Shown piece after piece: positions 1 through 51,068 of a DNA stretch of 51,068 nucleotides (positions are counted from its first letter, which is position 1; every line of letters starts with the position of its first letter). The position numbers and the translations under genes are program-made. The stretch covers positions 1 through 51,068 of IMG/VR virus record IMGVR_UViG_3300009436_000032. One strand, written 5' to 3'. A model generated the notes under the pieces. It did not search any database. It was given only the letters and a program-made list of their open reading frames with translations, and was not told the origin of the DNA. This DNA comes from a virus.

Positions 1-2
1 AC

Positions 3-914
3 AGTTCTGAGCCAGAAATGGACATGGAACCAGAAATGGACATGGAACCAGAAATGGACATGGAACCAGAAATGGACATGGAACCAGAAATGGACATGGA
101 ACCAGAAATGGACATGGAACCAGAAATGGAAGATGAAGAAGATGGTGTTATGTATGAAATCGCTTTAGATGAAGATGCTATTAGAACTGCAACAAGTGAC
201 ATCAACAAGTCAATGACTGGTGATTTAGCTAGTGGTGATATCGAAGGGCAAAAAGCTGATAAAGATGATGTGATTACTGGAGATAACTTAACTGGTGGTT
301 TTGATGATGATGCTGTAGCACATGCTAAGGCTGAAGGTACTATGGTTATGTCTGAAGATGAAGAATTAACTGAATTGGATGATGTTGAAGGTGATGCAAT
401 CGAAGAAAAAATCGGTAGTGGAACTGGGCATAGTGTTGGAAAGAATAGAAACGCTGATAATATGGGTGCACCAATGGGGCCTGGTATGAAAAACGAATCT
501 AAGGTAAAATACAATAAATTATTAACTGAAGCTAAAGCTCTTAAAGGTAAAAATGAAGAGTACAAGAAAACTCTTAAAAACTTTAGAACAATGTTAGCTG
601 AAACTGTAGTATTTAATTCTAACTTAACTTATGTTACTAAGTTATTTATGGAACACTCTACTACTAAGGACGAAAAAAGTGAAATTTTCAGAAGGTTTGA
701 TAATGAAGTTTCTACGCTTAAAGAGTCTAAAAAATTATACAAAACAATTGCCAGTGAATTAGGGAATAAAAAACCAATGAACGAATCAATTGAGAATAAA
801 ATTACTAAAGGAGCTACTTCTAGTTCATCTAAACAATTGAATGAATCAACTGTTTATGAGAACAATGAAAACTCAAGAATTAGAGACCTTATGAAAAGGG
901 TCGATAAAAGATAA
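3..914 (+). CDS. Prohead scaffold/core protein (gp22-like), 5' end outside window
   Basis: The frame is open to the left edge, so the true start may lie upstream; the first in-window ATG is at 18. The protein begins with six copies of the acidic hexapeptide MDMEPE, continues with a Glu/Asp-rich stretch, and ends in a charged, probably helical half (about residues 160-260). It lies 34 bp before the major capsid gene, the position of the scaffold gene 22 in T4. Two sites in the helical half, LLTE|A and MLAE|T, fit the L-x-E|A/G type of site cut by T4 prohead protease, as expected for a scaffold digested during maturation. Location, acidity, helicity and cleavage sites are seen; the gp22 role is inferred, because scaffolds diverge too far for motif recognition. 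Confidence 0.6.
   Translation, partial: SSEPEMDMEPEMDMEPEMDMEPEMDMEPEMDMEPEMDMEPEMEDEEDGVMYEIALDEDAIRTATSDINKSMTGDLASGDIEGQKADKDDVITGDNLTGGFDDDAVAHAKAEGTMVMSEDEELTELDDVEGDAIEEKIGSGTGHSVGKNRNADNMGAPMGPGMKNESKVKYNKLLTEAKALKGKNEEYKKTLKNFRTMLAETVVFNSNLTYVTKLFMEHSTTKDEKSEIFRRFDNEVSTLKESKKLYKTIASELGNKKPMNESIENKITKGATSSSSKQLNESTVYENNENSRIRDLMKRVDKR
18..125 (+). repeat. Six exact 18-bp tandem repeats
   Basis: The unit ATGGACATGGAACCAGAA occurs six times head to tail without a mismatch, encoding MDMEPE each time. Identity at third codon positions points to recent expansion by slippage or unequal recombination. The unit is a whole number of codons, so copy number can change without breaking the frame. 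Confidence 0.95.
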
Positions 915-948
915 TAAAAAAATAAAATTAAAAATTAAACTATAAATT

Positions 949-2727
949 ATGTCACATTTATTAAATTCTGGACAAGTCGGAAATATCGGGATTAACCACA
1001 TGAAGGAAATCCGTAGACAAACTCAATCAAAATGGGATTCTTTAGGATTCTTAGAGGGTCTTAAAGGTCACGTTAAAGAAAACGTTGCTCAATTATATGA
1101 AAACCAAGCGTCTTCATTATTAACTGAAACTACTAACGCTACATCTTCAGGTTCTTTCGAAACTGTTGTATTCCCTATCGTTAGAAGAGTATTCTCTAAG
1201 TTATTAGCTAACGACGTTGTTTCTGTACAAGCTATGAATATGCCAATCGGTAAATTATTCTTCTTCGTACCACAAACTTCTGAGAGAAATCCTGATGGAA
1301 CTCATACTGCTATGAACGGAATGTCTCAAGGTGCTCCAACTGAGGTTGCTTTACCACCTTGTATTGATTACACAGGTTGTGCTGTAACTGCTATGAAGGC
1401 TAAGAGTCTTTATGACCTTTACTACAACGATGGTTTATTTGACAACTCTAAAGGTGCTATATCATTAAGTACTGGTTCTGGTGAGTTACAAACTTTAGAT
1501 GAAAATGGTGTATTCGCATCTGCTTCTACTATTGGAGATTTACCAACTGCAACTGATGGTTCTTTAAGAGGTGCTATTGTTAAAGTAACTGGTTTTAACT
1601 CAATAAACAAAGGTAGATTAAACGGACCAGATGGTAACGAAATGGATACTGAAGCATTTATGGCTTCTTTAAAAGTAACTAACGAAAGTGGTGCTGCATT
1701 ATTAGACCAAGATGGAAAAATTATTGCTAAGGTTGGTGAAGCTATACCATTTAGATTAGTAACACAAGCTTACGGTAAAGGTATCGTAGCATATAATGAT
1801 ATTTGTGATGCTGAAGGTGCATTATATCTTGAAGTTGATTTAAGAAAGCCTGTAGATGCTGCTGGTACTGCAACTTATGATGGATATATCGGTGCTGACG
1901 TTGAAAATGGTCAAGAAGGTTTAGATGCTACTGCATTTGGAATTACTTGGGCAACATACGCTAGTCTTGAATTAGAAACTGAAATGGGAGAAGTATCTTT
2001 CAAACTTGATGAAGTTGTTGTTTCTGTTGAAGAAAGAAAATTAAGAGCTACATGGTCTCCAGAATTAGCTCAAGATGTTAGTGCATTCCACAACATCGAT
2101 GCTGAAGCTGAATTAACAGCAATGTTATCTGAGCAAGTAGCTGCTGAAATCGATAGAGAAATCTTGAGAGAATTAAGAAAAGGTGCTGCATGGCAATTAA
2201 GATGGGATTATAACGGATGGAGAAAAGCTTCTTCTGCTGCTAACCCTTATACACAAAAAGATTGGAACCAAACTTTAATCACTAAGATTAACCAAGTTTC
2301 GGCTCAAATCCATAAAACAACTCTTAGAGGTGGTGCTAACTTTATCGTTGTATCTTCTGAAATCTCTGCAATCTTTGATGATTTAGAATACTTCCACGTA
2401 AGTGATGCTAACCCAGAACAAGACCAATACAACATGGGTATTGAAAGAGTAGGTTCTTTATCTGGTAGATACCAAGTATATAGAGACCCATATGCTCCAG
2501 CAAACTCTGTAATTATAGGTCATAAAGGAAAATCATTGTTAGATACTGGTTACATCTACGCACCATACGTGCCAATGCAATTAACCCCTACAATGTTTAA
2601 CCCGTTCAATATGGCACCAGTAAAAGGTATCATGACGAGATATGCTAAGAAAATGGTAAATAACAGGTTCTACGGTCACGTAATGGTTGATGGAGTTCCA
2701 ACGTTTAACATTAACGAATTAAGATAA
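949..2727 (+). CDS. Major capsid protein, T4 gp23-like
   Basis: This 592-residue protein is the shell subunit. Residues around 355-400 (RKLRATWSPELAQD, then HNIDAEAEL and INREI-like IDREI) match the conserved core of T4 gp23 (RQLKAAYSIELAQD, HGMDADAEL, INREV). The C-terminal third has the matching GRYQVYRDPYA and GYIYAPYVP segments. The N-terminus holds SSLLTE|TT at residues 55-62, close to where T4 gp23 is cut (after Glu65 in a FLTE|A context), so maturation probably removes about 60 residues. It is longer than T4 gp23 (521), with the extra length mainly between residues 150 and 330, where gp23-type proteins carry a surface insertion domain. It is followed by a strong terminator, as suits a highly expressed late gene. 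Confidence 0.95.
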   Translation: MSHLLNSGQVGNIGINHMKEIRRQTQSKWDSLGFLEGLKGHVKENVAQLYENQASSLLTETTNATSSGSFETVVFPIVRRVFSKLLANDVVSVQAMNMPIGKLFFFVPQTSERNPDGTHTAMNGMSQGAPTEVALPPCIDYTGCAVTAMKAKSLYDLYYNDGLFDNSKGAISLSTGSGELQTLDENGVFASASTIGDLPTATDGSLRGAIVKVTGFNSINKGRLNGPDGNEMDTEAFMASLKVTNESGAALLDQDGKIIAKVGEAIPFRLVTQAYGKGIVAYNDICDAEGALYLEVDLRKPVDAAGTATYDGYIGADVENGQEGLDATAFGITWATYASLELETEMGEVSFKLDEVVVSVEERKLRATWSPELAQDVSAFHNIDAEAELTAMLSEQVAAEIDREILRELRKGAAWQLRWDYNGWRKASSAANPYTQKDWNQTLITKINQVSAQIHKTTLRGGANFIVVSSEISAIFDDLEYFHVSDANPEQDQYNMGIERVGSLSGRYQVYRDPYAPANSVIIGHKGKSLLDTGYIYAPYVPMQLTPTMFNPFNMAPVKGIMTRYAKKMVNNRFYGHVMVDGVPTFNINELR

Positions 2728-2746
2728 GAAATTATTTTATATAATT

Positions 2747-2779
2747 AAAAAGGATAACCAAAAGGTTATCCTTTTTTTT
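2747..2779 (+). terminator. Rho-independent terminator after capsid gene
   Basis: GGATAACC (2752-2759) and GGTTATCC (2764-2771) form an 8-bp stem with an AAAA loop, extended by flanking A:T pairs and followed by eight T. It separates the capsid gene from the next gene, which has its own late-type box. Confidence 0.95.
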
Positions 2780-2785
2780 GTTATA

Positions 2786-2796
2786 AACTATTTATA
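2786..2796 (+). promoter_or_regulatory. Late-type box AACTATTTATA
   Basis: AACTATTTATA lies 3 bp before the ATG at 2800 and just after the capsid terminator. The same 11-mer recurs at 43242 and 46352, again before virion genes. If it is a -10 element, the transcript would be nearly leaderless. Confidence 0.45.
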
Positions 2797-2799
2797 GAT

Positions 2800-3318
2800 A
2801 TGAGAAAGTTAATACAAAAATTATTAAAAGAAGGGTTATTAAATGAGAATCAAAAAATAACTGTTTATAGGGGTGCTGGTAGTCATTATGGTGAAGAAAT
2901 AAACCAAGGGATACTGTGGGTTAGCACATCTAAGGATTATGCTAAAATGTTCGCATCAAAAAATGATGATGGTACATTTAATATTGAAACTATTAATATG
3001 ATTAAACCAAATAAAACATTCCAATTCCCTTATAGTAACACTAGTCAACCAATTACTACTAATCAACTTATTAAAATTTTTAACAGGTTATTAGGTAATG
3101 CCATAAAAGAAATTAAATTATCTAAAGAAGATTATTTCAAAATAAAAAATATTATAAAAGAAATTAGTGATAAATTAGGTAATAGTGTTGAACCATTCCA
3201 ATCAAAAATTAATAACCCAATAGTTTCTAATAAAATTTCTAACCTTTTTAAACTTTTAGGGTATGAAGCTATAAAAGTTTCTGACGGTGATATAACCAAT
3301 TACGGTATTTTAAAATGA
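2800..3318 (+). CDS. ADP-ribosyltransferase-like protein, possibly packaged in the capsid
   Basis: The 172-residue protein starts with a short basic amphipathic helix, MRKLIQKLLKEGLLNE, ending in an L-N-E site at residues 14-16 that fits prohead-protease cleavage. T4 packages Alt and the internal proteins with a comparable N-terminal capsid-targeting peptide that is cut off. ITVYRG (Arg24) and LWVSTS (residues 39-44) follow, corresponding to the Arg and Ser-Thr-Ser motifs of R-S-E ADP-ribosyltransferases; T4 Alt has ITLYRS and FVSTS. A clear catalytic ExE motif is not visible: the C-terminus reads GYEAIKV then NYGIL, so activity is uncertain. Its place directly after scaffold and capsid genes supports a head-associated role. 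Seen: motifs and context; inferred: packaging and function. Confidence 0.45.
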   Translation: MRKLIQKLLKEGLLNENQKITVYRGAGSHYGEEINQGILWVSTSKDYAKMFASKNDDGTFNIETINMIKPNKTFQFPYSNTSQPITTNQLIKIFNRLLGNAIKEIKLSKEDYFKIKNIIKEISDKLGNSVEPFQSKINNPIVSNKISNLFKLLGYEAIKVSDGDITNYGILK

Positions 3319-3365
3319 TAAATTATTATGTTACCTTTCGTTATATACTATTTTAATTTATCATT
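3314..3365. terminator. Inverted repeat between convergent genes
   Basis: AATGATAAATTA (3314-3325) and its exact complement TAATTTATCATT (3354-3365) flank a 28-nt loop at the meeting point of the plus-strand gene ending at 3318 and the minus-strand gene ending at 3348. There is no clean T run, so it is at best a weak bidirectional terminator. Confidence 0.3.
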
Positions 3366-3500
3366 AATTAATTTACTTTTTCTTTTATCCATTTTATTAA
3401 TTAATTTTAAAGATTTTTTAATAGGGTTTTGTTCAACCCAGAACCTAGCCCTATTTAATTCTTTAGTTAATTGTTCTAATGTCATATCCTTTATATTCAT
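3348..3500 (-). CDS. Small basic protein, 50 residues
   Basis: An ATG at 3500 opens a 50-codon frame ending with TAG at 3348. It overlaps the stop of the nuclease-like gene by four bases (ATGA), the usual sign of translational coupling. The product starts MNIKDMTLEQLTKELNRA, looks helical, and becomes Lys-rich towards its end. No family is recognised. The overlap, orientation and codon composition make it more credible than the plus-strand frame across the same bases. Its coupling to the nuclease suggests an accessory, regulatory or neutralising partner, but that is inference. Confidence 0.55.
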   Translation of the reverse strand: MNIKDMTLEQLTKELNRARFWVEQNPIKKSLKLINKMDKRKSKLINDKLK

Positions 3501-4216
3501 AACCACACTAAATTTCCGTTTTTATAATTTTTTAATAACTTTTTATTAAATTCAAATGTATCAATGTTAGCATAATTAATATTACTACCTTCGTCAGTTA
3601 TTTGGTAAAAATTATTATTATTATAAAGGTTAAAGGTTTTACCGTTAATAATAAACCTAGTGTTATCTTTAAACTTATTAACCATTAATTTTAACTCACT
3701 TAAATTTCTAAATTTTTTTAGTTCAGAAAAACCGTAGAAACATGTCTTAGTACCCCTATTAAGTAATTTAGGTGATAAGATTAATTTATCGGATTGGTAT
3801 TTATTAAGGGTTTTAGTTGTAGCTAAGCCACATACGTAAAAATCTAAGTCAGTATCCTTAACTACTATTATTTGTGGTTTATAAGATTTCTTAAATATTA
3901 TTGGGAATTTTCCACTCTCAACAGTTTTAACCCCAACATCTAAACCAATTGTATTTAAATCTGAAACATTATATAAATTAGAATCACCAATGGTTAAATC
4001 TATAAACTGTTTATCTATTAATCTTTCCACAGCTGATTCACCTGATATTCCAGTATACCACCTCTTTTCTTCGTTATATGGGTCAACAATATGATGAGTT
4101 TCGTTTTTCTTAAATTCTATAACATCTTTAACAAAATCTTTTATTACCTTAGATTTATTTTCACTAATTCTAATATGGATGTGATTTTCTTTTTTAAAGG
4201 ATTCATTAAAATTCAT
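3497..4216 (-). CDS. Nuclease-like protein (PD-(D/E)XK-like features)
   Basis: I chose the ATG at 4216 (MNFNESFKK) because the longer frame uses a TTG inside a terminator hairpin. The 239-residue product has YTGISGESAVERLI (Glu60), then about 30 residues later GLDVGVKTVES (Asp93, Lys97), followed by predicted strands (KFPIIF, PQIIVV, DFYVCG). The order helix with Glu, Asp, beta hairpin, Lys is reminiscent of PD-(D/E)XK endonucleases, although the acidic residue two before the lysine is Gly. It sits alone on the minus strand beside the capsid gene, with its own candidate early promoter and a coupled small gene, as expected of a selfish or superinfection nuclease cassette. Alternative: an unrelated early host-takeover protein. 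Confidence 0.4.
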   Translation of the reverse strand: MNFNESFKKENHIHIRISENKSKVIKDFVKDVIEFKKNETHHIVDPYNEEKRWYTGISGESAVERLIDKQFIDLTIGDSNLYNVSDLNTIGLDVGVKTVESGKFPIIFKKSYKPQIIVVKDTDLDFYVCGLATTKTLNKYQSDKLILSPKLLNRGTKTCFYGFSELKKFRNLSELKLMVNKFKDNTRFIINGKTFNLYNNNNFYQITDEGSNINYANIDTFEFNKKLLKNYKNGNLVWL

Positions 4217-4233
4217 TTCTATTTTATTTTTAA

Positions 4234-4265
4234 CAAAAATACATAAAAAAAAGGTGATATGCAAA
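4234..4265 (-). promoter_or_regulatory. Host-type promoter for the nuclease cassette
   Basis: On the minus strand TTTG (4262-4265), exactly 20 nt, then TATTTTTG (4234-4241) match the Bacteroidetes vegetative promoter (TTTG about 19-21 nt before TAnnTTTG). The -33 element overlaps the loop of the terminator of the preceding operon, so termination and initiation share one site. The predicted transcript starts about 10 nt before the ATG at 4216. Confidence 0.5.
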
Positions 4266-4276
4266 TATCACCTTTT
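4245..4276 (-). terminator. Terminator of the 4.3-9.2 kb virion operon
   Basis: GGTGATAT (4253-4260) and ATATCACC (4265-4272) form an 8-bp stem with a GCAA loop. On the minus strand it is followed by eight T. It ends transcripts reading from the structural genes at 4296-9211. Confidence 0.9.
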
Positions 4277-4295
4277 AAATTAATAAAATATAATT

Positions 4296-5693
4296 TTAAT
4301 TGGAATCTCTCAAATCACTTTGACTTACAATATCGAAACTAAGAATTTCTTTATTTGTTAATACTTCATAGTTAGATTCTACTTGAATATCTAAGTAATA
4401 AGTACCTGGGACAAGACTTTCAGTGTCTAATAAGAAATAATTTTGATTATTTGACATCTCAATGTCTTGAAAATCTATAACGGTATATTCGTTCCTACCT
4501 TCTTTAACGTATAGACGGTATTTAAGGCTATCTACTAACTGTTTTTGGTTAATTGTATATGGAATTCTAGTAGATACGATTACCTTCCTTATATCGCCTC
4601 TATATACCCTCTCATCCAATCTAATACCAGTAACAGTTAACCCAACTTTCTTAGGGGTTGAACTATTATCACCTATATTGAAATATCCACCACCATCTTT
4701 AACAACGAAATCTAATTGAGCATCAGGTCTTGTAATACCATTTATCTTAATTGGTCCCCAAGTATCGGTAAATTGTGAACAATCAGTATAATTAGCTGAT
4801 GGTACGTTTACATCAATAGAATAAACACCTTTAGATACATGTGTAACTTCGTTGTTGGGTATGTTCCTAAATAAATTATCGTTTGTGTCAAAAATATTAA
4901 CACTAGGTATTTCATCTAGATTAGTTGGATTACCACCTAAATTAACATAAAGGTATAATTTATTATTTTTATCTAAATAAAAATCGTTTCTATCATCCTT
5001 TATATGATTACCGTATACGGTTTCTATGAATGGTTCGTAGAATGTTTGTGTGTGTCTTGTGAAGAAACCAACATATTGTTTATCTGTGGTTTCAGTTTCT
5101 TCTAAAGTTCTTATATAAGCTAAACCTAAACCATTATTTGTATCACCAGTTAAATAACCATTAACAACATCAGTAATATCCATTTCAATATTTTCATTAC
5201 CTTGTTCAAAGTGTTGTGTGGCTATTGTTATTGGTGAACCTGAATACACACCATTACTTTCCCATGGTGTGTTTGTCCCACTTTCAAACCAATTTGAAGG
5301 ACCGAAATGTTGTATGTTTTCACCTATTGTTGAACAATCTAAATAATCATAACCGACACCTTCATCCCATTCTTGTGTTATTGGGAAAAGAACTAAATCA
5401 AATGAACATGAACGTTGTTTACCATCACATGTGTCATTACCTAATAATTCAGTATCAAACGCACCTGTATTAGTCATCCTTAAGGTATGTTTTAACTTAC
5501 TTAAATCATTAAATGTACTATCCTCGTATAAACCTTTTAACTTAGTTTCATCGAATTGAAAAATAAACCTGGAGTATGAGTTTGATGTACCATTACCACC
5601 GTAATATAATTCGGTTATAGGGTTTCTACCAACGTTAGTATTGTTATTATATAACAATGTATTATTTCTATCAAAAAATGTACGTATTACCAT
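4296..5693 (-). CDS. Virion structural protein with DNRLRE-like N-terminal region
   Basis: The 465-residue protein has no signal peptide or membrane segment. Its N-terminal half (about residues 1-220), with SRFIFQFDETKLKG, KHTLRMTNT, TQEWDEGVGYDY and MDITDVVNGYLTG, has the layout of DNRLRE-type beta-sandwich domains that bind carbohydrate or act as adhesion modules. The second half looks like Ig-like beta domains (TVTGIRLDERVYRGDIRK, then LRLYVKEG-like and YYLDIQVESNYEV segments). A late-type box sits 6 bp before its ATG and a strong terminator follows. It is the last gene of a run with an OB-fold spike, so a baseplate or tail-surface role is likely. No exact family is recognised. Confidence 0.55.
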   Translation of the reverse strand: MVIRTFFDRNNTLLYNNNTNVGRNPITELYYGGNGTSNSYSRFIFQFDETKLKGLYEDSTFNDLSKLKHTLRMTNTGAFDTELLGNDTCDGKQRSCSFDLVLFPITQEWDEGVGYDYLDCSTIGENIQHFGPSNWFESGTNTPWESNGVYSGSPITIATQHFEQGNENIEMDITDVVNGYLTGDTNNGLGLAYIRTLEETETTDKQYVGFFTRHTQTFYEPFIETVYGNHIKDDRNDFYLDKNNKLYLYVNLGGNPTNLDEIPSVNIFDTNDNLFRNIPNNEVTHVSKGVYSIDVNVPSANYTDCSQFTDTWGPIKINGITRPDAQLDFVVKDGGGYFNIGDNSSTPKKVGLTVTGIRLDERVYRGDIRKVIVSTRIPYTINQKQLVDSLKYRLYVKEGRNEYTVIDFQDIEMSNNQNYFLLDTESLVPGTYYLDIQVESNYEVLTNKEILSFDIVSQSDLRDSN

Positions 5694-5699
5694 ATTAAT

Positions 5700-5714
5700 G
5701 TTTATTAATAAATA
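5700..5714 (-). promoter_or_regulatory. Late-type box TATTTATTAATAAAC
   Basis: On the minus strand TATTTATTAATAAAC ends 6 nt before the ATG at 5693. The identical 15-mer occurs 6 nt before the gene at 31164 (+) and 7 nt before the gene at 40981 (-). Its core TTTATTAATAAA is a perfect palindrome. Confidence 0.6.
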
Positions 5715-5724
5715 CTAAGAAATA

Positions 5725-6738
5725 TTAATTAATCCTAATGTTCTTTGATAGCATTTCTTTTTCTAACCTTTCAGCTGATTTAATAAAATCCTCTAGTGGT
5801 AAACTACCACCACCATCTGTTCTATCAGTAGGTTTATTACCATTACCGTTATGAACATGATTCACTAAAGCTTTTTTTAATAATTTTAAATATTCTACAA
5901 GTGTGTCACCAAAAACTAATGGATGAGCCTCATTTAATATTGTATTTAATTGTTCATCTGATATGTATTCTGCAATGTTACTTTCTTTATTAACACTAGT
6001 TAGGTTGTCAAACTCTGGAGAACCATCTTTATAGGTTAGTAAATTTATTTTATTTGCAACTATGTTACTAACAGATATTGATGATTTATTACCCGTATCC
6101 TCATCTGTAATTTCTTGATTAAATTTTAATTGTATATAACCTGGGTTTACACTATTAAATTTTAATGGGTCATTATTAATAAATTTACCTGACCTAATAA
6201 TAACTTCATTCTCTCGTTGGATTATATCTGTGTTATACCTACCATCAATAACAACGTTTTGTGGGTTTTCGTAAATACCATTTGCAGAGGGTATTTTGTC
6301 TATTTCAGGGTAAGGTGATGTTATTCCATCACCAAAGTTAGAAAGTGCCGTAGCGTCTATTGTATCACCATTTAGTTTGGTTAATGATGAGGTTATAGGT
6401 CCTATGTAGAATCTATCAGAAAATCTATCATTATTACCGAATGTAAATATTAATACAACTTCATTTTCTTTTGGCACAAAGTTTAAATGTTTTGGTAAAA
6501 GAGGGTAACAATTTGGTAATTCACCATCTAATGTATTATTATCAAAATCTGAACCAACTATCCTACATCTAATTGCATGTTCATCTGAGTTAAATCTAGT
6601 GTCCTTATTTTTAACCCTTTCACTACTTGTATTAACCTTAACTTTACCAACAGTCTTAACAACACCTATTTGTATGTTATCAAAACTTTTGTTATTATCA
6701 AAAGAATTTGGTAGACCGAAACTATATTTACTACTCAT
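5725..6738 (-). CDS. Baseplate hub/central spike protein with OB-fold (gp5-like)
   Basis: The 337-residue protein has HAIRCRIVGSDFDNN, then PNCYPLLPKHLNFVPKENE, VVLIFTFGN and RFYIGPI at residues 53-114. This is the usual layout of the OB-fold of T4 gp5-type spike proteins, in which a beta strand with Arg is followed by a segment on package size and a VxVxF strand. A later segment, NHVHNGNG, resembles His-containing turns common in spike proteins. No lysozyme domain is visible, and there is no long repeated beta-helix. Its start overlaps the small gene upstream by four bases (ATGA). Known: OB-fold proteins of this type sit at the tip of contractile tails; inferred: the same role here. Confidence 0.55.
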   Translation of the reverse strand: MSSKYSFGLPNSFDNNKSFDNIQIGVVKTVGKVKVNTSSERVKNKDTRFNSDEHAIRCRIVGSDFDNNTLDGELPNCYPLLPKHLNFVPKENEVVLIFTFGNNDRFSDRFYIGPITSSLTKLNGDTIDATALSNFGDGITSPYPEIDKIPSANGIYENPQNVVIDGRYNTDIIQRENEVIIRSGKFINNDPLKFNSVNPGYIQLKFNQEITDEDTGNKSSISVSNIVANKINLLTYKDGSPEFDNLTSVNKESNIAEYISDEQLNTILNEAHPLVFGDTLVEYLKLLKKALVNHVHNGNGNKPTDRTDGGGSLPLEDFIKSAERLEKEMLSKNIRIN

Positions 6739-6929
6739 TTATATATATTATTTTTACCGTTTATTCTTTCACTTAAAATTTTAGCAGCCTTATCGCACAT
6801 TTTTTCTATAAGAAATAAATTATCTAAATCTTTAAGCATTCTTCTTTTTATTGCTTCATAATCATATTCCATTTGCTTAATAGCTAATTGAATATCATTA
6901 TTTGATTGTTCTTTAAAATTATCATCCAT
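6735..6929 (-). CDS. Small helical protein, 64 residues
   Basis: A short, charged, probably coiled-coil protein (IQLAIKQMEYDYEAIKRRM in the middle). It overlaps the spike gene by four bases (ATGA) and follows the 148-residue gene by 10 bp, so it is translated within the same run. No family is recognised. Size and location suggest a tail assembly or baseplate accessory factor, but nothing in the sequence proves that. Confidence 0.6.
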   Translation of the reverse strand: MDDNFKEQSNNDIQLAIKQMEYDYEAIKRRMLKDLDNLFLIEKMCDKAAKILSERINGKNNIYK

Positions 6930-6939
6930 AACATTAATA

Positions 6940-7386
6940 TTACATTACACCACCAGCCCCAGTAACAAATAGTGTATTAGCACCTATTGTAACTACTGGA
7001 ATTGGACCAGCAGAACCAGTTGATGTTACTTGAATTGCACCTGGGTCAATAGCAACGTCCACTTTTGCTTCTGTCTGAATCATAGATACTATCTCTTCAG
7101 ACATTATTCTTATTTTTTTAGCTTCAGTATTGGAACCATCTTTAAATACATCACCCATTGGTATATTACCTTCACTTTCCATTCTAGATATAACTCTACC
7201 AGCTAAATTCCTTGCACTCATACCTGGTCTTAAATTCTTACCAATTAATAATAATGGTGGTGGAATTTGTCTAGCTGGTTTTTGAGTCAATTTAAAGACA
7301 CCTAATATAATTTCCAATATATTAGATATTGAAGATAAATCAGTGTCTTGATTATATTGTTTTTCGTTTGATTTACATTCAGACAT
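6940..7386 (-). CDS. Virion-associated protein, Ala/Gly/Val-rich C-terminus
   Basis: 148 residues. The N-terminus is polar; residues 25-60 contain a hydrophobic helix and a proline stretch (ARQIPPPLLLIGKNLRPGMS); the end is Gly/Ala/Val/Thr-rich (GANTLFVTGAGGVM). It is packed between two larger virion candidates with 2-bp and 10-bp gaps. Residues 75-130 include a helix (EAKKIRIMSEEIVSMIQTEA), then likely beta strands. No known family is recognised; a baseplate or tail-tube connection is a guess from position. Confidence 0.5.
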   Translation of the reverse strand: MSECKSNEKQYNQDTDLSSISNILEIILGVFKLTQKPARQIPPPLLLIGKNLRPGMSARNLAGRVISRMESEGNIPMGDVFKDGSNTEAKKIRIMSEEIVSMIQTEAKVDVAIDPGAIQVTSTGSAGPIPVVTIGANTLFVTGAGGVM

Positions 7387-7388
7387 AA

Positions 7389-8834
7389 TTATAATTTTGA
7401 TATTTGGTCGGATATTGAAGAAGGTACACCTAAGTAACTAAGTACCACCTTAACATAATTCTTATTTTTCTCTATTTCATCACCCGAAATCTTTTGAGCC
7501 AATTTAATAGTTAGGTACTTTAAAGCTAACGTTAATAGTAAATTTAATAGAATTTGAGAAACCCTTTTACTAATACCTTTTATTATTTTCTTATTTTTCT
7601 TTAAAAAATCAACTGGACCATCATATTTACTACCTTGACCATATATTATTTGATGATTTATAGCAAATAATGTTATAACTTTAGGGGATAAAACTATGTT
7701 CATAATAACCCTTGAAAATTTTTTAATCATTTCACTGAAAAAATCAGATTTAACTGTTAATTTATCTTTTGGGTCTTGACTAAATGATGATTGAATATCC
7801 GATAGATTATCTAACGCTGTTGATACAGAATTAAATTCCTCTTCAGTTGTTGTAGAACTATCAATTAAATCTTGACTCACACTTAATTCATCAGATGTTA
7901 TTTTAACAACTAAATTACCACAAGTTTCTAACCTTCTAATACCATTTTTTCTGTTATTAACATCTTCATCAATTTTAGCAATAGTAGGATTATCAAATGT
8001 AAAGTAACTATCATCAATCAAATCATTTTCTGAATTAATTATACAATCAAGTACTTCCCTAAGTTCACCTTCTTTTTTTAATTGTTTTTTACTTTTTTTA
8101 ACACCACTTGATGAGCTTATCGTACCAAACATTTCTTCCATCATTGAGTTTATAAATGTTTTAGAATTCAAACTACCTGTCGAACCAAATAATGAAATAC
8201 TATCGATATAATCATTATTAAATTGTGTTAATTTTTTACTACTATAATCAACAGTAGCATTAAACTTAAGTACGTTGTTATCACTTGTGTGGGTTTCTAG
8301 AAATGTAGTTTGTAAAATTTCTTTATTGTATGTAGATATACCCCAATTAGTATCTACCGTTGGTGATTGGATTGTATTATACAAATAAGTGTTGAAGTCA
8401 GAACTATTAACACCTGAAGTTATGTCAGTGAATATTAAATTACCTTCAAGACTATCTGGATTAACTTTCATAGTGTCAAAAAAATCAACATCCATGACTT
8501 TTAAAATAACACCGTCCCCATCGTTTTTAAACCAACTAGGCATTGATGGATTTATACTACAAGATACAATTTCTTTAAATTCAGTCTTTATAGCACTTTT
8601 AATTTCATCTTCAATGTCACTTAACTTATATGTTATTGTATTCGTTACATAATCTTTAAGTGCGTCAAAACCAACTAATGAGGTAATTAAATCCATTAAG
8701 AATTGTGTACTATTTAAACCATTATTAATAGATGGTAGTGAATTAGTACTTGGTAATTTAGGGAAATTATCATTTAAAACATTAATAGCACCTATATTAC
8801 CGAATATTTCTTTTTTTTTATCTAAAATACCCAT
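7389..8834 (-). CDS. Large probable tail/baseplate protein, 481 residues
   Basis: No family is recognised. The product is soluble-looking for about 350 residues, with a lysine-rich linker near residues 245-256 (KKSKKQLKKEGE). The last 110 residues alternate basic and hydrophobic helices (SRVIMNIVLSPKVITLFAIN and LLNLLLTLALKYLTIKLA), which could insert into a membrane or pack in a hydrophobic core. Such C-terminal hydrophobic helices occur in tape-measure-like or injected tail proteins, but the length is short for a tape measure. Its ATG overlaps the stop of the 125-residue gene by one base, and it lies in the run that contains the spike, so a virion role is inferred. Confidence 0.5.
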   Translation of the reverse strand: MGILDKKKEIFGNIGAINVLNDNFPKLPSTNSLPSINNGLNSTQFLMDLITSLVGFDALKDYVTNTITYKLSDIEDEIKSAIKTEFKEIVSCSINPSMPSWFKNDGDGVILKVMDVDFFDTMKVNPDSLEGNLIFTDITSGVNSSDFNTYLYNTIQSPTVDTNWGISTYNKEILQTTFLETHTSDNNVLKFNATVDYSSKKLTQFNNDYIDSISLFGSTGSLNSKTFINSMMEEMFGTISSSSGVKKSKKQLKKEGELREVLDCIINSENDLIDDSYFTFDNPTIAKIDEDVNNRKNGIRRLETCGNLVVKITSDELSVSQDLIDSSTTTEEEFNSVSTALDNLSDIQSSFSQDPKDKLTVKSDFFSEMIKKFSRVIMNIVLSPKVITLFAINHQIIYGQGSKYDGPVDFLKKNKKIIKGISKRVSQILLNLLLTLALKYLTIKLAQKISGDEIEKNKNYVKVVLSYLGVPSSISDQISKL

Positions 8835-9211
8835 TAATTATCACCCCTTTTAGCTTTTGCTTCAATCATCTCTCTAACAGCTTTCATATCATTTAATGTT
8901 ACTTGTCCGTTAGATTGGTTATTAACCGCTTCATTAAGATTACCACTATGCTTTATAGTGTCATTTTGTAATTTAGCGATTTCTAATTTAATTTTTATTG
9001 CTGATTCTTTAACTTTTAATGCATCAACCTTACCCTTAGATATTTTAGTTAAATCATCGATATCTACTGGGTCAGCCGCATTAGCCATTTCATTCATGGC
9101 TTTTTGAGCATCATTTATGTTAGAACATGCGTCATTATAAGTCTCTTGTAAAAGACCTTCTAAACTCTCTTGGTTATTAACCTTAATCTGTTGTTTCTTC
9201 TTTCTAGGCAT
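8834..9211 (-). CDS. Helical protein, 125 residues; small terminase subunit possible
   Basis: The product begins with a basic tail (MPRKKKQQIKV) and is otherwise helical, with a long charged stretch around residues 60-90 (SKGKVDALKVKESAIKIKL). Basic N-terminus plus central coiled coil is compatible with a small terminase subunit (gp16-like), but there is no diagnostic motif and no large terminase gene in the window. It is the first gene of its run, with a late-type box ending 3 nt before the ATG, and it comes right after the gp55-like sigma gene. Alternative: a tail chaperone or baseplate wedge factor. Confidence 0.4.
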   Translation of the reverse strand: MPRKKKQQIKVNNQESLEGLLQETYNDACSNINDAQKAMNEMANAADPVDIDDLTKISKGKVDALKVKESAIKIKLEIAKLQNDTIKHSGNLNEAVNNQSNGQVTLNDMKAVREMIEAKAKRGDN

Positions 9212-9214
9212 ATC

Positions 9215-9230
9215 TTTTTATTTATAAATA
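9215..9230 (-). promoter_or_regulatory. Late-type box before the 9211 gene
   Basis: On the minus strand TATTTATAAATAAAAA ends 3 nt before the ATG at 9211. It also contains the exact T4 late consensus TATAAATA in the direction of transcription. It separates the sigma gene upstream from the virion run downstream. Confidence 0.55.
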
Positions 9231-9244
9231 TCAAGTTAAATGTT

Positions 9245-10036
9245 TTATTCTAAACCATGTTCTAAACCGTCTAGTTTTATTAGCTTATATATCTCTTTAT
9301 AACGTTTCATACCTAACCTAATATCTTTAGTGTTTAAATGTGTATAATTTCTCATAGCCTCTAACACACTATTTTTATTAAATTTTGTACCACCATTCAT
9401 TAAATCTAAAATTCTTTCCCAATCATTTAGAATAGCAATTAAAGCAAGGCCGACTTTTCTTTCGTTATCGGTCATCCTTTTCTTCTTTTTCTTTTTACCA
9501 CCCTTTTCCGCATCTAACTTATCTAATCTGTCAGCTTCATCAATTTCATCTTGAATGTTGTCTATAATTTTATTGATAAAATTCTTAACATTAAATTCAC
9601 CCTCATCTATATGATAACTATAATCATCATTCTCTTCAATTTTAGTGGCATAATCATCATAACAGTAAAACCTAGTCATTTTTTTAGTATCACTAATCAA
9701 TAACCCTATTATATAATTTTTACAAATTGTACCGTAATAAGAATATGCTTTTTTACCTTTATTTTTACCATGTGAATTTTGAAACTTATCAGCCTTCAAC
9801 ATTAAAAAGGAAAGGGTGTCCGCATGAAGGTCTTCAAACGTTTCACCCTTTCTATATAACTTATATTTTCTAATGATTGATTCAATCATTTTGTTAAATG
9901 GCTCCCTTAACCATTTATTATAAATGTTATTCCTTTCAATATAATCCTCACACGCCAGAAATCTTAATACAGCTTCTTCTTGTTCGGGACCAAAGTATAA
10001 ATTATTTTTTCTTTTTCGTCCTCTTTTCTCTGCCAT
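9245..10036 (-). CDS. Late-transcription sigma factor, gp55-like
   Basis: The 263-residue protein has a basic N-terminus and a sigma-70 region-2-like core at about residues 40-125: REPFNKMIESIIRKYKLY, GETFEDLHADTLSFLM, KADKF and KAYSYYGTICKNYIIG, the order of helices that bind the RNA polymerase clamp and the -10 element. A Lys-rich linker (GGKKKKKKRMTDNE, about residue 180) and a C-terminal helical region follow. In T4, gp55 directs host RNA polymerase to late promoters with no -35 element and works with the sliding clamp. The gene is in a run with two glycosyltransferases and is followed on the same strand by the late-type box at 9215. A region 4 is not obvious, as in gp55. Confidence 0.7.
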   Translation of the reverse strand: MAEKRGRKRKNNLYFGPEQEEAVLRFLACEDYIERNNIYNKWLREPFNKMIESIIRKYKLYRKGETFEDLHADTLSFLMLKADKFQNSHGKNKGKKAYSYYGTICKNYIIGLLISDTKKMTRFYCYDDYATKIEENDDYSYHIDEGEFNVKNFINKIIDNIQDEIDEADRLDKLDAEKGGKKKKKKRMTDNERKVGLALIAILNDWERILDLMNGGTKFNKNSVLEAMRNYTHLNTKDIRLGMKRYKEIYKLIKLDGLEHGLE

Positions 10037-10037
10037 A

Positions 10038-10841
10038 TTACTTACTTTCTTCGTATGTTATTTCTCTTTCATTTGGGAAGTAATATTCTTTTTTAGCTTG
10101 TGCTAACCACCAATTAGCTTCTATAGGTGTTACTGTTTCCCTGTATGTTTGGAATAATGAACCTACCCTTTGATTCATGTGTCTATAACCATATCTAGGT
10201 ATAACCATAGTTTTTACTTGTTTAAAAGTCATCCTAAGTAAAAACTCATACGTAAACATTAATTTAATAGTGGATTTAAACCCACCATGTTCTTCAAACA
10301 TAGATTTTTTAATAACCATACCACAAATACTAAAACTTTGATTAGTTAATAGAGCGTCATTATTTAGTAAACCAATTTCATCTGTAAAACTATTAGCCCA
10401 GGCTAATTCATTAGTTGTCCCCATAAATTCACCGTTTTGGTCAACATCGACAATAATTGGCATGAAAATCTCAACATCATCATGTGCTTTCTGATAAACA
10501 CCTACTTCATGAAACCAGTTATTTGAATATTCATCATCAAATTCTAAAATACTAACCCATTCAGTTTTACTTTGACTAACACCGTAATTAACTTGAGAAC
10601 TAAAATCCGTTTTACCATCGTTAGATATTACCCTAACATCCATTTTATAATCCTTAAAAGAAAACGAATTCATAATTTCCTCAACTTCAGAACCTTTAGG
10701 TACAACTATCAATAATTCACCTGGTAATACTTTTTGCCTAGAAACACTATCTAAAGCGTTTTTAAATAGTTTCATATTATCTTCACCTAACAATTCATGA
10801 ATAGGTAATATAACTGATATATCTTTTCCTGTATCTTTCAT
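10038..10841 (-). CDS. Family 2 (GT-A) glycosyltransferase
   Basis: I chose the ATG at 10841 (MKDTGKDISVILPIHE), 4 bp after the preceding stop; the longer frame would need a TTG inside that gene. The N-terminal GT-A fold is clear: ISVILPIHE, FKNALDSVSRQ, ELLIVVP, NYGVSQSKTEWVSILEFDDE with the metal-binding acidic motif DDE, then a C-terminal acceptor region (FKSTIKLMFTYEFLLRM). About 267 residues, normal for small GT2 enzymes. No membrane helix, so it acts in the cytoplasm. It forms a pair with the GT-B enzyme upstream. Targets could be virion proteins, phage DNA or host glycans; the sequence does not say which. Confidence 0.8.
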   Translation of the reverse strand: MKDTGKDISVILPIHELLGEDNMKLFKNALDSVSRQKVLPGELLIVVPKGSEVEEIMNSFSFKDYKMDVRVISNDGKTDFSSQVNYGVSQSKTEWVSILEFDDEYSNNWFHEVGVYQKAHDDVEIFMPIIVDVDQNGEFMGTTNELAWANSFTDEIGLLNNDALLTNQSFSICGMVIKKSMFEEHGGFKSTIKLMFTYEFLLRMTFKQVKTMVIPRYGYRHMNQRVGSLFQTYRETVTPIEANWWLAQAKKEYYFPNEREITYEESK

Positions 10842-10845
10842 AATC

Positions 10846-11976
10846 TTACTTTTTAACTTCTTCTGTTTTTGCAACAACAGCCATTATTTTATTAAACTCT
10901 TCCACTCTATTAGAAATTATGTTACCATATACTTCTTTAATGGTAGAAACTTGTTTTTCTGGGGTATACATTCCCTTTGTACTTTCCATAGCGTCAGTTA
11001 ATTCAACTGGTACATTACCTTCTAACCATAAATTTAAATATGTACCAATTAATTCTGGTATATTTAAATGTGTATTAGTCCAAATACCATTATTTTTAAT
11101 AACAACACCTTCCTCAGTTTCTTCTTCCATCCATTCTGGAATCATGTTAGGTATTTTACCTATAACTGGTGTATTACACTCCATAGCTTCTAACGGTAGT
11201 GTACCAAATCCACTTACATCATCTAACCAAACCGCAAGGCAACTATTTGAAAGTTCTTTTGCAAATTCTCTTTTATTTAAACCTTTTAATTCTTTAAAAG
11301 AAACCCATCTAAACATAGGGTTTTGTAAATAAAACATCTTAACTAATTTAGCCGCATCACCTGGAACTCTTGTATGAATCGCAACAACTGGCACTTTAGG
11401 TTTATCAGAATCTTTAAAGTAATCTGATATAGATACTGGAACTACATGGGTATTTGTTGATGGGAAAAGACCCTTAATAAATTGAGCTTGTTTATCAGAA
11501 GTTGTTATAACATCATTAAAACCGTAATCAGTCCATCTTCTACCCATTGGAAGTAATTCTAAAGCGTATTCATAGCTTTGTGAAAATACTAATTTTTTAC
11601 AAGGTAAATTCTTTAACTCATCCATGATGTTAGAAAAAATCTCTGGAATCACTATAAAATCCTGTGGCCCAACATTTAACTCTTTAGACTCAATAGATAA
11701 GTGTGGTAAAGAAGCGTATTCTTCACCTAACCATTCAGAAATACCAGGACCTTCAGTATCTGCGTGTAATTTATAATCGTTCTTTTCGTGTAATATATGT
11801 GCTCTATAACCTAACTCATTTAAGACTTTAACATGTTCATATATGTTAGCAATACCAGCAGTTGGATTACCCTTTGTATCTAATGTAAAAAAATAAAACC
11901 CAAAATCTTTGTTTTCTAATAACGAAATTGTTTTTTTAAAATCCTCTACTTTAACTTCTCTTTTAACTTCACTCAT
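10846..11976 (-). CDS. GT-B glycosyltransferase (GT4-like)
   Basis: 376 residues. The N-terminal half has KGNPTAGIANIYEHVKVLNELGY, the typical Gly-containing loop and first helix of a GT4-type GT-B enzyme. The C-terminal half contains the nucleotide-sugar binding signature around residues 250-275 (DVSGFGTLPLEAMECNTPVIG), where the Glu of LEAM contacts the donor ribose or phosphate. The stop is 4 bp before the ATG of the GT2 gene, and the start is 2 bp from the gene upstream, so the two transferases are co-transcribed. No membrane segment. Family assignment is firm; donor and acceptor are unknown. Confidence 0.8.
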   Translation of the reverse strand: MSEVKREVKVEDFKKTISLLENKDFGFYFFTLDTKGNPTAGIANIYEHVKVLNELGYRAHILHEKNDYKLHADTEGPGISEWLGEEYASLPHLSIESKELNVGPQDFIVIPEIFSNIMDELKNLPCKKLVFSQSYEYALELLPMGRRWTDYGFNDVITTSDKQAQFIKGLFPSTNTHVVPVSISDYFKDSDKPKVPVVAIHTRVPGDAAKLVKMFYLQNPMFRWVSFKELKGLNKREFAKELSNSCLAVWLDDVSGFGTLPLEAMECNTPVIGKIPNMIPEWMEEETEEGVVIKNNGIWTNTHLNIPELIGTYLNLWLEGNVPVELTDAMESTKGMYTPEKQVSTIKEVYGNIISNRVEEFNKIMAVVAKTEEVKK

Positions 11977-11978
11977 AA

Positions 11979-12341
11979 TTATATTTCTTTTAATATACCA
12001 TATTTAATTAAGGTATTCATACTTATTTTAAATGGAACTGATGTTTTACTTAACCCACGGTCCGCACCTAACGTGTCATCAATTTCTTCATGATAAGATA
12101 AAATAACTTCCAAAGCTATCCTAATAACATCATACTTTGAACCGTCATATTCTTTAGGTTTGTCATATTCCTTAGTTCTAATCTCAGTACTAATAACTTC
12201 ACCATCTTCACCTAACTTTTTAATGGTTTCAGTTTCTACTATTCTTTTATTTTTTAAACTTTCTTCTGAAGTTAAAACTTCTCCCATAACATCTATATCA
12301 ATGTAGTATGTTTTTTCACCAACCTGTATAATATTATTCAT
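11979..12341 (-). CDS. Hypothetical protein, 120 residues
   Basis: An acidic, soluble protein beginning MNNIIQVGEKTYYIDIDVM. The first half looks like strand-strand-helix and the second half is helical (YDVIRIALEVILSYHEEID). It overlaps the upstream HAD-like gene by 8 bp and leaves 2 bp to the glycosyltransferase downstream. No family is recognised. Conservation of such tight spacing suggests a real gene; a chaperone or adaptor to its neighbours is possible but unsupported. Confidence 0.55.
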   Translation of the reverse strand: MNNIIQVGEKTYYIDIDVMGEVLTSEESLKNKRIVETETIKKLGEDGEVISTEIRTKEYDKPKEYDGSKYDVIRIALEVILSYHEEIDDTLGADRGLSKTSVPFKISMNTLIKYGILKEI

Positions 12342-12930
12342 TTATATTTTTATTATTTAAAATTAATTCTCTAATTTCAGTTTCACCTATAAAATCAAGT
12401 ATTGAATCTATTTCATAGTCAGACTCAACACCTTCATTATAAGAACTTTTAACCTTTACAGATATTTTACCCTCTGGTTTATTTTTAATTGCTATCGGAT
12501 TTGCCGTAACTAACATGTCAACATAATCCCATTTGTCCTCATGATTTTTAACAATTTGTATATTTGACATTTTACAACCTAATTTGGATAGGAAAAATAA
12601 CGTTGATGGTATACTCTTATCGAATTCTCTAGAAATTATAATAACCTCATGCTCTTCTTCGTCTTCCATATCCATAAAAAACATATTTAAATGGTTAGCG
12701 ATATTATCATGTGTTTGGTCAGCGTGACCAAATATTTCCAATGCAGCATTTGTGTATAGGAATTTATTCATATCAAACTTAGAATCAAATTTAAAATAGT
12801 CAAGTAAGTCAAATGTTTTAACATCACCTTCCTTTAAATCAAATTCATCGTCAATATATTTTTTATATGTATATGTAAATTGCCCTATAAAATCTCTGAG
12901 CACTTCGTTAACTGTTATACCAATTACCAT
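12334..12930 (-). CDS. HAD-like protein lacking the catalytic aspartates
   Basis: 198 residues. The start, MVIGITVNEVLRDF, looks like the first motif of small HAD phosphatases (IGIDxDEVLxDF), but the two catalytic Asp positions are Thr and Asn. The later segment STLFFLSKLGCKMSNIQIV, then WDYVDMLVTANP, corresponds to the C-terminal HAD part in which active enzymes have a DD pair; here it is TA. The overall Rossmann-type order is kept while all three acidic sites are lost. It may be a binding or regulatory pseudoenzyme. It heads the run that leads into the glycosyltransferases and sigma gene and starts just past the PhoH-operon terminator. Confidence 0.5.
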   Translation of the reverse strand: MVIGITVNEVLRDFIGQFTYTYKKYIDDEFDLKEGDVKTFDLLDYFKFDSKFDMNKFLYTNAALEIFGHADQTHDNIANHLNMFFMDMEDEEEHEVIIISREFDKSIPSTLFFLSKLGCKMSNIQIVKNHEDKWDYVDMLVTANPIAIKNKPEGKISVKVKSSYNEGVESDYEIDSILDFIGETEIRELILNNKNINE

Positions 12931-12932
12931 TG

Positions 12933-12984
12933 TAAAAAAAATTAAGCTTATTCTGATTATTATATAACCAAAATAAGCTTAATT
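12933..12984 (-). terminator. Terminator of the PhoH/nucleotide-metabolism operon
   Basis: AATTAAGCTTATT (12940-12952) and its complement AATAAGCTTAATT (12972-12984) form a 13-bp stem with a 19-nt loop. On the minus strand a run of T follows immediately. It sits between the PhoH stop and the start of the HAD-like gene at 12930. Confidence 0.8.
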
Positions 12985-13007
12985 TACCTTAAAGTAAATG
13001 TTAACTA

Positions 13008-13931
13008 TTAAAAAAAGAAACTTTTTATCTTACTGTATAAACCTTTTTTATTAACTTTTTTATTTTCAGTTAATAAAGTTTTTTTCTCATCTTTTCCTGT
13101 GTCTATTTCTGCTTTTAGCGTAAGTGCTTCTGCTTTTTTTATTGCATCATTTAAAATAACTTTTTTTACAGGATTTTTCTTAGTTGAAGTATTTTGATAG
13201 TTTTTAAGTATCTTACATATAATTGGATTTCTTACGATATCTTCAACCTCAAATTCAAAAAAACCAATTTCTTCTACATTTCTGTGTCTACTCATCACAT
13301 CAAATAAACCACTATCCTTAACGTTCTTATACTTATCAGATTGGTCTATATCCCCAGATAATATAAATTTAGTGTTTTCACCAATTCTAGTTAATAAAGT
13401 CTTTACTTGATTAGGTGACATGTTTTGACATTCTTCCATTATTAATATAGAACCGTCAATTGATTTACCTCTAATATAAGCTAAAGCTTCAACTTCTATG
13501 TGACCAGAATTCATTAATTTTTCTCTGTTACCCTTACCTATAATTTTATCAATTATATCAACAGATGAAGAAACATATGGTTCCATCTTTTCTTTCATAC
13601 CTCCAGGTAAAAAACCATGATTTTCTTCAGCTTCAACGGCTGGTTTAGAAATTATAAGTTTCTTATATGGGTTTGTTTTATTTTGTAGTAATTCTAGTGC
13701 TCTAGCTATTGAGACATAACTTTTACCAGTACCAGCTGGTCCAGATGCAATAACAATCTCCTTTTCAGTAATTAAATTAGCATACTGTTTTTGCTTCTCA
13801 TTCTTACATTTTAACCTATGCCTCTTAGTTAACACTTTGTTTATTTCGTTTTCTTCTACTTTACTAACCTTAGTCGCTACTTTAGCTTTAGGTTTAGTTG
13901 TACTTGGGTTTCTTTTACTACCTCTTGCCAT
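13008..13931 (-). CDS. phoH: PhoH-family ATPase
   Basis: 307 residues. Walker A is GPAGTGKS (residues 64-71) and Walker B is ILIMEECQN (about 162-170), followed by LLTRIGENTKFILSGD (sensor-like) and the C-terminal VRNPIICKIL. These match the PhoH-type P-loop ATPases common in large phages, where they are thought to act on RNA or in stress metabolism. An N-terminal basic tail and a C-terminal Lys-rich tail (about residues 250-307) extend the domain. It is the last gene of the operon that starts at 20796 and is followed by the terminator at 12933. Confidence 0.9.
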   Translation of the reverse strand: MARGSKRNPSTTKPKAKVATKVSKVEENEINKVLTKRHRLKCKNEKQKQYANLITEKEIVIASGPAGTGKSYVSIARALELLQNKTNPYKKLIISKPAVEAEENHGFLPGGMKEKMEPYVSSSVDIIDKIIGKGNREKLMNSGHIEVEALAYIRGKSIDGSILIMEECQNMSPNQVKTLLTRIGENTKFILSGDIDQSDKYKNVKDSGLFDVMSRHRNVEEIGFFEFEVEDIVRNPIICKILKNYQNTSTKKNPVKKVILNDAIKKAEALTLKAEIDTGKDEKKTLLTENKKVNKKGLYSKIKSFFF

Positions 13932-13935
13932 AAAT

Positions 13936-14895
13936 TTACTTTTTTAATTTATTTTTGTATTTTTCATTTAATTCTTCTGAAACATAGTTCTCTAATAAAT
14001 ACTTTCCATCAACAGTTACGTCAGCTTTAAATTTTATAACGTAACTACCGTTAAATTCTATAATCTTATGAAACGATTTGACTTTATATTTGTACTCATA
14101 ATAATCAGAAACTCCTATATTGTTATACGTTATGAATTCAACTTCATCGATATCTAACATACTAGACGTTATAGGTGATTTAATTGCTCTTTTTATTTCA
14201 GATAATAATAAGAATGTTTTCCTATCATGTGGGTCTGGATATTTACTAATATAAAATTCTAATAATTTTTCTTTACCATCAATATCTCGTACATTTAATT
14301 TTTTAGCGTACTTTTCTAATTTAAAATTAGGGAAGTGTTTTCTACCCACGGATATTGGATATTCGTAATCAACGTCATTGTATTCATCACCCTTTGTTTC
14401 ACCAATCGAATTAATAATACCAATCGAATTAATAATATCACCTTCATTATCAATTACACTATCTTTTGGTTTTTGATATTCATTTATATCAATTTTACCT
14501 AACATTTCAAAGCTACCTAATGATATTTTTTCATTACTTATAACCATTTCTAACCTATAATCATCGTAATCATCTATAGAAACATTATTTAAAACTTCTT
14601 CTCCATCAACCTTAACATTTTCTAAAATAGGGTTACCTAACGAGTCATAACCCGATAACTTTACTTTACGACCCTTAGCCTCTTGTTCAACTTTATACAT
14701 TCTCCACCTTAGAGCCTTAACTTCCTCAGTAATTTCACCGTTAATAAGAGAATCTGCTAAAGTTCCTTGATTTACCCCTTGATTCATACTAATAGATTCA
14801 TCTAATTCTTTAGACTTTTGACCCAAGTGTTTTTTTTCTACATTAGCAGTGGCCATCATTAAGGCTGCCATTTGTTTTTTAATCCATTTACCCAT
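13936..14895 (-). CDS. Hypothetical protein, 319 residues
   Basis: No family is recognised. The N-terminus is helical and basic (MGKWIKKQMAALMMATAN), then comes a segment with RWRMYKVEQEAKGRKVKLSG, and the C-terminal half is probably alpha/beta with many Tyr and Lys. An in-frame 18-bp duplication gives IINSIG twice in the middle, in an acidic loop that seems to tolerate length change. The stop overlaps nothing and is 4 bp from PhoH; the ATG overlaps the stop of the glycosyltransferase upstream by one base. A role with PhoH is suggested only by adjacency. Confidence 0.5.
   Translation of the reverse strand: MGKWIKKQMAALMMATANVEKKHLGQKSKELDESISMNQGVNQGTLADSLINGEITEEVKALRWRMYKVEQEAKGRKVKLSGYDSLGNPILENVKVDGEEVLNNVSIDDYDDYRLEMVISNEKISLGSFEMLGKIDINEYQKPKDSVIDNEGDIINSIGIINSIGETKGDEYNDVDYEYPISVGRKHFPNFKLEKYAKKLNVRDIDGKEKLLEFYISKYPDPHDRKTFLLLSEIKRAIKSPITSSMLDIDEVEFITYNNIGVSDYYEYKYKVKSFHKIIEFNGSYVIKFKADVTVDGKYLLENYVSEELNEKYKNKLKK
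14401..14436 (-). repeat. In-frame 18-bp duplication
   Basis: ACCAATCGAATTAATAAT occurs twice without a mismatch (14401-14418 and 14419-14436), encoding IINSIG on the minus strand. Perfect identity suggests a recent slippage event. Confidence 0.9.
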
Positions 14896-15785
14896 TATAC
14901 CTTTAATTTTAAATATTTATCAACCTGATACTTTATATTTAGGCTATTTAACGCATATTCACGACAAAAATCACCTAATTTAGAATCGTATTTCATTATT
15001 TCCTTTTCAATCATGTTTTCATCATATATTGTATTTGAAAACCTACCACTACAATTATTTTTTATAATATCGGAAATATTATCCTCAGTTAATAAACCGT
15101 CCCCTAATGGTGGTTTATTAATGTAAGGTCTTTTATCTAATATCATAACATTCCTACCACAAGCCATAGACTCATAAGCACCTCTACCTAAACTTATAAC
15201 CATATCAACCTCATTTATCATATTCTCAACATTAAATATTGGATTTTTAAACTTATTTAAACAATATAATTTAATACCCATTTTATCACATACTTTACGT
15301 ATTTTATTATTTAATACATCAGATTGTGCTAATGAAAGTATAGATTTAATATTTTTATTTATAGGTTTTATAGGTTTAAACCTATCACAGTTAATACCAT
15401 TATGGATTATTGTTGATTTAAACCTAAGTTTAGTAAGATGTTTCTCAACTTCTTCACTTATACTAACATAACTATCCATACCTTTAGCTGGTTGTTCTAA
15501 ACTTGGGTAAATACCATGGCAAGTTTGTATTTTGTAACCATTATTATTGATTATTGATGGTATTGTTGATGTGTGTGAAGCTAAAATTAAATCATAACTA
15601 TCTTTAACACTAGTTATAACATTATAACCCTCACTTTTTAAAGTTTTACCAACTAAACCTATATTTTTACTAAAACAATCAACGTTAAGTTCTTTCCTTG
15701 AAGCTAATTCCCTGATTAAGGTGTAAGCATATGTTTCACTACCACCTAGATTAGCTAATGTATTATTTGTTACTAAAATTTTCAT
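14895..15785 (-). CDS. GT-B glycosyltransferase (GT4-like)
   Basis: 296 residues. The N-terminus MKILVTNNTLANLGGSETY holds the Gly-Gly-Ser-Glu loop typical of GT4 enzymes, then YDLILASHTS and IHNGINCDRF (the usual hinge-region NGV/ID motif). The donor-site helix is reduced: MVISLGRGAYESMACGRNVMI, with the Glu of YESM in the expected position. It is shorter than most GT4 proteins (350-400), mainly in the C-terminal domain. ATG and stop overlap neighbours by a single base, so it is translated in line with the two-domain enzyme upstream. No membrane segment. Confidence 0.8.
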   Translation of the reverse strand: MKILVTNNTLANLGGSETYAYTLIRELASRKELNVDCFSKNIGLVGKTLKSEGYNVITSVKDSYDLILASHTSTIPSIINNNGYKIQTCHGIYPSLEQPAKGMDSYVSISEEVEKHLTKLRFKSTIIHNGINCDRFKPIKPINKNIKSILSLAQSDVLNNKIRKVCDKMGIKLYCLNKFKNPIFNVENMINEVDMVISLGRGAYESMACGRNVMILDKRPYINKPPLGDGLLTEDNISDIIKNNCSGRFSNTIYDENMIEKEIMKYDSKLGDFCREYALNSLNIKYQVDKYLKLKV

Positions 15786-17317
15786 TACTTTATTTTTACA
15801 ATATATTTATGTAATTCTTTATGTTTACTAATAAAAGGTAGTAATCTGTATTTAAAATCTAACCTTAACCTATCCATAGCCTCATCTGATTTACCTCTAC
15901 TAACACTTTCATAGTGATAACATACAGCATTACCCATAAATAAGTTATTCTTACCCTTTAAAATACATTCTAAGTTTAATTCAACATCCTCAAAACATTC
16001 TATATAAGCTTCATTAAAACCACCTATTGAATTAAATAGACTTTTACTCATTAATAAAAAAGCCGCTGTATTACCAATAACTTCACCAAAATCTTTATAA
16101 TTATAGTTACTACCTAAACCTAAGTGTGTGAAAGATAAAGAATTATATTTATTAAGTGTACTAACAATACCAGCATGTTGAATTTTATTATTTTTATAAT
16201 GTAATCTTGCACCGACAGTACCCACAGTTTTTTTGTTTTTTTGGTAAACTAAAACCATATTAGTTATCGCATCATTTATTAATTCAATATCATTATTACA
16301 AAATAATAACAATTCACAATCACTTGATGTGTGATATTTAACTACGTCATTATTTATTTTAGCAAAATTATAAAAATCATACATAACAAGTTTGATATTA
16401 ATTTCATAACTCATCATAACTATAAACTCTTTGATGGATTTTATTTCTTCATTAGTTGAACCAGTATCTGCAATAATTACCTCTAGATTTTTATAATAAC
16501 TTTTATGTGTTATGGATTTAACACAACTAAATAATAAATCTAAATTACCTTTAGTTGGTATTATTACATTAACCTTTGGTTCTGACTTTAATTTAACTAT
16601 TGGGTCATCATATAAAATTTCTCCCTTAATTTCTGTAGGTAATGAATCACCCCATTTTTCTATAAATTTAGTTTTATTATCCAACCAACTTTTATTAGTA
16701 ATACCTATAGATTTATGGGTAATTCTTATATCGAACATAACTCCAACTTTACAACCATTTTTATGGTTTCCAAAGGTAAAATCAATATCATAAAAATGAA
16801 ACCCTTTAACGTTTAAATCAAAATCATATTTTAACCTATTTTTATTAACCACAAAGAAAAGGCCATCTACTACTACTGACTCTAATACCTTATCATCAAA
16901 GTTCTTAGAATAATTAGATGTCCATTTTTTACCTTCGTTAATATGGTTAACTATACCTAACATTAACCCCTTATTAGACCACCAAACACCATCTTTAGAC
17001 ATTTTAGTACTACCAGCTACACCTAAAATTCCGTAATCTGTTTTTTCAAAATGTTTCAATATTTTTTTACCCCATTTTTTGGTATCGAAAAGTATATCAT
17101 CATGGCAAAATACAACAGTATCGTATTTACTACTCACCAAACCTTCAGCATATACTTCGGTTAATGATTTACCACCATTATACCACTTAGAAGAATTATC
17201 TGAATTATTAATAACTTCTATAACTTCATATTCCCACTTTTTAAGACCAATAGTCTCTTTAATGTGTTTTATGAAGTTAGGTTTTGGGGATTTTGTAGAA
17301 AATACAATACTAATCAT
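15785..17317 (-). CDS. Two-domain glycosyltransferase (tandem GT-A domains)
   Basis: 510 residues with two GT-A-like units. The first (about residues 1-240) has ISIVFSTKSP, then DTVVFCHDDILF with the acidic CHDD motif, and GFHFYDIDFTF. The second (about 245-510) begins KVNVIIPTKGNLDLL, has LEVIIADTGSTNE, LLLFCNNDIEL, and ends with GGFNEAYIECFEDVELNLE, the typical GT2 acceptor-site ED motif. Tandem GT2 proteins often build glycan chains with two alternating steps. It is packed between the GT4 gene and the GMP reductase-like gene (3-bp gap), in one operon. The target is unknown. Confidence 0.8.
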   Translation of the reverse strand: MISIVFSTKSPKPNFIKHIKETIGLKKWEYEVIEVINNSDNSSKWYNGGKSLTEVYAEGLVSSKYDTVVFCHDDILFDTKKWGKKILKHFEKTDYGILGVAGSTKMSKDGVWWSNKGLMLGIVNHINEGKKWTSNYSKNFDDKVLESVVVDGLFFVVNKNRLKYDFDLNVKGFHFYDIDFTFGNHKNGCKVGVMFDIRITHKSIGITNKSWLDNKTKFIEKWGDSLPTEIKGEILYDDPIVKLKSEPKVNVIIPTKGNLDLLFSCVKSITHKSYYKNLEVIIADTGSTNEEIKSIKEFIVMMSYEINIKLVMYDFYNFAKINNDVVKYHTSSDCELLLFCNNDIELINDAITNMVLVYQKNKKTVGTVGARLHYKNNKIQHAGIVSTLNKYNSLSFTHLGLGSNYNYKDFGEVIGNTAAFLLMSKSLFNSIGGFNEAYIECFEDVELNLECILKGKNNLFMGNAVCYHYESVSRGKSDEAMDRLRLDFKYRLLPFISKHKELHKYIVKIK

Positions 17318-17320
17318 AAA

Positions 17321-18358
17321 TTATTTATTAAAACGTTTGTAAGAGTTACCTGAAATGATAACTAGTTCTGTGTTGTTTCTAAATTCATCTAATGTTAATG
17401 CACCAGCATAACTCATAGCTGAACGTAAGTAGTGTTCAAAGTTATTAACCCAACCATCAATAGTGTATTCAACTTTTCTAAATCTAACAACACCTTCTGA
17501 TGTTTTAAGTATTTTACTACCCCATTTTTTTTGCACCTCTTTAGTAGACATACCTCTAAATTTTTTATAAACATTACCACCTAACTCATAATATTTATTA
17601 GCACCATTTTGAGTTATTTTAATTTTCTTTAAAATGTAATTTTGCCCACAAGATTCTAAACATTTATTTAAAATACTACCTAACATAACATAATCAGCAC
17701 CTAATGCAATAGCCTTAATGATATCTGAATAAGTTTGCATACCACCGTCAGCTACAATCTTAGCGGGTTTATCTAATTTAGATGATTCACTGTAACATTC
17801 GGCTATTAACGATGCCATAGGGTATCCTACACCCGTTTGTTGGGTTGTTAGACAACCTCCACCATTACCGATACCAACTCGTATTAAATCAGCACCAGCT
17901 TCAGATAACTTAACATAAGTCTTTGGGTTAGCTATATTACCAACCATAAGTGTTAAATCTTCATACTTACTTTTAACATACTTAACAGTGTCAACTAAAT
18001 CTGATATATGACCATTAGCTATGTCTATTAAAATATTTAAATTAGCAGTTTGATTATCAACCATAAACTTATTGTTACAGAACTTATCTTTAAAATCACT
18101 AAGTGAATAAGATGTGAACCCACCTAAGTCTGATTTCTCACCTCTAGGTAAACAAACATTAAGTCCGTTAAAATAAAATAAACCTTCATTATCACTACTA
18201 ACTACAGTATCCATAGGGGCGGTAAATAAAGGTAACATGTCATTATCATCATCAATATTTATTTCAGACCTACTTTTAATACTCGTAAGTGTTTTTGGTT
18301 TAATTAATAAATCGTTAAAATCTAATTTATTTGGACTTCTTAATATATTTTCTTTCAT
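17321..18358 (-). CDS. GMP reductase/IMP dehydrogenase-family enzyme
   Basis: 345-residue TIM-barrel enzyme without CBS domains. It has KLDFNDLLIKP near the start, DIANGH (about 112-117), the nucleotide loop GIGNGGGCLTTQQTGVGYP with the catalytic Cys169, the phosphate-binding ADGGMQTYSDI (about 202-212), GADYVMLGS, and the flap RGMSTKEVQKKWG. TGVGYP and the flap sequence favour GMP reductase (GMP to IMP with NADPH) over IMP dehydrogenase. The active-site loop is slightly unusual (GGGC instead of GSxC). Within the operon it lies beside dUTPase, so a role in remaking the nucleotide pool is likely; a changed substrate, such as a modified guanine nucleotide, cannot be excluded. Confidence 0.8.
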   Translation of the reverse strand: MKENILRSPNKLDFNDLLIKPKTLTSIKSRSEINIDDDNDMLPLFTAPMDTVVSSDNEGLFYFNGLNVCLPRGEKSDLGGFTSYSLSDFKDKFCNNKFMVDNQTANLNILIDIANGHISDLVDTVKYVKSKYEDLTLMVGNIANPKTYVKLSEAGADLIRVGIGNGGGCLTTQQTGVGYPMASLIAECYSESSKLDKPAKIVADGGMQTYSDIIKAIALGADYVMLGSILNKCLESCGQNYILKKIKITQNGANKYYELGGNVYKKFRGMSTKEVQKKWGSKILKTSEGVVRFRKVEYTIDGWVNNFEHYLRSAMSYAGALTLDEFRNNTELVIISGNSYKRFNK

Positions 18359-18363
18359 ATTTT

Positions 18364-18915
18364 TTATTTTACACCAGTAGAACCAAATCCACCTTCACCA
18401 CGTTCCGTTTTTGTTAACTCATCAACTTGTGTAAACTTAAGTGTGGTATTATTAAAAACATTACTTATAACCCCTTGAGCTATTCTATCACCTGGATTTA
18501 TAGTAAAGTCAGTACTTTTATGGTTTATTAATATTACCTTAACTTCACCTCTGTAGTCTGAATCAACAGTCCCAGGAGTATTTAATACTGTAACACCATG
18601 TTTGGCAGCTAAACCACTTCTTGGTCTTACTTGTAGTTCAAAATTAGGTGGTATTTCGAAATATAAACCTGTTGGTATCATAACTATATTATTATCACTA
18701 TTTTTACCAGGGATTGTTATGGGTTCACTTAAATCTGCTCTGAAATCAAAGCCAGCCGCACCATCACTCTCGTATTTAGGTGTTTTATTATTACTTTTAT
18801 TAATAATATTTACGTTAAATTTAAATATTTCTGTTGTATCAGATGGTTTTAAGGTATCATGTAGTGACATACTTGATGCTTTTTCAATTAGTTTTTCAAT
18901 TTCGTCTCTATTCAT
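18364..18915 (-). CDS. dut: dUTPase
   Basis: 183 residues with all five trimeric dUTPase motifs: AGFDFRA (54-60), RPRSGLAAKHGV (97-108), NTPGTVDSDYRGE (112-124), PGDRIAQGV (141-149) and RGEGGFGSTG (172-181). The catalytic Asp and Tyr of motif 3 are present. It hydrolyses dUTP to dUMP, keeping uracil out of DNA and feeding dTMP synthesis. There is an N-terminal extension of about 30 residues (MNRDEIEKLIEKA) that is not part of the fold. It sits 5 bp from the GMP reductase-like gene and 1 bp after the HD-like gene. Confidence 0.97.
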   Translation of the reverse strand: MNRDEIEKLIEKASSMSLHDTLKPSDTTEIFKFNVNIINKSNNKTPKYESDGAAGFDFRADLSEPITIPGKNSDNNIVMIPTGLYFEIPPNFELQVRPRSGLAAKHGVTVLNTPGTVDSDYRGEVKVILINHKSTDFTINPGDRIAQGVISNVFNNTTLKFTQVDELTKTERGEGGFGSTGVK

Positions 18916-18916
18916 A

Positions 18917-19474
18917 TTATTTTTGATTATAAATTGCTATTAAACTAGCTATTTTAATTATTGATGCTAATTTTTCACCTAATGTTTTTAAATCTCTATG
19001 CGTGAAGTCAATATCACTATTGTATATCGCAAAAACTTCCGCTTCAGACAACTTAATCCCAGATGAAAGTGTATAAAACACTGAAGCTTCGCCAGTTTTA
19101 AATGTTAATCTTTCGTCGTTGAATTTAAAATATTCACCCCTATTTTTTATAAACCATTCATTATCTTGTGTTATAAACATATTTGCCTTACCTATTTGAC
19201 TCAATAGTGATACCCTTATTAAATTCTCTAATGGTACTTGTTTATTTTCAGGTAACCCTTCGTTTATTAAAACAGCTTGTTTGGTTGTTTCTAAAATATG
19301 TGAAATTAAACCCCCATCGTATGCATTGTAAAATTTATCACTAGTTGAGCAAGGTGCATTCATAAAACCATCACCTAACATGTCTAATAATTCTTCATTT
19401 ACAACCCCGTACTTTATACCAGTTTGTTTAAATTTTTCTAGATTTTTTAAAATCTTTTCTTTTGTAATACTCAT
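18917..19474 (-). CDS. HD-domain-like protein with altered metal site
   Basis: 185 residues. The segment NAPCSTSDKFYNAYDGGLISHILETTKQA resembles the N-terminal His motif of HD-domain phosphohydrolases (Hx-Y-x-GGL-x-H-T/I). The next metal motif, normally LLHDIGK, is LLSQIGKAN: His-Asp is replaced by Ser-Gln. Residues 100-185 are helical (LSEAEVFAIYNSDIDFTHRD, then ASIIKIASLIAIY). Active HD enzymes cleave nucleotides or cyclic nucleotides; with the metal pair changed this one may bind rather than hydrolyse. It shares the operon with dUTPase and the GMP reductase-like enzyme. Confidence 0.5.
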   Translation of the reverse strand: MSITKEKILKNLEKFKQTGIKYGVVNEELLDMLGDGFMNAPCSTSDKFYNAYDGGLISHILETTKQAVLINEGLPENKQVPLENLIRVSLLSQIGKANMFITQDNEWFIKNRGEYFKFNDERLTFKTGEASVFYTLSSGIKLSEAEVFAIYNSDIDFTHRDLKTLGEKLASIIKIASLIAIYNQK

Positions 19475-19506
19475 AATTTATATTTTAAATTTATACTACA
19501 AATATA

Positions 19507-20796
19507 CTATTTTTCTACTCTAGTTGCAACAACTTCTGATAATTTACCTTGAAGTAAACTTAAATAAAGTTCCCTTCTCTTAGATGTTATAGTTTTCATA
19601 CTGTATTCATCAACAACTGTCTCATGCAACCTTTGACTTAGTTCTTCAACTAATGATGGGTTGTTTATTAATTTCTTCACAGATTTATACCAATCTTTAC
19701 CACTTTTATTAGAGTTAAAGTTATTTATTAATAGAGCGTTACCATCATTAAGTGTTGGTTGCTGACCTTTCTTAGGTTTATCAAAAATATGTTTTAAATC
19801 TAAAGTGTAAGGTCCGAAATTTTGAGCTATAATGGCTTTTTTATGGAAACCAGCTTCAATAACTTTTAATTGTGATTTAACTTTATTAAAAGTATTATCA
19901 GTTAATGGAGCTAAGGAAACATCAAAAAGGTTATAATTATTTGCATATGAATCAATTGATTTTGTCCATACTCTTCTGTAAGGTTCATTTTCGATATCCC
20001 CATATTCACCCTTTTCAAACTTTAATAAGAAATTTTTATATTTATCACTAATTATTTTATAATCATTAGTAAATATTTTTTCATATTTACACCAAACAGT
20101 ATCAATAGGTTTTATTTTTTCTTTTCTACGTTCACCGTTTAATGGGTTTATTATTGTTTTATAACCTCTAGTATCAAAACCACATAAAACCATTTGAATC
20201 TTATCAATTAAACCATCACCTTTAAGTCTACTGGTTAACCCTTCTAGTAATTTTAAATCTTCTAAGTGTGAACTACCACCAAGCCAACCTATTCTAAGTC
20301 TATCTGATTTCTCTGAATTAGGTTGGAATTGTTTTTCGTTAGGGTTTATAGCGTTTGGAATAACTGAAACATTTTTGTTGTATTTACTTATTTCTTTAGC
20401 AAATAAAGGTGTTGTTGTTATAATATTTTCAGCTACTTTAATATTATTAAGTATTTTCTTATCTAAGTTATCACCCTTAATTATAAGATAAAGTGGGTGG
20501 TGTTTACCTGGAGACCAATAATCATCCAAATCCATAATTGTGATAATACCTAAACCTCTAATTCTAGATAAAGTTTCACCTATTTTTTCGTAAGAACCAA
20601 GAGTTCTATGATAATGAATAATATCATATTGTTTTAACCATTCATTATCTTCCAACTTTGGCGAGTAGTCTATATCAATGTGAAATTCTTCTGGGTAATT
20701 AATTTCTAATGAGATGTGTGGGTTTGTTGACCTAAAATAACCAACACCAGTTCTATCACTAGGCACTACCAAAACTTTAATCTTACTATTTTTCAT
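19507..20796 (-). CDS. GT-B glycosyltransferase, operon leader
   Basis: 429 residues, GT4-like. N-terminal KIKVLVVPSDRTGVGYFRS carries the first strand and Gly loop; IIHYHRTLG, IMDLDDYW and VSVIPNAIN follow; LRIGWLGGSSHLEDL starts the second Rossmann domain. Near the end, FDVSLAPLTDNTFNKVKSQL and VIEAGFHKKAIIA supply the donor-binding helix with Glu. The N-terminal part resembles phage GT proteins in which the second domain carries an internal insertion (about residues 205-265). It is the first gene of the operon that runs to PhoH; upstream are a terminator and an A/T-rich leader without a clear host-type -7 box. Confidence 0.8.
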   Translation of the reverse strand: MKNSKIKVLVVPSDRTGVGYFRSTNPHISLEINYPEEFHIDIDYSPKLEDNEWLKQYDIIHYHRTLGSYEKIGETLSRIRGLGIITIMDLDDYWSPGKHHPLYLIIKGDNLDKKILNNIKVAENIITTTPLFAKEISKYNKNVSVIPNAINPNEKQFQPNSEKSDRLRIGWLGGSSHLEDLKLLEGLTSRLKGDGLIDKIQMVLCGFDTRGYKTIINPLNGERRKEKIKPIDTVWCKYEKIFTNDYKIISDKYKNFLLKFEKGEYGDIENEPYRRVWTKSIDSYANNYNLFDVSLAPLTDNTFNKVKSQLKVIEAGFHKKAIIAQNFGPYTLDLKHIFDKPKKGQQPTLNDGNALLINNFNSNKSGKDWYKSVKKLINNPSLVEELSQRLHETVVDEYSMKTITSKRRELYLSLLQGKLSEVVATRVEK

Positions 20797-20848
20797 ATTT
20801 TTAATATTAATTTATTTAATAATACTAAAAATTAATGATAATGTAAAT

Positions 20849-20880
20849 AAAAAGGGGTATAAATATTTATACCCCTTTTT
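20849..20880. terminator. Bidirectional terminator, perfect 22-bp palindrome
   Basis: GGGGTATAAAT (20854-20864) is followed directly by its exact complement ATTTATACCCC (20865-20875), flanked by A and T runs on the two sides. It works on paper in both directions; the genes on both sides read minus, so its job is to end the run from 23287. Confidence 0.85.
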
Positions 20881-20902
20881 ATTTGTTATTAAATGTCAAT
20901 TA

Positions 20903-21490
20903 CTATCTTTTAGTTTTTAACTTACCTTCTTTAATTAATGTGTTAATTGTTTTCTTAATGACACCTTCAGTTAAATTTTTACTATAATCTACAGTTAAGA
21001 ATTCTAATAAAACATCCTTTATTATCCCCCTTAAAACTGTTTCACTAACAGTTATTTTATCATTATTCATAACCACATTTTCATTAATACTATGTGTACC
21101 ACTTGGTTGTTGATAACCCCTACCATGTGCTGAAGGTGTTGGTAGGGGTTTTTCAATTAAATCCTCCATACCTTCTAAACCATGATTTAAACTAACTGGT
21201 TGTGGTGGATTATTTAACATCATTTGTTTAACAGAATCTGGTAATTTAGAATTTTTAATAGCAGACTCATCAATATGAGCCATATTCCTAGTAGGGTCAG
21301 TATAATTCCCAGACACTTGGTGATTACTTGGCATGTTATTTTCACTTAGATAACCATCAGTGTTTTGCCTCAATTTACTTCCATCAAGATTACCACCTTG
21401 AAAGTTGTTATCAGTTTTTATTATTTTTTTAGCATTACTTAAGATACCTTTTAATCTACTTAAGTCAGCTGGCATTGGCATTTGATTCAT
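20903..21490 (-). CDS. Hypothetical probable virion protein, 195 residues
   Basis: The first 130 residues are polar, with many Asn, Pro, Gly and Met (MNQMPMPADLSRLKGIL at the start) and look disordered. The last 65 form a helical pair (TVSETVLRGIIKDVLLEFL, then NLTEGVIKKTINTLIKEG). NLTE|G fits the L-x-E|G prohead-protease site. It is the last gene of the five-gene run starting at 23287 under a late-type box, and a terminator follows. No family is recognised; a head or tail accessory protein is inferred from regulation and neighbours. Confidence 0.45.
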   Translation of the reverse strand: MNQMPMPADLSRLKGILSNAKKIIKTDNNFQGGNLDGSKLRQNTDGYLSENNMPSNHQVSGNYTDPTRNMAHIDESAIKNSKLPDSVKQMMLNNPPQPVSLNHGLEGMEDLIEKPLPTPSAHGRGYQQPSGTHSINENVVMNNDKITVSETVLRGIIKDVLLEFLTVDYSKNLTEGVIKKTINTLIKEGKLKTKR

Positions 21491-21503
21491 AATATTATAT
21501 TTT

Positions 21504-21896
21504 TTAAAACGTTACATAATTTTGTAAGTTACCACCCATCATTGAGCCATCTTTAGGTCCGACATAATCTGGTATATCTTCCCCACCACTTACTTTATTA
21601 ACAGGCTTTTGAAATTTGAAGTTTGTTGCTTCAATTTTACTTATATTATTAACTAATAATGTTTTCCACTTAGCATTTTCAGAATTAGTTCCACCAAATG
21701 CTTGAAAAACCCTTATGATTTGGTTACCCGCCTTACTTGTACCCATACCATAAATAAATACGTATTTTTTAGTTAAGTTATTACCCTTTTTATCGGTATA
21801 CCAAACATTTACAGCGTATTTACCCTCAATAGCATCAATAATACTATTGACATTGTTCTCTAATATAAGGTTTTCATATATATTGTAAAGTTTCAT
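21504..21896 (-). CDS. WYL-like domain protein, possibly virion-packaged
   Basis: 130 residues. It starts MKLYNIYENLILENN, a short amphipathic segment ending in L-E-N that is similar in form to the packaging peptide proposed for the 2800 gene. The rest (about 18-90), DAIEGKYAVNVWYTD, KKYVFIYGMGT, IIRVFQAFGG, AKWKTLLVNNISKIEA, follows the strand order of WYL domains (short SH3-like ligand-binding fold, I-Y, then P, then W, then R/I). The C-terminal 35 residues are Gly/Pro-rich and probably disordered. WYL domains usually sense nucleic acids or ligands in regulators; one without a DNA-binding part in a virion-type run is unusual. Confidence 0.45.
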   Translation of the reverse strand: MKLYNIYENLILENNVNSIIDAIEGKYAVNVWYTDKKGNNLTKKYVFIYGMGTSKAGNQIIRVFQAFGGTNSENAKWKTLLVNNISKIEATNFKFQKPVNKVSGGEDIPDYVGPKDGSMMGGNLQNYVTF

Positions 21897-21909
21897 AATT
21901 AGTTTTTTA

Positions 21910-22245
21910 TTAACCTATAGTAACTTGACCAATATTTGATGATGTGTCAGGTGCGGTATAATATTGGTCTGGAGTGAAACCCCATGTAGAACCATTGTTA
22001 GCATATGCAGCTAATCTACCAGAACCACCATATGTTGGATTACCGTTAATATCGTAATCACCACCACCATTATATGTGTCTAAGAAAGTACCAGTACCTT
22101 TACCTTTAACAGGTGTAAGTTGGTCAGATAAAGCCTTAGTGTGTGTTGCTGTATAGTTGTTAGCACCATCTTCATTATTATAACTATTAATAGTTAATAA
22201 TGTGTCTCTAGTTGCTATTGCTGCTTGTTCTAATTTATTACTCAT
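21910..22245 (-). CDS. Small Gly/Asn/Thr-rich protein, 111 residues
   Basis: The N-terminal 40 residues are probably helical (MSNKLEQAAIATRDTLLTIN). The rest is Gly, Tyr, Asn and Thr-rich (YNGGGDYDINGNPTYGGSG), low-complexity and typical of virion surface or decoration proteins. It lies 13 bp before the WYL-like gene and 19 bp after the 147-residue gene in the late-type run. No family is recognised. Confidence 0.5.
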   Translation of the reverse strand: MSNKLEQAAIATRDTLLTINSYNNEDGANNYTATHTKALSDQLTPVKGKGTGTFLDTYNGGGDYDINGNPTYGGSGRLAAYANNGSTWGFTPDQYYTAPDTSSNIGQVTIG

Positions 22246-22264
22246 AATTGTTTTTTTATTTGTT

Positions 22265-22708
22265 TTATTTATCCATGTACTCTATTAAATACTTTATTTC
22301 ATTTAATTCCAAACTTATTGACTCATAATATTGAACCCTATTGTTTTCAATTTGGTCAGAAACTTTACTGTGTTTACCACTTGATGTTAATTTAACACCT
22401 TTATTAACACCAGCAACTTCAGTATCTTTACCGTCCTTAGTGTGTGTTTTTTTAAAAGCATTAGGTGTACTATCATCACCAGCCCTCATTTTAGTCCTTT
22501 TTGAACTATCGATTCTTTTTATCTCTTCTTCATACTTTTTAGTAATCCAGTCAAGAGCTTCAGATTCTTCTTTAGATAAATTATCTTTATTGTCTAACCT
22601 TGATTTAATAGTGGTTAAATTAGTTCCAGAAATCTTATCACCTAAATATTTCTTAGCTGAAGGATTTGTTACCACGTAATCTTTATTTATTAAATCTAAA
22701 TTTGGCAT
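22265..22708 (-). CDS. Hypothetical protein, 147 residues
   Basis: Charged protein, Lys, Asp and Ser-rich, with a helical middle (NLSKEESEALDWITKKYEE) and a helical end (QYYESISLELNEIKYLIEYM). The segment between (about residues 70-115) has many Lys, Thr and Gly and may be flexible. Its ATG directly abuts the TAG of the upstream gene. Nothing identifies a family; it is assigned to the virion run by position only. Confidence 0.5.
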   Translation of the reverse strand: MPNLDLINKDYVVTNPSAKKYLGDKISGTNLTTIKSRLDNKDNLSKEESEALDWITKKYEEEIKRIDSSKRTKMRAGDDSTPNAFKKTHTKDGKDTEVAGVNKGVKLTSSGKHSKVSDQIENNRVQYYESISLELNEIKYLIEYMDK

Positions 22709-23287
22709 CTATATTGATTTTTTTATTATTTCTTTATAAATATCTGGTATTGAGTTTAAATCTACATTTTTAACAACATAATCCATAATCATACCTAATT
22801 CTTTACCATTAATACTACTACTATTAATTGAATCAACAAATGATTTAGTTTTATTTATAACCATCGGTTTAGCTAATTCATTAATATCTGGTATATTATT
22901 ATCGTTAACATCTGAATAGTTATTATCATCAACCGTTTCACCATACTTAGATTCGAACATACCTTTTAATTTACCCTTAGTACTTTCTGCAAGTCCACCC
23001 ATGGATGATACAGTACCTGAATTCCAACCAAAGAAATTAGCCGCAGTATTCTTAGTCTTACTGACAAAATCATCACCTGTTTGGTCCACACCCTTTTTAA
23101 AATCAGATTTATCATCAAATGCTTTACCTGTATCTGTTTTAACCTCATCATTTGGTTTGTGTGGTATATCACCACCGAAATCACCATTAGGTTCAAACAA
23201 CTCTTCAACACCCTCTTTATCCTTTAAATTTGATTCTTTAGCTTTACGCTTGTATTTCTTGTCAAATTCTTTCTTAGAAAATTTCAT
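22709..23287 (-). CDS. Hypothetical protein, 192 residues, first gene of late-type run
   Basis: Starts with a basic segment (MKFSKKEFDKKYKRKAKESN), then an acidic, Gly- and Asp-rich middle, and ends with helical segments (GKELGMIMDYVVKNVDL). A middle piece, TKNTAANFFGWNSGT, could be amphipathic. It is transcribed from the minus-strand member of the divergent late-type boxes at 23296-23339. No family is recognised. Head or neck accessory roles are possible. Confidence 0.5.
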   Translation of the reverse strand: MKFSKKEFDKKYKRKAKESNLKDKEGVEELFEPNGDFGGDIPHKPNDEVKTDTGKAFDDKSDFKKGVDQTGDDFVSKTKNTAANFFGWNSGTVSSMGGLAESTKGKLKGMFESKYGETVDDNNYSDVNDNNIPDINELAKPMVINKTKSFVDSINSSSINGKELGMIMDYVVKNVDLNSIPDIYKEIIKKSI

Positions 23288-23295
23288 AAATATAC

Positions 23296-23309
23296 TTTTA
23301 TTATAAATA
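23296..23309 (-). promoter_or_regulatory. Late-type box, minus-strand member of divergent pair
   Basis: On the minus strand TATTTATAATAAAA ends 8 nt before the ATG at 23287. The identical 14-mer on the plus strand (23326) ends 9 nt before the ATG at 23349, so the two promoters mirror each other. Confidence 0.6.
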
Positions 23310-23325
23310 TAATGAAATATTGTAA

Positions 23326-23339
23326 TATTTATAATAAAA
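23326..23339 (+). promoter_or_regulatory. Late-type box, plus-strand member of divergent pair
   Basis: TATTTATAATAAAA ends 9 nt before the ATG of the S74 fibre gene at 23349. Together with 23296-23309 it forms an inverted repeat with 16 nt between the copies. Confidence 0.6.
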
Positions 23340-23348
23340 TAGATAAAT

Positions 23349-25451
23349 ATGGCATTTAGAACAAAATTAGATTATTCTGACGGTAGACAGATAAAACAAA
23401 GGGAAGGTACATTGACACAACTTTCTGGTGGAACTATTTTCGGTGTTTCAATTGATGACCTAGAAAGTGGGCCAGACCTTAGTACTAGTGCGTTAACAGA
23501 AGAATACTATTCTGTTATTAGTACTTTCTCTGGTGATTCTCAGTTGACGGTTATTAATTGGTATGATTCTAGAATGGAATTGTTAAATGACCAAATAATA
23601 CCACTAACCCCATCAAATAGTGGGGACACACAAGATTTATTGGTTCAATTCACCCCAGATAATTCAATAATAGTTGATGGTAATGAAGTTAATTTATCAT
23701 ACTTGGGTGTTGAATTTAATTTAGTAGCTGATACAATGACTGATAATGGTGGGACATACACTGGTACTATAATACATGAAGATTTATTTTTCTATAGTGC
23801 GGACACACTTGATTATACAGGTAGAACTATATGGGTAGATAATACAGAAATAACTAGAACGGATAGATTAATAATTAAAAATGAACCTCAAGTAGGTCAT
23901 GTCTTCACTTGTATAGATTCAGAAGGTATGGGTGCTTGGTTACCTGGTGGAACTGGTGGTAATTCGTTATGGGAATATAGTAATGGTATTTTATCATTGG
24001 TTCCGTTTAACTCCACAAATATCGCTAGTGGTGATAATTCCTTTGCAATAGGTTCTGGAACACAGGCTTTAGGTGATAACTCTTACGCACAAGGTTTAGA
24101 TACAATAGCTAGTGGTAATAGTGCACATGCTGAGGGTGTTACAACACAAGCATTAGGGGATAATTCACATGCACAAGGTAGTCAAACAATTGCGGATTCA
24201 ACAGCGTCACATGCTCAAGGTGCTCAGTCAAGAGCCTTAAATATTGCTGCACACGCACAAGGTTTTGATACATTAGCGAGTGGTGAAGCAGCACATAGTC
24301 AAGGGGCTAGAACTCAAGCGATAGGTAATAACTCACATTCTGAAGGTCAAGATACAATAGCTAGTGGTAATAGTTCACATGCTGAAGGTAGATTTTCAAA
24401 ATCAATAGGTGTTTCATCACACGCTCAAGGGTTTAATACTAGAGCCTTTGGTGATTTTTCACATGCTGAAGGGGATGGTGTATCAACATTTGGTTTAGGT
24501 TCACATGCTGAGGGTGGTGAGACAATCGCTTATGGTGATTTATCACACGTACAAGGTTTTAGAACAGAAGCTAGTGGATTTACAGCACATGCTGAAGGGT
24601 TTCTATCTAAGGCTAATGGTGACCAAAGCCATGTTGGTGGTTTTAATAGTACTGTTGAATCAGAAACTGGGTTTATACACTCAAGAAGCTCTTTATTAAC
24701 CATTAATGCTATAAATTCAGCAATACTAGGTGGTGTTGCTATTACTGGTGACTCAGCAAACACTGTTTACGTACCAGATTTAATTATAGATGGTTTAACA
24801 TCTGTTACTGATTTACAAACAGACGCTGATGGTAGGTTGGTTGATGGTGTTTCAGATGTTTCTTTAAAAGAAAATATTAAAACAATAGAATCAGCATTAG
24901 ATAAAATTAAAAAATTAAGAGGTGTATCTTTTGATTGGACTGAAGAATCTAACATGGGTGAAGGTATAAACTTTGGTTTGATTGCTCAAGAAGTTAACGA
25001 AGTCATACCAGAAATGGTGAAAACTATAAGGAAAAATGAAGGTAAATTAACTTTAGATTATAAATCTATAATACCTTGGTTAATTGAGGCTATAAAGGAA
25101 CTTAGTTCGGATGATTTAGAAAGTAACACAATAATAAAAAGTCAAACAATAACATCAGAAGATAATAATATAATTTTAAATTTTAATGGAACACATGAAT
25201 CTTCATTAAATGGTGGTATTGTTGTTAATAAAGGTATAAACTCATCTGATAATTCACAATTTATAATTAATTCTGATGGTGATTGGTTTACTAATAATTA
25301 TATAATCCCATATGGTTTAACAATACCCGAATACACACCAACTTCATCATATGATGATAGTGGTAAGATAGGGGAAATAACTAGAGATGATAACCATATT
25401 TATATTAAGACAAATAGTGGTTGGAAAAGAAGTAATTTAACAGAATTTTAA
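23349..25451 (+). CDS. Tail fibre/adhesin with YadA-like repeats and S74 chaperone
   Basis: 700 residues. About 225-420 hold roughly fifteen 14-residue repeats of the form SHAQG/SHAEG-x4-A-x-G, the left-handed parallel beta-roll repeat of trimeric adhesin heads. A peptidase S74 intramolecular chaperone follows: SDVSLKENI with the expected catalytic Ser502 and Lys507 (SDxxxKxNI), then GINFGLIAQEV, NEVIPEMV and LDYKSIIPWLIEAI. S74 domains trimerise the fibre and cut themselves off before the Ser. About 100 residues follow the chaperone core (about 600-700), unusual because S74 modules are normally C-terminal. A late-type box lies 9 nt before the ATG. Confidence 0.9.
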   Translation: MAFRTKLDYSDGRQIKQREGTLTQLSGGTIFGVSIDDLESGPDLSTSALTEEYYSVISTFSGDSQLTVINWYDSRMELLNDQIIPLTPSNSGDTQDLLVQFTPDNSIIVDGNEVNLSYLGVEFNLVADTMTDNGGTYTGTIIHEDLFFYSADTLDYTGRTIWVDNTEITRTDRLIIKNEPQVGHVFTCIDSEGMGAWLPGGTGGNSLWEYSNGILSLVPFNSTNIASGDNSFAIGSGTQALGDNSYAQGLDTIASGNSAHAEGVTTQALGDNSHAQGSQTIADSTASHAQGAQSRALNIAAHAQGFDTLASGEAAHSQGARTQAIGNNSHSEGQDTIASGNSSHAEGRFSKSIGVSSHAQGFNTRAFGDFSHAEGDGVSTFGLGSHAEGGETIAYGDLSHVQGFRTEASGFTAHAEGFLSKANGDQSHVGGFNSTVESETGFIHSRSSLLTINAINSAILGGVAITGDSANTVYVPDLIIDGLTSVTDLQTDADGRLVDGVSDVSLKENIKTIESALDKIKKLRGVSFDWTEESNMGEGINFGLIAQEVNEVIPEMVKTIRKNEGKLTLDYKSIIPWLIEAIKELSSDDLESNTIIKSQTITSEDNNIILNFNGTHESSLNGGIVVNKGINSSDNSQFIINSDGDWFTNNYIIPYGLTIPEYTPTSSYDDSGKIGEITRDDNHIYIKTNSGWKRSNLTEF

Positions 25452-25452
25452 T

Positions 25453-27537
25453 ATGGGTAATTTAAAGAATTATAATTTTAATAAATTAGATGCATTTTTG
25501 AGTAATAGTGAATATACTGACTATTACTTAGCTAATGATGGTATAGCATCACCATGTTGTTTAGAAAACGACTCATTTATTAGTGATTGTACAACATTAC
25601 ACTATGATTTTAATAACCAAGACATATATCAGCCAGGAACTACATCTGGTGGTACTATTTTTAGTTTAGAAACATGGGAAGATGCTGTTAATGAAGGGTA
25701 TTCGTTACCAACATTCGGATTAACTGGTATAGATAACGGTTATATAAAGTATGTTGACGATAGTACATTTAACAATCAAAGTTTAGTAGAGACTATTACA
25801 GGTACTACAATTGAAATACCTTCTGGTGATACTAGATTTTTTATGAATAAAGTTAGTGGTAATACTGACCAGTACATATACCCAATTGATATAATTGAAG
25901 ATGAAACAATATTAGGTGATTATAATAGTTTTTGTGGTGGTTTTTATCAAGGTTATTATAAATTAGATGGTAATACATACCAAACACAACCAAATAGGCA
26001 TGAGAAGGCTTGGGTGGCTGAATTTTGGGTGAATAAAACTGAATTAAATTGTACTGGACACACTGGGCAAATATTAAACGATACTTATCCAGATAATAAA
26101 GGTTTCTTCTTTTATATGGGTACTAGGTCAGAAAATAAGTATTGGAACTTTTTTGAAGGTATTAATACTGGATGTACTAGTGGTTGTACATCAGATAGTG
26201 GTTGTACAGAAGATGTAACATCATATTGTACTGTACCTAAAGAAACTGAGGTTTATATTGATAGTGATGAAGGTTATCCTATTAGTCTTAGTCCACGTTA
26301 TTTTGACATACAAGAAATTACTAACCCATTTTTAATATATGGTAGGGCTAGTAAATTATCTGGACATACAAATGGTTGTGGTGTTGAACCTAGTGGGCTT
26401 GGTAACGAGACAGTTTGTTCATATTCTGGAGACTCAATAACTATAACTAGTACTACTAGACCAATTGTTTACGAAACTAACCCATTCTTAATATATGGTA
26501 GGGCTAGTAAGATGTCTGGACATACAAATGGTTGTGGTGTTGAACCTAGTGGGTATGGTAATGAGACAGTTTGTTCGTATTCTGGTGGGTCGTCTAATCA
26601 AGATATTAATTTAGATAACACATTAGATATTGTCGATAATGCCATTGGATTTAGAATTAAAGATGATGGAAGTATTGGTTATAGATTATTAACATCTGGT
26701 TGTACTAGTGGGAATACCTCTATGAGTGCTGTAACAATAGAGGAAGGTTATTCTTTAAGTGGTGAAGTAAGAGATAATGTTTGGGAACATATTATTATTA
26801 GATATGTTATGGATGAATATTATGATGAATGTGAATTAAAATTTGGTAAACCAAGGAATGGTAGGTTAATGTTTTATGTTAACGGTAAATTAAAATTTGC
26901 AGTAGATGATATTAGTGAATTAGTATTTAAAAGATTAAATGATTTTAAAGAAAAACAATTAGGTGTCCCGTTTAATTTTAGTTTAGGTGGGGGTTCACAA
27001 GGGTTATTGGAGAGTATGACTTTTGATGGTCAAGATGAGGATGATTTAGGGTTGTTAATTGAAAATAATTTTGCTGGTACATTTATTGGTGGTATATCAC
27101 AATTTAAATTTTATAATTGTGATTTAAATTGGTGCGAAATAAGTAATTTATATGAAAATAATATATTTAGGTATTCAAAAATTGAAGACGTGGTAATACT
27201 TGGGGAACCTACTGGAGAAATTAATGTATATGTCGGTAAAAATATAAATAATTTTATGGACATAAACGTATTAAATTCATTAACTAAGTACCAATTAGAT
27301 AGTCTTGGTGAACTTGATGATTTTACACTAAATTTAACTGATAACAATGGTTATATATTTGTTCTATTACCTTTAGGTGTTTCTAGACCAAATAAATTTG
27401 TTTTAGGGGAAGATTGTAATGACTTTTCAGTACCTTTTAACATATCCCCTAATAAAATGGTTATTAATGATATTGAATATAACGTATATAAATCATTTAA
27501 CAAAAGTTTTTATAGTGGTAATTTTAAATTTTGTTAA
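25453..27537 (+). CDS. Cys-rich tail adhesin with lectin-like (LamG) domain
   Basis: 694 residues, 1 bp after the S74 fibre. The N-terminal and central parts carry many Cys in short loops (TGCTSGCTSDSGCTED about residues 238-255). A 52-residue unit containing NPFLIYGRASK, SGHTNGCGVEPSG and NETVCSYSG occurs twice in tandem (about 290-390). The next 200 residues fit a concanavalin A-like/LamG jelly roll: AIGFRIKDDGSIGYRLL, VWEHIIIRYVM, GRLMFYVNGKLKFAV and GGISQFKFYNCDL. Receptor or glycan binding is the likely job. No signal peptide. Confidence 0.6.
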   Translation: MGNLKNYNFNKLDAFLSNSEYTDYYLANDGIASPCCLENDSFISDCTTLHYDFNNQDIYQPGTTSGGTIFSLETWEDAVNEGYSLPTFGLTGIDNGYIKYVDDSTFNNQSLVETITGTTIEIPSGDTRFFMNKVSGNTDQYIYPIDIIEDETILGDYNSFCGGFYQGYYKLDGNTYQTQPNRHEKAWVAEFWVNKTELNCTGHTGQILNDTYPDNKGFFFYMGTRSENKYWNFFEGINTGCTSGCTSDSGCTEDVTSYCTVPKETEVYIDSDEGYPISLSPRYFDIQEITNPFLIYGRASKLSGHTNGCGVEPSGLGNETVCSYSGDSITITSTTRPIVYETNPFLIYGRASKMSGHTNGCGVEPSGYGNETVCSYSGGSSNQDINLDNTLDIVDNAIGFRIKDDGSIGYRLLTSGCTSGNTSMSAVTIEEGYSLSGEVRDNVWEHIIIRYVMDEYYDECELKFGKPRNGRLMFYVNGKLKFAVDDISELVFKRLNDFKEKQLGVPFNFSLGGGSQGLLESMTFDGQDEDDLGLLIENNFAGTFIGGISQFKFYNCDLNWCEISNLYENNIFRYSKIEDVVILGEPTGEINVYVGKNINNFMDINVLNSLTKYQLDSLGELDDFTLNLTDNNGYIFVLLPLGVSRPNKFVLGEDCNDFSVPFNISPNKMVINDIEYNVYKSFNKSFYSGNFKFC
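26320..26588 (+). repeat. Tandem duplication, about 113 bp repeated at 156-bp spacing
   Basis: Near-identical copies start at 26320 and 26476 (ACTAACCCATT then TTAATATATGGTAGGGC). The unit codes for 52 residues and keeps the frame. A few synonymous and conservative changes (L to M, L to Y) show that the copies have begun to diverge. Confidence 0.9.
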
Positions 27538-27547
27538 TGAATTAAAG

Positions 27548-27561
27548 TATTTATAAAAAAA
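27548..27561 (+). promoter_or_regulatory. Late-type box before the 27570 gene
   Basis: TATTTATAAAAAAA ends 8 nt before the ATG at 27570, directly after the stop of the adhesin gene. It shares the TATTTATA core with the other late-type boxes. Confidence 0.5.
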
Positions 27562-27569
27562 GATAAAGT

Positions 27570-28445
27570 ATGAGTGATTTTAGTGAAATAGGTGGTGTTC
27601 CAGTTTTAGGTTTTATTAGCCCAGCAGACACTAGAGATGAATATGCAGTAACTGACCCATTATACGCTATAGGTGGGTTTAGAATAATAGAAGGTGGTTT
27701 AACAGATTTGAATCTAATACCAGAAGCTAGACGTAGAGCTGGTATGATTGTAGGTATTAGAAATGGTGAAAAATACTATAAATTATTAAATAAAGAGTGG
27801 ATTTATGATTTGGGTGATTGGGAAACTTGGAGAATATCTGATAATCCAGACCCTTTTAATAGTGGTACACAAATAAGTGGTACTAAATTATTTACCAATA
27901 GATTAATACAGGTAACATCTAACCAAAGTACTTTTAACATCACATTAGATGATGATAGTATCTTAGTTAATATAAAGTGTAATGAAGATTATAATATAAT
28001 TTTACCACCTTTAAATTCAATTAATTTAGGCTTTAAGATAGCTTTTAAAAATTTAACATCAGATGGGTTAAAAGGTACTATTTATCCTTATAGTGGTGAC
28101 ATTATAGAAGGTAAAGGTAATTTTAATTTCTTCGGTAAAGGTTTGTTTGAAATTACTAAAATGTTATCAGTAGACGGTGTGAATAATGAATGGGTTTTGA
28201 CACATTATTCCAATATAATTGAATCTAGGTTTCAAGGTAAAACTAAAAAATTTGAATTTATAAATAAAAGTCAAATTATAGTACCACACAATTTAGGTTA
28301 TACCCCTGTAACACAGGTGTGGATAGGTGATGGGTTGGGTGATTATAATGATGCTGATGTTGATGTTGACCATGATTTAATAAATTATAATACTTTTAAT
28401 ATTAATTTTGGACAACCTTTATCTGGTTTTGTACTATTTATTTAA
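27570..28445 (+). CDS. Short tail fibre protein, 291 residues
   Basis: The N-terminal 95 residues (PVLGFISPADTRDEYAVTD, then GMIVGIRNGEKYYKLLNKEW) fit the start of phage fibre or baseplate-attachment proteins. The C-terminus (KFEFINKSQIIVPHNLGYTP, DGLGDYNDADVDVD, FGQPLSGFVLFI) is of the type found at the tips of phage fibres. The middle is beta-rich. A late-type box precedes it and it is followed by another fibre gene. Virion fibre is likely; exact position on the particle is unknown. Confidence 0.6.
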   Translation: MSDFSEIGGVPVLGFISPADTRDEYAVTDPLYAIGGFRIIEGGLTDLNLIPEARRRAGMIVGIRNGEKYYKLLNKEWIYDLGDWETWRISDNPDPFNSGTQISGTKLFTNRLIQVTSNQSTFNITLDDDSILVNIKCNEDYNIILPPLNSINLGFKIAFKNLTSDGLKGTIYPYSGDIIEGKGNFNFFGKGLFEITKMLSVDGVNNEWVLTHYSNIIESRFQGKTKKFEFINKSQIIVPHNLGYTPVTQVWIGDGLGDYNDADVDVDHDLINYNTFNINFGQPLSGFVLFI

Positions 28446-28481
28446 AAACAATAATAACACTTAAAAAAAAAGACAAAAAAA

Positions 28482-31055
28482 ATGCCAATTACAAACAAAA
28501 ATCTGTATAGAGGTTCAGACTTTAATAATCAAGAGTTAAAGGATGTTAAATCTATTCAATTAAATCAAGACGCTACATTAGCTGATGAAGTGGTTAGAAA
28601 ATCACAATCAGAATCTATTTCGGCACTAGCTGCTCAAAACATCTTAAAGACATTATTAAGTGAGGCTAGTAACGTCACAGCCTTCACATCATTATCAATT
28701 AAAGGTTTTTTAGAAGGTAAACAAGATAATTTAGAAATTGATAGTAGTTCTACCTCTTATTTACAGATTGTAGATGGGTACAAGATTAAGGCTACTCAAT
28801 TACTAATTACAGATGTTGAGGTAAACGAAACTTGCTCAACTTTACAGATGTTTATAGATACTTATTCACCTAGTAAACAAGAAGGTGATGTTGTAATCCT
28901 TACGTCAGCATCTAATAACCAAGAACGTTCTTGGATAAAAACTAGTAACGTATCTCAAGGTGTAGATGGTTATACCAGACTACAGACTGACTATAACGTA
29001 ACTTCAATACGTACTATGTTTTCATCTGGAGCCTTCTTATCATATAGTCAATCTTCTGGTCAATATGCGTTAGTTACTGGACTTCTTGGGACTCAATTAG
29101 GTGCCCAAACTTTACCTATGGATTCAAATAAATTTTCTGTTTTATCATTAAGTAATGATACACAAGAGAAAGTTAATTTAGCTTTAGAAAGTTATATAGA
29201 AAGTGTGGACACTAATGCCACTGGTGGTGTTGGTACAGTTAATTTAAGGTTAAATAATTTATCTGGTGTCGATGGAAACAACATGCAATTATTTACTGGT
29301 AATTTTTATAGTAATAACGCAACAATAAAACAATTATTTGTTGAGACAGAAACTGCTTTAAGTAACGCCACATCGGATAGGGCTCTTATTCGTTCTGAAT
29401 TCTCAGATGCCGACAACGGTTTACAACTAAACATTAATTCAGAAACCAATGCTAGAGTTAACGCAGTTAATGGTGAGGCTAATATAAGATTAAATGAAGA
29501 TTTACAGTTACAATCAAACATCAATCAAACTAATTCAGATATTAATGATGAGATAAATAGAGCAACTAGTGCTGAAAACGCTTTAAGTAATAGAGCGGAT
29601 ATTTTTGAGGGGGATGTTTCAACAATTGGTTCGATAAGTAAAGCACAATCGGATTCACAAATATTCGCAACTAACGCAGTTAATGGTGAAGCCTCACTTA
29701 GGATAACTGGTGACGCTAATTTACAAACACAAATTGATGCATTACAAGGTGCGTTCCAATACAAAGGATTTGTCGATAGTAGTGGACGTATAACACATGT
29801 TGACAGTCTAAACCCTAATAATAACCAAGTGTTTGAGAATGCTACTTTCACTGAAGGTGAATTTTATAAAATAAATTCTAATTTAACTATAACTTTTAGT
29901 GATAATAGTGCGTTGTCACTTAATAATGGTGATGGTTTAATTGTTATTAACACCAAAAGTGTGGCTGGAACCGCAGTTGCTAGTGATTTCCATAAAGGTG
30001 ATAACACTGAAAACGCTGATATATTAAGGGAAGGTATGTTAGATAATACCACAATTGAAAAAACTGGTAATGAAGTAAAAGTTAAAAATGATTCAATAAC
30101 AAGAGTACAGTTAGACTCAAATGTTGAAGTAGATATTGATAATAAAGTTTTAAAATCTGGTGATATAATGAGTGGGGCCTTACAAATAGATAAAGTTGTG
30201 GGTGCTGGAGCTGGTTACACAGGGGGGTATGATTTCTCAAGTTATATTAAAATGAAATCTATCGATACATCTAGTTTAACTAACACACAAAGAGCATTAT
30301 TAGTAGAGAACGAGGTCTATACTGACGGTAGTGGGAACCCATTTGATTTAGATTATGCTAATGGTGCCACAATATCTACTCACTATAAAGGGGGTAGTAA
30401 TGATTTAACTGTTGCAATTGTTGGACTTAATGGTGAGGGTAGAGTTTTAAACCCATTATCTGCTGTTTATTCAACTGGTGTTTATGGTTCTTCAATTGAC
30501 CCACAATTGGGTGTTAATGCTGGAGCTACTTTAATAGCTCAAAATGGTGCCACAGCAAACTTAGGTATGTTCGCTTTTTGTGACACTGCTGGAGCTTTAA
30601 ATAATAGAGGTGCATATATAGCATTATCAACCGACACAGTTGATTTTGATGCTTATAGGGTAGCTAGAGTGTCTGACCCTCTACCAGTTCAAAATGCCGC
30701 TTTAATCATTGATGATTATACTGGGATTTCACATGCTGCTTATATTAATGGTAAAGTTGAGATAAATGGTCCTGTTATAATACCTAACGCATCAAATGAT
30801 ACACATGCTGTAAATTTAGGTGATATTAAAAATAAAGAAAAAGAGTTCACTGTTAATATCCCAGCTTTAGATTCTGTAACAATTAATCATCAATTTGATA
30901 GTAAGAAACTATTATTTACTTTATGGTTAAATGATGAATCAGTTGATGATGGATTTAAGGTTGAGCGTACTAGTACAAACTCTATAAAAATTTACAATAA
31001 CACTATTGAATCTGTAGATGGTTTAGAAGTTCTTTTATATAAATTTTCAATATAA
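28482..31055 (+). CDS. Long tail fibre protein, 857 residues
   Basis: Shaft and coiled-coil composition. The N-terminus NKNLYRGSDFNNQELKDVK and the tag-like stretch after it are fibre-like. Residues about 300-410 form a probable trimeric coiled coil (LNINSETNARVNAVNGEAN, INQTNSDINDEINRATSAE, QTQIDALQGAFQYKGFVD). The C-terminal quarter looks globular (LTVAIVGLNGEGR, then the end VTINHQFDSKKLLFTLWLND). A box-like TATTTATTTAAAAAC (28438-28452) runs over the end of the preceding gene. It is terminated by the hairpin at 31081. Long side-tail or long tail fibre is likely. Confidence 0.65.
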   Translation: MPITNKNLYRGSDFNNQELKDVKSIQLNQDATLADEVVRKSQSESISALAAQNILKTLLSEASNVTAFTSLSIKGFLEGKQDNLEIDSSSTSYLQIVDGYKIKATQLLITDVEVNETCSTLQMFIDTYSPSKQEGDVVILTSASNNQERSWIKTSNVSQGVDGYTRLQTDYNVTSIRTMFSSGAFLSYSQSSGQYALVTGLLGTQLGAQTLPMDSNKFSVLSLSNDTQEKVNLALESYIESVDTNATGGVGTVNLRLNNLSGVDGNNMQLFTGNFYSNNATIKQLFVETETALSNATSDRALIRSEFSDADNGLQLNINSETNARVNAVNGEANIRLNEDLQLQSNINQTNSDINDEINRATSAENALSNRADIFEGDVSTIGSISKAQSDSQIFATNAVNGEASLRITGDANLQTQIDALQGAFQYKGFVDSSGRITHVDSLNPNNNQVFENATFTEGEFYKINSNLTITFSDNSALSLNNGDGLIVINTKSVAGTAVASDFHKGDNTENADILREGMLDNTTIEKTGNEVKVKNDSITRVQLDSNVEVDIDNKVLKSGDIMSGALQIDKVVGAGAGYTGGYDFSSYIKMKSIDTSSLTNTQRALLVENEVYTDGSGNPFDLDYANGATISTHYKGGSNDLTVAIVGLNGEGRVLNPLSAVYSTGVYGSSIDPQLGVNAGATLIAQNGATANLGMFAFCDTAGALNNRGAYIALSTDTVDFDAYRVARVSDPLPVQNAALIIDDYTGISHAAYINGKVEINGPVIIPNASNDTHAVNLGDIKNKEKEFTVNIPALDSVTINHQFDSKKLLFTLWLNDESVDDGFKVERTSTNSIKIYNNTIESVDGLEVLLYKFSI

Positions 31056-31076
31056 TTAATTAATTAACTTTTAATA

Positions 31077-31111
31077 AAAAAAAGGTAACCGTTTATGGTT
31101 ACCTTTTTTTT
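31077..31111 (+). terminator. Terminator after the long fibre gene
   Basis: GGTAACC (31084-31090) and GGTTACC (31097-31103) form a 7-bp stem extended by A:T pairs and followed by a run of T, with a GTTTAT loop. Confidence 0.9.
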
Positions 31112-31142
31112 TATTTAATAATTTTTTTTAATTATTAAGACA

Positions 31143-31157
31143 TATTTATTAATAAAC
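31143..31157 (+). promoter_or_regulatory. Late-type box TATTTATTAATAAAC
   Basis: The 15-mer ends 6 nt before the ATG at 31164, after the terminator at 31077. It matches base for base the boxes before the genes at 5693 and 40981 on the other strand. Confidence 0.65.
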
Positions 31158-31163
31158 AATTAT

Positions 31164-33332
31164 ATGGCAAACAATAGATTAATATTAAGGACATTAAATA
31201 GCCCATGGTTAGTGCCATTACCTGATGTAACAAAAGGTTCTGTATTAACTCACGCTGAATTGGATAATAATTTTTTATACCTTAAAGGTGAAGTTATTTA
31301 TTCAGCTTCTACAATTAATGATGAAATTTTATTTCATAAAATAAATGGTGAAAATATAACGGTTAAAGCACCACAAAATTATTGGGTTGAGGTTACTGAT
31401 GAAGTAAATTCCATAACAACACCAAATACAGTTTATGTACCTAAATTAAATGTTAATGATGTAAATACTATTGAACCTAATGGGAAGTTTTTAACATTAG
31501 ATGATGATGGTTTCCTTACAGAATCTAGTAATATTTTTGAAGGTACATGGGAAGAATTAAATACGATAAAACAAAATAATGGGTTAATTATTGGTTCAAG
31601 ATACTTATTAACAGATTATCAAACCCAATATATAATTGAGGGGACTGACTCTAGTGATTTAGTGGTAATAGAAGAGGTTATTGGTCAGGCTAGTGGTTAT
31701 GCACAATTTGAGAATGTCCCTACTACTTTGTTATTTAATGGTGATACCGCAACAATTTATGAGTTGCCAGATAGTTATAGTGGTTCTTTATCAGTGGGCG
31801 ATACAGTAACGGTTACTGATTATTTTAACAGTACTTTTATCAAATTCTCCCCATCTATAACAACACCTGGTATTAAATTATCAATAAGTAAGCAAAGGTA
31901 CCCTAACGTAACAAGTAATACTTTACTATTAGATTCTTTTGGTAAACCAATATTAAAACCCCAGGGTGTGTTGAATATAGATGTTCATGATGGGACACCT
32001 TATTTAAACATGTTAGCGGAAGAAAACCCAATACCACCAATTGAGCAAATTTCAATAATAGCGATTAGTGAAAATCAATTTTCATTAGAGGCTGAAAGTT
32101 TGACTTTTATAGGTGATAAACTTAGATACGACTTTGAAGACATAAACTTATTAGATGGTAATGGGACCCCTACTGGTCAATTTAGGAAAGGTTTTATCTT
32201 AGGTAGAGAGAATTTAGATAAAACTGTAAATATTAATAAAGACTGGAGGGTTCAGAGGTATAGAAGGTATAAGATGGATGATGAAAATTGGTCGAAATAC
32301 ACTCATGATGAAACACAAATAACAACTAGTGGTTCTACAAATATATATCTTATTGATGGACTTAATAATTTTACCACTAATTTAACTGTTAATGAAGAAC
32401 ATAAATATATATGTAAAAACCCATACGAACAACAGTTTTATATTGATTTTACAAATATAAATGAAAACCCATTTATATCTGGTGTAACTAATTCAGATAT
32501 AATTACTAGGGTACAGACGAATACTGGTGAAGATATTTTACTAGACATAAACTTACCTTTTAGTGGTTTATCCGAATCTAAAGATTTTTTTATATTACCA
32601 ATAACCAATAACGATAAAAATGGGTTAACTGAAAGATTAGTTGTAGGTGATTTAACTAACACCATATTTTTAGATAATACTCAAAACTATGGTTCATCAG
32701 CTAAAATAAATATATTTAACACAGATAAAATATATAATTCTTCATTTATGACTGGCTTATCGATTAGTTCATATGGACCTATTACCAGTGTTATTAGTAT
32801 AGATAGAATGGACATAACTAACACTAGTACTAGTACAATGGATAAAATAAATATATTAGTAAATGGTGGACTTAATAATAGTGGTAGCTTGTACAATTTA
32901 ACGATAGGTGGTAGTAAACAATCATCTACATCCTTAAATTTAGTTAAAGAGATAAGGTTTACTGATAATTGTCTGATTAGGAATTCAATGTTAGGTGGTA
33001 GAAGATGGGATAGAATGATAATTAAAGGTGTTATGTCCCATAATTATATTAGCTTAAGTTTTAATATAATGACAACAATACATGGGTTATCATATTTAAA
33101 TTTAATTAGACAAACTAATAATAGTAATACTATATATAGTGGGTGGGAAATTGATATAAACTCATATACAAATAAATTACCTGGTAAAGCTGATTTTGGT
33201 TATATTTATGATTTAACATCGATACCAAACGACACTAAGTTAAATAATTTTAACGATAATAAAAATTTAGTCTACACAAAAATAGATTCAAATAATAACA
33301 TACAATTAATAACACAATCAACACCTCAATAA
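31164..33332 (+). CDS. Tail fibre/virion protein, 722 residues
   Basis: The N-terminus has SPWLVPLPDVTKGSVLTHAELDNNF split around the LTHAELDNNF motif that is common at the start of fibre proteins of large phages. The central part is beta-rich (GVLNIDVHDGTPYLNM, GFILGRENLDKTV, YRRYKMDDENWSKY) and the last third is Asn/Ser/Thr-rich with right-handed beta-helix-like turns (GGLNNSGSLYNLTIGG). A late-type box and terminator flank it. No enzymatic motif is visible; a carbohydrate-binding or depolymerase-like beta-helix is possible. Confidence 0.55.
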   Translation: MANNRLILRTLNSPWLVPLPDVTKGSVLTHAELDNNFLYLKGEVIYSASTINDEILFHKINGENITVKAPQNYWVEVTDEVNSITTPNTVYVPKLNVNDVNTIEPNGKFLTLDDDGFLTESSNIFEGTWEELNTIKQNNGLIIGSRYLLTDYQTQYIIEGTDSSDLVVIEEVIGQASGYAQFENVPTTLLFNGDTATIYELPDSYSGSLSVGDTVTVTDYFNSTFIKFSPSITTPGIKLSISKQRYPNVTSNTLLLDSFGKPILKPQGVLNIDVHDGTPYLNMLAEENPIPPIEQISIIAISENQFSLEAESLTFIGDKLRYDFEDINLLDGNGTPTGQFRKGFILGRENLDKTVNINKDWRVQRYRRYKMDDENWSKYTHDETQITTSGSTNIYLIDGLNNFTTNLTVNEEHKYICKNPYEQQFYIDFTNINENPFISGVTNSDIITRVQTNTGEDILLDINLPFSGLSESKDFFILPITNNDKNGLTERLVVGDLTNTIFLDNTQNYGSSAKINIFNTDKIYNSSFMTGLSISSYGPITSVISIDRMDITNTSTSTMDKINILVNGGLNNSGSLYNLTIGGSKQSSTSLNLVKEIRFTDNCLIRNSMLGGRRWDRMIIKGVMSHNYISLSFNIMTTIHGLSYLNLIRQTNNSNTIYSGWEIDINSYTNKLPGKADFGYIYDLTSIPNDTKLNNFNDNKNLVYTKIDSNNNIQLITQSTPQ

Positions 33333-33334
33333 TT

Positions 33335-35878
33335 ATGGCTTTAAAAAGATTTTATAATAATATATACACTGGTTTATTAACAGATTTACCAGTTAGTGGG
33401 ACATCTGGAACATTAGTAGTGATTGAAGATTCAAAACTACTTTACGCTTACGGTGATGATAATTTACCATTTTTAATATCATCTAGTGGTAGTACTAGTG
33501 GTGGAACTTCTTTATGGGAAAGTGGGGTTGGTTTGAATTCTTTAGTCACAAAAAACAGTTTTAACATATCTAGTGGTGATTATTCATTATCTGAAGGTCT
33601 TGGTAATTCATCTATTGGTAAATATTCACATGCTGAAGGTGTTGAAACAATAGCTAGTGGTGATGCGTCACATGCTGAGGGATATGGTACAATAGCAAGT
33701 GGTAAAAGGTCACATGCTGAAGGTTTTAGTACAATAGCTAGTGGTGATACGTCACATGCTGAAGGGTTAAGGACAACCGCTAGTGGTGTTGAATCACATG
33801 CTGAAGGTAATGGTACAACGGCTAGTGGTAATAGGTCACATGCTGAGGGTAGTCAAACAACTGCTAGTGGTATTGGTTCACATGCTGAGGGTGGTAGTAC
33901 AACGGCTAGTGGTGATGGTTCACATGCTGAAGGAGCACAAACAAGAGCTATCGGTAATGGGTCACATGCTGAGGGTGGTGATTCTGAATCTAGTGGTGAT
34001 TATTCACATGCTGAAGGTTTAAGTACAATAGCTAGTGGGGAAAATTCACATGCTGAAGGTAGTAGGTCAATAGCTAGTGGTGATAACTCACATGCTGAAG
34101 GTGTAGGTACAACAGCTAGTGGTACTTCATCACATGCTGAGGGTGAAAGTACTGTAGCTAGTGGTGATTATTCACATGCTGAAGGTAATGATACAACGGC
34201 TAGTGGTATTGCTTCACATTCTGAGGGTGTGCAAAATGAATCTAGTGGTTTAGCGTCACATGTGGAAGGTAGGTTAAATTCATCCATTGGTGATTATTCA
34301 CATGCTGAGGGTAATGATACAATAGCAAGTGGTAATAGTTCGCATGCTGAAGGTATATTTACAAGGGCTATTGGTCAATCATCACACGCTGAGGGTGGTA
34401 GTACAACGGCTAGTGGTCAATCATCACACGCTGAGGGTAGTAGAACAACAGCTACTGGTGATTATTCACATGGTGAGGGTGAAAGTACTGTGGCTAGTGG
34501 TTTAGGTTCACATGCTGAAGGTAGTTTTACAACGGCTAGTGGTGATTTTTCACATGCTGAAGGTGGTAGGTCAAGAGCTAGTGGTAATAGTTCACATGCT
34601 GAAGGTAGTTCAATCGCTATTGGTAATTATTCACATGCTGAGGGTGAAAGTACTGTAGCTAGTGGTGATACGTCACATGCTGAGGGTTATGAAACAATAG
34701 CTAGTGGTGATTATTCACATGCTGAGGGTGAAAGTACTGTAGCTAGTGGTGATACGTCACATGCTGAGGGTTATGAAACAATAGCTAGTGGTGATTATTC
34801 ACATGCTGAAGGTAGGGGTGCAACAGCTAGTGGTTTCGTATCACATGCTGAGGGTAGAAATGTAGTCGCTAGTGGTGATTATTCACATGCTGAAGGGACA
34901 TATACAACAGCTGGTGCTTTTGGTTCACATGCTGAAGGTACTAGTACCGAAGCTAGTGGTGAAGCATCCCATGCTGAGGGTGAAAGTACTGTAGCTAGTG
35001 GTGATTATTCACATGCTGAAGGTAGTGATACAACGGCTAGTGGCACATCATCACACGCTGAAGGTCGTTTATCTCTAGCTAGTGGTGTTGAATCACATGC
35101 TGAAGGATATGGGACAATAGCTAGTGGTAATAGGTCACATGCTGAGGGTGAAGGTACAACGGCTAGTGGTGAATCATCACATGCTGAGGGTCAAAATACT
35201 GTGGCTAGTGGTGATATATCACATGCTGAAGGTCTTAATAATATAGCTAGTGGTGATATATCACATGCTGAAGGTCTTAATAATATAGCTAGTGGTTTAT
35301 ATTCACATGCTGAAGGTTCTTTTACCGAGGCTAGTGGTAATGGTTCACATACTGAGGGTCAAAGTACTGTGGCTAGTGGTGATGATTCTCACGCAGAAGG
35401 GACATATACAACAGCTGGTGGTGCTTCATCACATGCCGAGGGTCAAAGTACAGTGGCTAGTGGTAAATCATCACACGCTGAAGGGATATTAACATCAGCT
35501 AATGGTGATGTATCACATGCTGGTGGTATTGGTAATGCTTCACATTCTTACGCAGAAAGGGTTGTAGGTTCTTATTCTACAAATTACACAGCACAATCAA
35601 TAACAACTTTTAACGAATCTGACAGAGCGTTTGTTGTTGGTATAGGTGATTCAGATGATAATAGAAAGGATGGGATAATTGTTAATAAAGATGGGACAAA
35701 TATAGTACCTTCACAAACAACACAACAATATGAAGATAATGTAGATGGTAAGATTATTGTAACCAAGGAAGTGTTAGAGGATAAATTATCCACATTAGTT
35801 TTAAAATCACCTAATGGGTCTTTATGGGAATTATTGGTTGATGATAGCGGTAACCTAAATACATCACCACTTAGTTAA
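33335..35878 (+). CDS. Giant SHAEG-repeat adhesin, 847 residues
   Basis: Residues about 97-730 are 46 consecutive repeats of 14 residues, SHAEG-x-x-T-x-A-S-G-x-x, the YadA-type left-handed beta-roll of trimeric adhesins. One repeat has 13 residues. The N-terminal 80 residues (LPVSGTSGTLVVIEDSKLL) and the C-terminal 110 (DRAFVVGIGDSDDNRKDG, then LVLKSPNGSLWELLVDDSGN) are the fibre attachment and tip types found in other phage fibres. There is no S74 domain. The repeat block resembles that of the fibre at 23349 but is three times longer. Its length would give a long, rigid, protruding rod. Confidence 0.85.
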   Translation: MALKRFYNNIYTGLLTDLPVSGTSGTLVVIEDSKLLYAYGDDNLPFLISSSGSTSGGTSLWESGVGLNSLVTKNSFNISSGDYSLSEGLGNSSIGKYSHAEGVETIASGDASHAEGYGTIASGKRSHAEGFSTIASGDTSHAEGLRTTASGVESHAEGNGTTASGNRSHAEGSQTTASGIGSHAEGGSTTASGDGSHAEGAQTRAIGNGSHAEGGDSESSGDYSHAEGLSTIASGENSHAEGSRSIASGDNSHAEGVGTTASGTSSHAEGESTVASGDYSHAEGNDTTASGIASHSEGVQNESSGLASHVEGRLNSSIGDYSHAEGNDTIASGNSSHAEGIFTRAIGQSSHAEGGSTTASGQSSHAEGSRTTATGDYSHGEGESTVASGLGSHAEGSFTTASGDFSHAEGGRSRASGNSSHAEGSSIAIGNYSHAEGESTVASGDTSHAEGYETIASGDYSHAEGESTVASGDTSHAEGYETIASGDYSHAEGRGATASGFVSHAEGRNVVASGDYSHAEGTYTTAGAFGSHAEGTSTEASGEASHAEGESTVASGDYSHAEGSDTTASGTSSHAEGRLSLASGVESHAEGYGTIASGNRSHAEGEGTTASGESSHAEGQNTVASGDISHAEGLNNIASGDISHAEGLNNIASGLYSHAEGSFTEASGNGSHTEGQSTVASGDDSHAEGTYTTAGGASSHAEGQSTVASGKSSHAEGILTSANGDVSHAGGIGNASHSYAERVVGSYSTNYTAQSITTFNESDRAFVVGIGDSDDNRKDGIIVNKDGTNIVPSQTTQQYEDNVDGKIIVTKEVLEDKLSTLVLKSPNGSLWELLVDDSGNLNTSPLS
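33626..35526 (+). repeat. 46 tandem 42-bp coding repeats
   Basis: Each unit contains TCACATGCTGAAGG or close to it. Two local duplications are almost untouched: an 84-bp unit repeated at about 34639-34806 and a 42-bp unit repeated at about 35207-35290. Copy number can change by whole units without a frameshift. Confidence 0.95.
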
Positions 35879-35951
35879 ATAAAATATGAATAATAAAGAA
35901 TATAATAAACTTTGAAAAATAGGGACCTGTAAAATTAAAAAAAAATAAGAT

Positions 35952-36326
35952 ATGGATTTTCACATAAATAAGGGTGCTTCATTACCTATATTAAAAATGG
36001 AGTTAATAAAGGATGGTAGATATAATTATAAGGAATTTCACGATAAAATACAAAATAGTGAGATAACTTTTTGTATGAAAAACATAGTTGATGGTTCTGT
36101 AAAAATAGGAAATAAACCAGCTATTTGTATCCTTAAAAATGAGTATAATGGGTGTGAGGTTGAAGAATATTATTTAGCATATCAATTTACGAAAAAGGAT
36201 ACTTCAAAACCTGGAACTTATGTTGGTGATTTTAAAATTAATTTCTTAGATGGTTCGGGAACTCTGATAGTACCCATTAGAGAAGAACTATATATACATG
36301 TTTTAGATGGTAGTATAAAAAAATAA
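35952..36326 (+). CDS. Small beta-sandwich virion protein (BppU N-terminus-like)
   Basis: 124 residues. INKGASLPILKMELIKDGRY, then ITFCMKNIVDGSVKIGNKPA, EEYYLAYQFTKKDTSKPGTY and GDFKINFLDGSGTLIVP, follow the strand pattern of the small Ig-like N-terminal domain of baseplate upper proteins. No other domain is present. The gene comes 73 bp after the SHAEG adhesin, with no recognisable box in the gap, and is ended by a terminator. It may be a fibre adaptor. Confidence 0.45.
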   Translation: MDFHINKGASLPILKMELIKDGRYNYKEFHDKIQNSEITFCMKNIVDGSVKIGNKPAICILKNEYNGCEVEEYYLAYQFTKKDTSKPGTYVGDFKINFLDGSGTLIVPIREELYIHVLDGSIKK

Positions 36327-36331
36327 GTAAG

Positions 36332-36361
36332 AAAAAGGATAACGTAATTGTTATCCTTTTT
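36332..36361 (+). terminator. Terminator of the fibre run
   Basis: GGATAAC (36337-36343) and GTTATCC (36350-36356) form a 7-bp stem with a GTAATT loop, an A run before and five T after. Confidence 0.85.
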
Positions 36362-36369
36362 CATTTAAA

Positions 36370-36401
36370 GTTGTATCTTAAATAAAAAATGGGTAGATTT
36401 G
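36370..36401 (+). promoter_or_regulatory. Host-type promoter for DNA polymerase
   Basis: GTTG (36370-36373), 20 nt, then TAGATTTG (36394-36401), an exact TAnnTTTG -7 box of the Bacteroidetes vegetative sigma. Transcription would start at about 36405-36410, giving a leader of about 85 nt. Confidence 0.5.
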
Positions 36402-36425
36402 TTCAATCTTTTATAAAAGATTGAA
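36402..36425. promoter_or_regulatory. Perfect 24-bp palindrome at the predicted polymerase transcription start
   Basis: TTCAATCTTTTA (36402-36413) is followed directly by its exact complement TAAAAGATTGAA (36414-36425). It begins one base after the -7 box, so it spans the predicted start site. It could be an operator for a dimeric repressor or a leader hairpin. There is no T run, so it is not an intrinsic terminator. Confidence 0.55.
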
Positions 36426-36493
36426 AATAATAATTCAATCAAAATACTTGAAAGTTTAAAGAAAAAATAGTTAATTTGTAAAAAATAATATTT

Positions 36494-39400
36494 ATGATTA
36501 AAGAAAAAGTAAGTTTTGAACAAATAGAAGAATTTCTACAAGGTAGAGACCCTCAAAAGTATATAGTTGGTATTGAAGCTACTTATTATGAGAATTTTGT
36601 TAGTTTAATTGTTAATGACCCAGTTAAGGGTAAAAGAGTAGAACAACACGCATACAAACCTTTTTTGTGGTTAAAACATGAAGTTTCACAACATATTTAT
36701 GGTGGGAATAGAAGAGAGATTAAAAAGGCTATGAACTTATATGGGGTTAAATTAAATAAAGTTAGGTCTGAAGATTCTAATGGTATAACACCTAAGAGGT
36801 TTGAGAATGGTTATAATTTTATGGCTGTATGTAAAAAGGGTAGTTATTCTAAATTAATACAATTCTTTAAGGCTGGTGGTGTTGATATATTTAATGAAAA
36901 ACATAAAAAAATGTTTGTTGCATTTCCACCAGCAGAACAATTCTTAATACAAACTGGTAAGCGTTTATTTAAGGGGATGGATGATTATAATGATGTTCAT
37001 AGGTTTCAGTTTGACCTTGAAACAGAGGGTTTAAAAGCTTCGGTAGACCCAATATTTCAAATAGGTATTAAGGATAATAAAGGTTTCGAATTAGTTTTAG
37101 AAACTAAGGGTGATACCCCACAAAAAAGGAGAGATTCAGAGAGGATTAACATTATTAAGTTTTTTGAATTGATAGATGAAATTAGACCAGATTTAATATC
37201 GGGTTACAATTCTGAAAATTTTGACTGGCCTTATTTTAAAAGAAGGTGTGAAAGACTTGGGATAGATATTGAGGTTATAGCAAAAACACTTAACCCAGAT
37301 AAAAAGATTTATTGGAGAGATTCTATGCTTAAGTTAGGTGGTGAATCTCAAGCTTATCAACAAACAAGTATGTGGGGGTACAATATATTAGATATTTCAC
37401 ATTCAGTTCGTAGAGCACAAGCTATAAACTCTAATATTAAATCATGGAGTCTTAAGTATATTACACAATACTCTGGTGTAGCAAAACCTAATAGGGTTTA
37501 TGTACCTGGTGATAAACTACACACTATTTGGAGTGATACAAATCCTTATTGGTTTAATGATACTGATGGTTCTTGGGGTGTGATAGGTGAAAGAGGTTTA
37601 CCTAAAGGTTCTGTAGAAGTTAAGGGTGACTATATTGTACAAAGATATTTAATTGATGACCTTTGGGAGACTGAACAGATTGATGTTATATACAATCAAG
37701 CAGCTTATCTTATTGCTAAATTATTACCTACATCTTACACTAGAAGTTCAACAATGGGTACTGCTGGTCAATGGAAGTTAATTATGGCGGCTTGGTCTTA
37801 TGAAAATAAATTAGCTATACCTGAATTAGAAAAGAAACGTAATTTTACTGGTGGTTTAGCTAGATTATTAGAGGTTGGTTATGCGAAGAATGTTATTAAA
37901 TTAGATTTTGCGGCACTTTACCCAAAAACTCAATTAACTCATGGTATATTCCCATCTTTAGATATTTCTGGCGTAATGGAAGGTCTTTTAACATATGTTG
38001 TTGATACTAGGGATAAATTTAAATTTCTTACTGGTACACATAAAGGTAAAGCTAAAGAATTACAAGAACTTTTAGATAAAAATATAGATAAACTAACACC
38101 AGAAAGAATTGCTAAGGGTAAGGAAATGATTAAAGCTGAGAAAAAATTAGCTTCTGATTATGATAAAAAACAATTACCATTAAAAATATTAGCTAACTCA
38201 TTTTTCGGAGCTTATGGAGCACCTTATATATTTAATTGGGGTGATACTGATTCTGCTGAAGAAACTACATGTAGAGGTAGACAATATCTTAGGTTGATGG
38301 TTAAGCATTTTACAGAGGGTTATGGGTTTAGACCTCTTGTAGGTGATACCGATGGTTTTAACTTTGCAATACCAGATAATGTTGATACTTTTTCTTACAC
38401 TTGTACTGGTGAGCATTGGAAAACTGATAAGTATGAAAATGGTACATTATTAACTGGACTTGAAGCAGTACTAGCTGAATTTAATGAAAAGTATATGATG
38501 GGTCGTATGGGTCTTGATATTGATGATATTTGTTCTTCAACTATAAACTTTGCTAGGAAAAACTATGCAAATGCTATTGATGGTAAAGTTAAATTGGTTG
38601 GTAACTCTATTAAGTCTAAAGCTATGCCAATTTATATTGAAGAATTTATAGATGAAGGTATGAAGATGTTATTAGATGGTGATGGTTATAGTTTCATTAA
38701 TTTATATTACAAAGTTGTAGATAAGATTTATAATTATAAAATACCAGTACTTAAGATTGCATCTAAATCTAAGGTTAAAATGACTGTTGATAATTATAAA
38801 AATGTGTATTGTAAACAAAAAAATAAAGCTGGTAGATATAAGAATAGACAAGCACATATGGAATTGATAATTAAGGATAATATTAATGTTGATTTAGGTG
38901 ATGTTGTTTATTATGTTAATACTGGTTTAGCTAAATCTCATAGTGATATTAAAAAAATAACTGATAAGGAGACTGGTAATTTTGAGATTCAATATAATAG
39001 TAAATTAATACCTCAGAGTCAAATTGACGCTAACCCAGATTTAACAACTGACGAATATAACGTTGCTAAGTACTTGGCCGCATTTAATGCTAGAGTAGAA
39101 AAACTATTAGTTTGTTTTAGTGAAGAAATAAGGGATGATATAATCATTAATGTATTTAAAGATAGAAAAACTAAATTAATTAAATTACAAGATAGAAGTG
39201 TTTTTACAGAAAAACAATGTGAATTAACTTCTGGTAACCCTCTTGAAGAGAAAGACCAAGATAGTTATGAAGCATTAATGGTTATGGAAGATAAGGAAAT
39301 TAGATTTTGGGATTCAGTTAACAAAATACCTAACAATATCGAAATAGAGGAATGGTTAACCATTAGAGATGATTGGAAAGAAAGAATGCGTGTAGAAAGA

Positions 39401-39745
39401 TTAAATGGTATAGCTGAGGAAAAACAAAATCTATATGAACTTATAATGAGGTTAGAAGTTAAGGATTTAAATATGGTAAAAGAAGGTATCTTACCAAAAG
39501 ATATCAGTAAGATAGTTTTTGTTAGTCAAGAAGAAGATGGTACCTTTATGTTAAAGTCGTTAAATTGGGAGGAATGTTTATTTAATTTTGATATGTTATT
39601 CACATACGAAAGTGATGCAATGAAAAGAGAGGTTTATTATAAAACTTTAGAGGGTGAACATGACCCTTCAGATATGTATGAGATGTGGCTTGAATATGAT
39701 AGAGAAAAAACTTTAAAGCAATATATGATAGATAAAAAGCTTTAA
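36494..39745 (+). CDS. DNA polymerase, family B
   Basis: 1083 residues. Proofreading exonuclease: exo I FDLETEG (Asp174, Glu176), exo II SGYNSENFDWPYF (Asp244), exo III YLIDD (about 385-389). Polymerase: motif A KLDFAALYP (Asp471), motif B KKQLPLKILANSFFGAYG (about 558-576), motif C GDTDG (617-621). All catalytic acids are present, so both activities should work. It is longer than T4 gp43 (898), mainly beyond residue 700. The reading frame stops 36 bases before another stop in the -1 frame that would add a different tail (see findings). A host-type promoter precedes it and a bidirectional terminator follows. Confidence 0.97.
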   Translation: MIKEKVSFEQIEEFLQGRDPQKYIVGIEATYYENFVSLIVNDPVKGKRVEQHAYKPFLWLKHEVSQHIYGGNRREIKKAMNLYGVKLNKVRSEDSNGITPKRFENGYNFMAVCKKGSYSKLIQFFKAGGVDIFNEKHKKMFVAFPPAEQFLIQTGKRLFKGMDDYNDVHRFQFDLETEGLKASVDPIFQIGIKDNKGFELVLETKGDTPQKRRDSERINIIKFFELIDEIRPDLISGYNSENFDWPYFKRRCERLGIDIEVIAKTLNPDKKIYWRDSMLKLGGESQAYQQTSMWGYNILDISHSVRRAQAINSNIKSWSLKYITQYSGVAKPNRVYVPGDKLHTIWSDTNPYWFNDTDGSWGVIGERGLPKGSVEVKGDYIVQRYLIDDLWETEQIDVIYNQAAYLIAKLLPTSYTRSSTMGTAGQWKLIMAAWSYENKLAIPELEKKRNFTGGLARLLEVGYAKNVIKLDFAALYPKTQLTHGIFPSLDISGVMEGLLTYVVDTRDKFKFLTGTHKGKAKELQELLDKNIDKLTPERIAKGKEMIKAEKKLASDYDKKQLPLKILANSFFGAYGAPYIFNWGDTDSAEETTCRGRQYLRLMVKHFTEGYGFRPLVGDTDGFNFAIPDNVDTFSYTCTGEHWKTDKYENGTLLTGLEAVLAEFNEKYMMGRMGLDIDDICSSTINFARKNYANAIDGKVKLVGNSIKSKAMPIYIEEFIDEGMKMLLDGDGYSFINLYYKVVDKIYNYKIPVLKIASKSKVKMTVDNYKNVYCKQKNKAGRYKNRQAHMELIIKDNINVDLGDVVYYVNTGLAKSHSDIKKITDKETGNFEIQYNSKLIPQSQIDANPDLTTDEYNVAKYLAAFNARVEKLLVCFSEEIRDDIIINVFKDRKTKLIKLQDRSVFTEKQCELTSGNPLEEKDQDSYEALMVMEDKEIRFWDSVNKIPNNIEIEEWLTIRDDWKERMRVERLNGIAEEKQNLYELIMRLEVKDLNMVKEGILPKDISKIVFVSQEEDGTFMLKSLNWEECLFNFDMLFTYESDAMKREVYYKTLEGEHDPSDMYEMWLEYDREKTLKQYMIDKKL

Positions 39746-39784
39746 AGCAATTAGGTAGTGAAGAAGCTAACCCACCACTATAAT

Positions 39785-39818
39785 AAAAAAACCCCGTATC
39801 AATGATATGGGGTTTTTT
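39785..39818. terminator. Bidirectional terminator between polymerase and 39836 gene
   Basis: CCCCGTATC and GATATGGGG pair (one G-T) around an AAT loop at 39792-39812, with an A run before and a T run after. It serves the convergent genes ending at 39745 and 39836. Confidence 0.85.
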
Positions 39819-39835
39819 ATTGTTTAAAAGTATTA

Positions 39836-40981
39836 TTATTTTATATAAAAACCAAGTGGTCTAAATTTAAGGTGTTTGTTAAGGTTTTCAGCTTCTATGG
39901 CTGCCCTCTCAATTTGTTTTGTTGATGAAAGACGTTCTAAGGTGTTGTCAAGACGTTCTAGAATGGCTTTTTTCTCTTCATTACCTTCAGTTAATAATGA
40001 TTCATAATCCATAGTTCTTTCAGCCTCTGGTGGTCCTACAATACCCCCAAATTTACCTCTAGTTCTACCTAAAGTTCTCTTAGCTTCAGCAATAAATAAA
40101 TTTCTAACTAATATTCTAGTTGGTTCATTTAAGTCTGAATAATCTATTTTAGATAAAGGAACTTCATTTGGTAATTTAATAATATCTGGGTTATCCCTAA
40201 GACATTCATCTAAATTATCATCAGTTGTGTCGTAATAGTGGTACCAAACTTGACAACCATTTAAATTTATAGAACTACCACCACCACCAGCTCCAGCATA
40301 ACCGTTACCAAAGGTAAATTTAGAACCTGGAACACTAAGTAGGTGTAATAATCTAGTACCATTAGGTCCAGCTGTAACTTTATAAGTTAAATCACTCCTT
40401 AATAATCTGTTTTTTAAATTCATATCAGAAGCAGTTAATAATATATCAAATGCTGGGGCAATATAGTGACCACCATTACCACCAGCACCGTAACCACCAC
40501 CAGTACCAACTTGACCAAAACCACCACCGAAACCGCCATCGAAACCACCATGGTTTGCGAATAAGGCTGCTTGTGTTGTTGGGGGTGTCATCCAAAGAAC
40601 TTGATTAATTTGCCTTCCAGCTGGGATTTGATAAACCTGTTTACCATGTTCAATATTAACATAATCTTTTTTTAACTCCCATGGTCCTTCATTTTGTAAA
40701 CCAACTTGCTTTGAATAAGCGTATGTGTATTGAGACATAAAATCAAAATCCCTAACACTTAACGCAAATGCCATATCAGTTGTGTCTATATTCTTACCTA
40801 AAACAGATTGCCATTGATGCTCAATTAACCATTCTTGAACGTATTGAGCATAATCTTCAATAGCTATACCTAACAATACACATAACATATCATCAGTTAT
40901 TTCTATCTGACGTAGTGGTGCACCCATTGATACTCTAAATTGTTCGAAAATTAATTCTCTTTCTTCATTACTTATTGCCAT
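39836..40981 (-). CDS. Virion structural protein, probable neck or head-tail connector
   Basis: 381 residues. The N-terminus (LRQIEITDDMLCVLLGIAIE, then VQEWLIEHQWQS) is helical. A Gly-rich insertion (GGFDGGFGGGFG, then GTGGGYGAGGNGG) sits at about residues 145-175, followed by a region with TASDMNLKNRLLRSDLTYKV and YKVTAGPNGTRLLHLLS. The C-terminus (YESLLTEGNEEKKAILERL) includes an LLTE|G site. A late-type box 7 nt before the ATG marks it as a late gene. I recognise the type from phage structural proteins but cannot place it as a specific T4 gene. Confidence 0.55.
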   Translation of the reverse strand: MAISNEERELIFEQFRVSMGAPLRQIEITDDMLCVLLGIAIEDYAQYVQEWLIEHQWQSVLGKNIDTTDMAFALSVRDFDFMSQYTYAYSKQVGLQNEGPWELKKDYVNIEHGKQVYQIPAGRQINQVLWMTPPTTQAALFANHGGFDGGFGGGFGQVGTGGGYGAGGNGGHYIAPAFDILLTASDMNLKNRLLRSDLTYKVTAGPNGTRLLHLLSVPGSKFTFGNGYAGAGGGGSSINLNGCQVWYHYYDTTDDNLDECLRDNPDIIKLPNEVPLSKIDYSDLNEPTRILVRNLFIAEAKRTLGRTRGKFGGIVGPPEAERTMDYESLLTEGNEEKKAILERLDNTLERLSSTKQIERAAIEAENLNKHLKFRPLGFYIK

Positions 40982-40988
40982 AATTGTT

Positions 40989-41003
40989 GTTTATTAATAA
41001 ATA
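40989..41003 (-). promoter_or_regulatory. Late-type box TATTTATTAATAAAC
   Basis: On the minus strand the 15-mer ends 7 nt before the ATG at 40981. It is the third exact copy in the window. It lies between the glutaredoxin gene and this structural gene, so the two classes of gene can be switched separately. Confidence 0.6.
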
Positions 41004-41038
41004 TTAAAAATTATATAAACAAACGACATTTAATAAGT

Positions 41039-41302
41039 TTATTTAGATAAGATATTATTAGTTAACAAATAAGCGTCTCTAATCGATTTAAAACTTATCT
41101 CTGGGGATAATATCGTTTTATCAACCATAATGATTGGTACACTATCCGTTTTGGCTAAAACCATCATTTGTTTAACTTCCTTTTCGTATTTTTCTAATTC
41201 TATATCAACATAATCGTAATTTATACCATTTTCGTCGTATAAATCTTTTAATTCTTGACAATAAGGGCACTCTTCGAAACCGTATAATCTAACTTTACTC
41301 AT
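41039..41302 (-). CDS. Glutaredoxin
   Basis: 87 residues, a complete glutaredoxin fold: VRLYGFEECPYCQEL with the CPYC active site (Cys13, Cys16), the YDYVDIELEKYE strand and helix, and TDSVPIIMVD with the cis-proline. Phage glutaredoxins usually donate electrons to ribonucleotide reductase. It overlaps the helicase stop by 8 bp, so it is translated with it. No ribonucleotide reductase is in the window; host or phage enzyme elsewhere would be the partner. Confidence 0.95.
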   Translation of the reverse strand: MSKVRLYGFEECPYCQELKDLYDENGINYDYVDIELEKYEKEVKQMMVLAKTDSVPIIMVDKTILSPEISFKSIRDAYLLTNNILSK

Positions 41303-43163
41303 ATTCTAACATTATATCTTTTAATATATTTTCAACAGCTGCGTCTTCGTCAATTCCATTTTCCCCAATTACTAAATCAATTATTTCCTTTTTACTCTTA
41401 ACGGTTCTCCACATTATCTCTGATATTGTACTTAAACCACTTCTAGAAAATAATTGGTAATAAACTGTAACGTTATTAGGTTGACCAATTCTGTGACTCC
41501 TATCTTCAGCTTGTTCATTATTTCCAGGTACCCAATCAAATGAATTAAATATTACATAACTAGATTTGGTTAAAGTAATACCAACACCAGCTGATATTAT
41601 ATTACCAATAAATACCTTAACTTTTTTGTCTTTTTGAAACCTATCAATACTACTTTGTTTATCGATATCAGACATACTACCATGGTGAGTAACACACTTA
41701 TTACCGAAATGTTGTTGTAAGGTTAATAACTCATCAGTAAAATTTGTAAATATTATAACCTTTTCCTCTTGTTCAATAATATCTTCAGTTAATTTAATAG
41801 TATTTGGTATCATTTCCATGGCAACAAACTTTCTTAATAAACCTAATTCTACTAATTCTTTTTGTGGTACACCTTTTTTACCATTTAATTTACGATTTAT
41901 TAAGTATTCTTCCCATAATTCCTCATAATTTAATTCTTGCTCTTTAGTCATTTTATAATCTTCTATAATTATATTTTTCTCTGGCATATCCTTTATAACA
42001 TCCTTTAATCTTCTAAGTAATAAATGTTTAGTTTTAAATGCTAATTCTTGTAAGTTTTCAGCCCCCTTAGTTAACCAAACTTTTTTATTACCACCATTTT
42101 TTAATTTAGTCGTTATCTGTCTACCCTTACAATATCTTTGAACAAAGTGTTTCCAATTATCAGTTATAGGTGTCTTAATTAATTTTAAAAGATTATAGTA
42201 ATCCATTGGTCTATTAGCAACTGGTGTACCACTTAATAACCACACTTTTGGGATATACTTACAAACTTCTTTCATTATGGCACCCCTCTTTGAATCTTTA
42301 TTTTTAAGTTTATGAGCTTCATCGATAATACATAAGTCAAACCTAGATTTAATCATAGTTTGTAAGTGGGGTTTAATATCCTTAGCTTTAATGTATTTAT
42401 CTGGTAATTGGTGAAAGTTTTTTAATATATCAAAATTAATTATAGTAAATTTAGCATCCTTCCATTCTTTACCATTTATAATTGCCGTATCATATTCTTG
42501 GAAGTAATTAATCTCTCTTTGCCAATTTATCTTAACAGCTGAGGGACAAACTATTAGTATTTTTTTAGCACCACTATCTAAAGCAGCAACAATTGATTGC
42601 ATAGATTTACCTAAACCCATAACATCAGCTAAAATTGCACCATCCCTACTTCTTAAGAATTTTATACCACTTTTCTGGTGGTCATAAAATTTTCTACCAA
42701 CCGTACCATCATCTAATACATAGGTGTCTAACTTTTCATATTTTTCAAAATCAACTTCAACCTCTTTCTCTTCAAAGTAAGGGTCTTCTAAAACTTGTGA
42801 CTTAGGTATAAAGTAAGTTTGAGCTTTAGGTTGATTTCTTTTCATTTTACCATAAATATGGAAAGTTTTTTCAGTTTCACCAAGCATAAATTCAATTAAT
42901 ACCCTCTGTGGTTTAAAACTTAAATTCTCACTCTTTTGAAGAGATTCACCAAGGTACTCTGTTATTGTAACCACTTTATCCATATGGATTGGTTCAACCT
43001 CATGATTACGGATAATATACTTTGATTGAAAGTCGGTTAAAGATAACACACCATTTTGTTTAATAAGTGTAGCTTTTAATTTTTTTATATACGGGTTTTT
43101 ACCAGAATAAGATTCAAGTATCCTTATTGCTGTATTACCCTTTATGTCTTCTAAATTTATCAA
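41295..43163 (-). CDS. SNF2-family DNA helicase/translocase
   Basis: 622 residues. Walker A DVMGLGKS (180-187), DEAH (281-284), SGTP (311-314), then in the second lobe IIFTNFTDELL, THHGSMSD, VFIGNIISAGVGITLT and the arginine-finger motif QAEDRSHRIGQ. The order and the RSHRIGQ signature are of the SNF2 family (SMARCAL1/HepA-like) rather than T4 UvsW. The N-terminal 150 residues are an accessory domain. The start is TTG at 43163: no ATG precedes in frame and the next Met is far inside. Roles could be fork repair or recombination. A host-type promoter precedes it. Confidence 0.92.
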   Translation of the reverse strand: MINLEDIKGNTAIRILESYSGKNPYIKKLKATLIKQNGVLSLTDFQSKYIIRNHEVEPIHMDKVVTITEYLGESLQKSENLSFKPQRVLIEFMLGETEKTFHIYGKMKRNQPKAQTYFIPKSQVLEDPYFEEKEVEVDFEKYEKLDTYVLDDGTVGRKFYDHQKSGIKFLRSRDGAILADVMGLGKSMQSIVAALDSGAKKILIVCPSAVKINWQREINYFQEYDTAIINGKEWKDAKFTIINFDILKNFHQLPDKYIKAKDIKPHLQTMIKSRFDLCIIDEAHKLKNKDSKRGAIMKEVCKYIPKVWLLSGTPVANRPMDYYNLLKLIKTPITDNWKHFVQRYCKGRQITTKLKNGGNKKVWLTKGAENLQELAFKTKHLLLRRLKDVIKDMPEKNIIIEDYKMTKEQELNYEELWEEYLINRKLNGKKGVPQKELVELGLLRKFVAMEMIPNTIKLTEDIIEQEEKVIIFTNFTDELLTLQQHFGNKCVTHHGSMSDIDKQSSIDRFQKDKKVKVFIGNIISAGVGITLTKSSYVIFNSFDWVPGNNEQAEDRSHRIGQPNNVTVYYQLFSRSGLSTISEIMWRTVKSKKEIIDLVIGENGIDEDAAVENILKDIMLEYE

Positions 43164-43201
43164 ATTAAATAAAATTATTTATATTTCTTATTTATTACAT
43201 C

Positions 43202-43232
43202 TAAATATAAACATTTTCCGAATAAAAGTCAA
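43202..43232 (-). promoter_or_regulatory. Host-type promoter for the helicase/glutaredoxin unit
   Basis: On the minus strand TTG (43230-43232), 20 nt, then TATATTTA (43202-43209), one base from TAnnTTTG. The spacing equals that of the polymerase and nuclease promoters. The leader to the TTG start would be about 30 nt. Confidence 0.4.
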
Positions 43233-43241
43233 TGGTTTGAG

Positions 43242-43275
43242 AACTATTTATAATTTCTAAATATTTATCTAAAAA
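43242..43275 (+). promoter_or_regulatory. Late-type boxes before the 43279 gene
   Basis: AACTATTTATA (43242-43252) and TATTTATCTAAAAAA (43262-43276) lie in the plus direction before the ATG at 43279. The first 11-mer also precedes 2800 and 46413. In this divergent gap a host-type promoter faces left and late-type boxes face right. Confidence 0.5.
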
Positions 43276-43278
43276 AGT

Positions 43279-43797
43279 ATGGGAACACCAAGAAAAATAC
43301 CAATTAATAGAATAAATAAATTTTTCTCAAATGAAGATTTTAATCTTGAGATTGAGATGGGTCGTGAGGTTATAGAAGGTGATGGTAATTTTGTTGTAGT
43401 ACTATATAGAGTTGATAGAGAGTTAACCGCTTCAGATGATATCTATGGTGAGGCTCAAAAGGACGATATACAGTATTTACCACCAGTTGAATTGAGGGTT
43501 ATACCTATATTGGCACCAGCTGAAAATAAGACATATAACCCATCAACACTTAACTATTTAGAAGATGGTCAATTGACATTTGCTATATATGATGCTCAAT
43601 TAGCTGAACTAGATGTAGAGTTAAGTGTAGGTGACTATATTGGTTATTCAGTAAAGGAGACTGAGATGAGATTTTATTCAGTTTCTAATGATGGAAGAAA
43701 GAATTTTGATAACGCTCACACTATTATGGGTTATAAGTCAGCTTATAGAACTGTTGTGTGTGCACCTGTAGATGAAAATGAGTTTAGAGCTCTTTAA
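43279..43797 (+). CDS. Probable neck/head-tail connector protein
   Basis: 172 residues. IPINRINKFFSNEDFNLEI, then VVLYRVDRELTASDDIYGEA, LEDGQLTFAIYDAQLAEL, SVGDYIGYSVKETEMRFYSV and HTIMGYKSAYRTVVCAPVDE. The pattern of a GDYI strand followed by an Arg/Tyr-rich end recalls gp14-type neck proteins, but identity is too low to be certain. It is followed by the gp15-like gene, as gene 14 is in T4. Two late-type boxes precede it. Confidence 0.45.
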   Translation: MGTPRKIPINRINKFFSNEDFNLEIEMGREVIEGDGNFVVVLYRVDRELTASDDIYGEAQKDDIQYLPPVELRVIPILAPAENKTYNPSTLNYLEDGQLTFAIYDAQLAELDVELSVGDYIGYSVKETEMRFYSVSNDGRKNFDNAHTIMGYKSAYRTVVCAPVDENEFRAL

Positions 43798-43801
43798 TAA
43801 G

Positions 43802-44857
43802 ATGGGATTACCTAAAGGATTTAGAAAAAATATAAATATAATCAAGAATAAAGTTGGCTTTGAAAGAAGGCAAGAAATACTCGATGAAATTGATTATAAA
43901 GGGACATACTTACCTAGAGGGGTAATGTATGAAGATATGGATTCATCTTTCATTAAATTTGTAAAGGATGATATGAAAATTGTAATCGATGGTGAAAAGG
44001 TACCAGTTATCTTTTTAACGTTACAAAGATGGTCTGAATTTACTAGAACTTGGCAGCATTCTGACGAGTATAAGAATATTAAGATGCCATTTGTGACAAT
44101 TGTTAGGAGACCAAACCCACAGCCTGGTAAAAATCAAGCTGGTTTGTTTAATATACCTGGTAGAAGAACATACACATACGTCAAAGTACCAACTTTTGAG
44201 GGTGGTAGAAGAGGTGTTGATATATATAAGATTCCTCAACCAACTTCAGTTGATATAACATATGATGTTAGGATATTTTGTAATAGAATGAGAGATTTGA
44301 ATAAATTTAACATTAAAATGTTAGAAGCATTTAATTCAATACAATACTACATAAAAGTTAATGGTCACCCAATGCCTTTGATTTTAAAAAATGTTGGTGA
44401 TGAAAGTAATATCGATGATTTTGATAAAAGAAGGTTTTTCGTACAACCATATGAGATAGTATTAGAAGGTTATGTTCAAGATGAAGATGACTTTGAGGTT
44501 ATACCTACGGTTAATAGAACTATGGTTGTAAATGAAATAATGGAAGGTAAAGTTAAACCTAGAATTAAGTTTTTTCCAAATAAAATTACAAATAGTATTA
44601 ATTGTAATGTTATTTTTAAACCTAATTCTAATAACAATTTTAGTTATAAATCTGAATATGATGTTAAATTTACAGATATACTAAATGTTGTTGACACAAA
44701 TAATATAATAATTAAAGTTAATGGTGTAGAAAAGTTTAATGGTATTGATTTTTCAATGACTAATATTGTGGTTAATGCTGGAGACTTAGTATATATTGAA
44801 ATAACTAGGGATGTTAATAAGACATCTAAATTTACACTTAAAGGAGATTTATTATGA
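43802..44857 (+). CDS. Tail terminator/sheath stabiliser, gp15-like
   Basis: I favour the ATG at 43802 (MGLPKGFRK), 4 bp after the preceding stop; an ATG at 43772 would add ten residues and overlap that gene by 26 bp. The 351-residue protein has VDITYDVRIFCNRMRDLNKF, then a long stretch, then FDKRRFFVQPYEIVLEGYV and QDEDDFEV. T4 gp15 has the same order (a YELSIFTRYEDD segment, then RRRIEWSLTFEVNGW and a PVDD turn). Gp15 caps the tail and sheath and joins them to the neck. The C-terminal 100 residues look like an extra beta-sandwich domain not in T4. A four-base ATGA overlap joins it to the next gene. Confidence 0.5.
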   Translation: MGLPKGFRKNINIIKNKVGFERRQEILDEIDYKGTYLPRGVMYEDMDSSFIKFVKDDMKIVIDGEKVPVIFLTLQRWSEFTRTWQHSDEYKNIKMPFVTIVRRPNPQPGKNQAGLFNIPGRRTYTYVKVPTFEGGRRGVDIYKIPQPTSVDITYDVRIFCNRMRDLNKFNIKMLEAFNSIQYYIKVNGHPMPLILKNVGDESNIDDFDKRRFFVQPYEIVLEGYVQDEDDFEVIPTVNRTMVVNEIMEGKVKPRIKFFPNKITNSINCNVIFKPNSNNNFSYKSEYDVKFTDILNVVDTNNIIIKVNGVEKFNGIDFSMTNIVVNAGDLVYIEITRDVNKTSKFTLKGDLL

Positions 44858-45243
44858 GTTGTACAAGTAATTCACCAAATATAAATAAAACATTTATAAT
44901 TGAACCATACGATGGTTCAGATGCTGAAGTATTTAGTGCTTGTACTGGTTTTTATACTGATTTAATTGAAAATTGTACAGGTGATAGTATTAAGTTAAAT
45001 AGTAATGTAGTTTTATTTGGTAATATGGAACCTGAAAATGATAACTCAAGTGATTTAGGTTCAAGTAATAAAAGATTTAGAGAAATAAATTCATTCAAGG
45101 GTACTTCAACCATTTGGGAAGCTACTCAAGAAGTTACTACACCTAATTTAAATTTAGGTGTAGATTATAAAGGTAATAATAGAATAATTAATGCGAATAA
45201 CTCAATACTTAAAGATGATGTATTATTGGGGGGGAGTTATTAA
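44854..45243 (+). CDS. Small fibre-type virion protein, 129 residues
   Basis: Cys, Asn and Ser-rich start (MSCTSNSPNINKTFIIEPYD) and a segment SSDLGSSNKRFREINSFKG, a motif typical of fibre proteins before a chaperone or tip. It overlaps the gp15-like gene by four bases (ATGA). It ends LLGGSY, as does the next protein. It may be an adaptor for the fibre genes downstream. Confidence 0.5.
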   Translation: MSCTSNSPNINKTFIIEPYDGSDAEVFSACTGFYTDLIENCTGDSIKLNSNVVLFGNMEPENDNSSDLGSSNKRFREINSFKGTSTIWEATQEVTTPNLNLGVDYKGNNRIINANNSILKDDVLLGGSY

Positions 45244-45255
45244 AAAAAAATAGAT

Positions 45256-46272
45256 ATGGCAACAAGAGAAACAAGATTAGTAATTAAAAATAGTGATATA
45301 GTAAACAGACCTTTACCTACAACGCTATTAAATGGTGAGGGTATAGTTAATACTGCTGAAGGTATAATGATTTTTTCAGGTGTATCATCATCAACAAATG
45401 AATGGATACCAGCTGGAACTAATACTAACTTTTTTGAAGTTGGTTCAAATTTATATGACTTACAAATAAGGAATAAAATTATAAAATATGGTGGTGTTTC
45501 TGATTTAACTGGTAAATACCTTAAGGGAACTTCAAACGGTTTCGAATTAGATGATATAACATCAATAGTAGGTGTGGATAGTTTTGTTACAAACATGAAT
45601 TACCTAAATAATGAATTAACACTTGAGCGTAATAATAGTTTAGCTGATTTATCAGTAACAATCGATTCATTTACTGACTTAAAAATTAGTTCTTTAACTG
45701 AAGGTAGGGTTGTTTATGTGGGTGTTGATGGAGAATTGACTGATGAATCTGGTTTTGAATATGATGAATCAACAAATACTTTACTATTAGATAACATAAA
45801 CACATCATCAAATGGTTCAGCATTTATAGGTACTGGTGGGTTAATTGTTGGTTCTGGTGGTAATACAAATACTCCAGGTAATGGTGATGTTGTAATACAT
45901 GGTAGTTTAACAGTATTTGGTGAAGCTATAACAGCTTCAACTAGTGAATTATATATTGAAGATAATAATATAATTTTAAATTACAATCCAGAGTCTGACA
46001 CATCAGCTTCATCTATTGGTGCTGGATTTACAATACAAGATGGTGATGGTTTAAATGGTGATATTAGTTTAGTTATTAGAGCTATGGATAGTTTTTCTGG
46101 TATTGATGGTGATACACCAGATATTAGTGAATATAGTGGTCCAACTGGTGCTAGTAATAGAGCTTTTGTAACACAATTAAATGATATTGTTATTAGAAGT
46201 ACCAATTCGTCAACACCTAATGGTGTAAGAGTATTGGCAGAATTTGATACACTAGATGGGGGTAGCTACTAA
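45256..46272 (+). CDS. Fibre-type virion protein, 338 residues
   Basis: Beta-rich, Gly/Ser/Thr/Asn-rich throughout, with segments typical of fibres: LLNGEGIVNTAEGIMIFSG, GSGGNTNTPGNGDVVIHGSL and ELYIEDNNIILNYNPES. It ends LDGGSY, matching the ending of the previous protein. It starts 12 bp after that gene and is followed by a terminator. A short fibre or baseplate-attached protein is likely. Confidence 0.55.
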   Translation: MATRETRLVIKNSDIVNRPLPTTLLNGEGIVNTAEGIMIFSGVSSSTNEWIPAGTNTNFFEVGSNLYDLQIRNKIIKYGGVSDLTGKYLKGTSNGFELDDITSIVGVDSFVTNMNYLNNELTLERNNSLADLSVTIDSFTDLKISSLTEGRVVYVGVDGELTDESGFEYDESTNTLLLDNINTSSNGSAFIGTGGLIVGSGGNTNTPGNGDVVIHGSLTVFGEAITASTSELYIEDNNIILNYNPESDTSASSIGAGFTIQDGDGLNGDISLVIRAMDSFSGIDGDTPDISEYSGPTGASNRAFVTQLNDIVIRSTNSSTPNGVRVLAEFDTLDGGSY

Positions 46273-46313
46273 TGAATCGTGGTAAATATTGACTTTTACA
46301 TTATTTTAATATA

Positions 46314-46345
46314 TAAAAAAGACACATAATTATGTGTCTTTTTTA
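46314..46345 (+). terminator. Terminator after the 45256 gene
   Basis: GACACATAA (46321-46329) is followed directly by its complement TTATGTGTC (46330-46338), with an A run before and T run after. Confidence 0.85.
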
Positions 46346-46351
46346 TTTTAA

Positions 46352-46382
46352 AACTATTTATAAACAATGGTTGTATATACAA
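46352..46382 (+). promoter_or_regulatory. Late-type box and 12-bp palindrome
   Basis: AACTATTTATA (46352-46362) is followed by the palindrome TTGTATATACAA (46371-46382), 30 bp before the ATG at 46413. The box matches those before 2800 and 43279. The palindrome would lie in the leader. Confidence 0.4.
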
Positions 46383-46412
46383 TCTTAAAAATATTTAAAA
46401 AGACTCATAAAT

Positions 46413-48413
46413 ATGGGAAAAAATAGAAAAAATACCTTTTTACTTAAAAGGTCAAATGTATCTGGTAAAATACCAGACCCTAATGATTTAGTATTAGGTG
46501 AATTAGCGTTAAACCTTAAGGATAGTAAATTATATACTTTAGAGACTGATAATAACTTAGTTAGGGAAATAGGTTGGGATAAATTACCTAGTGATGGTGA
46601 TGGTAGTAATTTAACTGGTGTTGTAAATTCATTAACTAATACTGGTTACGGTATTAACTTAGTTTCTGGTTCTGATGGTGAGTTAAATATTTTATCAGTA
46701 AGTGGTGATACTAATGAAAAAATAATTGTAAGTGAGGTTTCAGAAACTTTAGAAATAAACATTAATGAACCAAACTTAGATTTATGGGGTTTAGTAGTTA
46801 AGGGTAACACCTTAATTTCTGGTGGTGCCACATTCTTAAGTGGGTTAACATTCACGGTTAGTGAACTTAAATATATAATTTCTGATACAATATATACAGC
46901 TGAACCTAGTATAATTACAATAAACCCAGGTAACGCTGATTTTAATAGGATTGATGTCTTAATTGCTGATATTGATGGAAATACTGGGGTTGTTGAAGGT
47001 GTACCTAGTTTAAATCCAGTTAAACCAGAAATTGATTTAACAGCTCAAGTTGAGATTACATTTATAACAGTTAACGCTGGTGAAAATGAACCAGAAATTA
47101 ATAGCTTAAAATTATATGATGAGAATTTAGGTACACCAAGTGGTGAATGGGATTTTTCAACAAACACAGTAACAATTAATCCAGATTCAACAAATGATTC
47201 ATTTAGTGGTACTAAATCTATAGAATTCACAAATACACAAACTAATGATTTTTTCGAAGTAGAATCACTTAATAATTTTGATATAAGTGATAACAATGTA
47301 ATAACTTTTTATATCAAGAATAAGGTTAAGTGGCCAAATAGACACTTTATAAATTTATCATTTATTGATGAAAATGGGAATATTAATGGTATTAAGGTTA
47401 AATTAGATAACAATAGGTATGGTTTTTCACATGCTGATATATCTAGTTGGCAAGTAATTGCAATACCTTTAGGTGATTTTCAAATGTCATCAAATTTAAT
47501 TAAGAAAGTTAGGTTAGAGGTTGATGAGAATAATACCGCTAATGGACTAAACCTTTATATTGATTTAATTAGATTTCAAGCTGGTGCACCAACTACCAGT
47601 CCTCAAAGTATTTGGTTATCTTTTAAGGGTGATGATGGTAATGTGGCTATTGCTCAAAATAATACCGAACAATTAACATTAAGTGGTGGGTCAAATATCA
47701 CAACTAATATACCAAGTAATAATGAAGTAGTATTTAACCTTGATGATGATATTTCATTAAATAGTGTTTCAGCCACAACATTTTATGGTGATGGTAGCAA
47801 TTTAACTGGAATAAGCGGTGGGGGTAAAAATATAACATCAACTGGTGGTACTATAACAATAACTGAAACAAGTACTGAAGTTAATTTAGAAATACCATTT
47901 ACACCTTTTAGGTTTGAGGACACTTTAACAACTAGTGATGATACTTTAACAACGATAAGTACTTACAGTGGGTTAAATAATGATTCTGTCATATTAGTTA
48001 ATTATGTTGTAGCACATAACAATACTAATAATTATGGTTTTTTTAAAAGAACTTTAGCTTTATCTAATAATGGTAGTGATTTAGAAATTAAAGAGGTATC
48101 ATATGATTTTGATTCACAATCTATTGGTTTAAATCCAGATGATGTAGTTTATTCAGTTAGTGGTGATGATTTAATAGTACAAGTTAAGGGTGAAAATTCA
48201 ATCAACTATACTTGGAAATCCACTTGGGAAGTGATTAAGAGTGAAGAAATAATAACTCAAGGTAATAATAATGATAATACTCCAATAATACCAGTTGTAT
48301 CCGTTAGACCAACCACCCCTACTGAAGGTACGGTTGTTATAGATTCTAATTTAGGGTATGTTATTTACTACTTTAATGGTGGTTGGATAAATTCTACTGG
48401 AGCTAACGTATAA
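46413..48413 (+). CDS. Tail fibre protein, 666 residues
   Basis: Starts with the fibre N-terminus type FLLKRSNVSGKIPDPNDLVLG, then ELALNLKDSKLYT, found in many large-phage fibres. A segment of about 200 residues (240-400) is a probable beta-sandwich carbohydrate-binding module (GTPSGEWDFSTNTVTI, NFDISDNNVITFYIKN, IDLIRFQAGAP). FYGDGSNLTGISGGG lies at about 470. The C-terminal part contains further beta units. No S74 or enzyme motif. It is followed by a 4-bp gap to the next fibre gene. Confidence 0.6.
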   Translation: MGKNRKNTFLLKRSNVSGKIPDPNDLVLGELALNLKDSKLYTLETDNNLVREIGWDKLPSDGDGSNLTGVVNSLTNTGYGINLVSGSDGELNILSVSGDTNEKIIVSEVSETLEININEPNLDLWGLVVKGNTLISGGATFLSGLTFTVSELKYIISDTIYTAEPSIITINPGNADFNRIDVLIADIDGNTGVVEGVPSLNPVKPEIDLTAQVEITFITVNAGENEPEINSLKLYDENLGTPSGEWDFSTNTVTINPDSTNDSFSGTKSIEFTNTQTNDFFEVESLNNFDISDNNVITFYIKNKVKWPNRHFINLSFIDENGNINGIKVKLDNNRYGFSHADISSWQVIAIPLGDFQMSSNLIKKVRLEVDENNTANGLNLYIDLIRFQAGAPTTSPQSIWLSFKGDDGNVAIAQNNTEQLTLSGGSNITTNIPSNNEVVFNLDDDISLNSVSATTFYGDGSNLTGISGGGKNITSTGGTITITETSTEVNLEIPFTPFRFEDTLTTSDDTLTTISTYSGLNNDSVILVNYVVAHNNTNNYGFFKRTLALSNNGSDLEIKEVSYDFDSQSIGLNPDDVVYSVSGDDLIVQVKGENSINYTWKSTWEVIKSEEIITQGNNNDNTPIIPVVSVRPTTPTEGTVVIDSNLGYVIYYFNGGWINSTGANV

Positions 48414-48417
48414 AATT

Positions 48418-50250
48418 ATGGCAGAAACATTTAGTATAAAAAGTGGGGTTAATTTAAGTTTAACTCAAACAGAAATAGATAATTTAACACCTAAGAAGGG
48501 TGATTTAGTATATAATAGTACAATTGATTATATTCAAGTTTATAATGGTACTATATGGGTAACATTAGATGGTTTAAACTTAGATGAATTATTCACAATA
48601 GAAAGAGATAATGAAGGTAATATCACAAAAATAATATCAAAGTATGACTTACAAGTACCACCACAATCGATTGAGGTTGGTGAAGCTATAAAAGTATCAG
48701 ATTTGACTCAAGAATTAGGTTATAAAACTAAGTTTGATGGTAGAACTTACATTATAATGAATTATGAAATAACTGATGATGGTTCAGTTAACCCAATTGT
48801 TAAAAAATTTAGTTCACCATCATCATTTGATATACAAGGGTTAGACGACACAACAACAACATTCACTAATTCAGTATCATTTCCGTTAGTTTCTAACCAA
48901 GATGTTATTGGTAAATTATATAAATTAAAAGCTTTAACAACTAAACCCCTTAGAATTAGGTTATTTAGAATTGGTGAAAGTAGTTATGATGAAAATAACC
49001 CACAATTAGAATTACTATTCCCTAATGAAACTAATTTTTCTAATACGATAACATTACAAGGTGAAGATACATTAATAGTCGATGAAATTATACAACCAGA
49101 AGTAACATCTTTAGATGGTTTTGATTTTGAATTAAAACCATTAACTGATTTTGAAGATGGAGCTGCTTATAGATTAATTATAAGTGTGGAAGATTCTGAT
49201 ATCCAAATAAAAGGTACTACATTTATTGGTGGTATATTTGTACCTTATGTTAGAAGAGAATATGGTTGGAGATACACTAAAGAACTAGTGGCTTTTAAAT
49301 CTGATTTAACGCAAGATTTCACAGAACCAAGTTCATTTACTAAGTCAGATTTAACTTTACCTAGACAAGATAGAAATGGTTTAAGTATTCTTATAAAAGC
49401 TAAGGGTGATATTTTAAATGGTCAACCAGTAATATGGAATTATCAAAATAATAAAGCGTTTGCAGTAACTCCTGGAGCGTTACCAAGTCAACATGAAGTT
49501 ATTGGTATATCATTACAAACAGTTTTAGATGGTGAAGATTGTGAGGTTTTAGTTTACGGATTCTGTACCGCTAGAAGAGAAACCACTATCATAGATGATA
49601 GTGAAACTGTATTGTTAAACACTACAACAACTGGAACTATAAGGTCTTTAACGAATGACACTACTTTCCAAGATAGTGGTGGGGGTGATAAAGATTATCA
49701 AAATAGTGAGAATTATTCGATAACATTTGATGCTGGTTCTATTTATACTGTTAAAATTACAGTAAATGAATTTAACTTCGAACACTCAATATCTGGTGTT
49801 TTGTATGATAGATTTGGTTTACAAACATCAGATGATGGTATTAATTACTCAAACGTCTCAATACCTTGGATGATTCAGAGTGATGACCCTACACCACCAT
49901 ATAGTAGTACTAGTGGGCCAACATCTAATGGATATATTTTCCCTAAAGAAAGTGTTGGTTTAATAGGTGAAGTGATAAACACTGGTAAGAGATACGCTAG
50001 GTTTTATTTTAAATCGGATAGTTCAACATCTGACACTGGTTGGGATTTAACTATAGAACCAAACACACCTTACCCAAGTATGGATAAACCAATAGTACCA
50101 GGTAGTACACTTTATTTAGATAATAATTACCCTAGCACATATTTAAATGAAAATAGTAATAGTAACATTTTATATGGGTTTGTTGTTAGTGAAGATTCTT
50201 CAAATGATAGTGTTTTAATGAGAATATATAAACCAAAACCAATTGTTTAA
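48418..50250 (+). CDS. Tail fibre/adhesin, 610 residues
   Basis: The first 55 residues (TQTEIDNLTPKKGDLVYNST, then IQVYNGTIWVTL) are the usual fibre N-terminal motif. The middle carries beta domains (LYKLKALTTKPLRIRLFRIG, AAYRLIISVEDSDIQIKG), and a stretch GQPVIWNYQNNKAFAV then HEVIGISLQTV resembles the capsid- or fibre-decoration module in other phage adhesins. The C-terminal third looks like a lectin-type beta-sandwich. No catalytic residues are visible. It ends 11 bp before the last gene. Confidence 0.55.
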   Translation: MAETFSIKSGVNLSLTQTEIDNLTPKKGDLVYNSTIDYIQVYNGTIWVTLDGLNLDELFTIERDNEGNITKIISKYDLQVPPQSIEVGEAIKVSDLTQELGYKTKFDGRTYIIMNYEITDDGSVNPIVKKFSSPSSFDIQGLDDTTTTFTNSVSFPLVSNQDVIGKLYKLKALTTKPLRIRLFRIGESSYDENNPQLELLFPNETNFSNTITLQGEDTLIVDEIIQPEVTSLDGFDFELKPLTDFEDGAAYRLIISVEDSDIQIKGTTFIGGIFVPYVRREYGWRYTKELVAFKSDLTQDFTEPSSFTKSDLTLPRQDRNGLSILIKAKGDILNGQPVIWNYQNNKAFAVTPGALPSQHEVIGISLQTVLDGEDCEVLVYGFCTARRETTIIDDSETVLLNTTTTGTIRSLTNDTTFQDSGGGDKDYQNSENYSITFDAGSIYTVKITVNEFNFEHSISGVLYDRFGLQTSDDGINYSNVSIPWMIQSDDPTPPYSSTSGPTSNGYIFPKESVGLIGEVINTGKRYARFYFKSDSSTSDTGWDLTIEPNTPYPSMDKPIVPGSTLYLDNNYPSTYLNENSNSNILYGFVVSEDSSNDSVLMRIYKPKPIV

Positions 50251-50261
50251 AAATAAAAAAT

Positions 50262-51068
50262 ATGAACATATCAAACATAACAGTCGGTAAGACAAGAATA
50301 CAATCATCAGAAGGTGTACCATCACACACTTCTAAATTAGGTACGTTATACATTAACACAACTAATGGTGATTATTATAAAAACATAGATGGAAATACTT
50401 CATGGGAATTATTCGGTGAAGGTGGTGGAACACCTAACGGTGTTGTGTTAGCAAAATTTGATTTAATTAAAGATACAATGAGTTTAACCTCTACTAACCC
50501 AAAAAAAGTTAGTTGTTTTGGTGATATTAACTTTTCTACTGGTACTTCATGGGTTAGTGATAGTAATGGTGTTACAATACCTAACGATGGTTATTACGAG
50601 TTATCATTAGCGATTAAAATGCAATCATCTGGACAAAGAACAACAGATACAGCTTTATTTGCAATAAATGACGTTTTATTAAAAGAAGAGGGGGGAAATT
50701 CTTATGTTAGGGGGCAAATTAGTATAAATACAGCGTCAATTACATTAACAACAGTGGTTTACTGTAATGAAGGTGATTTAATAAGTGTTTATTTAAAAAG
50801 GGTCAGTAATGTTAATACTGTCTCAAACATAGTACCAGAAGGTAGTATGATTTCTATCACCCAATTATCAGCCCCAGGTGAAACATCAGATTATACAGTA
50901 AGTGAAAGTGATGTGACTCAATATGAGTCAGCATTAACTATAACCCAATCACAAATAAGTGATTTAAGTGTGTTCAGTGGAGATTATAATGATTTAACAG
51001 GTACACCTACAATACCAACCGATAACGTTGAGTTGGCAAATGGTGCTGGGTATATAACGAGTTTTACT
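50262..51068 (+). CDS. Fibre protein with C1q/TNF-like domain, 3' end outside window
   Basis: The ATG at 50262 follows an A-rich leader; 269 codons are seen and the frame is still open at the edge. The N-terminal 55 residues are the fibre-start type (GTLYINTTNGDYYKNIDGN). Residues about 65-205 form a C1q/TNF-like jelly roll: VSCFGDINFSTGTSWVSD, GYYELSLAIKMQSSG, ALFAINDVLLKEEGG, VVYCNEGDLISVYLKR and GSMISITQL. Then comes DYNDLTGTPTIP, the spacer found in many phage fibres. Trimeric C1q-like tips bind receptors, so the same is likely here. Confidence 0.75.
   Translation, partial: MNISNITVGKTRIQSSEGVPSHTSKLGTLYINTTNGDYYKNIDGNTSWELFGEGGGTPNGVVLAKFDLIKDTMSLTSTNPKKVSCFGDINFSTGTSWVSDSNGVTIPNDGYYELSLAIKMQSSGQRTTDTALFAINDVLLKEEGGNSYVRGQISINTASITLTTVVYCNEGDLISVYLKRVSNVNTVSNIVPEGSMISITQLSAPGETSDYTVSESDVTQYESALTITQSQISDLSVFSGDYNDLTGTPTIPTDNVELANGAGYITSFT

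Follow-up and report, generated by a model that had tools for sequence, protein, structure and literature searches.

A putative DNA-level regulatory repeat in an accessory promoter of the DNA polymerase gene in viruses of Bacteroidota-type bacteria

What does a perfect palindrome do when it begins at the very base after a promoter box and spans the predicted start of transcription? This question is raised by the window analysed here, a stretch of 51,068 nucleotides (IMG/VR record IMGVR_UViG_3300009436_000032) representing a tailed-phage contig, in which such a repeat lies 68 nt ahead of the gene of a family-B DNA polymerase (Table 1). The original prediction had described a host-type Bacteroidetes promoter with a palindrome at its start site and had proposed a repressor operator or a leader switch. 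Promoter and palindrome are indeed found where they had been placed: TTG-N20-TAGATTTG agrees with the TAnnTTTG box of the Bacteroidota sigma-A promoter (PMC9723704, PMC7366714), and TTCAATCTTTTATAAAAGATTGAA follows without a gap, its arms of 12 + 12 showing no mismatch. As the flavobacterial start-site map positions this box at -12 to -5 (PMC9723704), the +1 of the promoter, named P1, is predicted at 36406 and thus inside the palindrome. The palindrome is expected 0 times in shuffled sequence, and when random DNA with matched dinucleotide composition was scanned, 0 of 1442 TTG-N20-box sites had a repeat with arms of at least 10. Directly 3' of it stands AATAATAATT and no T tract follows the stem, so that the earlier statement that it is not a terminator holds in this window.

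Table 1. Features around the polymerase gene (positions in the window; a dot marks a feature without strand).
Feature	Position	Strand	Remarks
Conserved upstream gene, 124 aa	35952..36326	+	homologous + strand gene upstream in 78/91 loci
Intrinsic-terminator-like hairpin between upstream gene and P1	36331..36362	.	T run on - strand passes scan; T5 on + strand
TTG, -33 element of upstream promoter P1	36371..36373	+	exactly 20 nt ahead of box; 20-nt spacing kept in nearly all relatives with the repeat
-7 box of P1, TAGATTTG	36394..36401	+	fits TAnnTTTG; placement -12 to -5 per PMC9723704
Perfect 24-bp inverted repeat TTCAATCTTTTATAAAAGATTGAA	36402..36425	.	predicted -4 to +20 of P1
TTG, -33 element of downstream promoter P2	36448..36450	+	TTG-N20-TTAATTTG
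-7 box of P2, TTAATTTG, one mismatch	36471..36478	+	conserved P2 in relatives
Family-B DNA polymerase, 1083 aa	36494..39745	+	phrog_262 E 2e-68; PF03104, PF00136
Terminator-like inverted repeat at the end of the polymerase unit	39786..39818	.	inverted-repeat scan

Together with the contigs L092-L101 of the same virus the window merges to 223 kb, one contig of 187 kb overlapping the window at 99.97% identity. In these 223 kb TTG-N20-TAnnTTTG occurs at 55 sites compared with 2-11 at neighbouring spacers, and since the spacer-20 sites far outnumber the others we regard this promoter grammar as real. The study that mapped flavobacterial start sites (PMC9723704) makes no mention of so strict a spacing of TTG at exactly 20 nt. 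The virus also encodes a sigma-70 family factor of its own (L097:3878-4717, - strand, 280 aa, with regions 1.2, 2 and 4), which is RpoS/RpoD-like and sigma-A-like; relatives with 49-66% identity are present in 6 of 10 other genomes and weaker ones (38-39%) in two more, with two copies in each of the genomes G004, G006 and G008. Because of this phage-encoded factor the label 'host-type' is uncertain, and P1 may be read by a host or a phage sigma. From the promoter type we infer Bacteroidota-type bacteria as hosts.

The original prediction had overlooked a second promoter, P2, whose box ends 15 nt ahead of the polymerase ATG and which is conserved in relatives, there mostly ending 13-20 nt ahead of it. 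As promoters in this virus mostly lie 15-40 nt ahead of a start codon and P1 is 92 nt away from the polymerase ATG, P2 appears to be the ordinary promoter and P1 the unusual one. The polymerase is apparently the sole gene driven by both and monocistronic, because a terminator-like repeat and a convergent gene come next. This convergent gene follows the polymerase in 83 related loci, and a search for a regulator inside the polymerase operon found none. Its best matches in the annotated phage collection share about 24% identity and come from Salinibacter phages, and none of the phages collected there has a polymerase at least 60% identical to it. For its C-terminal extension, which was inspected by eye, Pfam reports no DNA-binding domain, and the 124-aa upstream gene has no match in Pfam or PHROG. 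In most of the loci L074-L076, L079, L080 and L169-L179 the polymerase gene is about 4.4 kb long rather than 3.3 kb, which suggests the insertion of an intein or intron.

A genome-wide search identified the palindrome as a single site in the 223 kb readable of this virus, in the window even with up to 3 mismatches allowed and likewise in the 187-kb contig. Perfect palindromes with arms of at least 12 are not rare in the virus (n = 21), most of the others being bidirectional terminators of the A-stem-T type. Two perfect intergenic palindromes in the window, at 20845-20884 (40-bp) and 46313-46346 (34-bp), are of this type and probably also bidirectional terminators. A sequence-agnostic scan of TTG-N20-box sites detected the polymerase repeat once per genome in the virus itself and in G004, G007, G008 and G010. 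At other promoters of these five genomes and of G006 only weak, unrelated matches were seen, which were short or lay at degenerate boxes, and in G006, where the polymerase is without the repeat, it is absent from all TTG-N20-box sites. Since the scan finds the element at the polymerase only and G006 is without any, it seems to be dedicated to this gene. A third copy of the half-site, TTCAATC at 36434, is at chance level across relatives, and an Rfam match to a CRISPR-repeat family was below threshold and is also ascribed to chance. At L272 (around position 165505 of the G007 contig) CCTTTGCTAAAGCAAAGG comes after a promoter-like box, together with a stretch richer in GC in which a small structured RNA may be encoded.

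Four protein-guided scans yielded 91 distinct upstream regions of related polymerases, many of them on contigs that are fragments. An inverted repeat locked to a P1-type promoter is present in 69 of these (67 at a TTG-N19-21-box promoter plus L198 and L215, added by eye), showing that the palindrome is conserved in relatives as a structure, one of the points on which the original prediction had staked its validity. The repeats form two classes. In class A (n = 29), of which the window repeat is a variant, the repeat starts at the base after the box, or one base later in L055, L197 and L198, and has the consensus TTAAnC..GnTTAA. In class B (n = 40) the repeat reads TAACTTTG..CAAAGTTA, with the -7 box serving as its 5' arm and the predicted +1 located in the loop; bidirectional -7 boxes were considered for this class and rejected, as no consistent second TTG was visible by eye. 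The repeats are 17-27 bp long and in most loci their 3' end lies 57-73 nt ahead of the ATG. The distance between the arms is not fixed: the same arm TTAAGCAATTT occurs in L071, L003 and L004 in repeats of 24, 25 and 26 bp with 2, 3 or 4 nt between the arms, and the class B half-sites TAACTTTG/CAAAGTTA are identical, yet separated by 5, 7, 8 or 9 nt. The repeat belongs to P1 and not to P2, because L017 keeps P1 with the repeat directly after its box, there 20 nt from the ATG, and has no P2, while L011, L012, L018, L049 and L057 have only the proximal promoter and neither P1 nor repeat. Exceptions are L081 and L179, which have no -33 TTG and keep a terminator-like hairpin at the place of P1. There, a hairpin and its T tract come after TTTG, which looks as though the element had become a terminator or a terminator had become the element.

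Among the 676 stem pairs of the 69 repeats, 671 obey the Watson-Crick rules. The five others are A-A, T-C or T-T and none is G-T, which is weak evidence as related sequences are not independent. Pairs 5, 7 and 8 of class A and pairs 4 and 10 of class B are paired in every distinct sequence, and all four pair types are present at class A pairs 5 and 7. Shuffling of the 3' letters gave P < 0.0001 for these two, P < 0.001 for class A pair 8 and P = 0.0006 and 0.0004 for class B pairs 4 and 10, all of these values being inflated by the kinship of the sequences. A double change from TAAC..GTTA to TAAG..CTTA (C-G to G-C) is found in L022, L032, L075 and L138, each among relatives with TAAC, and when placed on a quick polymerase tree such changes seem to recur independently. 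Even near-identical phages differ by paired base changes (L021, L032, L054). The base of the stem is conserved (TTAAnC in class A, TAACTTTGT in class B); the loops, including triloops, and their closing pairs vary among relatives. A conserved stem base, a free apex and strict pairing would be hairpin-like; from a rigid dimer a constant spacing would be expected. Near-perfect palindromes can, however, stay perfect through templated repair, which would weaken the covariation argument since double changes could then arise without selection for a hairpin. The fixed place of the repeat and its loss together with P1 nevertheless argue that selection acts on it.

If the repeat is read as a hairpin, its acting form could be DNA or RNA. 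Starting from the predicted +1, the P1 RNA of class B would hold a single arm and no hairpin (median 0.0 kcal/mol), and that of class A a shortened hairpin from about nucleotide 1 (median -3.2 kcal/mol). As P1 RNA would thus hold a partial hairpin or none, the full hairpin would exist in read-through RNA only, and P1 in the window lies behind a strong terminator-like hairpin; for both reasons DNA is the likelier acting form. As DNA the hairpins are estimated at -3 to -9 kcal/mol with AT-rich stems of 8-12 bp; they are only moderately stable and may fail to extrude in vivo.

What the sequences present is a pair of promoters with a P1-locked repeat, paired stems with changing letters, variable length and one site per genome; action as DNA, repression and tuning of the polymerase dosage are inferred. 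We tentatively favour, as a reading with a reasonable though not a predominant chance of being correct, a polymerase-specific regulatory element acting at the DNA level in the initiation region of the accessory promoter P1, where it would repress P1 and so tune the dosage of polymerase. P2, being nearer to the ATG, would then serve as the ordinary polymerase promoter. The repeat could be engaged by extrusion into a hairpin or cruciform, or by a phage protein that reads the base of the stem and accepts differing lengths. It would then hide the -7 box in class B and the start region in class A and so switch P1 off, and when free it would allow P1 to add polymerase transcripts. The main options for a trigger would be supercoiling or the replication state, or a stem-recognising phage protein. 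Among these the sensing by a hairpin or cruciform is our favoured sub-mechanism, even if the conserved stem base, such as TTAAnC in class A, might equally suit a protein. In its strongest form a DNA hairpin or cruciform would gate the sigma-A-type P1 and the torsional or replication state of the genome would decide on its firing, a protein-free feedback on replication with arms that evolve together; we consider this conceivable but doubtful.

A phage or host dimeric repressor that binds the duplex palindrome and blocks RNA polymerase at P1, its specificity having co-evolved in each lineage, would be a similarly doubtful explanation. The two-fold symmetry over the -7 box or +1, the half-sites conserved within each class and the tie to P1 would all suit an operator, and a single site per genome would ease co-evolution. 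Identical half-sites that vary by 1-4 bp in their distance would, however, be rotated relative to each other, and where a dimeric operator should keep its spacing and its half-sites among close relatives, variable gaps and paired changes, the latter even between near-identical phages, were found instead. Furthermore, a Pfam search for the helix-turn-helix or ribbon-helix-helix protein expected from the original prediction (168 proteins of 55-300 aa from this virus) gave no clear repressor among the matches listed, which for the alignment A1 are 25 of 36 families. A possible winged-helix protein with a weak match (HTH_45, E 8e-4, below the curated cut-off) in L094:4665-5498 on the - strand is the only candidate regulator among the matches listed. 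The A1 proteins (window, L092, L093) include Acb1 (anti-CBASS), KptA/Tpt1, MscL, LRR proteins and a dUTPase according to Pfam. A dimer operator is thus possible but fits poorly to the turnover of spacing and sequence, and the fixed-sequence operator proposed originally does not agree with half-sites that change quickly and keep their pairing.

Compared with an operator, the fit is worse still for a leader switch in RNA and for a terminator. We regard it as rather unlikely that a hairpin in the 5' end of P1 transcripts or in read-through RNA affects mRNA stability, termination or translation of the polymerase. Conservation of pairing rather than of sequence, the class A RNA opening with a hairpin, the T tract that follows the repeat in L031, L034 and L038 and the precedent of T4 gp43, which uses an mRNA hairpin to repress translation of its own message (PMC3014915), would be in line with it. 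Against it stand the predicted +1 in the loop of all 40 class B repeats, the terminator-like hairpin ahead of P1 in the window, the missing G-T pairs, the unconserved loops and the P2 transcripts, which do not contain the element; for 40 of the 69 relatives the leader switch in P1 RNA is excluded if the flavobacterial +1 placement holds. It would be a surprise if the repeat were an origin element, with P1 priming replication and the hairpin serving primosome proteins: it is unique per genome and the tandem promoter in which it lies adjoins the replicative polymerase, but in four genomes no cumulative GC-skew extreme coincides with the polymerase and the repeat associates with P1 and with no other origin-like feature. 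Least probable of all is that the repeat simply serves the upstream gene as an intrinsic terminator. Terminators account for most of the other perfect palindromes in the virus and a few relatives have T tracts, but the 3' flank is A-rich and not T-rich in most relatives, beginning with A in 37 of 40 class B repeats, the stem is weak, a separate terminator-like hairpin lies upstream in the window and the repeat is lost together with P1.

In summary the comparison of upstream regions suggests that many uncultured viruses of Bacteroidota-type bacteria, forming a large group, have a switch dedicated to replication, for which our search of the literature found no description. As little is known about the timing and dosing of replication enzymes in Bacteroidota phages, an element that dozens of lineages conserve in their polymerase promoter, covarying and in single copy, offers a concrete, testable regulatory switch, and its natural compensatory changes indicate the mutants worth making. 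Should the hairpin act as DNA, promoter hairpins would no longer be confined to virion polymerases of the N4 type but would include ordinary promoters that depend on sigma.

Compared to a Bacteroidota sigma-A promoter, P1 has the same box consensus, but its TTG at exactly 20 nt is much stricter and the phage encodes a sigma-A-like factor. Dimeric phage repressors of the lambda CI/Cro or RHH type use palindromic operators over the core promoter, as is the case for the palindrome here, which differs from them in its variable half-site spacing, rapid paired turnover, single site and the lack of a repressor among the matches listed. With the operator of T4 and RB69 gp43 it shares a hairpin of lineage-specific sequence that lies ahead of the gene for a phage DNA polymerase of family B. 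The T4 hairpin, however, is located in the mRNA about 40 nt upstream, overlaps the ribosome site and has a conserved UAAC loop (PMC3014915), whereas the repeat described here lies further upstream in most loci, has freely varying loops and is predicted to be absent from the P1 RNA of class B and partial in class A. The early promoters of phage N4 need a DNA hairpin extruded by supercoiling, whose non-conserved bases must only pair (PMC4496689). P1 resembles these promoters in that an inverted repeat with a minimal loop lies inside the promoter, is tied to the start site and mixes conserved bases with variable but paired ones in its stem. In contrast to N4, where a virion-carried T7-like polymerase reads the promoter and both the loop bases and the loop-closing pair are conserved, P1 is a sigma-A-type TTG-N20-TAnnTTTG promoter in which both vary, with one site per genome, and we therefore understand the likeness as an analogy rather than as membership and claim no virion-polymerase promoter.
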